Shown: positions 1 through 44,277 of the stretch, piece after piece
Numbering within the stretch: position 1 is the stretch's first letter
Layout: every line of letters begins with the position of its first letter
Assembly (NCBI GenBank): GCA_018303125.1
Contig: JAGVYS010000006.1
Coordinates: 1 to 44,277, forward strand
From: Candidatus Woesearchaeota archaeon
GTDB lineage: Archaea > Nanobdellota > Nanobdellia > Woesearchaeales > WJIZ01
Direction: 5' to 3'
Length of the DNA: 44,277 nucleotides
Made by a program: the position numbers and the translations under genes
The notes under the pieces: model-generated
The model's database searches: none
Told to the model about the DNA's origin: nothing
What the model saw: only the letters and a program-made list of their open reading frames with translations

Positions 1-21
1 CAGAGTAGTCCGAAGACAAAT

Positions 22-96
22 GGTCCTGTAGCTCAGCTTGGACAGAGCGACTGCCTTCTAAGCAGTAGGTCCGGGGTTCAAATCCTCGCAGGGCCG
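22..96 (+). tRNA. tRNA-Arg (anticodon TCT)
   Basis: Acceptor GGTCCTG (22-28) pairs with CAGGGCC (89-95). T-arm CGGGG-TTCAAAT-CCTCG. Anticodon loop CTTCTAA closed by ACTGC/GCAGT. Confidence 0.93.
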
Positions 97-124
97 TTTA
101 TCGCAGAAAGTAGCACTCAAAAAT

Positions 125-1216
125 TTACGGCAGCCATGTCTTTGGATTGCCTATCTTCTCAGGCAAGTATTTGTCAACAACATAGTTGAGGCCCCATTTT
201 GCAAGAGCCTGCTGCTCTGCCCTTACCTTCATGTCTGCCATCTGCTTCATGGCTTTCTGCCACTCCTTATGGTGCTGTATGAATGGGTCGTTTTTCACTG
301 CATCCTTAATCCTCTTAATGTCCACTTCCTTAAGCGGATGCGTCGGCAGCTTGTAATCTATGATGTCCTGTGGCGTTATGCCAATGAACTGAGCATTTGG
401 AACGCAGAAAAACTCGTTGATGTGAGCAGCATTTCCCGAGCCTACCTTCAATGTCCTGTATATGTTGGCAAATCCGTATGGGTCCCCATCAGTAAACACA
501 TAAACAGGAAGTTTCATGTTATCCGAGAGTCTCCTGATGAATCTTCTGCATGCTCTTGTCGGGACTCCGCCAAGGCTTATAAGTATGCAGTCTGCCTTCT
601 TCCAGTAATTGTGCTTCAGCAGCCTCTGGAACATACCTGCAGTCTCTATAGCCAGGATGAATTTTGCCTTTGTCTCGAATTTCAGGCCTTCAACTGAACT
701 TGGAATTGAGTATGCCCCTGAACCGAATTTAGTGCAATCAATGCTTATTTCCTTTCCTGTCTCCGGGTCCTTATCAATCACAACTAGCCTGCCTGCTATG
801 TCTCCGCCTTTCTCCTCTGGAATAAAGCCAAGCTGCTCCCTGTTAACCATCATCATTGCCTCTACATCATCCATGATCATGTCTGATTCTGGCTGTGAAA
901 GGAATCTTGCCTCATCCCAATTCTTGCTAACATAGTATGCTTCCCTCTTTGTTGCTATGTCATCTGACTCGACAAGCTCCTTGGAGAGGGCCATCATATG
1001 CAGAGTTTGTGCAAATGTTTTTACCGAAGAGACTGTAAGAGTCCTTTCCTTCTTCTTTCCAGTAAGCTCAAAATATCCGTCCTTGGAGTCATATTTTACA
1101 TTTGAAAGTGCACGAAGAGGCATGTTTACCTTGGGCTGCTTCTTCTTAATGATTGAAGTGTATATAGAGCCAGCTATTCCTTTTATGCCCTCAACAACCG
1201 GATTTTTTCCTGTCAT
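125..1216 (-). CDS. top6A: DNA topoisomerase VI subunit A (Spo11-like)
   Basis: Toprim motif VFTDGDPYGFANIYRTLKVGSGN; overlaps the end of top6B. Confidence 0.96.
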   Translation of the reverse strand: MTGKNPVVEGIKGIAGSIYTSIIKKKQPKVNMPLRALSNVKYDSKDGYFELTGKKKERTLTVSSVKTFAQTLHMMALSKELVESDDIATKREAYYVSKNWDEARFLSQPESDMIMDDVEAMMMVNREQLGFIPEEKGGDIAGRLVVIDKDPETGKEISIDCTKFGSGAYSIPSSVEGLKFETKAKFILAIETAGMFQRLLKHNYWKKADCILISLGGVPTRACRRFIRRLSDNMKLPVYVFTDGDPYGFANIYRTLKVGSGNAAHINEFFCVPNAQFIGITPQDIIDYKLPTHPLKEVDIKRIKDAVKNDPFIQHHKEWQKAMKQMADMKVRAEQQALAKWGLNYVVDKYLPEKIGNPKTWLP

Positions 1217-2853
1217 TCATCGTCCTCGCTTTTGTCTTCCTTGCCTATTGCTGCAAATTCTGGGTCAAATTCCTCATTAGTTGCCTCTATTTTTTCCAAT
1301 GTGCCGCGGTGCGTTTCCAGTATTTCAACAAGGCTTTCCTTTGTTGATTCCTCATCTATGCTGCCGAGTATCTCCTTTAGCGATTCCACAATATGCGGCA
1401 TGTATATCTGGATGTAATCCCTTTTCTTTGATTCAGATAGTATACGCCTCTTTTTGCCGACATATGAAAGGAGCTTCCTGCCTATGTCCTGCAAGACAAG
1501 CTTTATTTCCTTTATTATCTCAGGATAATGGGCTATGGCTTCCTTGCTTTCTGATGTAAAAGGCACCCAGACAGAAGAAATGCTTATCACAACAGTGACA
1601 GGGCCTGCTGGTAGCCCACCCTTGCTCTGGTTAAGGCCATAATTTCTCCATGTCATTGAAGTTAGGGCTTTTGTTGCCGCACATGCTCCCTGCTGGTAAA
1701 GCAAAGGAACTCTGTTTGCATACCTCATCAGCCTAATTGGCTCTTCTGCTGGCTGTTCCCCGCCATATGCCAAGCCTGCCTCAATAACAAAAGGATTGCC
1801 CCTGTACACAGAAGGAGGCCTGGCTGTTGCTGCATAAAATTCTGCATTTATTTCCTTGCGCAATCCCTTTTCAAGAAGCTCTGCACCTATAGGAGAGATG
1901 CAATCGGATGGAGGCACTATGATCTTTGTATTCTTTATTCCTTCCACAAGCTTTTCAACAAGCTCCCTGCTCATGTCGGATGGCTTTGTTGATGTGAGAA
2001 GAGAAGCATTCTGGCATATCTCTTTGGCTGTTCCAGGGCCGACCCTTGAGAATTCTGTCATTAAGAATGACTGCAATGTCTTTGATTCGGTGGATTTCAG
2101 CATTCTCTGCAGAACTCCAAGCTCAACACCATATGGGTGCGGCTTTATCTCGACCGGTTTCTTAGGCATTTCCTCGGAGGCACGGGCAAACACAAGCTGC
2201 TCTGCCTTTGGATTGGTGTATACAATGGAAGCATGCGGGTTAGTTATGGCAGTTTCCTTGAGGTATTCATCTACGCTCTGGCTGCCCTGCTGATATGTTC
2301 CTTCCAGCTCGAGTTCTATCTTTGTGCCATGATCTTTGGCCCAATCAACTGTTTCCTCCTTGACAATCTCAGGCAGGTTTTTCTGCGTGTCTATGTGCAA
2401 CTCATAATAATGTGCAGGAGCCGATGGCTCAATCTTTGATGTGATCTTAGCAGGCTTGCCTGTTGTCAGCTGGGCATACATTACAGCAGCAGAGATACCT
2501 ATACCTTGCTGCCCCCTTGTCTGCGCCATCTTGAAGAACTTGCTGCCGTAAAGAAGCTTAGCGAATATTTTAGGTATTTGCTGCTTGATTATGCCTGGGC
2601 CGTTATCCTCTACTATTATCCTGTACCTATCATTCCCCAAATCGATTATGTCAATAGTTATTTCCGGCAGGATATCTGATTCCTCGCATGCATCAAGGCT
2701 GTTATCAACTGCTTCCTTTATTGTTGTCATGAGTGACTTGCGCTTGTTGTCAAACCCCAAAAGATGCCTATTCCTGGAGAAAAATTCAGCAACGCCTATG
2801 TCCTGCTGCTTCTTTGCCAGTTCGTGGGCTGTTGCCAATTCAGAAGCCTCCAT
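1213..2853 (-). CDS. top6B: DNA topoisomerase VI subunit B (GHKL ATPase)
   Basis: N-terminal FFSRNRHLLGFDNKRKSLMTTIKEAVDNSLDACEE and VEDNGPGI, GQQGIGIS GHKL motifs. Confidence 0.96.
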   Translation of the reverse strand: MEASELATAHELAKKQQDIGVAEFFSRNRHLLGFDNKRKSLMTTIKEAVDNSLDACEESDILPEITIDIIDLGNDRYRIIVEDNGPGIIKQQIPKIFAKLLYGSKFFKMAQTRGQQGIGISAAVMYAQLTTGKPAKITSKIEPSAPAHYYELHIDTQKNLPEIVKEETVDWAKDHGTKIELELEGTYQQGSQSVDEYLKETAITNPHASIVYTNPKAEQLVFARASEEMPKKPVEIKPHPYGVELGVLQRMLKSTESKTLQSFLMTEFSRVGPGTAKEICQNASLLTSTKPSDMSRELVEKLVEGIKNTKIIVPPSDCISPIGAELLEKGLRKEINAEFYAATARPPSVYRGNPFVIEAGLAYGGEQPAEEPIRLMRYANRVPLLYQQGACAATKALTSMTWRNYGLNQSKGGLPAGPVTVVISISSVWVPFTSESKEAIAHYPEIIKEIKLVLQDIGRKLLSYVGKKRRILSESKKRDYIQIYMPHIVESLKEILGSIDEESTKESLVEILETHRGTLEKIEATNEEFDPEFAAIGKEDKSEDDE

Positions 2854-3379
2854 GTGGATTATTTATATGCCTTCTCCTTTTTTCAAGCCACTTGTAAACA
2901 GTTGCATGTGTGCTGCCTGATATGAGCATCTCTATTGCCTTGCGAGCTATCTGCGAGTTTTCTGTCTGACCTATTATTGAGATGGTCTTTCCGTATACTG
3001 AAACATAGCATTCTGTGAGTTCCTCAATTATTTTCCTTGTCTTTCCTTCGCTGCCTATTACCCTACCCTTAAGCCTTAGCTGGGCGTCCTTTGACTTTGA
3101 TGTATCTGAGAGTGTTATTGCCTCAAATGTGTAGTCGAGCTTCAGGAGCATGGCTGCTATTTCAGGGTTAAACCCCCTGCCTATGGCTGATATGACTTCT
3201 TTGGCAGTGTATATGCCAAGCCCATCCATGCCTCTGATAATTATATCTCCTTCTTTGGAATCTATTGACAAGGTAGTATTGGTTGTTTTTTCAATCTCTT
3301 TCCTTGTTTCTCCCTGCTTGCCTATAACTACCGCTATCCTTTCCTTCGGCACCTTGAGCTCGTATTGGAGTTCGTCCAT
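2840..3379 (-). CDS. KH-domain RNA-binding protein, archaeal Dim2/Pno1-like
   Basis: Two KH-like segments (VIGKQGETRKEIEKTT; RVIGSEGKTRKIIEELTECYVSVYG); located between rio1 and top6B. Confidence 0.88.
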   Translation of the reverse strand: MDELQYELKVPKERIAVVIGKQGETRKEIEKTTNTTLSIDSKEGDIIIRGMDGLGIYTAKEVISAIGRGFNPEIAAMLLKLDYTFEAITLSDTSKSKDAQLRLKGRVIGSEGKTRKIIEELTECYVSVYGKTISIIGQTENSQIARKAIEMLISGSTHATVYKWLEKRRRHINNPHGGF

Positions 3380-3404
3380 GATTTCACAGAAAAATACATG
3401 ATTT

Positions 3405-4112
3405 TTATAACTTGTGATAGGCTAATATTTTCTTCCTTGTTTCTTCCCTGTCTTCCTTAACGCCTAGCTTGGCGAAGAAATCACTGCAGTTCTTTATATC
3501 CCTAACAAGGTATTCTGCTGCCATCTGTGCTTCCAATGATATTCCTTGTGAAAAATCTATGAATACCGGCTCCTCATTATTATTAAGGATGTTAAACTGG
3601 GAAAGGTCACCGTGAACAATGCCTGCCTTGTATAATTGCCCCATTCCAATAATTACCTTGTCAAAAAACCGTTTAGGGTTTTCTGGTATGCTATCCTTAA
3701 GCTTTGGTGCCGGGCTTACGTCACCAATGTGTTCCATAACCAGAACGTTGTTCTGGAAGGTTATCGGCAATGGCACTCTAACGCCTGCCTCCCTTGCCTT
3801 AAGGAGGTTCCTGTACTCCCTTTGGACCCAAGCAAAGATTGTTTTCCTTCTTTTGCCCTTGAGGAAGCAATATCTTGTGTCTTGTTTTAGGTAATCGTAC
3901 ATTCGGTTGAAGTCGCATGTCTCAAGCCTGTAAATCTTCACTATTACCTTGCCTGATGATTTTTTGGCAGTGAAAACATTTGACTCCTTGCCTATTGCCA
4001 CGGGTGATTCTAGGCCTAAAAAATGGCCCTCAGAGATGAGCTTGAATATTGTCCTGTTTGTGAAATTATCAAACACAGAATGCATTGTTTTGAATTTTTC
4101 CCTGCCGGACAT
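3405..4112 (-). CDS. rio1: RIO1-family serine/threonine kinase
   Basis: IGKESNVFTAKK, YRNLLKAREAGVRVPLPI, VHGDLSQFNILNN and FIDFSQG RIO kinase motifs. Confidence 0.92.
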   Translation of the reverse strand: MSGREKFKTMHSVFDNFTNRTIFKLISEGHFLGLESPVAIGKESNVFTAKKSSGKVIVKIYRLETCDFNRMYDYLKQDTRYCFLKGKRRKTIFAWVQREYRNLLKAREAGVRVPLPITFQNNVLVMEHIGDVSPAPKLKDSIPENPKRFFDKVIIGMGQLYKAGIVHGDLSQFNILNNNEEPVFIDFSQGISLEAQMAAEYLVRDIKNCSDFFAKLGVKEDREETRKKILAYHKL

Positions 4113-4185
4113 GAACTAAGATTGGCATTTGCGTTTATAAATGTAGCATAAGTTGGATTAACTACTCTAAAATAGTTATAAAATA

Positions 4186-4199
4186 GAAACATTTATATA
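4186..4199 (+). promoter_or_regulatory. Archaeal BRE/TATA promoter for the dnaG leader or candidate ncRNA
   Basis: GAAAC followed by TTTATATA (4192-4199); expected start near 4220, about 420 nt before the dnaG ATG. Confidence 0.6.
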
Positions 4200-4219
4200 G
4201 ATGCATACTACTCTGGAGT

Positions 4220-4620
4220 AATCACCTCTTTTTCCCTAGCTAGGCTTCAAACGAGGCCTTTCTAGGGTTTTATGCTCAATTATCGATGAAAGTTGATTTA
4301 TCTAAATTCTTGCTTACTGTGTTCTAAAAACCATGAATTTTTAGTGTATCTGCTATCAAAAGATATATTTTTATACTAAAGAACATTTCTGAATCGTTAG
4401 ATTTAAATTAAATGACCTAAGGCAATAATCACGCCCGTCACGAGAGTACTCAATGGAGCTACGCTAAAAGCAGGCGATGAGCTTGGGAGTTAGTGCAACG
4501 GGCTTCAATTATATTAGGAAGAAAGTTGAGAATCTAATTTACATTCAATAACTCAATCATAAATCATAGATAGGCATAATAAATTGAGTTTCAACTTCTT
4601 TCTTAAAGCCTATAGGCTTA
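4220..4620 (+). ncRNA. Candidate structured RNA or long dnaG 5' leader (unassigned family)
   Basis: Long non-coding interval with strong upstream TATA and several hand-found helices: 4234-4245/4256-4267, 4319-4323/4382-4386, 4324-4330/4338-4344, 4433-4441/4493-4503, 4516-4529/4591-4603, 4550-4557/4583-4590. Confidence 0.45.
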
Positions 4621-4630
4621 ATTTGAAAAC

Positions 4631-4636
4631 GGAGGT
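4631..4636 (+). promoter_or_regulatory. Shine-Dalgarno of dnaG
   Basis: GGAGGT, 6 nt before the ATG at 4643. Confidence 0.8.
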
Positions 4637-4642
4637 ATAACA

Positions 4643-5899
4643 ATGGGAAAAGTAAGTCCTGTTTCGGCTAAATATATAGTTCATGCATTTATCAACATAG
4701 AAGGGGTAGTGGACAGGCCTGACGTTATAGGGGCAATTTTTGGCCAGACTGAAGGGCTTTTAGGGGCTGACCTTGAACTAAGGGAACTCCAAAGAAGCGG
4801 AAGAATAGGAAGAATAGAGGTTCTTACAGAGACAAAAACAGGGAAAACATCAGGAAAGATACTGATACCTTCTTCCCTTGACAAAGCTGAAACCGCGATA
4901 ATTGCAGCTGCACTGGAAATAATAGAAAGAATTGGACCGTGCAATGCCAAAGTAAAAACAGAAATGATTGAGGATGTCAGGATAAGCAAGAGGAAATTTG
5001 TTGTTGACAGGGCAAAGGAACTGCTGAAAGACCTCATGGACAAGTCAATACCTGACAGTCAGGAGCTGGCTGATGAGGTTGCATATTCGGTAAGGGTAAT
5101 GGAGATAACAGAGTATGGAAGCGAGAGGCTGCCTGCTGGGCCTGCCATAGATGAATCAGATGACATCTTAGTTGTGGAAGGAAGGGCAGATGTTATTAAC
5201 TTGCTGAAATGCGGCTTCAAGAATGCCATAGCTATGAACGGCACAAACATGCCGGAAACCATAGCTGACCTAAGCAGAAAGAAGACTGTAACCTTGTTTG
5301 TTGATGGCGACAGGGGAGGTAGCCTTATAATCAAGGAAGTGACCGAAAGGGCTGAAATTGATTTTGTTGCAAAGGCCCCTGACGGTAAAGAGGTAGAAGA
5401 GATAACAAAGAAGGAGATACACAACGCGCTTAGGGCCAAGATTTCAGCCGAGCAGGCTAAATTTGAGTCCGGAAAGGATACTGCGAATAGGCAACAGCCA
5501 AAGCCTGTGCAAAGGATGCCTTCGCGTTTCAATCCTGCACTGCCACCGCCGAGGCCATTGCCTCCCAGAGCTCCGCCTTTCCAGCAAAAGCCCAGAAGTG
5601 ACATAAACGAGAGTGAAAAAGGAGTTTTGCTCGGCATGCTGGAGAATCTTGTTGGAACAAGAGGGGCACAGCTACTTGATGCCAAGCTGAACATACTAGG
5701 CAAGGTTCCAGTAACTGAGATAGAACCAACGCTAAAGAGCCTTGGGATGGGAGTTCATGCCATTGTATTTGATGGGATAATTGAAAGGAGCGTTATTACA
5801 ACTGCTGAAAAAGCTGATGTGAAATTCCTTGTAGGCATGGATTCAAAAGTAAACCCAAGGGAGACTAAAATCGGGATACTCACTGCAAACAAGGTTTGA
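4643..5899 (+). CDS. dnaG: DNA primase DnaG (archaeal, Toprim)
   Basis: SAKYIVHAFINIEGVVDRPDVIGAIFGQTEGLLG; Toprim VVEGRADVINLLKCG and VTLFVDGDRGG. Confidence 0.95.
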   Translation: MGKVSPVSAKYIVHAFINIEGVVDRPDVIGAIFGQTEGLLGADLELRELQRSGRIGRIEVLTETKTGKTSGKILIPSSLDKAETAIIAAALEIIERIGPCNAKVKTEMIEDVRISKRKFVVDRAKELLKDLMDKSIPDSQELADEVAYSVRVMEITEYGSERLPAGPAIDESDDILVVEGRADVINLLKCGFKNAIAMNGTNMPETIADLSRKKTVTLFVDGDRGGSLIIKEVTERAEIDFVAKAPDGKEVEEITKKEIHNALRAKISAEQAKFESGKDTANRQQPKPVQRMPSRFNPALPPPRPLPPRAPPFQQKPRSDINESEKGVLLGMLENLVGTRGAQLLDAKLNILGKVPVTEIEPTLKSLGMGVHAIVFDGIIERSVITTAEKADVKFLVGMDSKVNPRETKIGILTANKV

Positions 5900-5957
5900 A
5901 CTCACTAAGCAGATTTTTTGTAAATCCCTGTGCGGAGATACATAAATCTCTCGAGGA

Positions 5958-7103
5958 TTAACACTCATTAACTAGGCAGAAGAGTTCTTCTATATTATCT
6001 GCTGAGAGTGCCCCGCCTTTTTTGTATTTGTTGTTAAATACAAATACAGGGGCTGTGTTTATATAGAACTCAGATGCTGTCCTCATATCCTTTTCTAGCA
6101 GTGATTCTGCTTCGTTATCCATGCAGTCATCGATATTTTCCTCGTTTATGCCGTAGCTGCTAAGGCACTCAGAAAAATCTGAATCCTGTATGCATGCTGA
6201 ATAAGCCATGAGCTTTGAGTAAGACTCTTCTCGTATGCAGATCTGTCTCATAGTCTCTTCATCTGGAGAGCCCCTGACATAGTATCTTGGAAAAGCAGTA
6301 ACTTTCTTTTTTCCTGCGAATTCTATAAGGCTCTCCCATGCCTGCATTGATGGCGCGGAGTTTAGGGTAAGGAAAATGTCTATCCTGCCGGGCATTTCCC
6401 TTGCATCTAGAAAATATGCCGAACCTGATGCTGATGGCTTCATAAGATAGCCATCATCTGATTTTTCAAACGCTGATTTTGTTGAGCTAAACCTTGAATC
6501 TGACTCAACCTCATTGCCCATAATATAAGCAGGCAAAGCTCCAATATCATAATCGGAAATAAGCTTCTTGCCTTCTTCAGAGTCCTTGTCTACTAACCTG
6601 AAAACTGCTCCAGGATATATCTGCTTTAGAGTGTTCTGCATCCTACCGGAATCACATAATTCACAGCCTGCGAAGTTCACTATCGTGACATTAACTTCTT
6701 TTGCCTCTACATATCCACATGATGCGTTAAGGCATGTGCCTACAAAGCCATCCTTCTGGCAGTCTAAGTCAGTTGCACATTCAGGAATTGGCTGATTTAG
6801 AATGGCCTCTTCGTTTTTGTCGTGCGGCAATAATACTAGCAAGAGTATAACTACAATTGCTATAGCTGAAATCCAGTAGAACTTTCTTAAATCATTTTTT
6901 GCAGGTGGTTCATGCACTGTTGATTTATCTTCCTTCTTCTCTTGCTCTTCTGTTATTTTTTCTTCCTTGACTTCCTCTTTTGCAATGCTCTCCTGAACCC
7001 TTGCCTTAGCTGCCTCATACTCTTCCTTTGTAATGATGCCTGAGCTAAAGCTTTCTTCTATGAACTTGGACTCCCTTCTGAGCTTTTCTATATCAGGATT
7101 CAT
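5958..7103 (-). CDS. Membrane-anchored thioredoxin-fold protein with SHOCT-like N-terminus
   Basis: N-terminal SGIITKEEYEAAKARV (SHOCT-like), single TM FYWISAIAIVVILLLVLL, then VTIVNFAGCELCDSGRM CxxC thioredoxin-like segment. Confidence 0.7.
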   Translation of the reverse strand: MNPDIEKLRRESKFIEESFSSGIITKEEYEAAKARVQESIAKEEVKEEKITEEQEKKEDKSTVHEPPAKNDLRKFYWISAIAIVVILLLVLLPHDKNEEAILNQPIPECATDLDCQKDGFVGTCLNASCGYVEAKEVNVTIVNFAGCELCDSGRMQNTLKQIYPGAVFRLVDKDSEEGKKLISDYDIGALPAYIMGNEVESDSRFSSTKSAFEKSDDGYLMKPSASGSAYFLDAREMPGRIDIFLTLNSAPSMQAWESLIEFAGKKKVTAFPRYYVRGSPDEETMRQICIREESYSKLMAYSACIQDSDFSECLSSYGINEENIDDCMDNEAESLLEKDMRTASEFYINTAPVFVFNNKYKKGGALSADNIEELFCLVNEC

Positions 7104-8410
7104 ATTAATTCATCTAGAATCTTACTGAATTCTGTTATTTCAGACTCTTCGTTGAAAGCATCAAAGGCGTTTCCTGTCCTGGAATAGGAACATCCAAAGA
7201 CATAAGCAGGTACTGCCAACTTGGAGTCGTATTTCATTAGAACTGCAAATTCCTCGGCAGAGAGGGACTCTTCCTTGGCTATTGTTGCGAGGTCATCCCC
7301 TGTATCAAGCTCAATCTCTCTGACAACAACATCATATGAAGCCACTGCCTTCCTGAATGCCTGCTTTGCTTCACTGCACTTGCCGCAATTGGATGCCGTG
7401 TACATCCTTACTATCGGCTTGCCTGCCTCCTTGCACACTTCGTCACCTGTGCTGGCAAAATCATTCGCTTCTATTTGTGATGGCTGAGTTCCTTTTGTTA
7501 TGGTAGCCTTGCTCCTTAAAGATGAAATGTATACCTCTATTTCGCCTGATTGCTTCTGAGAGATTAATTCTTCCCTTATGGCATCTTTTACCTCGCTCAA
7601 TGGGATTATATTAGGGAGGCGCTTGATTATATGGTACCCGAAGCTCGTATTGACCGGCTTTGACAGCTCTCCTTCCTTAAGAGAAAATGCTGCATCCTCG
7701 AATTCCTTAATCATCGTTCCATTTGATATTATGCCAAGTTCTCCGTTGTTGTTCACTGCTGAATCATCCTTTGACCTCCTGACTGCGAGCTCTGCAAAAT
7801 CCTCCCCTTTATTAAGAAGTGAAAGCACTTCCATTGATTCATTCAGAGTATCTGAAAGTATATGCGCTACCCTCACCTGTCCTTCTCCTGCTGAAAATTC
7901 TTGGCTGTTGCCTGCATAAAATTCTGATATTTCGGATTCTGAAACTGTTATTTTTGAAAGAACTGTTGAATTGATAAGTTCAGTTATCATAAGCTGGTCT
8001 ATCACGTTTTTCTCTATTTCTTCAAGAGTTATATTTTGGCTTGCTATATAATCAGTGAATTCCTCAGTGGAAATAAATTGTGCCTTTATGGAATTTACAG
8101 CATCCGATACTTCCTCGCTGCTGGCAACCATGCCTGCCTTCTTTGCTTCCTGGATAAGCAGCTTCTGGTTTATAATCTGGTCAAGTACATCATTTTCAGA
8201 TATTATTTCCTTGTACGCTTCCGGAACCCTGGAATATGCATCCTTAAGCTCATCCATGGTAATAACTTCTCCATTGACGACAGCAGCCTGCTCCGCAGAT
8301 GCCTTGGGTGTGCTAGAAGACAGATAGTAAATTGCCCATATAAGAGCCACAACAAAAACTATTGAACCGATTATAATTGCCTTTTGCTTTCCGCTGTCTT
8401 TTTTTGCCAT
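7100..8410 (-). CDS. Membrane-anchored SurA/PpiC-type peptidyl-prolyl isomerase fused to a thioredoxin-like domain
   Basis: N-terminal TM; SurA_N-like VNGEVITMDELKDAYSRVPEAYK; parvulin VAHILSDTL...FGYHIIKRLP; C-terminal VRMYTASNCGKCSEAKQAF. Confidence 0.85.
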   Translation of the reverse strand: MAKKDSGKQKAIIIGSIVFVVALIWAIYYLSSSTPKASAEQAAVVNGEVITMDELKDAYSRVPEAYKEIISENDVLDQIINQKLLIQEAKKAGMVASSEEVSDAVNSIKAQFISTEEFTDYIASQNITLEEIEKNVIDQLMITELINSTVLSKITVSESEISEFYAGNSQEFSAGEGQVRVAHILSDTLNESMEVLSLLNKGEDFAELAVRRSKDDSAVNNNGELGIISNGTMIKEFEDAAFSLKEGELSKPVNTSFGYHIIKRLPNIIPLSEVKDAIREELISQKQSGEIEVYISSLRSKATITKGTQPSQIEANDFASTGDEVCKEAGKPIVRMYTASNCGKCSEAKQAFRKAVASYDVVVREIELDTGDDLATIAKEESLSAEEFAVLMKYDSKLAVPAYVFGCSYSRTGNAFDAFNEESEITEFSKILDELI

Positions 8411-8530
8411 TATCCCTACCCCCTTACAGGCTCGTCTAAAACCCTGCTAGATTAATAAACTTTTCTATAATTGTACTACTTTAGAATGGTTTCTAAAATT
8501 ATATATAATGCAGTCCTCTTATTCACCAGG

Positions 8531-9844
8531 ATGTATGATATAGTGATTGGCAGGAGCAAGGAAGAAATTGAAAAGTATGGAACAAAAGGAACTATACTTC
8601 TTGGAAAGCATTATGTGAAGATGGGCCAGACAACCTCATTATCCAATGAGATTTACCTTGATGTCATGTCCAGCCATGTTGTTTTCATATGCGGAAAGCG
8701 AGGCTCAGGAAAGAGCTACACAATGGGAGTAATAGCAGAAGGGATAAGCGACCTCCCTGAAGAAATAAAGGGCAACATATCTGTTGTGTTGCTTGACACA
8801 ATGGGTGTTTACTGGACAATGAAGTACCCTAACAAGAGAGAGGAAAGCGAGCTGAAGGAATGGGGACTCGAGCCTGCCGGGCTTAACATAGTAATATACA
8901 CCCCATCAGGATACTTTGAGAAGCACAAGGAAGAAGGAATACCGACGGACTTCCCATTTTCCCTGAAACCCAGCGAGCTGTCACCTAGCGACTGGTGCAC
9001 CAGCTTTGACATGGACATTAATTCTGACATAGGCTCGGTCATAGACAGGATTATAAATGACCTGCAGGAGGAAGGCACTGATTATGACATAGATGCAATA
9101 ATCTCAAGAATACGCGATTCTGGCTCTTCAACTGGAATTAAGGAAGCTGCATGCAACAGGTTCCTTGCAGCCAAAAAATGGGGGCTCTTTGATTCAAAAG
9201 GCACCCCGATACATGACCTAATCAAGGGAGGCCAGGTCACTGTGCTTGACGTCAGCTGCTATGCCTCAACAGCAGGAGCTTCCCATATAAGGGCATTAGT
9301 AATAGGGATTGTAAGCCAGAAGATATTTCTTGACAGGATGATTGCGAGGAAAAAAGAGGAGCACGAAGCCATAAGGAGTGAAAGCTCACTGATTTACCAC
9401 GAGGGAGGATTGAGGAGGGAGCCTCTTGTATGGCTGGTAGTCGATGAAGCGCATGAGTTTCTGCCGAATGAAGGGAAAACAACGGCTACTTTGCCGCTTG
9501 TTACTTTGCTTCGTGAGGGAAGGCAGCCGGGCATATCCCTTATTCTTGCCAGCCAGCAGCCAGGAAAAATACATACTGATGTGATGACCCAATCTGACAT
9601 AGTCATAGCGCACCACATAACTGCAAATATAGACGTGTCTGCCCTGGGCATGCTGATGCAGAGCTACATGAGAGAAGGCTTGGACAAATACCTGAATAAT
9701 CTGCCAAGCACAAAGGGTTCTGCCATAGCATTCGATGACAACAACGAGAAGATGTACCCAATGATGATAAGGCCGAGGATAACATGGCATGGAGGCTCAT
9801 CGCCAAAAGCGTACATCACAGAAAAGAAGGTATTTGATTTCTAA
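8531..9844 (+). CDS. HerA/DUF87-family ATPase
   Basis: Walker A CGKRGSGKS, Walker B LVVDEAHEFLP. Start moved to MYDIVIG because a TATA element (around 8500) lies inside the longer ORF. Confidence 0.88.
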   Translation: MYDIVIGRSKEEIEKYGTKGTILLGKHYVKMGQTTSLSNEIYLDVMSSHVVFICGKRGSGKSYTMGVIAEGISDLPEEIKGNISVVLLDTMGVYWTMKYPNKREESELKEWGLEPAGLNIVIYTPSGYFEKHKEEGIPTDFPFSLKPSELSPSDWCTSFDMDINSDIGSVIDRIINDLQEEGTDYDIDAIISRIRDSGSSTGIKEAACNRFLAAKKWGLFDSKGTPIHDLIKGGQVTVLDVSCYASTAGASHIRALVIGIVSQKIFLDRMIARKKEEHEAIRSESSLIYHEGGLRREPLVWLVVDEAHEFLPNEGKTTATLPLVTLLREGRQPGISLILASQQPGKIHTDVMTQSDIVIAHHITANIDVSALGMLMQSYMREGLDKYLNNLPSTKGSAIAFDDNNEKMYPMMIRPRITWHGGSSPKAYITEKKVFDF

Positions 9845-10059
9845 ATTATTTTTTTCCTTTCCTTTTTTACATCAAAATGTGATTCTATCGGTGCATATGC
9901 CATAGATATAAGCGCGGCAACAAGCATAAGCACAAAAAAGAGGAGGAAAGCAAAGCCGAACGACCTTGACTTAGGATATACGTAAAAGACAGAGATAATT
10001 GCTCCAACAAGGCTAGTAAGCATAAAGCCTGACGAAAGGTGCACAACTTTGTATAGCAT
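9841..10059 (-). CDS. Small two-TM membrane protein
   Basis: Two hydrophobic helices; start moved to internal M28 because the longer ORF overlaps trpS. Confidence 0.5.
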   Translation of the reverse strand: MLYKVVHLSSGFMLTSLVGAIISVFYVYPKSRSFGFAFLLFFVLMLVAALISMAYAPIESHFDVKKERKKII

Positions 10060-10072
10060 CTTTATCCTATCC

Positions 10073-11194
10073 TCATACTTTGAATATAAATTTATCGATA
10101 TTTTTTCTTGCCTTTTCCCTGCTTTGTTGGTGCTTTGCAAGGAATGAATTCAATTTTTCTATGAGCAGTGCCTTGAGCTCACCTGAAAGCATCCTGCCCT
10201 TCCTGTAAGCTTCGTATATTTCTTCAAGCTTCCTGTCATCTTCCTCAAGGAAAGTCAGCCAGATGTAAGAAACATCGATGTCAGGATTCCCACCTAGTTT
10301 CCTATGCTCTTCTAGAGTAGCCTGGCCTCCTGAGAATGCATACTTGTTGATTTTGCTCTTGACTGTTTTTGCATCATCGGTCGTGAATATAGTCGCATTA
10401 TCGCCTGATGAGCTTGACATCTTGCCGTCAGAATCCATGCCTCCGAGGCCTGGCAGAAACCTGCATTGTATAGATGCTGGCTTGTAATAACCTATCTTGG
10501 ATATGACATCTCTGGTTACCCTGAAATGAGGGTCCTGGTCGATTGCGTGCGGTATAAGGCAAGGCATCTTCTTCTTATGCAGGACAGATGGCAGGAAGGA
10601 TGGAACAGCTTGCATTGCTGTATAGAATATTGCACCTATGTTCTGCTCGTTTGTGAAGCCAAATGATGATTTTACAGTAGAAAAAGTTATCTTTTTTGAT
10701 ACCTTGAGAGCTTCCTTGTACATGATGCCTGCATGCTTTGTGTCAATAAGGAAAAATGTCTTTCCCGGCTTAAAGCCAAGTGCAATGACATCAAGCATAT
10801 TCTCATATGTGTATTTCTCAGTTTCTTCCAGTGTCAAATCATCCCTGAAAAGGAATTTCTCCTCATCCGGGAACTGGAACCAGAGTTCTACATCAAAAAC
10901 ATCCTGGAGCCATTTAGTGAGCATCCATGGGATTAAATGACCAATATGAGTGTTGCCTGAAGGTGCCCTTCCTGTGTATAGAAAGAATTCGTTTCCTTTT
11001 TCATATTGGTCAAGGATAAAGTCTAAGTCCCTATGCGCAAAGAATATTTTCCTCCTTACAAGGCAATGCAGATTTTTTGAATGCCTCTCAAGCCTCTTAA
11101 TGAGGGCATCGTCTATCCTTGAAACGCCAAATTCCTTGATAAGCTTATCATAGTCTACATTCCCTTTTACTTCCCATGGAGTTATTGTAGTCAT
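10073..11194 (-). CDS. trpS: Tryptophanyl-tRNA synthetase
   Basis: Class I signatures TGRAPSGNTHIGH and KMSSSSGDNATI. Confidence 0.94.
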   Translation of the reverse strand: MTTITPWEVKGNVDYDKLIKEFGVSRIDDALIKRLERHSKNLHCLVRRKIFFAHRDLDFILDQYEKGNEFFLYTGRAPSGNTHIGHLIPWMLTKWLQDVFDVELWFQFPDEEKFLFRDDLTLEETEKYTYENMLDVIALGFKPGKTFFLIDTKHAGIMYKEALKVSKKITFSTVKSSFGFTNEQNIGAIFYTAMQAVPSFLPSVLHKKKMPCLIPHAIDQDPHFRVTRDVISKIGYYKPASIQCRFLPGLGGMDSDGKMSSSSGDNATIFTTDDAKTVKSKINKYAFSGGQATLEEHRKLGGNPDIDVSYIWLTFLEEDDRKLEEIYEAYRKGRMLSGELKALLIEKLNSFLAKHQQSREKARKNIDKFIFKV

Positions 11195-11195
11195 A

Positions 11196-11843
11196 TCAGC
11201 AAATCGCTTCCCTTAGCTCTTTAATTGCTTTCACCCTGTCTTGATTATTAAATATTGCGGAAGCTGCGACGATAACATTTGCGCCTGCATCAACTGCCTT
11301 TTTAATCGTTTTAGGATTTATGCCGCCGTCTATTTCTATGTCAAGCCTTGGCTTCATCTTCCTTAGCTTCCTGATTTTCTTAAGCACTTCTGGAATAAAT
11401 TTCTGCCCGGAATAGCCTGGATAGACAGACATTATTAGAACCATGTCAAGCCCGTTAAGGTATGGAAAAACTGCTTCGAGAGGAGTGTCAGGCTTTACTG
11501 CTATGGATGCCTTTGCACCAAGTTTTTTTATCAGATTGATGCATTCATCTATATTGTCATCGCATTCTATATGGATAGATACAATCTTGCCTCCTGAATC
11601 AACAAATTTCTCTATGTATCCGTCCCTCATAGGGTGCTTCACCATAAGATGTATGTCCTTTGGAAGGCCCGATTTCACTTTTTTTATTTCTGAAGGAGAG
11701 AAAGTAACAGGCGGGACAAATTTGCCATCCATTATATCCACATGGATTATATCTGAATAAGGCTCTATCTGACTTACCTCTTTCTGGAGCATCTTCCTAT
11801 CCGCCGATAATATAGAAGGTGCGAGCTTCATGATTGCTGACAT
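11196..11843 (-). CDS. rpe: Ribulose-phosphate 3-epimerase
   Basis: LAPSILSADRKML, HVDIMDGKFVPPVTF, LIMSVYPGYSGQKFIPEVL, EIDGGINPKT. Confidence 0.93.
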   Translation of the reverse strand: MSAIMKLAPSILSADRKMLQKEVSQIEPYSDIIHVDIMDGKFVPPVTFSPSEIKKVKSGLPKDIHLMVKHPMRDGYIEKFVDSGGKIVSIHIECDDNIDECINLIKKLGAKASIAVKPDTPLEAVFPYLNGLDMVLIMSVYPGYSGQKFIPEVLKKIRKLRKMKPRLDIEIDGGINPKTIKKAVDAGANVIVAASAIFNNQDRVKAIKELREAIC

Positions 11844-11928
11844 AGTGCATGGATTTTTAAAGATTCCTTATAAAAACTTAATCTATGATTTCATTTACCA
11901 TTCCAGAAGCATCTGCCTAAACTGGTTC

Positions 11929-12678
11929 TTAATCCAGCGATAGTGATTTTATGAATTTCCTGACCTTCTCTAAAGGAGGATTTTTCGCCTTTATCATTTT
12001 AACAATGGCAGAGCCGCATATTGCACCATCAGCTCCCATTTCAATGACCTGCTTCACATGCTGCCTGCTTGATATTCCGAAGCCTACATAAACAGGAAGA
12101 TTAATGCTGCTTTTCGTCTTTTTTATCAGGCCAGCGACTTCCTTGCTTATGCTTTTCCTTATGCCTGTTGTTCCCCTTACTGTAACGAGATAGATGTAAC
12201 CTGATGCGTGCTTGCTTATCTCTGCAAGCCTTTTTGAGGAGGTTGAAGGAGCAACCATGAAAACCTGATAAATCTTGTTCTTTTTTGATTCTGCAAGAAG
12301 CTCTCCAATTTCCTCCAAGGGGCAATCAGGGCAAAGAACAGCATCTATGCCAAGAGTTTTGCACTTATTGTAAAACTTAGCTATACCATACCTAAATACC
12401 ATGTTCATGCTGACCATGATGCTTATGGGAATGTCAGAATGCTTCCTTAACTCCTTTAGCAGCATGAAGGATTTTTCTGTTGTTATGCCTGAGCTTAAGG
12501 CCCTGTAATTCGCAGCCTGGATTATAGGGCCGTCTGCTATAGGGTCTGAAAATGCGAAGCCGAGCTCAAGCGCATTGGCGCCTGATTCTGCTGCAATTCT
12601 TAACAGCTTGAGAGAGGTAGAATAATTGGGGTCGCCCAGCACAAGAAAAGGCATTACAAAGTTAGAGCCGAATCTCAT
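11929..12678 (-). CDS. trpA: Tryptophan synthase alpha subunit
   Basis: ALELGFAFSDPIADGPIIQAANYRAL; VGFGISSRQHVKQVIEMGADGAICGSAIV. Confidence 0.95.
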   Translation of the reverse strand: MRFGSNFVMPFLVLGDPNYSTSLKLLRIAAESGANALELGFAFSDPIADGPIIQAANYRALSSGITTEKSFMLLKELRKHSDIPISIMVSMNMVFRYGIAKFYNKCKTLGIDAVLCPDCPLEEIGELLAESKKNKIYQVFMVAPSTSSKRLAEISKHASGYIYLVTVRGTTGIRKSISKEVAGLIKKTKSSINLPVYVGFGISSRQHVKQVIEMGADGAICGSAIVKMIKAKNPPLEKVRKFIKSLSLD

Positions 12679-13832
12679 TTTCCAAAAGACAGTACCTGAT
12701 TAATGTCCTTGTCACCCCTCCCTGAAAGGCTTATTAGCAAAATATCGTTACTTGAAAACATTTTCCTGTTCCTCAGGACAAATGCTATTGCATGTGATGA
12801 TTCAAGAGCTGGAAAAATGCCTTCTTTCCTTGAAAGATAATGGAACGCATGCAGGGCTTCTTTGTCAGTTGCACTCGTGTACATGGCCCTTTTGCTTTCC
12901 TTCAGGAAGCTGTGCACAGGCCCAACACCCGGGTAATCAAGACCTGCTGATATGCTATGCGCTTCCTCTATCTGGCCGTCCTTGTTTTGCAAGACATATG
13001 ACTTGCTACCCTGGAATATACCTACTTCGCCCTGTGAAAGAGTCTTTCCGTGCTTCTTTCCATTGCCTCCTGCTTCTACGCCTATAAGCCTGACCTTGTC
13101 CCTGAGAAAAGCGTCAAAAATACCTATTGCGTTTGAGCCTCCGCCGACGCAGGCGATTACATGTGTTGGCAGCCTGCCTTCCCTTGCGAGAATTTGCCTC
13201 CTTGCCTCGTTGCCTATGACTTTCTGGAAATGCTGAACCATCATTGGATAAGGATGTGGACCAACAACACTACCAAGAACATAATAGCAAGTGTCTACTC
13301 TTCCAAGAAAATACCTGAGCGCTGCATTTACAGCATCCTTCAAAGTCTGTGAGCCTGCTGTTACTGGAACTACTTCTGCGCCGCAAAGCTGCATCCTGTA
13401 GACATTGGGCTTCTGGCGCTCTATGTCCTTGGCACCCATAAAAACCTTAAGTGAAAGGCCGAAAAGAGCGCATACTACCGCTGTTGCGACGCCATGTTGG
13501 CCTGCGCCTGTTTCTGCTATAATCTCTTTCTTCCCCATCTGCTTTGCAAGCATCACCTGGCCAAGAGTGTTGTTTATCTTATGCGCACCTGTATGCAGCA
13601 AATCTTCCCTCTTGAAATAAACTTTGCAGCCTATGTCCCTGGAAAAGTTCTCAGCTAAATAGAGAGGAGATGGCCTGCCAGCATAGTCTCGAAGCAAACC
13701 AGATAGCTTATTGTTGAAATTCCTATCTTTCCTGCACCTTATGAATGCCTTTTCAACATCTTCCATTGCAGCTACCATCATTTCCGGAATATAGATTCCG
13801 CCGAATGCCCCGAATTTTGTCCTGAGCTTCAT
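12675..13832 (-). CDS. trpB: Tryptophan synthase beta subunit
   Basis: FGAFGGIYIPEMM; FKREDLLHTGAHKINNTLGQ PLP-lysine motif; CVGGGSNAIGIF. Confidence 0.96.
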   Translation of the reverse strand: MKLRTKFGAFGGIYIPEMMVAAMEDVEKAFIRCRKDRNFNNKLSGLLRDYAGRPSPLYLAENFSRDIGCKVYFKREDLLHTGAHKINNTLGQVMLAKQMGKKEIIAETGAGQHGVATAVVCALFGLSLKVFMGAKDIERQKPNVYRMQLCGAEVVPVTAGSQTLKDAVNAALRYFLGRVDTCYYVLGSVVGPHPYPMMVQHFQKVIGNEARRQILAREGRLPTHVIACVGGGSNAIGIFDAFLRDKVRLIGVEAGGNGKKHGKTLSQGEVGIFQGSKSYVLQNKDGQIEEAHSISAGLDYPGVGPVHSFLKESKRAMYTSATDKEALHAFHYLSRKEGIFPALESSHAIAFVLRNRKMFSSNDILLISLSGRGDKDINQVLSFGK

Positions 13833-15160
13833 GCTACAACGGCCTCAATGAAGGCCTTCACCTTCCTGCCGTCTTTTATGCCGGGTGATTTTTCCACTCC
13901 AGATGCAGTATCCACACCATAAGGATGTAGTTTAAGTGCTTGTGAAACATTTTTCTGCGTCAGACCGCCAGCAATGATTATTTTTCCGCTCTGCCCTTTG
14001 AGAAAGGATGGGTTGAATGACTTTCCTGAACCGCCGTGCCTAGCTGATTTTGTATCATAAAGAGTGATATATTCCTTTTGAAAAGGAGTTTCTATGCCAT
14101 TTTCCCCGACTTTCCTTACATGAATTACCGGCCTGATATACTTACCCTTGATGTAATTGCCATGTAGCTGTATGAAATCTATGCCTGTTGATTCAGCCAT
14201 GCTGTTTATCCCCTCTACCGTACCATCAACAAAAACGCCAACGCTTTGCACTGAAAGTGGAAGAGAGCTTATTATTTCTTTTGCTTTTGCTGTGCTTATA
14301 TTTCTCTCTGAGAGATTATAGAAATTAAATCCTAGCAAATCTGCGCCATGCCCTATTGCCATTTTTGCATCTTCCATGGAAGTTATGCCACATATCTTTA
14401 CCTTGCACCTATGCATGGAAGACAATGATGCAGTTATGTTTCCTGATTTCATGAGGAAACTACCTATAAGGACTGCATTTGAATTAACATCAAGTATGTC
14501 TTTCCTGCTTGAGAATCCTGATTCTGAAACAACAATTATTCCTTTAGGCACGTGTGGAATGAGCTGCTTTGTTATGCTCAGGATGACTTCCATTTTTTCA
14601 GATGAAATGTCCCTGTTGTTTATGCCTATTATTTTCGCGCCGCAGGAAACTGCCTTCTGCAATTCATCTTTTGTATGAACTTCCACCAATGCATCCATGC
14701 CTAGCTTGCCTGTCAGTGAAATCAGGCCAGAAAGTTTTTTTTCAGGCAACAGCTGCGCAATAAGAAGAATTGCGTCTGCGCCATAATACCTTGACTCATA
14801 AACCTGATAATCATCTATTATGAAATCCTTCCTGAGAATCGGTGCCTTGGTATGCTTGGAGACTTCTTTTATATATGAAACATCGCCCTTAAAAAATTCC
14901 CTGTCAGTAAGCACAGATATTGCATTTGCGTAGGAATCATATGCTTCTGCAACTTCCTTTACTGTCCTGCCCCTTACTTCCTTCATTGAAGGAGAGGCAA
15001 ATTTTATCTCGGCAATTATGTTGTTCCTGCCCTTAAGGCACCTGTAAAAATTATGGCTTGCATTGGTTAATTTTTTTCTCATGGTGCTCAATTTAAGGCT
15101 AGCTTTTCTCTTGGCTATCTCTTTCCTCTTTGCTTCCACGATTTTCTCAAGTATGCTCAT
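13829..15160 (-). CDS. trpCF: Bifunctional indole-3-glycerol-phosphate synthase / phosphoribosylanthranilate isomerase
   Basis: TrpC half (ILRKDFIIDDYQVYESRYYGADAILLI, IIGINNRD) fused to TrpF half (KVKICGITSMEDAKMAIGHGADLLGFNF, FIQLHGN). Confidence 0.94.
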   Translation of the reverse strand: MSILEKIVEAKRKEIAKRKASLKLSTMRKKLTNASHNFYRCLKGRNNIIAEIKFASPSMKEVRGRTVKEVAEAYDSYANAISVLTDREFFKGDVSYIKEVSKHTKAPILRKDFIIDDYQVYESRYYGADAILLIAQLLPEKKLSGLISLTGKLGMDALVEVHTKDELQKAVSCGAKIIGINNRDISSEKMEVILSITKQLIPHVPKGIIVVSESGFSSRKDILDVNSNAVLIGSFLMKSGNITASLSSMHRCKVKICGITSMEDAKMAIGHGADLLGFNFYNLSERNISTAKAKEIISSLPLSVQSVGVFVDGTVEGINSMAESTGIDFIQLHGNYIKGKYIRPVIHVRKVGENGIETPFQKEYITLYDTKSARHGGSGKSFNPSFLKGQSGKIIIAGGLTQKNVSQALKLHPYGVDTASGVEKSPGIKDGRKVKAFIEAVVA

Positions 15161-16140
15161 AGCTTGCGCATCTCCTCCAAAACTTTTTTAGCCCTGCCAG
15201 ATGAGATTGATTGCCTTGCCAGAGATATTCCGTCTTCAATGCTCTTGACCTTTCCTGCTATCTTCAATGCGGCTGCTGAATTAATGATAACTATGTCAGA
15301 GCAAGGAGATGCCTTGCCATTGAGTATGCTTACTATGACTTCTGCACTCTCCTTGGCACTGGATACTAATAAATTCTTTTTTTGGGAAAATTGTATGCCG
15401 TATTTCCTTGGGTCAAAGTCAGAGTAAGAAATTTTCCCTTTCTCTATTTCTGCTACTTTGGATATTCCTGATACGGCAATCTCATCCAAGCCATCTCCAT
15501 GGACGACCATGCTTCTCTCTGTCCCGAGAATTGAAAGGGCATTTGCCACTATGTCAACTGCCTCATTGTCGAATACGCCCACTACCTGCCTCTTCACTCT
15601 CGCAGGATTCATCAATGGACCGAGCATGTTGAATATAGTCCTAACACCAAGCTCCTTCCTTAGTGGGCCTACATTCTTCATTATAGGATGGTATGAAGGG
15701 GCAAAAAGCAATGCTATTCCTGCCTTGGAAAAAGAATCTTTGGGATTCTCAGCGCATTTCCCTATACCGAGCTCATCAATAACATCAAAACTTCCTGAAC
15801 TTGAGGATACTGCCCTGTTGCCGTGCTTTGCTACTTTGACTCCTGCGCCTGCTATGACGAACATTGCCGCAGTTGATATGTTGAATGTGCCGCTCTTGTC
15901 CCCTCCTGTGCCACAGACATCAATGGCACCTGGCAAATCAATCGTTACAGCCTTTTCCATTATTATTGATGCAAAATGCGCTGCCTCTTCCGGAGCTATA
16001 CCTCTTGCCTGCATTCCGCACAGTATGCCTGCAAGCTGCGCATGACTGAATGAATTTCCTGCTATGGCATTAATTACAGAACTTATGTCCTGCCCTGACA
16101 GCTTATTTCCTGTGACTATTTTTGCCAATATGTCTTTCAT
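15157..16140 (-). CDS. trpD: Anthranilate phosphoribosyltransferase
   Basis: DVCGTGGDKSGTFNISTAAMFVIAGAGVKVAKHGNRAVSSSSGS; FNMLGPLMNPA. Confidence 0.95.
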   Translation of the reverse strand: MKDILAKIVTGNKLSGQDISSVINAIAGNSFSHAQLAGILCGMQARGIAPEEAAHFASIIMEKAVTIDLPGAIDVCGTGGDKSGTFNISTAAMFVIAGAGVKVAKHGNRAVSSSSGSFDVIDELGIGKCAENPKDSFSKAGIALLFAPSYHPIMKNVGPLRKELGVRTIFNMLGPLMNPARVKRQVVGVFDNEAVDIVANALSILGTERSMVVHGDGLDEIAVSGISKVAEIEKGKISYSDFDPRKYGIQFSQKKNLLVSSAKESAEVIVSILNGKASPCSDIVIINSAAALKIAGKVKSIEDGISLARQSISSGRAKKVLEEMRKL

Positions 16141-16705
16141 AATGCCTCACCACGTTTCTTATAAGCTTGACACCATTGTCATTATGCATCGATAGTATGG
16201 ACTCTGGATGAAACTGCACTGCCTCTATAAGAAGATTCTTATGCCTGGCTGCCATGACTATGTTTCCTGCCATTGCTGATGCTTCAAAGCATGAAGGCAC
16301 AGTATATGTGCCGAGGGAATGGTACCTCGCAAAGCTTGCATTTTTTGGTATGCCTTCAAAGATAGTTTTTGAATCATGCTCTATTTTGGAAGAGGCACCA
16401 TGCACTATCTCCTTTAGGGGAAATATTCTTGTGCCGAAATACTCCATGATTGCCTGGAAGCCTAGGCAGACGCCGAAAATAGGCAGTTCCTTGTGGAAAG
16501 CGTGGTGGATGACGTCAAGATAGTTGCCTGCTTCTCTCGGACCATTAGGGCCTGGCCCGAGAATTATGAAATCTGGCTTCTCCTTTTCTATTACAGAGAG
16601 TGAGCAATCGCTCTTGTACATTACAACAGAACAGCCTGCATTCTGGAAATGAGCTCCAATCATCTGGGCGAATGAATCGTAGTTGTCTATGTAGAGTGCC
16701 TTCAT
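16103..16705 (-). CDS. trpG: Anthranilate synthase component II (glutamine amidotransferase)
   Basis: LGPGPNGPREAG, FGVCLGFQAI (catalytic Cys), VQFHPESI. Confidence 0.94.
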   Translation of the reverse strand: MKALYIDNYDSFAQMIGAHFQNAGCSVVMYKSDCSLSVIEKEKPDFIILGPGPNGPREAGNYLDVIHHAFHKELPIFGVCLGFQAIMEYFGTRIFPLKEIVHGASSKIEHDSKTIFEGIPKNASFARYHSLGTYTVPSCFEASAMAGNIVMAARHKNLLIEAVQFHPESILSMHNDNGVKLIRNVVRHYERHIGKNSHRK

Positions 16706-16706
16706 C

Positions 16707-18134
16707 TTAAACCACCTTAAGCATTTTCTCCATCTTGAGCCTGCTTTCCTTAAGCTCTCCGTCAGGTGTTGAAAGCGCCACTACTCCACCGCCTGAACGG
16801 ATATATGATTTGCTGCCCTTTACATGCACTGACCTTATGGCTATTCCTGTATTGCAGTCGCCATTGAAGGAAAAATAGCCAATTATTCCGCCATAAAATC
16901 CCCTTCTTGATGTTTCATATTCCTCTATCATACGCATTGCCTCCTGCTTAGGGGCACCTGAAAGCGTTCCGGCCGGAAGCGTGATTAAGAGTGCATCAAA
17001 AGCATCTATGCCATTTCTTAGCTTGCCTTTTACGCCTGAAACAAGATGGTATAAGTTGGGATAAGCTTCCACTGTAAAAAGGTCGGATACAACAACTGAT
17101 TCAGGATATGAAAGCGCATAGATCTCGTTTCTTGCAAGGTCAACAAGCATGGAATGCTCCCTCCTCTCCTTATCATCAGTAAGCAAAAAAATCCTTGCTT
17201 GGGCGTCATCGAAAGGATTGCTGGATCTTTTTACAGTACCTGCAATCGGCCTAATCTCTATTTCGCCCTTCTCCACCTTTATGTGCAGTTCTGGAGAGGC
17301 ACCGTAAAATATCTCATTATTGCCGAGGTTAAAGAAGAAGGAATAAGGAGATGGATTAATTTCTCTAAGTTCATTGTATGAAACCATCGGGTCTTTTTTT
17401 AGCGGCACCTCAACCTGCCTGGAGAGCACGCACTGCATTGCCCTTCCTTTCCTTATGTCTTTTATTGCCTTGCTTACCTGCGAGCGATAATCCTCATCAC
17501 TTATGTCCTGACGGATTCTGCCTTTGCCTTTCCTGAAGACAAATCCTTTGCTGGCTTTTGCATCCCCTTCAAAGAAAACTATGTGCTTTGCCTCTTTTGT
17601 TATGTCATTAAAAACGTATAGCTCTGAGGGTATGAAAAAAATAAAATCATCCCCTTCATCATTCTTGTGCTTTTTACCTATGGAATAGTAATTGCGCGCA
17701 AAATCATATGCAGCAAGGCCATAAAGCCCATTATAGGGTGAGTCTGAGTGGAATTTTTTTATAAGGGAGCGGAAAATGAAGGAAACATTTCTGAGCCTTG
17801 TCCTCTCATTTTCCCTGATATTTTTGTTGCTTTCCCTCGGCACTTTTCCATTTATTGTGTTGCCTTTTCTGGTTACTTCAACAGCATACTGGAAATCATC
17901 ATCTGTAAGCCTGGCAAGTATCTTTTCTCCTGCCTTTGTCAATGCTGTTATTGTAAATCTCTCGTTTTTGCCGGATATCCTGACAGCGGGATTTGGAACT
18001 ATAATGCTCTCCTTCCCGTATCTCATGTTAAGGGATCTTGACTCCAAAAGAAGGCTGATATTCCTTCCGTTATCAGTAAGCTTCCTGTAAAGCTGGAAAT
18101 GGTCCTGGTATGGTATTTTTGACTCTTTTGCCAT
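16707..18134 (-). CDS. trpE: Anthranilate synthase component I
   Basis: Chorismate-binding motifs QCVLSRQVEVPL, FYGASPELHIK, RPIAGTVKR, PAGTLSGAPKQEAM. Confidence 0.93.
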   Translation of the reverse strand: MAKESKIPYQDHFQLYRKLTDNGRNISLLLESRSLNMRYGKESIIVPNPAVRISGKNERFTITALTKAGEKILARLTDDDFQYAVEVTRKGNTINGKVPRESNKNIRENERTRLRNVSFIFRSLIKKFHSDSPYNGLYGLAAYDFARNYYSIGKKHKNDEGDDFIFFIPSELYVFNDITKEAKHIVFFEGDAKASKGFVFRKGKGRIRQDISDEDYRSQVSKAIKDIRKGRAMQCVLSRQVEVPLKKDPMVSYNELREINPSPYSFFFNLGNNEIFYGASPELHIKVEKGEIEIRPIAGTVKRSSNPFDDAQARIFLLTDDKERREHSMLVDLARNEIYALSYPESVVVSDLFTVEAYPNLYHLVSGVKGKLRNGIDAFDALLITLPAGTLSGAPKQEAMRMIEEYETSRRGFYGGIIGYFSFNGDCNTGIAIRSVHVKGSKSYIRSGGGVVALSTPDGELKESRLKMEKMLKVV

Positions 18135-18149
18135 AATACTGCCTATTGC

Positions 18150-18170
18150 CAGCGGTATATAAAGTATTGG
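18150..18170 (-). promoter_or_regulatory. TATA region of the trp operon
   Basis: Minus-strand CTTTATATACC about 25-30 nt before the trpE start. Confidence 0.5.
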
Positions 18171-18216
18171 TCATAAATAGAAATATTTATTAATTTAAGT
18201 CATATCTGTTATATAA

Positions 18217-18852
18217 ATGTCACAAATAGAACAAAATTTCAGGCTTTTCCTCTCCAGAAACCCTGAGATTGAAAAATGCTGCCAGAATGGACTAATCAAC
18301 AGAAGGTCGCTTGCACGGCGCATCATAGATGATGGAATAGCTAACAAGAACCAGCTTGACGCGGCAATAGCAATGCTCAGGAGGTTTGATTATGGAAAGG
18401 AGGAAAAAGGAAGTGAGGGAATTTTCAAGAATGTTAAGGTCACGATAAAGAACAACATTCTAATTGCAAGCTTTGAAAAGAGCAAGGAGATTGTAAGGAA
18501 AGCACCACAGATAATGGCGCACATAAACTATGACAGGGGAGATACTCTGAAAGTTGTTGTCGGGTCAACGCAGCTGAAAGTTTTCATTGACGCAGAAAAG
18601 CAGAAAATAATGGATGAGCTTTTTTCAGGCTATAAAGTTTTGCACAGGGACAAGAACATCAGCGAGATAAGCATGCAGTTCCCAGACATATCAATAAAAA
18701 CCAAGGGGATAATATCCGTAATAACGAGGGAGCTGCTTGTACATGGCGTAAACATAACAGAACTGCTTACCGCAAGCCCTGAGCTGCTCGTTTATGTGAA
18801 TGAGGAATATGTCCTAAAATCATATGAGATAATCAATGCATTGAGGAATTAA
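18217..18852 (+). CDS. ACT-domain-like protein with N-terminal helical region
   Basis: C-terminal ISVITRELLVHGVNITELLTASPELLVYVNEEYVLKSYEIINAL resembles an ACT ligand-binding fold; N-terminus resembles a helical/HTH segment (RRSLARRIIDDGIANKNQLDAAIAMLRR). Confidence 0.65.
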   Translation: MSQIEQNFRLFLSRNPEIEKCCQNGLINRRSLARRIIDDGIANKNQLDAAIAMLRRFDYGKEEKGSEGIFKNVKVTIKNNILIASFEKSKEIVRKAPQIMAHINYDRGDTLKVVVGSTQLKVFIDAEKQKIMDELFSGYKVLHRDKNISEISMQFPDISIKTKGIISVITRELLVHGVNITELLTASPELLVYVNEEYVLKSYEIINALRN

Positions 18853-19294
18853 AGATATTCCTTACTACTTCCATGGCATTCTCCCTTTTTTTAGGAAATG
18901 ATGCTATTGATATTCTCAGATGATAGCAGTCGCCTTTGTCCTCAAGTGAAAAAATATTATTTTTTGCAAGATTGTGTTTATCAAATCTAAGGAAGAAATC
19001 GTTCCTTCTGTCAAGCCTTGATTCTATCTGCTCAAAAATTGTGTCCTTCTGCTCGCTGCCAATTTTAGAGCAGAGATGAGAGAGCATCTTGTTTATATGC
19101 GATGATTTTTCGAGAATTATGCGGAGGATTGTTATCTTTTTCTCTTCCCGGCTTCCGGCTATACCCCTTTCTATTGCTATTTTCTCATCTGCAAGGGAAT
19201 ATGGGAAGAATCTCCTGAGGCCAGATACTATTTCATTTTCGTTGTCTTCTGGCTTTGAGTATACTGTTAGGTCAAGCCTGTGCGCATATTTCAT
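18833..19294 (-). CDS. RNA-binding protein, predicted exosome-associated (COG1325/PF01877-like)
   Basis: MKYAHRLDLTVYSKPEDNENEIVSGLRRFFP N-terminus and RLDRRNDFFLRFDKHNLAKNN core. Confidence 0.65.
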   Translation of the reverse strand: MKYAHRLDLTVYSKPEDNENEIVSGLRRFFPYSLADEKIAIERGIAGSREEKKITILRIILEKSSHINKMLSHLCSKIGSEQKDTIFEQIESRLDRRNDFFLRFDKHNLAKNNIFSLEDKGDCYHLRISIASFPKKRENAMEVVRNIFNSSMH

Positions 19295-19368
19295 AGAAGC
19301 TGCAACTCAATCAAAGTATTTATTTCCTACCCCAAAAGTTATATAAAAGTGCCAAAGACAGAACAACC

Positions 19369-20247
19369 ATGAAGCATACAGTCAGGATAACCGTAATACT
19401 CCTTGCTGTTTTTATGGCCAGCCAAGTTATGGGCTTGCTAATAATAGACAGGTATATAGACCATGCTGCCCTGAGTGATACTGGGGAAGTTGAGTTCAGT
19501 GAGCTACCATATGGAATAGAGAGGCCGCCTGTAGAAGAGAGATACTCTTCTGTCTATATAGTATCGGCGGTCCTAATAGGCACGCTCCTGCTGCTCATGA
19601 TAATAAAGTGGAGAAAGGTGCTCCTGTGGAAGATATGGTATTTTCTGAGCGTCTTTATAACACTTGGAGTTGCCTTTGCTGCTTTTCTCGACAGCAGGAT
19701 TGCACTTGCACTTGCTGCCATATTCGGGTATATCAAAGTATTTAGGCCTAATGTTGCCATACATAACCTGACAGAGATTTTTGTATACGGTGGCCTGGCA
19801 GCCATATTTGTACCAATAATGAATCCGATGTCTGCAATTGTGTTACTTTTCCTAATATCTATTTATGACATCTATGCTGTTTGGAAAAGCAAGCATATGA
19901 TAAAACTTGCAGAATTCACTTCAGAGTCAAACGTCTTTGCAGGCATATCCATACCATACGGAAAAAAGACGCTGAAAATAGGTAAAATAGCAAAGAATAA
20001 GGGCAGGAATGCCCTCTTGGGCGGAGGAGACATCGGCTTTCCATTGCTCTTTACAGGAGTTATAATGAAGGAGATTATGAAATCTTCCCCTCAATTTGGC
20101 TTTCTAACTGCCCTAATAATACCTGTATTTTGCTGCCTATCATTGGCTGCATTGTTTTACTTCGGTGAGAAAAACAAATTTTATCCTGCCATGCCGTTCA
20201 TATCAGCAGGATGCCTTGCTGGATATATGGTAATATCATTTATTTAA
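19369..20247 (+). CDS. Presenilin/signal-peptide-peptidase-family intramembrane aspartyl protease
   Basis: Multi-TM; YD motif ISIYDIYAVWKSKHM and GxGD-type motif LLGGGDIGFPLLFTG. Confidence 0.85.
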   Translation: MKHTVRITVILLAVFMASQVMGLLIIDRYIDHAALSDTGEVEFSELPYGIERPPVEERYSSVYIVSAVLIGTLLLLMIIKWRKVLLWKIWYFLSVFITLGVAFAAFLDSRIALALAAIFGYIKVFRPNVAIHNLTEIFVYGGLAAIFVPIMNPMSAIVLLFLISIYDIYAVWKSKHMIKLAEFTSESNVFAGISIPYGKKTLKIGKIAKNKGRNALLGGGDIGFPLLFTGVIMKEIMKSSPQFGFLTALIIPVFCCLSLAALFYFGEKNKFYPAMPFISAGCLAGYMVISFI

Positions 20248-20983
20248 ATTTCTGGAGCGTCTTTTGGCCAGATAAAGAATAAGAAGTAGGATTTATGGCC
20301 ATGCCATCCCTTGCTGCAATTGCCTGCACTTTTGTCTGCCTCTGAATTTCCCTGACTTCGTACATAGGATCTTCCTTCACCATCTCCTGCCCGAAATGAG
20401 TTATTATTGCAAGATTTGGCTTTACGCTATCTATGATTTTTGTTGCGTCTTCCATGCATAGGTTTGACTCTGTTCTTTTCCTGGAGGGAACATTAAGTAC
20501 GAGTATGTTAGAATCCTTATACTGCTCAACTATGTCCTCAGAGTAAACAGTATCTCCGCTGTACGTAAGTGTGAACTCAGGAGCAAAAAACTTGAAGCCA
20601 AGGCTGTTTGGCTCTGAATGCCTGGCTGTTATGGCCCTTATTTCAACGTCATTTACCCCAATTCTTTGCTGGCGGTCGACAACTATGAATCTCTCCAAGA
20701 GGCCCCTGAAATAAGGAGAAACAACAGGAGAATAGTCGTCTGTTCCCATGATTGATGTCTTGTTGGCTATCATTACGCCCTTCTTATCAAGGCCTGAATA
20801 CGACATGGCATCAATAACTGCGTTTGCATCATTTGAATGGTTGAGGTGCGCATGTGATACGAGAATTGCTGTTGTGGCCCTTACATTAACTCCGTATTCC
20901 CCTGCCTTTGAAAGTGCGCCTATTCCCGGGTCAACATGAAATTGGTTATCTCCTGACTGGAGTATAAATCCACCGGAAGACAA
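20240..20983 (-). CDS. Metallo-beta-lactamase-fold hydrolase; N-terminus likely extends to about 21046
   Basis: SHAHLNHSND metal motif, SGDTVYSED, ITHFGQEM. In-frame upstream codons encode KIVSSIIFLGTGTGPSVVGKGK. Confidence 0.85.
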   Translation of the reverse strand: MSSGGFILQSGDNQFHVDPGIGALSKAGEYGVNVRATTAILVSHAHLNHSNDANAVIDAMSYSGLDKKGVMIANKTSIMGTDDYSPVVSPYFRGLLERFIVVDRQQRIGVNDVEIRAITARHSEPNSLGFKFFAPEFTLTYSGDTVYSEDIVEQYKDSNILVLNVPSRKRTESNLCMEDATKIIDSVKPNLAIITHFGQEMVKEDPMYEVREIQRQTKVQAIAARDGMAINPTSYSLSGQKTLQKFK

Positions 20984-21117
20984 CTTGCCTTTCCCGACAA
21001 CGGAAGGCCCTGTACCTGTACCTAAGAAAATTATGGATGAAACTATTTTAATCCCCCACTTGTGGAAGCTGCCGAATTAATAAATTTTTCGTTAGATTTA
21101 AAATGGATAGTAAATTC

Positions 21118-21420
21118 TAGGCATATGCAGGCTAGGCCGGTGCATCAGTCCTGCATTGTCACCGCAAACGGACTTCATGGCGGGGCCGAAGCCCTAGGAG
21201 AGGCATATCTACAAGGACCAGTCCCTTTCCGGACAATGATATTCTGTCCTTTGGGACTAGTGCTTCAGCGAATCAGGTCAGGTCAGGAATGAAATAAGTG
21301 AAGAACTTACATTAGGCAGCCTTAAGCTTTAGCATTGGTGCTCAGAGGGTAGCGGAATTAAGGAAGGAGAGGGATTAAAGCTGGAACTCTACGATGTGTC
21401 CATTTTAGGGCCTGCCTGCT
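21118..21420 (+). ncRNA. SRP RNA (7S RNA)
   Basis: Alu-domain-like GCTAGGCCGG...ACCGCAAACGG...GCGGGGCCGAAGCCC; helix-8-like CAGGTCAGGTCAGGAATGAAATAAG (21273-21298); terminal pairing GCAGGC (21127-21132)/GCCTGC (about 21410-21419); TATA GATTTAAAA upstream. Confidence 0.85.
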
Positions 21421-21462
21421 TCTTCCAAAAATTTTTATAGTCCTATCTGGAATAAACAATGT

Positions 21463-21882
21463 ATGTCGTCTGAAAAGGTTTTTCTGGCAGTAATGCTTGC
21501 AGGCATCGTCTCGCAGATAATAAAGGTATCACTTAGCACTTTTAAGGACCGAAAAATCCCTCACATACATGACCTTCTTGTGACAGGCGGAATGCCAAGC
21601 ACGCACTCTGCATTTGTAAGCTCCATGCTGCTTATAATCCTCCTTGAGGAGGCCGTGACTAGCGTATCTGTTATTGCCCTTGTCCTTTTCATCATTGTAA
21701 TAACTGACTCAATAGGAGTAAGAAGAACAGCAGGAGAAGATGCAAAAGCCCTAAACAAAATAATAAGGCTTGAAAAATTAAAGATACATAAGGTGCACTA
21801 TGCGCTTGGCCACAGGCCGATTGAAGTACTAAGCGGGGTAATGCTTGGGTTTACTGTGGCACTGGCAGTATGGCTTATCTGA
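21463..21882 (+). CDS. DUF212 family membrane protein (divergent PAP2-like)
   Basis: GGMPSTHSAFVSSML, DSIGVRRTAGEDA, LGHRPIEVLSGVMLG. Confidence 0.88.
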   Translation: MSSEKVFLAVMLAGIVSQIIKVSLSTFKDRKIPHIHDLLVTGGMPSTHSAFVSSMLLIILLEEAVTSVSVIALVLFIIVITDSIGVRRTAGEDAKALNKIIRLEKLKIHKVHYALGHRPIEVLSGVMLGFTVALAVWLI

Positions 21883-22777
21883 CATATGTAAGCCAGCTTT
21901 CATATTCCTTATTCTTCCCACTAACCGAATCTAAGAATATAACCCTGATTTTCTTGGTTATTTTGCCTATGCTACCATTGCCTATTACAGTGCTGTCAAT
22001 TTTCTTTATTGCTGTAATCTCGGCAGCAGTGCCTGTAAAGAAAGCCTCGTCGCTTTGCTTTAACTCTTTCGGGCTTATGTCCTTTTCAATTGTCTTTATT
22101 CCCTCTTTCGCTGCAATACGCATGACAGAATCCCTTGTTATGCCTGAAAGTATGTTGCCTAGCTTGGGAGTGTAAAGAACTTCATTCTTGACGAAGAATA
22201 TGTTTTCTCCAGGACCCTCTGCACACATGCCATTATAATCCAGGAGCAATGCCTCCTGAAATCCATTTGCCTTGGCCTCGCAAGATGCAAATATGCTGTT
22301 AACATAATGGCCGCATATCTTTGAGCCTGCATCAGTTGACTTTGGATGGAGCCTTATGAAAGAAGATGTCATGACGCTTACTGCTTCTGCGCCAAGATAA
22401 GAGCCCCATGGCCATACAGCTATTGATGCGTTAACAGGAGCTCCCGTAGGGTCAAGCCCCATTTTCCCGTATCCATAGTATAATATTGGCCTTATGTAAC
22501 CTGAGTGTATGCTGTTTTTCCTTACTGTTTCTACTATTGCATTGCTGAAATCCGCTTTCTTGAAAGGGACTTTCATAAATGTCTTTCCTGCGCCGTCAAA
22601 CAGCCTGTTAACATGGTCGGTTAGCCTGAATATAGCAGGGCCTTTTGCTGTCTCATAAAACCTTATACCTTCAAATACCCCCATACCGTAGTGCAGAGTA
22701 TGTGTGAGGATGTGTACCTTAGCATCATCCCATGCTACAAATTTCCCGTCCATCCAAATGTATTTTGTTGTCTCCAT
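21875..22777 (-). CDS. ilvE: Branched-chain amino acid aminotransferase
   Basis: WMDGKFVAWDDAKVHILTHTLHYGMGVFEGIRFY; GPGENIFFVKN; GITRDSVM. Confidence 0.95.
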   Translation of the reverse strand: METTKYIWMDGKFVAWDDAKVHILTHTLHYGMGVFEGIRFYETAKGPAIFRLTDHVNRLFDGAGKTFMKVPFKKADFSNAIVETVRKNSIHSGYIRPILYYGYGKMGLDPTGAPVNASIAVWPWGSYLGAEAVSVMTSSFIRLHPKSTDAGSKICGHYVNSIFASCEAKANGFQEALLLDYNGMCAEGPGENIFFVKNEVLYTPKLGNILSGITRDSVMRIAAKEGIKTIEKDISPKELKQSDEAFFTGTAAEITAIKKIDSTVIGNGSIGKITKKIRVIFLDSVSGKNKEYESWLTYVR

Positions 22778-22823
22778 CTATATCGACGAATTTATTGCAG
22801 ATTTAAAAAGTTTTGTATCTAAT

Positions 22824-23690
22824 TCAGGAGAGAAAAAGAATAAGAATCGGTATAATCACCATACCAAGAACAGTGCTTATTAGAACAGTGGAAGCAGCCA
22901 AATCCGCATCCTTTTTGTATTTCTGCGTAAGGACCATTGACATGACAGCAGATGGCATTGATGCCTGAAGAAGGATAACTGACTTCTCTGTGCCTGTTAA
23001 ACCAAGCATATTTGTTATGACAAAAGCCAGAAAAAAGCCTGCAAATATTTTGAAAAAAGAGGCGAGAGATGGCAGAGCGTATGAATCTATCCTGAGCCTT
23101 GAGAGCACTATGCCAAGAACTATCAAAGCAGCAGGTATGGTTATGCTGCCTAGCATTTCTGCTGCTTTCAGCATTGGCTCTGGTATAATAATGCCTGTAA
23201 TATTTACAAGCAAGCCGAGAAAAATTGCGTATATATAGGGCATCCTGAACATCTCTGTGAGGTTGTTTTTGTGATGCACAATATACACTCCAAGGCTGAA
23301 GAGGAACAAAGAGCCGATAACATCGTATGCAATAGCCATCGATAATCCTTCGCTGCCGAAGGCAAATAGCGCCAAAGGATATCCGAGATAGCCTGTATTG
23401 CCTATTGTTGCAGGAAGCGTCATTCCTTTGTTATTCCTGAACATAAAATAGGCTATGCTGCCCTGAACTGCTATTATGGCAATAGCTGCAAGAGCCACTG
23501 AAGAAAATGCAGAGAGGTCTATGTCTGAGCTTGCAAGGGAATTAAAAATAAGGGCAGGTGCAGTAAAATAAACGATGAAATCAATTATGCTCTTTATATC
23601 ATCCTTTCTCCTGAGCCCTATGACCCAGCCAAGGAAGATAAGAAGGAAAACAGGGACTATTGTGCCAACAACAAGTGGAATAGATGCCAT
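22824..23690 (-). CDS. AEC-family (auxin efflux carrier-type) transporter
   Basis: About 10 TM; VPVFLLIFLGWVIG, GNTGYLGYPLALFAFG. Start set at MASIPLVVG. Confidence 0.8.
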   Translation of the reverse strand: MASIPLVVGTIVPVFLLIFLGWVIGLRRKDDIKSIIDFIVYFTAPALIFNSLASSDIDLSAFSSVALAAIAIIAVQGSIAYFMFRNNKGMTLPATIGNTGYLGYPLALFAFGSEGLSMAIAYDVIGSLFLFSLGVYIVHHKNNLTEMFRMPYIYAIFLGLLVNITGIIIPEPMLKAAEMLGSITIPAALIVLGIVLSRLRIDSYALPSLASFFKIFAGFFLAFVITNMLGLTGTEKSVILLQASMPSAVMSMVLTQKYKKDADLAASTVLISTVLGMVIIPILILFLS

Positions 23691-23743
23691 GCTTACTGTA
23701 TTTTTATAACGATAATAAATAGTTATCCAAAGCTTAATTATTC

Positions 23744-24073
23744 TCAATCGCCTTTAGGGTTTACATTAAAAGGCTCGAACAACAAAACATACGATGGCTT
23801 GATGCTTCTTGGGCAGTGCTCCGTGCCCTTTGGAACAATATGCATCTGCCCTTCCTTTACTCTTGCATTTTTCCTGCCTTTGTACTGTATTTCTATTTCA
23901 CCGATGTAAACAAAGAACAGCTCATCATCATTAGCATGTTTGTGCCAGTGGTATTCACCATCAAAAAGAGCCATTCTGACAACATAGTCATTTATCCTGC
24001 TGACATCAATCGGAGAATAAGGCTTTCCACCAAACTCCTTAATTTTCTGCTTTAAGTCAATTACAGTGTGCAT
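23744..24073 (-). CDS. Cupin-domain protein
   Basis: GEYHWHKHANDDELFFVYIGEIEIQYKGR...VPKGTEHCPRS. Confidence 0.85.
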   Translation of the reverse strand: MHTVIDLKQKIKEFGGKPYSPIDVSRINDYVVRMALFDGEYHWHKHANDDELFFVYIGEIEIQYKGRKNARVKEGQMHIVPKGTEHCPRSIKPSYVLLFEPFNVNPKGD

Positions 24074-24155
24074 GATATTATGCGGGTTGACTACTATAAA
24101 AGTATTTCTTTAGCAATAGACATATTTTTATAGCTGTGGATTGGCGTATAGATTA

Positions 24156-25403
24156 ATGCATCTGAGAATTTTAATCGTTTTTGCATTAAGCCTGTTTCTG
24201 TTAGGATGCAATGGAGAAAATCATACCATTAATGATGGTTATGCCGAAGATAACAATGTTTACCAAATAAATACAGGAGAAGATTATATAAATTCTGTGC
24301 CTGAACAACAAACTCAGCCTTACAGGCAGGAAGAAAATTTTCCTGAACAGCGACGCGGCTGGGAGATACTTACCGAGAAAGAAAGAAAAATGCTTTCTGA
24401 ATGCAATGATGTTCTTTTCAGCTTCTCTCCTGTTCCAATTGATTCCATAACGAATATTGAGCCAATCGGAGAGGCAAATCCACCAGAGCACACATTGGCA
24501 AGCATAAGCTCGGATACATATATTGCAGTCGAAGAAACAACAACGCTTGTTGCGCCAGGAGACATATGGATTATACTCATACAGCCAAGGTATGGAGTTA
24601 CGCAAGACCCGGAAGACCATGTTATCAAGTATGCAATGTGCAAGGATATTTATGGTGTGGTGGACCATGTGAAGGGTTTCTCACCGGAAATGCAGCAAAT
24701 TGTGGATAATTTTGAATGCCCTGACCAAAATACCGAGCCGGGAGATGATAGGTGCCCTATTCTTTCTATGGTTCCTGTAAAGGCAGGAACTCCTTTAGGC
24801 AAAGTCGGTGGAATGCAGGGGAATTTTAATTTTGGAACATGGGATTTAAGGGTTAATCATGCGTATATCAGCCCTAAGAGGCATGGACAACTCTCATTGC
24901 ATTCAACATGCCCATTCGACTATTATGGTTCACCGCTGAAGGAGCAACTGATGGGCAAGATAAAAAGGCAGGATGAGGGTAGATGCGGGACTGTCTTGCA
25001 TGATATTCCGGGAACATTGCAGGGAGACTGGTTCATAGGAGATGCAACAATCATGAGGCCAAGTGACTGGGGCAAGCTACTGTTTCTTGGACATGACAAT
25101 GATTTCCCGGAGCAGCTACTAATCGTTGCCAGCGGAATATTTGTAGAGCGGCCAACCAAATGGTTTATCACGCCAGAAAAATCAGGAATGAAAAACAGGG
25201 ATTTTGGAGAGGTAAAGGATTATGAGATATACTGCTATGACAATGAAGGCGATGAAGAATACAGAAATTATGAAAAAGGAAAAACAGAAGGCAGGATACT
25301 TATCCAGCTATCAAGCAAAAATGAATTGAAAATAGAGCATCAAAATGATTTATGCAAGGCAGGAAACTGGCAATTTAAAAGCCCGGTAACATATATCAGG
25401 TAG
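24156..25403 (+). CDS. Secreted lipoprotein-like protein, possible degenerate LytM/M23-like domain
   Basis: Signal peptide with lipobox-like LFLLGC; GTPLGKVGG...FGTWDLRV resembles part of M23 folds. Confidence 0.5.
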   Translation: MHLRILIVFALSLFLLGCNGENHTINDGYAEDNNVYQINTGEDYINSVPEQQTQPYRQEENFPEQRRGWEILTEKERKMLSECNDVLFSFSPVPIDSITNIEPIGEANPPEHTLASISSDTYIAVEETTTLVAPGDIWIILIQPRYGVTQDPEDHVIKYAMCKDIYGVVDHVKGFSPEMQQIVDNFECPDQNTEPGDDRCPILSMVPVKAGTPLGKVGGMQGNFNFGTWDLRVNHAYISPKRHGQLSLHSTCPFDYYGSPLKEQLMGKIKRQDEGRCGTVLHDIPGTLQGDWFIGDATIMRPSDWGKLLFLGHDNDFPEQLLIVASGIFVERPTKWFITPEKSGMKNRDFGEVKDYEIYCYDNEGDEEYRNYEKGKTEGRILIQLSSKNELKIEHQNDLCKAGNWQFKSPVTYIR

Positions 25404-25443
25404 CACCAATAAATTTAATAATAAAGAGCACGTGAATTTTTTG

Positions 25444-26214
25444 ATGTTAGAAGTGTGCTCACTTGCCTCCGGAAGTGCTGGGAACTGCTATTATGTAGGT
25501 TCTGAAAATACATCAATATTAGTTGACGCAGGAATTTCAAGAAAGGAGATAGAGAATAGGCTAAGGAGCATAGGAAAGGAAATGTCATGCATAAGGGGGC
25601 TATTCATAACTCATGAGCATTCTGACCATATACTGGGTGTTGATGCCCTGGCCAAAAAATATGACATACCTATTCACATGACTGCAGGAACGCTTGAGAA
25701 TTCTGCCCTGACAATAGGAGATTTCAACATAATAGAAAAAGACAAGGAGTTTGCTTTCAACGGCCTAACAATACTTCCTTTTTCAATAAACCATGATGCT
25801 GCTGAGCCTGTTGGATTCCTTATCAGGAACGGAAGCACCTCTGCAAGCATAATAACTGATGTCGGGTGCTGCTGCAACAATGTAAGGAAATCTGTCTCTG
25901 AGTCAGACATAGTTGTCCTTGAGAGCAACCATGACCCATTCATGCTCATGGAAGGAAGGTATTCTAAAGAGCTCAAGCAGAGAGTAATAGGGCAAAAAGG
26001 GCACTTGTCAAACTATGAGGCTGCCTTATTGGTGCTGGAATGCGCTAAAAGCAGGCTGAAGCATGTCATGCTATCGCACTTAAGCAAAGAGAACAATACA
26101 GAGAAAATAGCAATGAAAACTTTCCTGTCAATCATTTCTGAAAGAAAAGACCTTTCACACCTGAACACATGCGTTGCCTACAGGGATAGGCCAAGCCAGA
26201 TACTTGTTGCCTGA
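25444..26214 (+). CDS. MBL-fold hydrolase, YycJ/WalJ-like
   Basis: SLASGSAGNCYYVGSENTSILVDAGIS; ITHEHSDHILGV; VVLESNHD. Confidence 0.87.
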   Translation: MLEVCSLASGSAGNCYYVGSENTSILVDAGISRKEIENRLRSIGKEMSCIRGLFITHEHSDHILGVDALAKKYDIPIHMTAGTLENSALTIGDFNIIEKDKEFAFNGLTILPFSINHDAAEPVGFLIRNGSTSASIITDVGCCCNNVRKSVSESDIVVLESNHDPFMLMEGRYSKELKQRVIGQKGHLSNYEAALLVLECAKSRLKHVMLSHLSKENNTEKIAMKTFLSIISERKDLSHLNTCVAYRDRPSQILVA

Positions 26215-26273
26215 ACAAAAAATTTATAAAAATTATATAAACTATACTTGAAAAAAGAGGCGGGAGCAATAGT

Positions 26274-27494
26274 ATGTCTGTAAAAAAATTAAATCTTGAG
26301 GAGCTAACAAGATTTTGTGCAGACAATTCTTTGCGCGATTTTAATCCAAGGCATTATAAGGGTTCTACAACTGCGCAGATAATGAGGAATGTGCCTTTCC
26401 CGAAAACACCGATTATAGTGGGCGGCTTTGGCTCTGCGTTTGAAATGATGAATTCTGCGCAAACATCTATCGCCCATGCTGAAAATCTGGCAAGAGGTGT
26501 GGCTGGAGCATTAGCTGAGTATGCTGGGAGGCTTGTATATGTTACAGGTGCCTGTCCTGATAACTCATTACCTTCTATAATCGCTGCTGAATTGAAAAAA
26601 AATGATGACAGTATTCCGATAATAGGGATATCACCAGGTGGTAACTTAAGAGAAGCTACAATGAACAACTCGGAAGCATATAACGCTTTTAGAAGGATAC
26701 ATGATGTGGTTATATACAGCGATTTCGGAAACTTCAGGATGAGGGATGGGCTTAACGTGAACTTTGTTGGCGGTGCCATAAATGTGAGAGGCTCCACAGG
26801 TACAAACGATGAAATAGCGGGGCTATTTGAAGGTGGCAAGGTAGTTGGGCTGTTAAGGGGCTCTGGCGGAGCAACTGATGCACAAACTAACCTCATAGAG
26901 GCTTTCAGAGAAGATGGAAAGCACCATTATATTGCAATATATGAAGATGCACCAGATGAGCTTGTAAGAAAGGTATGCGGCCAGCTTGGTGTCGATTATG
27001 CGCTGCGAGAAGACAAGGAGGCTTGTGCAGTTGACCTTTATTGGCATAGAAAAATAAGAATTTCCGACTTCCAAGAGCCCGTGATTAATGTGAGGAGTTT
27101 CAAGCTCAAGCCAAATTATGGAGAATCAGTTGAAAGGTGGGAGAATGCATCGGCAAGGCCATACCCGCATGTGTCCTATGATGAAACCAGTAAACTGAAT
27201 CCTGTCAGGAGGGATGACTTAAGACTTTTTTCAAAGACAATTTTAAGAATGCCTAGAGATGAAGTAGTTGGATTCCTTGATGATATCTACGGAGACTGGT
27301 GGACTCCTGCTGACACAAGGGCAAACGAAGCAGGAAGATTCTATTTTCCTAAATTTTTGCCGACTTGGCAAAATATGGACAGACTTATTCAAGGTATCTG
27401 GTTACTGGGGAGTACCCATAAAAAAGAGACATACTATAGCAAACTATATTTACCCGACTTCACTCAGAAAGAAGAGAGAAGCATAGCTGTTTAG
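26274..27494 (+). CDS. SLOG/LOG-superfamily Rossmann protein with uncharacterised C-terminal domain
   Basis: GGFGSAF..., INVRGSTGTNDEIAGLFEGGKVVGLLRGSGG nucleotide-binding pattern; about 170 C-terminal residues unassigned. Confidence 0.55.
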   Translation: MSVKKLNLEELTRFCADNSLRDFNPRHYKGSTTAQIMRNVPFPKTPIIVGGFGSAFEMMNSAQTSIAHAENLARGVAGALAEYAGRLVYVTGACPDNSLPSIIAAELKKNDDSIPIIGISPGGNLREATMNNSEAYNAFRRIHDVVIYSDFGNFRMRDGLNVNFVGGAINVRGSTGTNDEIAGLFEGGKVVGLLRGSGGATDAQTNLIEAFREDGKHHYIAIYEDAPDELVRKVCGQLGVDYALREDKEACAVDLYWHRKIRISDFQEPVINVRSFKLKPNYGESVERWENASARPYPHVSYDETSKLNPVRRDDLRLFSKTILRMPRDEVVGFLDDIYGDWWTPADTRANEAGRFYFPKFLPTWQNMDRLIQGIWLLGSTHKKETYYSKLYLPDFTQKEERSIAV

Positions 27495-28481
27495 CTATTT
27501 CTTCTGGAAAAGGCCCCTTATCTTCTCCCCTGTTTTCTCTATCTGATGATTGCCTATGTCTTCCCTTGCTTTCTTGAGCTTTGGAATGCCTGCTTTGTAT
27601 TCTGCTATCCATTCCTTGGCGAATTCCCCTGATTCAATTCTTTTAAGGGCTTCCTTCATCCTCTGCTTTACCTCAGGGCCAATTATCTTATTGCCTGTGC
27701 TCCACATGCCATACTCTGCTGTGTTGGAGATTACTTCAGCCATCCTTTTTATTCCGCCCTGGTAAACAAGGTCAACTATAAGCTTCATCTCATGGACACA
27801 CTCAAAGTAAGCCATCTCGGGAGGGTAGCCTGCTTCAACCAAAGTCTCAAAGCCGTTTTTCATAAGCTCGACAAGTCCCCCGCATAATACTGTTTGCTCG
27901 CCAAACAAGTCCTCATAAGTTTCCTGCTCGAAGGTGCATTCCAAGACTCCGGCTCGTGTAAAGCCCATAGCCTTTGCCATTGCTAAAGCAATATTCATTG
28001 CTTCTCCAGAAACGTTCTGCTTGATTGCAATCAATCCTGGAACGCCAAAGCCCTCCAGAAATGCTTTCCTTTCCTCTGTTCCTGGCGCTTTTGGGGCTAC
28101 CATTATAACATCTGCATCCTTAGGAGGAATTACCCTATTGAAAACTATGTTGAAGCCGTGGCTCCAGCTCAAAACCTTTCTGCCTGTTATGCTTGGCTTT
28201 ATTTCCTTTTCATAAACATCGCCTTGTACTTCGTCAGGCAAGAGTATATGGATTATATCTGCTTTCTTCGATGCCTCTGCAACTGAAAGAACATTAAAGC
28301 CGTCTTTTTTTGCCTTCTCTGATGATGGCCCTTTCCTCAAGCCAATTATGATATCTATGCCTGAATCCCTCATGCAGTTTGCCTGCGCATTTCCCTGTGC
28401 ACCATATCCTATTACTGCAACTGTCTTTCCTTCCAAAGCCGATAAATCGGCATCCTTATCATGAAGTATTTTTGCCATCAT
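27495..28481 (-). CDS. ilvC: Ketol-acid reductoisomerase
   Basis: VAVIGYGAQGNAQANCMRDSG, HILLPDEVQ, SHGFNIVF, DLFGEQTVLCGG. Confidence 0.96.
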   Translation of the reverse strand: MMAKILHDKDADLSALEGKTVAVIGYGAQGNAQANCMRDSGIDIIIGLRKGPSSEKAKKDGFNVLSVAEASKKADIIHILLPDEVQGDVYEKEIKPSITGRKVLSWSHGFNIVFNRVIPPKDADVIMVAPKAPGTEERKAFLEGFGVPGLIAIKQNVSGEAMNIALAMAKAMGFTRAGVLECTFEQETYEDLFGEQTVLCGGLVELMKNGFETLVEAGYPPEMAYFECVHEMKLIVDLVYQGGIKRMAEVISNTAEYGMWSTGNKIIGPEVKQRMKEALKRIESGEFAKEWIAEYKAGIPKLKKAREDIGNHQIEKTGEKIRGLFQKK

Positions 28482-28523
28482 ATCACCTTAGTGCAGCTAT
28501 TTTTGTTTATTTTAAAAAGATTA

Positions 28524-29645
28524 TTAAAGATTTTTTGCAACTGCATCCCCTACTTGCGATGTTGAACTCTTGCCACCCATGTCTTGCGGAAGTGTTTTCT
28601 TCTGATTTATGACTTTCTGTATTGCGTCCATGACCTGCTTTCCTGCTGCTGGCTTTCCTATCTCGTCAAACATCATCGAGCCTGCCCATATTGTAGCGAG
28701 AGGATTTGCAACATTCTTTCCTGCATATTTGGGGGCAGAGCCATGTATGGGCTCAAACATTGAAATCCCCTCAGGGTTTATATTGCCGCCTGGTGCAAGG
28801 CCAAGGCCGCCCTGTATCATTGCGCCTAAATCAGTTATTATGTCACCGAACATATTTGGCGCGACAACAACCTTGAACCATTCGGGATTCTTAACGAACC
28901 ACATGGTTACAGCATCAACATAATTGAACTCGTACTCTATGCCCGGATATTTGGCTGAAACCTCTTCCACTACTTCTCTCCACAGAGAATAAATATCAGA
29001 GAGGACATTAGCCTTGTCAACTGCATTGACCTTCTTCACGCCATTTCTTTTTGCAAGCTCAAAAGCGTATTTAATGACCCTCTCAGCACCTTTTCTGCTT
29101 ATTACTCCCAATTGGTATGCTATCTCAGAACCTTCTGTATCTATGTCAAGGTTGAATTTTACATTGTAAAGTGACCTAACAACTGAAAGCTCATCCTTGC
29201 TTCTGCCTTTTTTAACCCTGTTCCCTATTCCGACATAGAAGTCTTCTGTGTTCTCTCTTACAACTGAAAAATTTATATCTTCCGGCTTCTTGCCCTTAAG
29301 CGGGCAGTCAACTCCATCAAGTAGCTTAATTGGCCTAAGGTTTACATACTGGTCAAAATGAAACCTGAGCCTTAGCAGGATGCCCTTTTCAAGTATGCCT
29401 GGCTTGACCCTTGGGTCGCCAAATGCTCCCAGATAGATAGCCTTGCACTTCCCTATTTCTTCAAGAGTGTCTTCTGAAACAAGTTCACCCGATTTAATGT
29501 AATTATCAGCACCTATGTCATAATCATCCCACTTTATATTGAAATTATTGAGCTCTGCTGCCCTCTCAAGTACCTTAGAACCCGCTGATATTATTTCCCT
29601 TCCTATCCCATCTCCGGGTATGCGCGCTATCCTGTAAGTTACCAT
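28524..29645 (-). CDS. leuB: 3-isopropylmalate dehydrogenase / isocitrate dehydrogenase family
   Basis: [52 protein letters not shown]; substrate inferred from family and the neighbouring ilvC. Confidence 0.82.
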
Positions 29646-29771
29646 AGCTGATGTTTAGATAACTCCTTTAAAAATATTTATACAGGCGATGCAATATATT
29701 TAAATAGTGCCAGATACTCCTTTTTCATGCCTGTTATAGTGCAGGCAAATGAATAAGGAAGGTGGAAATAA

Positions 29772-30095
29772 ATGATGAATAGAAAAGTACCGGTATCGGT
29801 TAACCAGGAATTGGATGTAAAGATAGAGGCAATAGGAGAGAAGGGAGATGGAATTGCAAAGTCGCAAGGATTTGTCCTTTTCATCCCTGGCGTAAAACAA
29901 GGCGATGAAGTAAGGGTAAGAGTGACAAAAGTTCTTCCAAAGGTTGGCTTTGCCGAAGTCATAGGTTCTGCAGGCAGCGGCTCAGGAGAGAGTTCAGATA
30001 GCGGCAGCGGAGATTATTCTGAAGAGAACAATGCTGATTCTGATAACTTCGGAGAGGAAGAATCAGAGAGCACAGAGGACCCAAATAAGGAATAA
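29772..30095 (+). CDS. TRAM-domain protein with acidic Ser/Gly-rich tail
   Basis: VNQELDVKIEAIGEKGDGIAKSQGFVLFIPGVKQGDEVRVRVTKV, then SGSGESSDSGSGDYSEENN... Confidence 0.87.
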   Translation: MMNRKVPVSVNQELDVKIEAIGEKGDGIAKSQGFVLFIPGVKQGDEVRVRVTKVLPKVGFAEVIGSAGSGSGESSDSGSGDYSEENNADSDNFGEEESESTEDPNKE

Positions 30096-30108
30096 ATTTT
30101 TCTTTCAT

Positions 30109-30633
30109 ATGAGGCTCTTCATAGCTGTTCAGATGGACACTAAGAGAGCCTTTTTTGATCTTATTAGGAAATATATTGATTCTGGATTTGCGAAGCTCAG
30201 GTTTCCTGCAGACAACCATCTTACTTTGAAATTTCTCGGGAAAAAAGAGAGGCATGAGCCAATAGCAGATGCACTGAGAAAAATCAGAAGAGGGCATTTT
30301 GAGATTGTACTTGACCACATAGGTGTTTTTCCTGACAGAAGGCATGCAAGGGTAGTATGGGTAGGGCTTGAAGAGAGTAAAAGCATAAATGAGCTTCATG
30401 AGGCCATAGATTCTGCGTTATTGCCCTATTCGCAGCCAGATAAAGATTTTCATGCGCATGTGACTCTTGCCAGGGTTAATTCCATTACTGACAATGAATC
30501 TTTTCTAAAGAAGATTTCTGGGATAAAGGTCGAAAGGACAAAGGTGAGAGTAGAGAGCTTCTCTTTAATCAAGAGCACCCTTATGCCTGACAGTGTAACT
30601 TATGAAACACTGAAAACTTTCAGGCTCCAATAG
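30109..30633 (+). CDS. thpR: RNA 2',3'-cyclic phosphodiesterase (LigT/ThpR family)
   Basis: Two HxTx motifs, NHLTLKFLG and HVTLARV; start at MRLFIAV. Confidence 0.9.
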   Translation: MRLFIAVQMDTKRAFFDLIRKYIDSGFAKLRFPADNHLTLKFLGKKERHEPIADALRKIRRGHFEIVLDHIGVFPDRRHARVVWVGLEESKSINELHEAIDSALLPYSQPDKDFHAHVTLARVNSITDNESFLKKISGIKVERTKVRVESFSLIKSTLMPDSVTYETLKTFRLQ

Positions 30634-30736
30634 ATTTATATATTGATAGCCTACTCTTTTCTTCATTACCGACCGCATTGCTCTGGCTTGGAGTTGTGCA
30701 AATATCCTGATGAGGTAATAAAAAAGCAGGACCAAT

Positions 30737-31336
30737 ATGTCAGAAGGAGAATTACTTTTACCACAGGAAGAATATCTAAAGTCCGGGATACATATAGGAA
30801 CAAAGTTCAGGACAAAGTATATGGCTGACTTCATATACAAGACAAGACCTGATGGGCTCTCTGTCCTTAACCTGCAGAAGATAGATGACAGGATAAGGTT
30901 CGCGGCTAACATGCTCTCAAAGTATGAGGCAAAAGGAATACTTATTGCTTCCAGAAGGGAAAACTCATGGAAACCTGTAAAGTTGTTCGGAAAGGTTACT
31001 GGGGCAACGGTATTTGCGGGAAGATACACTCCTGGAACCCTTACGAACCCAAGGCTAAGGGAGTTCATAGAAGCCAAGATACTTCTTGTTACAGACATAT
31101 GGCCTGACAGGTTTGCGATTGCTGATGCCAACAAAGTAGGAATACCGGTAATTGCTCTCTGCGATACTAATAACCAGCCGAATGACATTGACCTTGTTGT
31201 GCCATGCAACAACAAAGGCAAAAAAAGCCTGGGAGTTATATTCTGGCTTCTTGCAAGGGGATACCTCAGGAAAAGAGGAGTAATAGGAGAAAAAGAAGAT
31301 CTCAAAGAAACAATAGACGCATTTACAGAAGAATGA
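30737..31336 (+). CDS. rps2: 30S ribosomal protein S2
   Basis: LLPQEEYLKSGIHIGTKFRTKYM, FAGRYTPGTLTNP, DTNNQPNDIDLVVPCNNKGKKSLG. Confidence 0.95.
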   Translation: MSEGELLLPQEEYLKSGIHIGTKFRTKYMADFIYKTRPDGLSVLNLQKIDDRIRFAANMLSKYEAKGILIASRRENSWKPVKLFGKVTGATVFAGRYTPGTLTNPRLREFIEAKILLVTDIWPDRFAIADANKVGIPVIALCDTNNQPNDIDLVVPCNNKGKKSLGVIFWLLARGYLRKRGVIGEKEDLKETIDAFTEE

Positions 31337-31338
31337 TT

Positions 31339-32334
31339 TTAGATTAGGCGCTTGAGGTCCTCAATAGCATTCTGAAGCTTTTTATTCTCGAAAATGACCT
31401 TGTAGGATTGCCTTACCAATGGCAATGATATGTCATGTTTTTCAGCATACTCATGCACAGCCTTGCATGTTGGTATCCCCTCGGCTACCATGCCATGCAT
31501 CTCCTCGTTTATCTTCTCCAGGCTATATCCTTTTGCAATTAGCTCTCCTGCTCTCCTGTTCCTTGACTTAGCTGATGTGCATGTTGCAACAAGGTCACCG
31601 ACTCCTGCAAGGCCGTAGCAGGTTTCCTGCTTGCCTTTAAAGTGCCTGCTTACTTTTACCATTTCCCTGAGGCCAAGAGTGATTATTGCGCCGGATGCAT
31701 TGTCGCCCAAGCCAAGAGATGAGATTATACCGGTTGCAATTGCTGTTATGTTTTTCATGGCACCGCATATTTCAACACCTATGACATCATCATGCGGATA
31801 CACCTTGAAATAGCTGCACTCGAATGTGCTCTTAATTATTTTTTCAGGGATGTTTTTTGAAGCTATTACAGTAGCGGTTGGGATTTTCCTGCTTACTTCC
31901 TCTGCATGATTCGGACCAGAAAGCACCCCCAACATAGAGATATTAAGCTCTTCCCTTATTACTTGGGACATTAGCTTCATTGTATTTAGCTCAAGCCCCT
32001 TTGCAGCATTGATGACGATACATTCTTTTGCCACATTTCCTTTTATGCTCCTCAAATTCTCCCTGAGGAATTGCGAAGGAATAGCAGTTACTATCAGCCC
32101 TGCACCGGAAACTGCTGCCCTTTCATCTGATGTGGGAGAGACATTCCTAGAAAGCTTTATTCCTGGCAGGTATTTTGTATTTTCCCTTTTTTCCCTTATT
32201 GAACTGGATATCTCCTCTTCCCTTGCCCAAAGGATGACTTCCTTTCCTGTGTTATCGGCAATAATACTAGCGAGAGTTGTACCCCAGCTTCCTGCCCCGA
32301 GCACTGCTATCTTCATAGAATCAATCCCTGTCAA
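31339..32334 (-). CDS. gpsA: NAD(P)-dependent glycerol-3-phosphate dehydrogenase (GpsA family)
   Basis: IAVLGAGSWGTTLASIIADN, SGPNHAEEV, GAMKNITAIATGIISSLGLGDNASGAIITLGLREM, TCYGLAGVGDLVATC. Confidence 0.95.
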   Translation of the reverse strand: MTGIDSMKIAVLGAGSWGTTLASIIADNTGKEVILWAREEEISSSIREKRENTKYLPGIKLSRNVSPTSDERAAVSGAGLIVTAIPSQFLRENLRSIKGNVAKECIVINAAKGLELNTMKLMSQVIREELNISMLGVLSGPNHAEEVSRKIPTATVIASKNIPEKIIKSTFECSYFKVYPHDDVIGVEICGAMKNITAIATGIISSLGLGDNASGAIITLGLREMVKVSRHFKGKQETCYGLAGVGDLVATCTSAKSRNRRAGELIAKGYSLEKINEEMHGMVAEGIPTCKAVHEYAEKHDISLPLVRQSYKVIFENKKLQNAIEDLKRLI

Positions 32335-32962
32335 AAGTATATTCCTGATTTGAGAGGCTGGCTATATTTACCATAACTTCGGTTGTTAGTTTCCTTAACA
32401 GCCTCTTGTCGGCATTTTTTGAATAATAACTATCAAGATGAATCGGCTTTCCTATATTTAAATCTGCTTTTTTACCAAACTTTGGAATTCTCCTGCCTTT
32501 TGGGAGTATGTAAAAAGTGTTTGTAAGACCAATTGGAATTACCGGAACCCTTGCTTCCAAAGCAAGCCTTACCACGCCAGTTTTTGCCCTGCTCATCTTT
32601 CCTGTAAGGGTCCTTGTGCCCTCTGGGTATATCATTATGAGCTCACCTTTTCTGAGACATTCCGCTGCCTTATGCAATGCATCCTCGCCTCCTGCTTGCC
32701 TGTCTAGAGGTATGGCGCCTAGGTAATTGTGCCACATCCTCTCAAAAGGAGAATAAAAATGCTCTTTCTTTGCGAGAGTCCTGAACGGCCTTTTTGCCTT
32801 CCTCACAAATGCGCACCCAATTATCAAGTGGTCCAGATAGGATGAGTGATTGGCGGCTATTATTGCTCCTCCTTTTTTTGGAACATTCTCTATGCCCCTT
32901 ACTTTTCCTGTGAAAGGAAGAAGCACCAGCTTCACAATGAAAGAGATTATCTGATATTTCAT
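32321..32962 (-). CDS. 1-acyl-sn-glycerol-3-phosphate acyltransferase-like (PlsC family)
   Basis: HX4D motif ANHSSYLDHLIIG and IYPEGTRTLTG. Confidence 0.92.
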   Translation of the reverse strand: MKYQIISFIVKLVLLPFTGKVRGIENVPKKGGAIIAANHSSYLDHLIIGCAFVRKAKRPFRTLAKKEHFYSPFERMWHNYLGAIPLDRQAGGEDALHKAAECLRKGELIMIYPEGTRTLTGKMSRAKTGVVRLALEARVPVIPIGLTNTFYILPKGRRIPKFGKKADLNIGKPIHLDSYYSKNADKRLLRKLTTEVMVNIASLSNQEYTFDRD

Positions 32963-33600
32963 TTTGCTATCAAAAAGGATATTTTCCCCATTATTTCGTC
33001 TGTTATTTTTCTAAGCGTATTATAATCTTTGCTTCCGTAGTATTTCTCAAATGTCATGGGCTTCCCTATACTTATGTCAAACCTCCTGAACCTCGGGAAC
33101 TTTGCACCCTTTGGAAAAACATTATGCGAGCCAATGATAGCTATAGGAAGAACAGGGACCTTTGATTTCAGAGCTACAGTTGCCACTCCTGTTTTTCCTT
33201 CCCTTAAAGTGCCATTGTTCCTGCCTCCTTCCGGGAAGATGCCAAATATATCTCCCCGTGCAAGAAACCTTACTGCATCTTCAATTGCCTTCTCATTCGT
33301 TTTGTTTCTTTTTTCGGCATCCTTCACATCCTTGCTTACATCCACCTTAATGCAGCCAAAATGGTCAAGAAAAAGTTTAAAGAAAACATTGCTGTAATAC
33401 CTTGAATTTACGAAAATATGGAATTTCTTCTTCGCAAACCTTGTGATAAGGTAAGGAATGGCCAAATCATCAAGGTAGGATGAATGGTTAGCCACTGCTA
33501 TAAACGGCCTATCTCTTGGAATGTTTTCATGGCCTTCTATCTTCCTTGTGTACATCCTTACAAAATTTCCCAGAAAAAACCTCCCGAACGGGTATACCAT
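32959..33600 (-). CDS. 1-acyl-sn-glycerol-3-phosphate acyltransferase-like (PlsC family), second copy
   Basis: HX4D motif ANHSSYLDDLAIP and IFPEGGRNNGTLREGKTGVATVAL. Confidence 0.92.
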   Translation of the reverse strand: MVYPFGRFFLGNFVRMYTRKIEGHENIPRDRPFIAVANHSSYLDDLAIPYLITRFAKKKFHIFVNSRYYSNVFFKLFLDHFGCIKVDVSKDVKDAEKRNKTNEKAIEDAVRFLARGDIFGIFPEGGRNNGTLREGKTGVATVALKSKVPVLPIAIIGSHNVFPKGAKFPRFRRFDISIGKPMTFEKYYGSKDYNTLRKITDEIMGKISFLIAK

Positions 33601-33823
33601 TCCAGCAAAACCGCCTTAAAAAGTTTATAAATATTTGCACTCCTTGTTTTGAGTCCTATCTGCTTTCAGCATTATTGAACATTTCATTAAACTTTGATTC
33701 AAGAGCTATTGTGACAAATGTCTAATTTTAGTCACCAACAAGTATCAAAAAAACTATTTTTATCGTATAGCAATTAAAAAAATTTAAATAGGATTCCAGA
33801 GAAAGATGAAAATAGGTGATTAA

Positions 33824-34789
33824 ATGGCATCAGCAATTCCAATAGGTGTTTTTACTCATTCTCTACCGGGGGATGGATTAGTTGAGAAAATTCAAGCAGG
33901 AGCTAGATTAGGAATAAAATTATTTCAGGTCGGGCCTTTTTCACCTGACTATTTTCCAAATGGAAATTTTGATGCTGCAAGGCTTGAAAATGTTGTTAAG
34001 GCACTTAAGGATGCTGATTCGAGAGTTGCAACTCTAAATGCGTGCTTTGAAGCGGGCGATAATATTGTTGGCAGAGAGGATTATAGTTCCATTGGTGCTA
34101 TCCGAAGAACAGGCGGCCTTGGTTATATGGGAGATGATGCAGAAAAAATTGTGAAAAACAGGAAACTGAATATAATGGATACTCTCGCTGTTGCTGCTTA
34201 TTTTCGTGATATAGGGCTTCTAACTGAGCAAGCAATAGTAACTACCCATGTTGGTTTTACTGATGACACAGAGCAGCAGAAAGGGCAAATTACTGCTTCA
34301 CTTTGTGATATATTAGGATATGCCCGGTCGAACGATACTTATCTGGCAGTTGAAACAGGGACTGAGCCTGTGAATCATTTGGTTGAGTATATCAGAAAAG
34401 TTGAGAGTGAAAGCGGAGTGAAAGGCAGATTAGGATTAAATTTTGACCCTGCAAACCTCGAGCTGTATGGAACACAACGCAGTGGAGCTGCTGTTGCAGA
34501 CTTGGTAATGACTCCTGAGCTTATTTTCGGAGTGCATGCAAAGGAGGCAAAGCCGAAGCCTGCTGATTTCAAGTATCAACAGCCGCATGGCAATTGGCCT
34601 GATGGCTGCGAAGAAGTAGTTATCGGAACAGGAGCGTATAATTGGGTAGGCCTCATTGGGCAATTACAACGTGTCGGTTACAAAGGAGCGATTATCATAG
34701 AAAAAGAAATGCCACAGCCAGTTAATGTACCACGGGAAGATGCGATATCCCAAGCATTCAAATATTTGCAGGAAATACAAAAAGGATGA
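33824..34789 (+). CDS. Xylose isomerase-like TIM-barrel (sugar phosphate isomerase/epimerase family)
   Basis: GVFTHSLPG...VTTHVGF...LAVETGTEP...GLNFDPANLELYG...FGVHAKEA pattern. Confidence 0.78.
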   Translation: MASAIPIGVFTHSLPGDGLVEKIQAGARLGIKLFQVGPFSPDYFPNGNFDAARLENVVKALKDADSRVATLNACFEAGDNIVGREDYSSIGAIRRTGGLGYMGDDAEKIVKNRKLNIMDTLAVAAYFRDIGLLTEQAIVTTHVGFTDDTEQQKGQITASLCDILGYARSNDTYLAVETGTEPVNHLVEYIRKVESESGVKGRLGLNFDPANLELYGTQRSGAAVADLVMTPELIFGVHAKEAKPKPADFKYQQPHGNWPDGCEEVVIGTGAYNWVGLIGQLQRVGYKGAIIIEKEMPQPVNVPREDAISQAFKYLQEIQKG

Positions 34790-35049
34790 AGCCTGAGATA
34801 AGAAAACCCACTGAAGCAGAAAATAAAGAAGCAGGAGCATGGCCAATATGGGAAAAGGAAGTGAGCGAATTCGAGTGGGAATATGATTCAAGGGAAATAT
34901 GCCTTATTCTCGAAGGACAGGCAGATGTGACAAATGAAAGCAATGAAAAATTTTCTTTTGGAAAAGGAGACTATATCATATTCCCGAAGGGAATGAAGTG
35001 CACATGGAAGGTAAACAAAAAGATAAAGAAGCATTACAATTTCGACTAA
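34786..35049 (+). CDS. Small cupin (EutQ/DUF861-like)
   Basis: CLILEGQADVTNESNEKFSFGKGDYIIFPKGMKCTWKV. Confidence 0.82.
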   Translation: MKPEIRKPTEAENKEAGAWPIWEKEVSEFEWEYDSREICLILEGQADVTNESNEKFSFGKGDYIIFPKGMKCTWKVNKKIKKHYNFD

Positions 35050-35780
35050 AACATAATTCCGCCGTCTACCTTTATAACAGCGCCTGTTATATACCTTGCT
35101 TTTTCTGATGCGAGGAAAGCTGCAAGGTTAGCAATGTCTTCAGGCATTCCCATCTCCTTGAGAGGTATTAGCATGAGTATCTTTGAGGCCATCTCAAGAG
35201 GCATCTGGTCTGTAAGCTCTGTCTTTATGAATCCTGGAGCGATTACATTGACTGTTATTTTTCTCTTGCCAAGCTCCTTTGCAAGGGATTTTGAGAAGCC
35301 TATGATTCCTGCCTTTGAGCTTGCATAGTTTGTCTGGCCGAAATTGCCAGAAATTCCTATAATTGAACTTATGTTTATTATCCTGCCATTATCCTTTATG
35401 ATGTCCAATAAGTTCCTGGTAACATTAAAGACAGAATTTAAATTTACGTTGATAATCCTGCTCCAGTCTTCAAGAGACATGTTTTTGAGAGAACGATCGC
35501 ATGTTGTACCTGCATTGTTGACAAGAATATCAATATGTGAAAAACTTTTCTTGACCTCTGCTCCAAGCGTCTCGCAGCTTTTGAAATCAGAAACATCTGC
35601 AGCTATGAATTCGGACTTGACGCCCAATGCAACTATTTCCTTTACGACTTCCTTTCCCTGAGCTGCTGATTTTTCTGTGCCATTGATTATGACATCACAG
35701 CCTTCTTTAGCAAGAGCAAGAGCTATTGCCCTGCCTATTCCCCTTGTAGAGCCTGTGACCAATGCCTTTTTCCCTTTCAT
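35046..35780 (-). CDS. fabG: SDR 3-oxoacyl-thioester reductase (FabG-like)
   Basis: KALVTGSTRGIGRAIA, VNNAGTT, NYASSKAGIIGFSKSLAKEL, NVIAPGFIKTELT; start placed 8 nt after GGAGG. Confidence 0.92.
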   Translation of the reverse strand: MKGKKALVTGSTRGIGRAIALALAKEGCDVIINGTEKSAAQGKEVVKEIVALGVKSEFIAADVSDFKSCETLGAEVKKSFSHIDILVNNAGTTCDRSLKNMSLEDWSRIINVNLNSVFNVTRNLLDIIKDNGRIINISSIIGISGNFGQTNYASSKAGIIGFSKSLAKELGKRKITVNVIAPGFIKTELTDQMPLEMASKILMLIPLKEMGMPEDIANLAAFLASEKARYITGAVIKVDGGIMF

Positions 35781-35793
35781 CTGCATGACCTCC

Positions 35794-36759
35794 TTAAGAC
35801 CTGATAGCTGAAACATACACCCACTCGCATGTGAAGCTGGATGAGTCTGCCATGGCATTAGTTTCCTCAAGCTCCTTGAAAAGCTTGTATGCTGCAAGCG
35901 TTATCAGCTTGTCCCTTGCAGCTTCCTCCTCAGGAGAGGCCTCTTTGCCGCCTACTTCAGGAAGAATCCCTGCCTGTAGCCTGTGAACCCTGAGAAAATT
36001 CAGCCAGTCAGTGTACCTTATTTTTATCAGCTTGTAGAAAGTTGTCAGGTTGCGAAAGCCAGCTTCCTTCAGTGTGCTGAGGTATGTTTCAAGGTTTCTT
36101 GGCGCAGGGAAAACAAAACTCCTCTGCTCCTTCTCTTTCTCTATATTTTCCTGGAGCTTTGCCCTGTATGACCTGAACTCATCATTATTCCTTATAATGT
36201 CAAGGGCTATGTCATGCACCCTGTTTATTGTGTCATCGACCATAAGCACGCCTTCTTTCCTCCCATTGCGAAGTATGTTGCCGCTCTGAAAAGTTATTGT
36301 TCCATCTTCCTTGAGTGCATTCCGCATGTCAGAAAACGTTCCATGAAGGTCAGGAACAAGATGAAGCGTATTTGCAGATATAACATGGTTGACTGTTCCT
36401 GTTCCCACTGTCTCTGCAAGTGTTGCGAAGCCGTTGCCTACTTTTTCTAGCAGGAATAGCTCGACATTTGGATTTCCCTTGAAAATCTCGTATGCCTTCC
36501 CTAGCCATGCTGCAGAGTTGTCAACAAGCCAGAGCTTGAAATTCACTTTTATCTCATTTAGTAGACAAATAGATGACGCACCAGTCCCTGCGCCGAAATC
36601 CAGAACTATATCCTTGTCTTTTATCTTTTCCCTTACAATCTTGGCAAGCTCTTTAAGATTCTCTATATAGTATTCTGCATCTACAACAGCATCATGGTAA
36701 CCTGATGCGCCTTTTGAAACCGGCTTTGTGGGGCCCCATGGTTTAGCAACATCTGCCAT
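35794..36759 (-). CDS. Class I SAM-dependent methyltransferase
   Basis: VLDFGAGTGASSICLL (motif I), LWLVDNS, ISANTLHLVPDL. Confidence 0.82.
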   Translation of the reverse strand: MADVAKPWGPTKPVSKGASGYHDAVVDAEYYIENLKELAKIVREKIKDKDIVLDFGAGTGASSICLLNEIKVNFKLWLVDNSAAWLGKAYEIFKGNPNVELFLLEKVGNGFATLAETVGTGTVNHVISANTLHLVPDLHGTFSDMRNALKEDGTITFQSGNILRNGRKEGVLMVDDTINRVHDIALDIIRNNDEFRSYRAKLQENIEKEKEQRSFVFPAPRNLETYLSTLKEAGFRNLTTFYKLIKIRYTDWLNFLRVHRLQAGILPEVGGKEASPEEEAARDKLITLAAYKLFKELEETNAMADSSSFTCEWVYVSAIRS

Positions 36760-36798
36760 TGAGCGAAAGAAAGGAAAGCTTCTTTTAAATGTTTTGCA

Positions 36799-37923
36799 TT
36801 ATGCTTTCTTAAGTATGTGGTTGGCAACTGTGCCACCCGCACCCCCTATGCTCTGTGCCATTGCTATGCTTGCCTTGCTAACCTGCCTGTCTCCTGCTTC
36901 TTTCCTGAGCTGCTTCACCAATTCATAAATCTGGCCGAGCCCTGTTGCAGAAAGAGGATGGCCTTTTGCCTTGAGCCCTCCTGAGGTGTTAACGGGAAGT
37001 TTTCCGTCAAGCTCGAAATATCCGTCTTCTATTTTCTTGTATGCCGTGCCTTTCTTGGAGAATCCCAAATCTTCATAGGCTATGAGCTCAACTATGGAGA
37101 ATGCATCGTGAATCTCAGCTATATCTATGTCTGAATGGTCAATACCTGCTTGCTTATATGCTGTGCCTGCACTTGTGACTGATGCATTCCATGAAGTATT
37201 ATCTTCCCTTTCAAAGGTTGACATGTAATCTGTTGAAAGCCCTGCTCCGATAATTTTTATGTCTGCCTTGTCTTTTGAGAGGACAACAGCAGAACCGCCA
37301 TCTGCGGAAACAGAACAGTCAAAAACCCTAAGGGGAGAGCATACAAGCGGAGAGGACCTTATTTTCTCGAGGCTTATTTTGGTATTATAGAATTTTGCCT
37401 TTGGATTAGAGTATGCATTATTGTGATTCTTGAATGCAATAAGGGAAAGATGGTCATGAGTTGTTTCTGGGTATTTGAGCATGTATTCCTGGGCAACCAT
37501 GGCATTCTGGGCAGGAAAATTAAAGCCTTCTGTCTGCTCCCACTTTGACTCTGCTGCCATCATGAATTCCTCTGTTATGGCCTCAGACTTGCAGGTCATG
37601 AGCTTTTCTGCGCCCACAACAAGGACATTGTCAAAATCCTGCTGCTGTGCAAACCATAGGCCTGCGCCACTGCTCCCACATGCAGCCGGAATCCTTACAA
37701 TTGGCTTGTGCGTCTTGAAAATAGAAGAAAGCATGCTTTCAAAATGCCTTTGCTTCTCCAATGAAAAAAACCATTCTATGGAGGAGCATACCACTGCGTC
37801 AATCTCTGAGAAAGAAATGCCTGCATCATCCAGTGCTTCCTGTGCTGCATCGTATGCAAGCTGGTGGGAAGACTTATCTGAAATCCCAAATTTCGTCATT
37901 CCGGCTCCCTTGATGTACATCAT
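36799..37923 (-). CDS. SCP2-type thiolase / acyl-CoA acyltransferase (copy 1)
   Basis: Active-site Cys IPAACGSSGAGLW; EIHDAFSIVELIAYEDLGF; GGLKAKGHPLSATG; SIGGAGGT. Confidence 0.9.
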   Translation of the reverse strand: MMYIKGAGMTKFGISDKSSHQLAYDAAQEALDDAGISFSEIDAVVCSSIEWFFSLEKQRHFESMLSSIFKTHKPIVRIPAACGSSGAGLWFAQQQDFDNVLVVGAEKLMTCKSEAITEEFMMAAESKWEQTEGFNFPAQNAMVAQEYMLKYPETTHDHLSLIAFKNHNNAYSNPKAKFYNTKISLEKIRSSPLVCSPLRVFDCSVSADGGSAVVLSKDKADIKIIGAGLSTDYMSTFEREDNTSWNASVTSAGTAYKQAGIDHSDIDIAEIHDAFSIVELIAYEDLGFSKKGTAYKKIEDGYFELDGKLPVNTSGGLKAKGHPLSATGLGQIYELVKQLRKEAGDRQVSKASIAMAQSIGGAGGTVANHILKKA

Positions 37924-39050
37924 GCTGCCTTACCAATAAGCTTTGAGCCAATGGGCTGCTTTATGTCCCTCCTTAAGGCCTCAAGCTCATTTCCGATAAA
38001 CTTAATCCTGCTCGCATCAGACTGGCCATAGCCAAGCTGTGCTGCAAGCTCCACATAAGGAACTTTTCTAAGGCAGAATATCTCCTTAACTGCCGTGTCA
38101 TGCACAACTGGATTCCTGGCGGCTAGGATTAGGTTAAAGAATCCCGGCTCCCCGTAATTGGCAGGCCCATTTCCCTGCAAGCCTATTGATGCATCTCCCA
38201 GTGTAAAGAAAGGAGGGAATACCTTAGGGAATACTGCTAGTGCCAATGCTGCTTTTTGTGGGTCTGATGAATATTTTTCAAAAGTCTTTTTTGAGAGGAA
38301 CCTTATCATGTTCTCAAAAGCACCATCAATGCCAAGCACCATGTCGGTCTTTATTACAGGCACATTTATCACGAGGCCAGCATCAAAAACTGCCTTTGAT
38401 ATCTCAAACTCAAAGTCCCTTTCCTTTTTCTTGATAAATTCTGTTTTTGATAAGTCAAGAATCTTTACCTTGTGCTTCTTTGCTACTTCAACAAGGCCTG
38501 ATTTTGAAATAGACTCTTCGAAAGGCATGAAAAAGTTCTGCTCTGCTATGGTTATGCTTTCAGGCTTTGCGCCCTTATCCTTAATGAGATACTGGAGCAA
38601 GGCATCTATGACTTTGGGGTTTGTGCACATTCCCAGGTAGGAATGGCCTGGAATGCTCATGTTAGGCTTGATTAGAATGCTCTTGCCTAGCTTTAGCCCT
38701 CCTGTAAGCTCTATGGCTTCGGACACAGCCTCATAAAAATCATATTTTAATTTAACAATCGCAACTGCAGAGTCTGATGAATCTGGTATGTCCTGATAAA
38801 CATCGCCTATATTATAATCCTTCATTGTTTTTTTAGGCATCCTGTTGCCAAGCTCATCCTCAAGCATGATGACATTGTAAGGAACAATGGGATGAAGTGG
38901 ATTTGGTATGAATATTTTTGTAAATCCCACTACTTTAACTTTATTAGTAACTACCTTTGCTATTTTTTCCCCGTCATATATGCACTTCTCGACAGGATGT
39001 ATCCATTTCCTTCCACACTTGCTGCATTTCCATCTAATTATGCGTACCAT
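37920..39050 (-). CDS. DUF35-like Zn-ribbon/OB fold fused to a DUF362 domain
   Basis: N-term RWKCSKCGRKWIHPVEKC...VVGFTKIFIPNPLHPIVPYNVIMLEDELGNRM. C-term KSILIKPNMSIPGHSYLGMCTNP...LVINVPVIKTDMVLGIDGAFENMIRF...GDASIGLQGNGPANYGEPGFFNLILAARNPVVHDTAV. Confidence 0.8.
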   Translation of the reverse strand: MVRIIRWKCSKCGRKWIHPVEKCIYDGEKIAKVVTNKVKVVGFTKIFIPNPLHPIVPYNVIMLEDELGNRMPKKTMKDYNIGDVYQDIPDSSDSAVAIVKLKYDFYEAVSEAIELTGGLKLGKSILIKPNMSIPGHSYLGMCTNPKVIDALLQYLIKDKGAKPESITIAEQNFFMPFEESISKSGLVEVAKKHKVKILDLSKTEFIKKKERDFEFEISKAVFDAGLVINVPVIKTDMVLGIDGAFENMIRFLSKKTFEKYSSDPQKAALALAVFPKVFPPFFTLGDASIGLQGNGPANYGEPGFFNLILAARNPVVHDTAVKEIFCLRKVPYVELAAQLGYGQSDASRIKFIGNELEALRRDIKQPIGSKLIGKAA

Positions 39051-39054
39051 TTTC

Positions 39055-40185
39055 TCACCTTTTCCTGAATATGTTTACGGCGCAAGTTCCTCCTGCGCCC
39101 CCTATGTTATGGGCAAGCCCATATTTTGCGGATTTGACCTGCCTCGCACCGCATCTTCCTCTCAGCTGCTCGACTATCTCATATATCTGCGCCAATCCGG
39201 TTGGAGAGATTGGGTGGCCTCTTGCTTTAAGCCCTCCTGAGGTATTTACAGGAAGCTTTCCATCAAGGTTCACTATGCCCTTCCTTATCATGTCCTTGCC
39301 ATGCCCTTTTTTGCAGAATCCCAAATCTTCATACGCTATGAGCTCAACTATGGAAAATGCATCATGAATCTCAACTACATCTATGTCTGAAGGCTCAATA
39401 CCTGCTTGCTTAAATGCATCCGTCCCTGCATTTATAGTGGAATCCCATTTTGTCATGTCATCCCTTTCGAACGGCGCAATATAGTCTGTTGCAAGACCTG
39501 AACCCATAACCTCAACATCAGATGGGTCTGAAGATATAACCGCTGCTGCTGCACCATTCACAGTCATTGAGCAGTCAAAGAGATTAAAGGGAGTTGCAAT
39601 CATAGGGCCTTTCCTTATATCTTCAAGGGAAACCTTTTTGCCATAAAATGGTGCCTTTGGGTTAAGGCTTCCGTTGTAATGGTTCTTATACGCTATAAGC
39701 TCAAGGTCTTCATGGGTTGTACCATACTTTAGAATGTGCTGCTGGGCTACCAGAGCATTTTGTGCAGGAAAAATAAGGCCTTCATCCTGCTCCCACATAT
39801 TTTCCCCTGCTGCCATTATCTCCTTTGTTATGAGGTTTGTTGGCGCTGCCGCAACTTTATCAACACCAACAACAAGGACATTATCATATTTTAGCCTTAG
39901 GGCAGACCAAAGTGCTGTTCCGCCACCACCACATACTGCAGGTACCCTTATTATGGGCATTTTGCGCCTTACCAGGGATGCAAGCAGTGGAGAATAGTGC
40001 CTCTGCCTCTCATCATTCACCTTAGTATCTGAGTTGGAGATTACTATTGCACCCATATCATCTATGCCCATACTGGCATCATTAAGGGCATCAGTTATTG
40101 CCTCATAGGCCATGCTCATAGTTGTTCTGTCATCTACACTGAACTTAGTCATACCTACGCCATGCACATATTTCTTTGAAACCAT
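39055..40185 (-). CDS. SCP2-type thiolase / acyl-CoA acyltransferase (copy 2)
   Basis: VPAVCGGGGTALW; EIHDAFSIVELIAYEDLGF; GGLKARGHPISPTG; HNIGGAGGT. Start set at MVSKKYVHG. Confidence 0.9.
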   Translation of the reverse strand: MVSKKYVHGVGMTKFSVDDRTTMSMAYEAITDALNDASMGIDDMGAIVISNSDTKVNDERQRHYSPLLASLVRRKMPIIRVPAVCGGGGTALWSALRLKYDNVLVVGVDKVAAAPTNLITKEIMAAGENMWEQDEGLIFPAQNALVAQQHILKYGTTHEDLELIAYKNHYNGSLNPKAPFYGKKVSLEDIRKGPMIATPFNLFDCSMTVNGAAAAVISSDPSDVEVMGSGLATDYIAPFERDDMTKWDSTINAGTDAFKQAGIEPSDIDVVEIHDAFSIVELIAYEDLGFCKKGHGKDMIRKGIVNLDGKLPVNTSGGLKARGHPISPTGLAQIYEIVEQLRGRCGARQVKSAKYGLAHNIGGAGGTCAVNIFRKR

Positions 40186-40192
40186 TTTAGCA

Positions 40193-40687
40193 TTACCTGG
40201 AAGAAAATTTTGACCTGAATCTTGCTTTATCAACTATTGCCAAAGTAAAGGATGCCTTGGCTACTTCCCTGTCCCGTACCTTAGCAATGGCCTTCATAAC
40301 CCCGCCTTTGCTGTTTTTTCTCTTAAGGCTTACTTCAAGCCTCAACTCATCCCCTGGCAGGGTAGGATACATGAACTTGATGCCCTTCATCTTATAAGCC
40401 AATATATCCTTTTCCTCATGCCCATCTATATTATATCTTAGGAGCAATGTTCCGGCTTGCCCCATTCCTTCAACTATAAGTGCTCCTGGCATGATTGGGA
40501 AACCAACAAAATGTCCTTTGAAAAACTCTTCTTCTGGCCTGACCTTCTTCACTGCTATAATCTTGCCTTTTTCAAGCTCAAGAACCTTATCTATCATAAG
40601 GAAAGGGTGCTCATAAGGTATTATTTTCTTGATGGCTTCCTCATTTAGCTGGCCATTCCCATCCTTAAGGTCATCAATAAGAACCAC
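40193..40687 (-). CDS. fabZ: FabZ-like 3-hydroxyacyl-thioester dehydratase
   Basis: IIPYEHPFLMIDKVLELEKGK, FFKGHFVGFPIMPGALIVEGMGQAG hotdog-fold motifs. Confidence 0.9.
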   Translation of the reverse strand: MVLIDDLKDGNGQLNEEAIKKIIPYEHPFLMIDKVLELEKGKIIAVKKVRPEEEFFKGHFVGFPIMPGALIVEGMGQAGTLLLRYNIDGHEEKDILAYKMKGIKFMYPTLPGDELRLEVSLKRKNSKGGVMKAIAKVRDREVAKASFTLAIVDKARFRSKFSSR

Positions 40688-40755
40688 GTGCTTATTGTCT
40701 GCTGCTGCTTTATAAATTTTATGAGCATGATATGTCTAATTGACAATGTGAGGCA

Positions 40756-40779
40756 ATTATTTTCTATATAGTAAATAAT
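40756..40779. promoter_or_regulatory. 24-bp near-perfect palindrome, candidate operator
   Basis: ATTATTT-T-CTATATAG-T-AAATAAT, one mismatched pair, between divergent fabZ and biotin carboxylase genes. Confidence 0.55.
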
Positions 40780-40827
40780 CGAATTTCTTAGAAATGTTTA
40801 AAAAAGGAGGCATCCTTTGAAGGGTAT

Positions 40828-42690
40828 ATGGTCAGGAGGATAATAAGGGTTCTCAACGCCTCCCTAAAACCTGTAGAGGCGGCTTATCGCAAGCTGAAAG
40901 ATGTTTTAAGGAAAACAAAGAACAGGGTTCCAAATGTCTTCAGCGAGATAGAGGTATTTCTGAAAAACCATTTCATAAGCATTGAATCTGGAAAGAGCTT
41001 AAGGAACAGCCCTAATTTTGGCAAATTGTCTGAGACTATAGCTGCAAACATTGCAAAAAAGATACCTTACATAGATGAAGGGAAGCTGGATAAAATTATC
41101 ATGGACAAATCCTCTAGCTCATTCTTAGACATGCTAACAATAGGCTTGGGAAAGGGGGAACATAAGGAATTTACAAAGATAAAGAAGGAGAAGCTGTTCA
41201 AGAAGATACTGATAGCTAACAGGGGAGAAATTGCGTTAAGGGTAATAAGGGCATGCAGGGAAATGGGCATATCAACTGTTCAAGTTTATACAAAGCCTGA
41301 TGCAAAGTCACTTTCTGTCAAGTTCGCTGATAAGTCTGTAAAGCTGGGCAATGAGGCTTCTGCCTATCTTGACATGCATAAGATAATCAAAATTGCAAAA
41401 AAGCTGAAGGTTGATGCAATCCACCCTGGATATGGCTTTCTTTCAGAGAACGCTGATTTTGCAAAGCTTTGCAAAGAGAACAAGGTCAAGTTCATAGGGC
41501 CATCACATAAGATAATTACTGCAATGGGAGACAAGGTAAATGCCAGGAAGCTTGTAAAGAAGGAAGGCATACCTGCCCTTGAGGGAACTGACCATGTTAT
41601 TGTTGATGCAATAAAAGGAATGGAGATTGCAAAATCCATAGGATTCCCTGTAATAATAAAGGCTGCTGCAGGAGGAGGGGGCAGGGGCATGAGAGTCGTA
41701 AAGAATGAGGCAGAGTTTGAAAGCTGCTTTGCGGCATGCCAGGCTGAAGCGGAATCGTCATTCAAGAACAAGGATGTTTTCATTGAGAAATATTTATTAG
41801 ACCCAAGGCACATAGAGTTCCAGATACTTGCTGACAGCAAAGGAAATGTCATCCATCTGGGAGAGCGTGACTGCTCCATACAGAGAAGGCATCAGAAACT
41901 CCTTGAGGAAGCACCAAGCCCTGCGATGAATCCAGAGCTTAGGGAAAGGATGGGAGAGGCTGCCTTGAAAATTGCAAAGGCAATAGGCTATGAGGGTGCA
42001 GGCACTATTGAATTCCTGCTTGACAATGCCAATAATTTCCATTTCATAGAGATGAATACAAGAATACAGGTTGAGCATGGAATAACAGAAATGATAACAG
42101 GTATTGACCTTGTCAGGGAGCAGATAAAGATTGCTGCTGGCGGTGAACTCTCAAGGACACAAGCTGATGTAGAGATAAGCGGATGGGCAATTGAGTGCAG
42201 GATAAATGCGGAATGCCCAACAGATGGCTTCTGCCCTGTAACAGGAACTATAGTAAATTATCTTCCGCCTGGTGGCCCGGGCATAAGGGTATGCTCATCC
42301 TGCCATGCAGGACAGGAGGTAAACCCTCATTATGACTCCATGCTCGCAAAGCTTATGTGCTGGGGAGAAACAAGAACAGAAGCAATGGATAAGATGCAAA
42401 GGGCGCTTAACGAATTCATAATAGAGGGGATTGACACAACAATTCCATTCCATAGAGTGGTATTGACAACACCAGCATTCATAAAAGGTGACATAACAAC
42501 ATCATTCATAGAGAAGAACCATATCATGGAAAGGGTAAAGAAAGAAAGCAAAAAGAAGATTCTCACTAAAGAAGAGAAGGCTGTCATAATAACAACTGCT
42601 GTATCCGGTTATATGAACAAGAACAGGTTCAATGACAAGCAAGGCGCATGGGTCAAGGCCGCAAGGCAGGAAGCCGTGTTCCAGGAATAA
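40828..42690 (+). CDS. accC: Biotin carboxylase with about 124-aa N-terminal extension
   Basis: KKILIANRGEIALRVIRACREMGI, HPGYGFLSENADFAKLC, AAAGGGGRGMRVV, FIEMNTRIQVEHGITEM. Confidence 0.94.
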   Translation: MVRRIIRVLNASLKPVEAAYRKLKDVLRKTKNRVPNVFSEIEVFLKNHFISIESGKSLRNSPNFGKLSETIAANIAKKIPYIDEGKLDKIIMDKSSSSFLDMLTIGLGKGEHKEFTKIKKEKLFKKILIANRGEIALRVIRACREMGISTVQVYTKPDAKSLSVKFADKSVKLGNEASAYLDMHKIIKIAKKLKVDAIHPGYGFLSENADFAKLCKENKVKFIGPSHKIITAMGDKVNARKLVKKEGIPALEGTDHVIVDAIKGMEIAKSIGFPVIIKAAAGGGGRGMRVVKNEAEFESCFAACQAEAESSFKNKDVFIEKYLLDPRHIEFQILADSKGNVIHLGERDCSIQRRHQKLLEEAPSPAMNPELRERMGEAALKIAKAIGYEGAGTIEFLLDNANNFHFIEMNTRIQVEHGITEMITGIDLVREQIKIAAGGELSRTQADVEISGWAIECRINAECPTDGFCPVTGTIVNYLPPGGPGIRVCSSCHAGQEVNPHYDSMLAKLMCWGETRTEAMDKMQRALNEFIIEGIDTTIPFHRVVLTTPAFIKGDITTSFIEKNHIMERVKKESKKKILTKEEKAVIITTAVSGYMNKNRFNDKQGAWVKAARQEAVFQE

Positions 42691-43370
42691 TGCATATACA
42701 CAATATAAGGAAAACTGATTCTACAAACAGGCTTGCCAGGAAGTACAAGCCAGGAACAGTGATAAGGTCTGCTATTCAATCATCGGGAGTAGGAAGGTTT
42801 GGCAGGAAGTGGGTATCTGATTCTGGCGGATTATGGTTCTCAATAGTGCTAAAGCCTGAAAGGAAGCTTTGCGAGTATACCTTCATAGCCTCACTTGCTG
42901 TCCTTGATGCAATAGGCAAGAAAGCTGAGATAAAGTGGCCAAATGACCTTGTTTACAAAGGGGAAAAACTTTGCGGGATACTTACAGAGATACATTCCTC
43001 AGGAAATACCGTAAAGAAGGTAATTGTCGGCATAGGCCTAAATGTGAATAATGATGCTCCTTCTGGGGGTGTTTCCCTTAAGGAGATAATGGGGCATGAA
43101 ATCAACATTGATGAGCTTCTTAGAAAAATAGTTGAAAATTTCATAAAAATTTCAAAGTTAAGCATCTCTTCCATAATAGCTATGTACAGGAAAAAATGCT
43201 CCATGCTCGGAAAAATGGTGACTGCATCTACCTTGGAGGGAACGTTCTATGGAAAAGCTGCTGGAATAGATGACGAGGGTAATTTAATACTGGAAACAAA
43301 TAAAGGAGTAAAGAAGCTTACAGAGGGAGATGCTACTTTAGGATATTCCTTACCTCATCAGGCACATTAA
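42690..43370 (+). CDS. birA: Biotin-protein ligase (no HTH domain)
   Basis: TDSTNRLARKY, GRFGRKWVSDSGGLWFSIVLKP, KWPNDLVYKGEKLCGILTE; ATG overlaps the accC stop. Confidence 0.92.
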   Translation: MHIHNIRKTDSTNRLARKYKPGTVIRSAIQSSGVGRFGRKWVSDSGGLWFSIVLKPERKLCEYTFIASLAVLDAIGKKAEIKWPNDLVYKGEKLCGILTEIHSSGNTVKKVIVGIGLNVNNDAPSGGVSLKEIMGHEINIDELLRKIVENFIKISKLSISSIIAMYRKKCSMLGKMVTASTLEGTFYGKAAGIDDEGNLILETNKGVKKLTEGDATLGYSLPHQAH

Positions 43371-43731
43371 CTTTTTTTCCATCCCTTGTTATGAAGACAT
43401 TTACTGTCTTTGCTGTCGCTATTATTTTATCTTTGACTTTGATATCATATGTGAAATGAATGGAGCTGTTTCCTATCTTTTCTATTCTTGTTTCCACATC
43501 AACAATGTCATCGTATCTTGCTGGTGACTGGTATTCGATATCAAGCTTAACTACAGGCACAAAAAATCCCATTTTCTCATAATCAGCATATGAGATTCCT
43601 CCTTTCCTTAGAAGCTCTGACCTGCCTGCTTCCATCCATTCAAGGTATCTTGCATAATAAACAACCCCAAAATGGTCTGTGTCGGCATATATCACTCTGT
43701 GGCTGAAAACTGATTTGTTCATCTTACTCAC
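43333..43731 (-). CDS. Acyl-CoA thioesterase (YbgC / 4-hydroxybenzoyl-CoA thioesterase family)
   Basis: [32 protein letters not shown]. Confidence 0.92.
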
Positions 43732-44140
43732 CGATTATCTTTACCAGCACCCTTTTTTTCCTCTTGCCATCGAATTCTCCATAAAAAATCTGCTCCCATG
43801 GGCCAAAATCCAGATTTCCCTTAGTTATAGCAATCACTACTTCTCTTCCCATAATAGTCCTTTTAAGATGGGCATCTGCATTGTCCTCTGCACCGTTATG
43901 CCTGTACTGATTGTATGGCTTTTCTGGTGCTAGCTTCTCAAGCCATTTCTCAAAGTCATGATGCAGTCCAGATTCATCGTCATTTATGAAGACAGATGCA
44001 GATATGTGCATCGCATTAACAAGGCATAGGCCTTCCTTTATCCCTGATTCCTTAACTGCACTTTCCACTTCTCCTGTTAAGTTAACAAATGCCCTTCTTG
44101 ATGGGATTTCCATCCAGAGCTCCTTCCTGAATGATCTCAT
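43724..44140 (-). CDS. YjbQ/UPF0047 family protein
   Basis: [62 protein letters not shown]. Confidence 0.92.
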
Positions 44141-44277
44141 ACAATAATTGAATTTTAGGCATTTAATAAGATATTGTTTACTTATATAAGTATATTTTAT
44201 GAATAATAATTTTATTAAATAACTGTTTTTATAGGTAATATTTATAAATAAAGGAGCTAATTTAGGCTTTAATGGCC

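Follow-up and report, generated by a model that had tools for sequence, protein, structure and literature searches.

Does a cluster of gpsA and two plsC-like genes allow an archaeon to build its membrane from fatty acyl chains on sn-glycerol-3-phosphate (G3P)? Few traits separate archaea from bacteria as clearly as the backbone chirality and the tail chemistry of their membrane lipids, and the known archaeal exceptions considered here, MGII and Lokiarchaeota, retain a part of the ether-lipid route. In MGII the G1P dehydrogenase (G1PDH) is absent and the GGGP and DGGGP synthases (GGGPS, DGGGPS) are kept (PMC6962369), and GpsA, PlsC and PlsY have been reported to occur sporadically in archaea, including DPANN (PMC6431249). 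We analyzed such a cluster in a Woesearchaeal archaeon (DPANN). The window, that is the whole stretch of 44,277 nucleotides under study, is contig C53 of a metagenome-assembled archaeal genome (MAG) of 1.35 Mb, which is 94.7% complete in 54 contigs. A preliminary description of the locus had proposed a capacity for G3P acyl-ester lipids, either mixed or bacterial-like. We find this capacity supported and consider it probable from the gene content that the cluster represents the front end of a chimeric pathway to diacyl-glycerol-3-phosphate lipids; purely G3P-ester lipids appear likelier than mixed ones, which look less likely, and the gene set also departs from the standard bacterial pathway.

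The gpsA-plsC-a-plsC-b cluster

gpsA and the two plsC-like genes form one cluster on the minus strand (Table 1), and family scores, motifs and the conserved gene order confirmed the earlier view that all three are real and contiguous. GpsA contains the domains PF01210 (179.7 bits) and PF07479 (178.9 bits) and reaches 375 bits with the NCBIfam subfamily model NF000942, the cut-off of which is 257. Its GxGxWG nucleotide motif as well as K107, K189-N190, D242, T246 and R253-N254 are intact and invariant in an alignment of 10 sequences, W12 being the exception with a conservation of at least 90%. The catalytic roles of the residues K107, K189-N190, D242, T246 and R253-N254 are presumably those of GPD1. 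The active site is thus not degenerate, and GpsA is supported as the predicted maker of G3P.

Table 1: Features of the window (positions in the window; –, minus strand; +, plus strand).
Feature	Position	Strand	Remark
Archaeal ribosomal protein uS2	30737..31336	+	convergent with gpsA; a conserved anchor for the cluster
gpsA, NAD(P)-dependent sn-glycerol-3-phosphate dehydrogenase	31339..32316	–	start at ATG 32316, more likely than TTG 32334
plsC-a, PlsC/AGPAT-type acyltransferase	32321..32962	–	motif I NHSSYLD, motif III YPEGTR
plsC-b, second PlsC-type acyltransferase	32959..33600	–	NHSSYLD, FPEGGR
fabG, 3-oxoacyl reductase	35046..35789	–	ORF extends to TTG at 35897; domain starts near 35783
Methyltransferase	35794..36759	–	conserved beside fabG in relatives
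Thiolase A, SCP2/archaeal-type	36799..37923	–	proposed acyl-chain condensing enzyme
DUF35-like (zinc ribbon + OB fold) N-terminus fused to DUF362 (LarA-like)	37920..39050	–	proposed thiolase partner
Thiolase B, SCP2/archaeal-type	39055..40233	–	
fabZ, 3-hydroxyacyl dehydratase (FabA/FabZ hot-dog)	40193..40687	–	
Biotin carboxylase-like protein	40828..42690	+	carboxyltransferase gene on contig C10
Biotin protein ligase	42648..43370	+	

PlsC-a and PlsC-b reach 114.6 and 87.8 bits with PF01553 (cut-off 23), both fall under the cut-off of the narrower model TIGR00530, and both possess the HX4D and PEGxR motifs. For each of them the 1-acyl-G3P acyltransferase 5kym is the sole PDB match. As the genome encodes only these two PF01553 proteins, both acylations would fall to them if phosphatidic acid is made, and because PlsY was not found either, PlsC-b is a candidate enzyme for the first acylation. 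An assignment of PlsC-b as G3P acyltransferase via its EGGR motif was rejected, as the residue varies in the orthologues (G, A, T, S, H or K).

Two overlaps had been described within the cluster. The one of 4 nt between plsC-a and plsC-b is real, the one of 14 nt between gpsA and plsC-a is probably not, as it requires the TTG start; for most gpsA orthologues the alignment begins with the ATG at 32316, a start that leaves a gap of 4 nt. uS2 does adjoin gpsA, with 2 nt separating the convergent genes (ends at 31336 and 31339) instead of the 3 nt given before, and approximately 1.45 kb separate the start of plsC-b and the end of fabG, in agreement with the distance of about 1.5 kb to the acyl-assembly operon.

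Host, synteny and the origin of GpsA

Besides uS2, the contig of the cluster encodes topoisomerase VI and a RIO kinase, and the named relatives are MAGs of Woesearchaeota or Nanoarchaeota. All six relatives analyzed from the same family possess a GpsA with 60–64% identity and two adjoining PF01553 genes. In three genomes from other families GpsA is 52–55% identical, with both plsC genes beside gpsA in G035 and G037 and one in G015, and the order plsC-plsC-gpsA is present in 8/9 related genomes from four families. In 17 of 19 named Woesearchaeota or Nanoarchaeota loci (L118–L136) gpsA is directly preceded by both plsC genes, with a broken reading frame in one of the 17; the exceptions are L125, the contig of which ends inside plsC-a, and L123, which is without plsC in the 1.8 kb present. 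In 18 of the 19 loci uS2 lies near gpsA, and it is usually faced by the cluster; 13 loci have fabG nearby and 12 have thiolases, these counts being limited by the contig ends. Since the same gene order is kept in many species at 49–64% GpsA identity, chance can be excluded.

The bacterial relatives of the enzymes could also point to bacterial contamination or a chimeric contig. However, we regard this as highly improbable, as uS2 and topoisomerase VI lie on the same contig, the same arrangement recurs in many independent MAGs, the cluster is located beside uS2 in those assemblies of close relatives that were inspected, and the Woesearchaeal GpsA forms a clade of its own. The contig is archaeal, and the concern of a bacterial chimera raised with the preliminary description is not borne out. 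In the phylogenetic analysis the Woesearchaeal GpsA sequences are monophyletic and stand beside the bacterial ones, which were sampled as the 60 best matches, the clade receiving an SH-aLRT support of 100 when the tree was built quickly and of 96/96 in a more careful analysis. The simplest reading of these trees would be one bacterial-type origin of GpsA followed by vertical descent. Sister to the Woesearchaeal clade is the GpsA from Euryarchaeota archaeon 0813_bin23 (L137), the gene of which has no plsC neighbours.

Ether-lipid and bacterial-type lipid genes in the genome

A search for the ether-lipid core had been suggested before. GGGPS (PF01884) was found in none of 40 genomes of the order but in 4/4 control archaea; two borderline matches from the family of the window are HisA-like and were rejected. 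G1PDH was not found in the genome by the PF13685 family search, as the two matches are an iron alcohol dehydrogenase from a likely phosphonate cluster and AroB (3-dehydroquinate synthase), the latter encoded in a shikimate operon, and those matches inspected in relatives are likewise AroB or alcohol dehydrogenases. From the two UbiA proteins of the genome one is closest to DPPR synthase and the other is a weak match, neither approaching the cut-off for DGGGPS. Compared to the archaeal ether-lipid pathway (G1PDH, GGGPS, DGGGPS, CarS), CarS and the CDP-alcohol transferases are shared, whereas of the three enzymes ahead of CarS, G1PDH and GGGPS were not found and no DGGGPS was recognised. In a MAG with 94.7% completeness and 54 contigs each absence carries some risk, which is lessened since the six relatives agree for GGGPS, PlsY and the acyl carrier protein (ACP).

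Regarding the bacterial genes, the suggested search had a mixed outcome: phosphatidyl transferases are present, but PlsX, PlsY and CdsA were not found. PlsY is missing from the genome and from the six relatives of the same family, a phosphopantetheine-carrier domain (ACP) was detected in 0/7 genomes of this family, and the sole PF01148 match of the genome is the CarS gene itself, leaving no separate CdsA. By tblastn, a less powerful search for which the E. coli proteins were the queries, PlsX, FabD, FabH and a PS decarboxylase were not found in the genome. With canonical bacterial phospholipid synthesis the genome has GpsA, the PlsC family, PssA, the PgsA/ClsA-type transferases and FabG/FabZ/FabI in common; it differs not only in the genes named as missing (PlsX, PlsY, CdsA, ACP, FabD and FabH) but also in CarS replacing CdsA and in a thiolase-DUF35 condensing system. 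FabI is encoded on contig C15, and contig C20 carries DXR and a polyprenyl synthase together with DXS and further MEP genes, the last two as read from the sequence only. Dxr is present in 10/10 cluster-bearing vs 4/30 other genomes of the order and strong FabI matches in 7/10 vs 0/30, both counts not being corrected for relatedness.

The isoprenoid genes allow for a different product. An unrecognised prenyltransferase could place an isoprenoid on G3P, with PlsC adding one acyl chain and CarS keeping its isoprenoid preference; CarS, the polyprenyl synthase, the MEP genes and two UbiA proteins are all available for this, and such chimeric lipids have been proposed earlier for MGII (PMC6962369) and Lokiarchaeota (PMC6737245). 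We nevertheless judge them quite unlikely here, as GGGPS occurs in 0/40 genomes of the order, the UbiA proteins are a nearest relative of DPPR synthase and a weak match, and the presence of two acyltransferases in each cluster agrees with two acyl chains. MGII and Lokiarchaeota do resemble the present case, being archaea that encode PlsC homologues and have putative genes for fatty acids (PMC6962369, PMC6737245, PMC6431249). Unlike here, where GGGPS was not found and no DGGGPS was recognised, they keep the GGGP and DGGGP synthases, and it is here that gpsA is clustered with two plsC genes.

Lipids or lysolipids might also be taken up from a host, in which case PlsC would only re-acylate them and GpsA would serve redox balance or glycerol metabolism. 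Most DPANN genomes are without lipid synthesis and are thought to be host-dependent (PMC6470261), and with PlsY the canonical first acyltransferase is missing. Against such a salvage or remodelling, which we consider unlikely, stand the synteny that links GpsA to the two acyltransferases across many species, the fatty-acid genes close by, a head-group operon elsewhere in the genome, and the tryptophan and shikimate pathway genes, which show that the genome is not strongly reduced.

Acyl-chain supply, CarS and the proposed route

For the synthesis of diacyl lipids acyl chains are needed, and the acyl-chain operon of the window offers a possible source. The N-terminal domain of the DUF362 protein has no Pfam match, but in an AlphaFold model of the protein (mean pLDDT 81, six sequences) this part matches DUF35 proteins that serve as subunits in thiolase complexes (6ok1, 7pyt, 6esq), the rest matching LarA-like racemases with low TM-scores. 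The fusion of DUF35 to a LarA-like DUF362 between two thiolases recurs in relatives. Because no ACP was found, the acyl chains are likely provided by a CoA-linked thiolase-DUF35 system using the bacterial-type FabG, FabZ and FabI. A different set is present near gpsA in G015 (L238 on its contig C8), including a KAS III/HMG-CoA-synthase-like gene, a thiolase, a MaoC-like gene, FabG, a holo-ACP synthase and a large protein of the acyl-activating type that contains an ACP domain, and the acyl supply thus varies within the clade.

The preliminary description had left it possible that no other phospholipid gene exists, but contig C21 carries an operon of PssA, CarS and a ClsA/PgsA fusion with CarS in the middle. 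CarS reaches 157.9 bits with the NCBIfam equivalog model (cut-off 148) and can be aligned to the known CarS structure 5guf, with which it has the catalytic motif in common; a two-domain CDP-alcohol transferase adjoins CarS in four genomes of the same family as well. CarS is encoded in 9/10 cluster-bearing vs 13/30 other genomes (counts not corrected for relatedness) and is therefore not tied to the cluster. Altogether 22/40 genomes of the order have CarS and GGGPS was detected in none. Motif changes peculiar to the cluster-bearing genomes were not seen in the active-site stretch of CarS, and a search for CarS among viral contigs found nothing.

Taken together, the following route can be proposed. 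The two thiolases and their DUF35-DUF362 partner would condense CoA-linked acyl chains without ACP, which would be reduced by FabG, dehydrated by FabZ and reduced again by FabI. GpsA would convert DHAP into G3P, and the two PlsC-type enzymes would acylate its positions 1 and 2 to give phosphatidic acid, with no involvement of PlsX, PlsY or PlsB. The archaeal CarS (CDP-archaeol synthase), in place of CdsA, would then form CDP-diacylglycerol from phosphatidic acid, to which PssA and the fused ClsA/PgsA-type protein would attach the head groups. The sequences themselves show the genes with their families and active-site motifs, their conservation and synteny, and that the searches did not detect the ether-lipid core. 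We infer the order of these reactions, which PlsC acts first, the use of CoA instead of ACP thioesters and the action of CarS on phosphatidic acid. Bacterial PlsY and PlsC take both enantiomers of glycerol phosphate (PMC13400652), so the acyltransferases alone do not set the chirality and GpsA would do so.

CarS is the weakest step of the proposed route. The purified enzyme from A. fulgidus has a strong preference for the isoprenoid (digeranylgeranyl) substrate over phosphatidic acid and failed to complement an E. coli cdsA mutant, while work with membrane fractions showed little selectivity between ester and ether bonds or between G3P and G1P (review PMC9385802). In view of this preference, the model requires a CarS with a changed preference for the tail. 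For the wider proposal that this clade of Woesearchaeales made a full swap of G1P isoprenoid-ether for G3P fatty-acyl membranes, with CarS re-targeted to phosphatidic acid, two PlsC-type enzymes using CoA thioesters for both acylations and a thiolase-DUF35 system without ACP, we see the chances as even.

Parts of this gene set have been seen in the lineage before. As far as the accessible parts of the two reports go, Woesearchaeota are reported to have MEP genes close to UbiA, some of the genomes also with a bacterial G3P dehydrogenase (PMC8204110), and DPANN from oxygen-deficient zones to have FabG, FabI and FabZ as well as genes of the MEP pathway and for cyclopropane fatty-acid phospholipids (PMC10936187). 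The lineage and a number of the genes are thus those of the present case, whereas these parts do not describe the plsC-plsC-gpsA cluster or the CarS operon, nor the missing PlsX, PlsY, CdsA and ACP or the synteny across families. In the accessible literature, to which most subscription papers and preprints do not belong, we found neither the chimeric route as a whole nor the conserved cluster nor the link to CarS described, and the novelty of the route, the synteny and the CarS link is therefore provisional.

Judged by their genes, archaea of this clade may have crossed the lipid divide with CarS doing the middle step. If true, a lipid switch would be possible in a living archaeon, through the apparent loss of three core enzymes and the gain of a linked ester-lipid set, and CarS would be named as the enzyme whose specificity had to change. 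Questions on early membranes and the origin of eukaryotes would become testable by complementation and lipidomics, and the view that Woesearchaeota must get their lipids from hosts would be altered.

Further genes of the genome touch on lipids and the cell envelope. On contig C39 (L116) a gene for a BtaA-like DUF3419 protein (193 bits; 3736–4782, minus strand) overlaps a diacylglycerol-kinase-like gene (2986–3765, plus strand), a pair that hints at betaine or homoserine lipids derived from diacylglycerol; strong BtaA-like matches are present only in this genome (G000) and G035 out of 40 genomes, with a weak one in G020. The window itself encodes at 7100–8410 a SurA/PpiC-type peptidyl-prolyl isomerase, a bacterial-type envelope chaperone on an archaeal contig. 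Finally, a likely phosphonate cluster, possibly for the decoration of the envelope, is located on contig C41 (L114:339–3904), where a fusion of PEP mutase with a cytidylyltransferase-like domain is encoded together with a decarboxylase-like protein and the iron alcohol dehydrogenase.

Follow-up and report, generated by a model that had tools for sequence, protein, structure and literature searches.

What does a polypeptide that joins DUF35 to DUF362 do between two thiolases in an archaeal genome? The question is raised by a locus in a 44,277-nucleotide stretch of contig JAGVYS010000006.1 (Candidatus Woesearchaeota archaeon, GCA_018303125.1), which is referred to here as the window. The fusion protein is encoded on the minus strand by one ORF with an ATG start (37920–39050) and has 376 residues. 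It is flanked by the genes for thiolase 1 (39055–40233, minus strand) and thiolase 2 (36799–37923, minus strand), both of the family that works with DUF35, which includes the 6esq thiolase and BbsB. The preliminary description of this DNA had reported DUF35 and a complete-looking DUF362 domain in a single polypeptide between two thiolases, with a 4-nt overlap onto the second, and each of these observations is borne out. The fusion stop codon overlaps the ATG of thiolase 2 at 37920–37923, reading ATGA on the coding strand (37923 to 37920), and the PF04015 (DUF362) profile is matched over residues 125–321 (38088–38678, minus strand) at 99 bits, from position 1 to 198 of 200. An AlphaFold2 prediction of the single chain, with the 36 distinct fusions as input, is confident (pLDDT 87.9, pTM 0.90). 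Sequence searches of the PDB with the fusion or its N-terminus gave nothing credible, and no phage homologue was found.

The N-terminal half (residues 1 to ~84; 38799–39050, minus strand) is a DUF35 module of zinc ribbon and OB fold, despite being missed by Pfam. Neither PF12172 nor PF01796 (zf-ChsH2 and OB_ChsH2_C, together DUF35) matched any of 18 fusion N-termini or the one stand-alone homologue. Yet the profile of these sequences aligns by hhalign with that of 12 canonical PF01796 proteins from the phylum at a probability of 88.7 (E 2.5e-6) across 77 columns, in which the Cys knuckles line up, as against a probability of ≤1.3 for 22 other families used as controls. Foldseek of the fusion model also leads to the DUF35 chains of Ltp2-ChsH2 (6ok1), benzoylsuccinyl-CoA thiolase (7pxp/7pyt), ACAT/HMGCS (6esq) and Sal-Shy (9myr), so that the earlier assignment of the first ~80 residues to DUF35 stands on profile and fold alike. 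The stand-alone homologue, encoded next to a thiolase in a different genome of this phylum (L043), has 95 residues, and its end coincides with the position of fusion residue 84. In the window protein C9, C12 and C23 are three of the four Cys zinc ligands and the fourth is replaced by D26. Among the 36 fusions the CCCC set is complete in 23, whereas six have none of the four Cys, which suggests that some lineages can do without the metal. Solved DUF35 domains contact a thiolase-fold enzyme and link it, by bridging or by fusion, to the enzyme of an adjacent step (PMC12329534). By analogy, DUF362 would be tethered to the thiolase complex via DUF35.

Of 279 genomes sampled from the phylum, 12 carry the fusion. 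Scanning genome contigs gave 36 fusion loci, comprising 35 from Woesearchaeota/Nanoarchaeota MAGs, many of them from the same genomes, and one from a contig labelled Nitrospinota; 36 distinct sequences were aligned. The Nitrospinota-labelled contig (L079) is 4.3 kb long, holds the 5' portion of the fusion gene and a thiolase, and is probably a mis-binned Woesearchaeota fragment. An assembly frameshift absent from relatives does not account for the ORF, because 36 distinct Woesearchaeota sequences share it in the same gene order. In more than 30 loci this order is FabZ, thiolase, fusion, (SDR), thiolase, (methyltransferase), SDR, with biotin carboxylase and BirA genes running divergently. In most loci BCCP and carboxyltransferase genes lie further out and a PlsC-PlsC-GpsA set is nearby. 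The window follows this plan on the minus strand with a FabZ-like 3-hydroxyacyl dehydratase (40193–40687), the thiolases and fusion, a SAM methyltransferase (35794–36759) and a FabG-type 3-oxoacyl reductase (35046–35897; TIGR01830, 298 bits), the annotated start of which is probably too long. The biotin carboxylase subunit (40828–42690) and the biotin protein ligase BirA (42648–43370), both conserved beside the cluster, are on the plus strand. Two PlsC-type acyltransferases (32959–33600 and 32321–32962) and a GpsA-like sn-glycerol-3-phosphate dehydrogenase (31339–32334), named from its sequence and conserved in its linkage, lie on the minus strand.

The occurrence of the fusion closely follows that of FabZ. 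The dehydratase is found in 15 of 279 genomes, namely all 12 fusion genomes and three others, an overlap with a probability of ~1e-18 if genomes were independent, although this figure overstates the association because the genomes are related. In the three fusion-free genomes FabZ lies less than 1 kb from a contig end, and sequence checks on two of them showed the contig stopping inside thiolase 1, just before the expected start of the fusion.

The fusion genomes also share what they lack. No free ACP (PF00550) was found in 11 of the 12, the single match in the twelfth being inside an 810-residue multidomain protein, and no ketoacyl-synthase (PF00109) was found in 11 of the 12, the one weak match being located in a side thiolase locus; such absences are soft because the sampled genomes are MAGs. 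A ketoreductase, a dehydratase and an enoyl reductase are all encoded by the genome studied here, FabG and FabZ in the window and FabI elsewhere (G000:C15, 307 bits to NF005615). Across the 12 fusion genomes a strong FabI-type SDR is present in eight and an acyl-CoA dehydrogenase in three others, leaving one (G104) with neither a high-scoring FabI nor an acyl-CoA dehydrogenase. FabK/NMO was set aside as an alternative enoyl reductase, its matches being weak and partial only. Absence of GGGPS was also dropped as an indicator that a membrane swap is particular to fusion genomes; with only 5 of the 279 genomes above the family's cut-off, it is uninformative. The simplest reading of the gene content is that the cluster encodes a CoA-based fatty-acid cycle in which the thiolase pair and the fusion would together act as the condensing enzyme.

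The residues of the thiolases bear on the direction in which such a cycle would run. Classical thiolases have a second catalytic Cys. In nearly all loci the thiolases of this cluster keep the nucleophilic Cys, HDAF, GHP and HN/QN motifs (HN in thiolase 1) and have no second Cys. A beta-oxidation-like degradation of acyl chains, with the thiolases cleaving beta-ketoacyl-CoA, could draw on the reversibility of thiolases and on the acyl-CoA dehydrogenase genes of three relatives, which have EtfBA beside them in two loci. We nevertheless regard degradation as improbable, since both thiolases are missing the second Cys of the classical enzymes and since their neighbourhood combines reductive enzymes of the FabZ, FabG and FabI types with biotin carboxylase, BCCP and carboxyltransferase, the PlsC pair and GpsA. 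Synthesis remains the direction that we favour. This thiolase family is also employed non-decarboxylatively, which counts against the condensing complex proposed below. ACP-independent fatty-acid synthesis in archaea, with thiolases that would use acetyl-CoA, is proposed in the available text of Lombard et al. 2012 (PMC3533463); the linked carboxylase genes would instead favour malonyl-CoA. A residue signature that might separate the two substrates was dropped, and the choice is not decidable from sequence, because a solved thiolase relative annotated as an acetyl-CoA acetyltransferase (7yvy) carries the same HDAF/GHP/QN pattern.

Variation among the loci hints at the nature of the product. 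Extra genes in some loci encode a methyltransferase, at times joined to an SDR, a protein like CoA-transferase III/AMACR, a 2-oxoacid:ferredoxin oxidoreductase, or an acyl-CoA dehydrogenase with EtfBA. In several relatives (for example L037:5466-7157 and L039:14038-15759) the methyltransferase and a FabG-like SDR form one protein, an arrangement that resembles reducing polyketide synthases, and AMACR-like CoA_transf_3 genes are present in L039 and L042. Together these genes suggest that the cluster may make alpha-methyl-branched acyl chains. In one lineage (L036, L054, L055, L056, L059, L061 and L063) a gene for a dihydrolipoamide-dehydrogenase-like flavoprotein sits beside the cluster on the opposite strand. 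Three relatives carry a separate set of HMGCS/KASIII-like and thiolase genes near the cluster (L071:13403-19198, L074:16526-19400 and L053:3267-5410). A canonical DUF35 belongs to the sets of L071 and L074; L071 also has CoA-transferase genes, and L074 has MaoC. These side sets could supply a branched starter CoA. They also suggest that in the fusion DUF362 takes the place of the partner enzyme.

The fold of DUF362 is informative as to what such a partner could be. By Foldseek the DUF362 half is closest to malate racemase (7s91, E 1.7e-8) and then to lactate racemases, which identifies it as a LarA fold, and DUF362 and LarA are both members of Pfam clan CL0471 (PMC11770544). In sequence, the DUF362 half is closest to stand-alone DUF362 proteins from this phylum, which have two [4Fe-4S] motifs at the C-terminus (hhalign E 5.5e-37). 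These carry a K-T-H-x9-K-N motif in which both the His and the Lys are present in 18 of 18 sequences. The H-x9-K spacing equals that between His174 and Lys184 in LarA, where we take Lys184 to be the number of the cofactor-tethering residue. The true LarA of this genome (L108) has EPHFMAGFSGGAKGI at the H-x9-K region, and three Fe-S DUF362-like proteins with GHMLAGFGGSIKN or a near variant of it score above the Lar_N cut-off along the same stretch of the profile. Direct hhalign comparison of DUF362 with a LarA side of two sequences gave no profile match. LarA His174 is catalytic, and Lys183 of a LarA homologue is the point of pincer attachment (PMC12611868). On motif spacing and fold, fusion positions 236 and 246 (D236-x9-E246 in the window; 38313–38345, minus strand) probably correspond to His174 and Lys184.

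Both positions have changed in the fusions. Position 236 is Asn in 20, Asp in 11, including the window protein, and His in five of the 36, while position 246 is Glu in all 36, against Lys in 18 of 18 stand-alone proteins. The pocket is otherwise highly constrained, with K128, E170, K234, N247, R250, D286 and D318 invariant in the 36 fusions, and K128, K234, N247 and D286 common to fusions and stand-alone DUF362. An Fe-S function for the fused domain was ruled out, as it contains no conserved Cys. LarC was not found in eight of the 12 fusion genomes, including this one (G000), and the pincer cofactor is therefore not generally available. The LarA homologue of this genome (L108, G000:C22:1934-2494; Lar_N, 122 bits) thus occurs in a genome with no LarC match, and LarC is perhaps missing from the assembly. 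The stand-alone DUF362-2x[4Fe-4S] proteins (L014–L031) keep H-x9-K, though of the four fusion-free genomes with such proteins that were tested, three are without LarC; these proteins may possibly tether another kind of cofactor via the Lys. In one lineage the fusion has long forms (L037, L039 and others) with ~115 extra C-terminal residues, modelled in alignment with nearly the whole length of LarA. The clade of the window has either lost this extension or never had it.

These replacements bear directly on whether the fused domain could be a working LarA-type nickel-pincer racemase for hydroxyacyl or alpha-branched CoA. The LarA fold and the Pfam clan common to DUF362 and LarA (PMC11770544) invite that proposal, which we nonetheless consider the least credible of the roles weighed here: Asn, Asp or His and an invariant Glu replace the His and the cofactor-tethering Lys, and LarC is absent from most fusion genomes. 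The fused DUF362 appears no longer to use a pincer cofactor while retaining a constrained pocket. As the one uncharacterised domain that is constant in the core cluster, DUF362 was also considered for the enoyl reductase of the cycle. That candidate was rejected after the FabI and acyl-CoA dehydrogenase searches and is very unlikely, as no flavin, Fe-S or NAD motifs are seen in the domain, one or other of the alternative enzymes is present in 11 of 12 fusion genomes, and the role is unnecessary because this genome has FabI.

We consider it moderately likely that the fusion serves as the DUF35 subunit in a condensing complex of two thiolases, which would extend acyl-CoA during ACP-free fatty-acid synthesis, with DUF362 most likely docking a CoA thioester. 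Docking or holding a CoA thioester seems the likeliest role for DUF362, ahead of catalysis, because no catalytic step is unfilled in most genomes. However, the invariant charged pocket may mean catalysis instead. DUF362 might, for example, epimerise, isomerise or decarboxylate a CoA-thioester intermediate just before or after condensation, tethered by DUF35 to the thiolase. Its charged residues are invariant in 36 of 36 fusions at an overall identity of 39–66% to the window protein, the K-to-E change is accompanied by an invariant R250 that suggests retooling and not decay, and in Shy-Sal and ChsH1-ChsH2-Ltp2 there is precedent for steroid hydratases tethered to Sal and Ltp2 (PMC12329534). Each standard elongation step already has a candidate, though, no cofactor motif or conserved Cys was found in the domain, and the window protein is without the extension of the long forms, all of which make such an enzyme an unlikely, if credible, alternative. 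A wider version of the catalytic proposal, slightly less probable and held only tentatively, is that the fused DUF362 is a new LarA-fold catalytic module that acts without the pincer cofactor on CoA thioesters within a ketosynthase complex of the thiolase type, and that archaea with possibly bacterial-type membranes need it to make fatty acids and glycerolipids without a carrier. The preliminary description had gone further, in suggesting that DUF362 is a new catalytic or carrier module tethered to the thiolases. Partnership with the thiolases and tethering, the latter by analogy with solved DUF35 complexes (PMC12329534), are supported, but the catalytic or carrier nature is not, as the LarA-type His and Lys are lost and the enoyl step is filled by FabI.

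In the docking model the DUF35 half would bind the thiolases and shape CoA entry. The DUF362 half, with its charged pocket of K128, E170, K234, E246, R250, D286 and D318, would hold a CoA thioester, either substrate or product, or would dock the partner FabG or FabZ next to the thiolase, instead of carrying out a pincer-type racemisation. Malonyl-CoA would be provided by the biotin carboxylase set and condensed by the thiolases with the fusion, followed by optional alpha-methylation. FabG, then FabZ, and then FabI or acyl-CoA dehydrogenase would complete the round, and the PlsC pair would transfer the acyl chain to glycerol-3-phosphate. Such a cluster could enable tiny Woesearchaeota to produce bacterial-style membrane lipids. 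It makes ACP-free fatty-acid synthesis in archaea testable, together with the presence of bacterial-type sn-glycerol-3-phosphate ester lipids in these organisms, and gives a functional context to DUF362 as a widespread LarA-fold family.

DPANN fab genes, with a G3P dehydrogenase near them, have already been reported (PMC10936187, PMC8204110, in the portions available). The cluster now supplies them with a specific candidate for the ketosynthase, one that tracks FabZ across the phylum. No mention of a DUF35-DUF362 condensing unit was found in the available portions of those two papers or of PMC3533463, and no description of the architecture was found in the accessible parts of the open-access literature that mentions DUF362. 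The present analysis adds the identity of a conserved, putative condensing unit and of its DUF35-DUF362 subunit, the parallel occurrence with FabZ and the altered LarA-type site.

Among known systems, ACAT/DUF35/HMGCS (6esq), Ltp2-ChsH2 (6ok1), Sal-Shy (9myr), BbsAB (7pxp) and PhlABC (5m3k) share with the fusion a zinc-ribbon/OB DUF35 beside thiolases of the same family, and a DUF35 joined to another enzyme by fusion or by binding. Unlike in those complexes, the DUF35 described here is joined to a LarA-fold DUF362 and encoded between two different thiolases in a FabZ/FabG cluster, and it is without the fourth Cys ligand in the window and without all four in some relatives. Stand-alone DUF362 with two [4Fe-4S] motifs has the same domain, whereas the fusion is without the Fe-S tail and has H236 replaced by Asn or Asp, or kept as His, and K246 replaced by Glu. 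LarA has the fold in common with the fusion, at the E value given above for the malate racemase homologue, but the fusion is without the cofactor Lys and one catalytic His at the motif positions. As far as the available text of each source goes, the proposal of Lombard et al. 2012 (PMC3533463) and the DPANN fab genes (PMC10936187, PMC8204110) are like the cluster in combining FabG/FabZ/FabI-like enzymes with thiolase condensation and no ACP. Beyond them, the loci analysed here present, as the candidate condensing unit, a conserved two-thiolase cluster that includes a DUF35-DUF362 subunit and is linked to genes for carboxylase and PlsC/GpsA.
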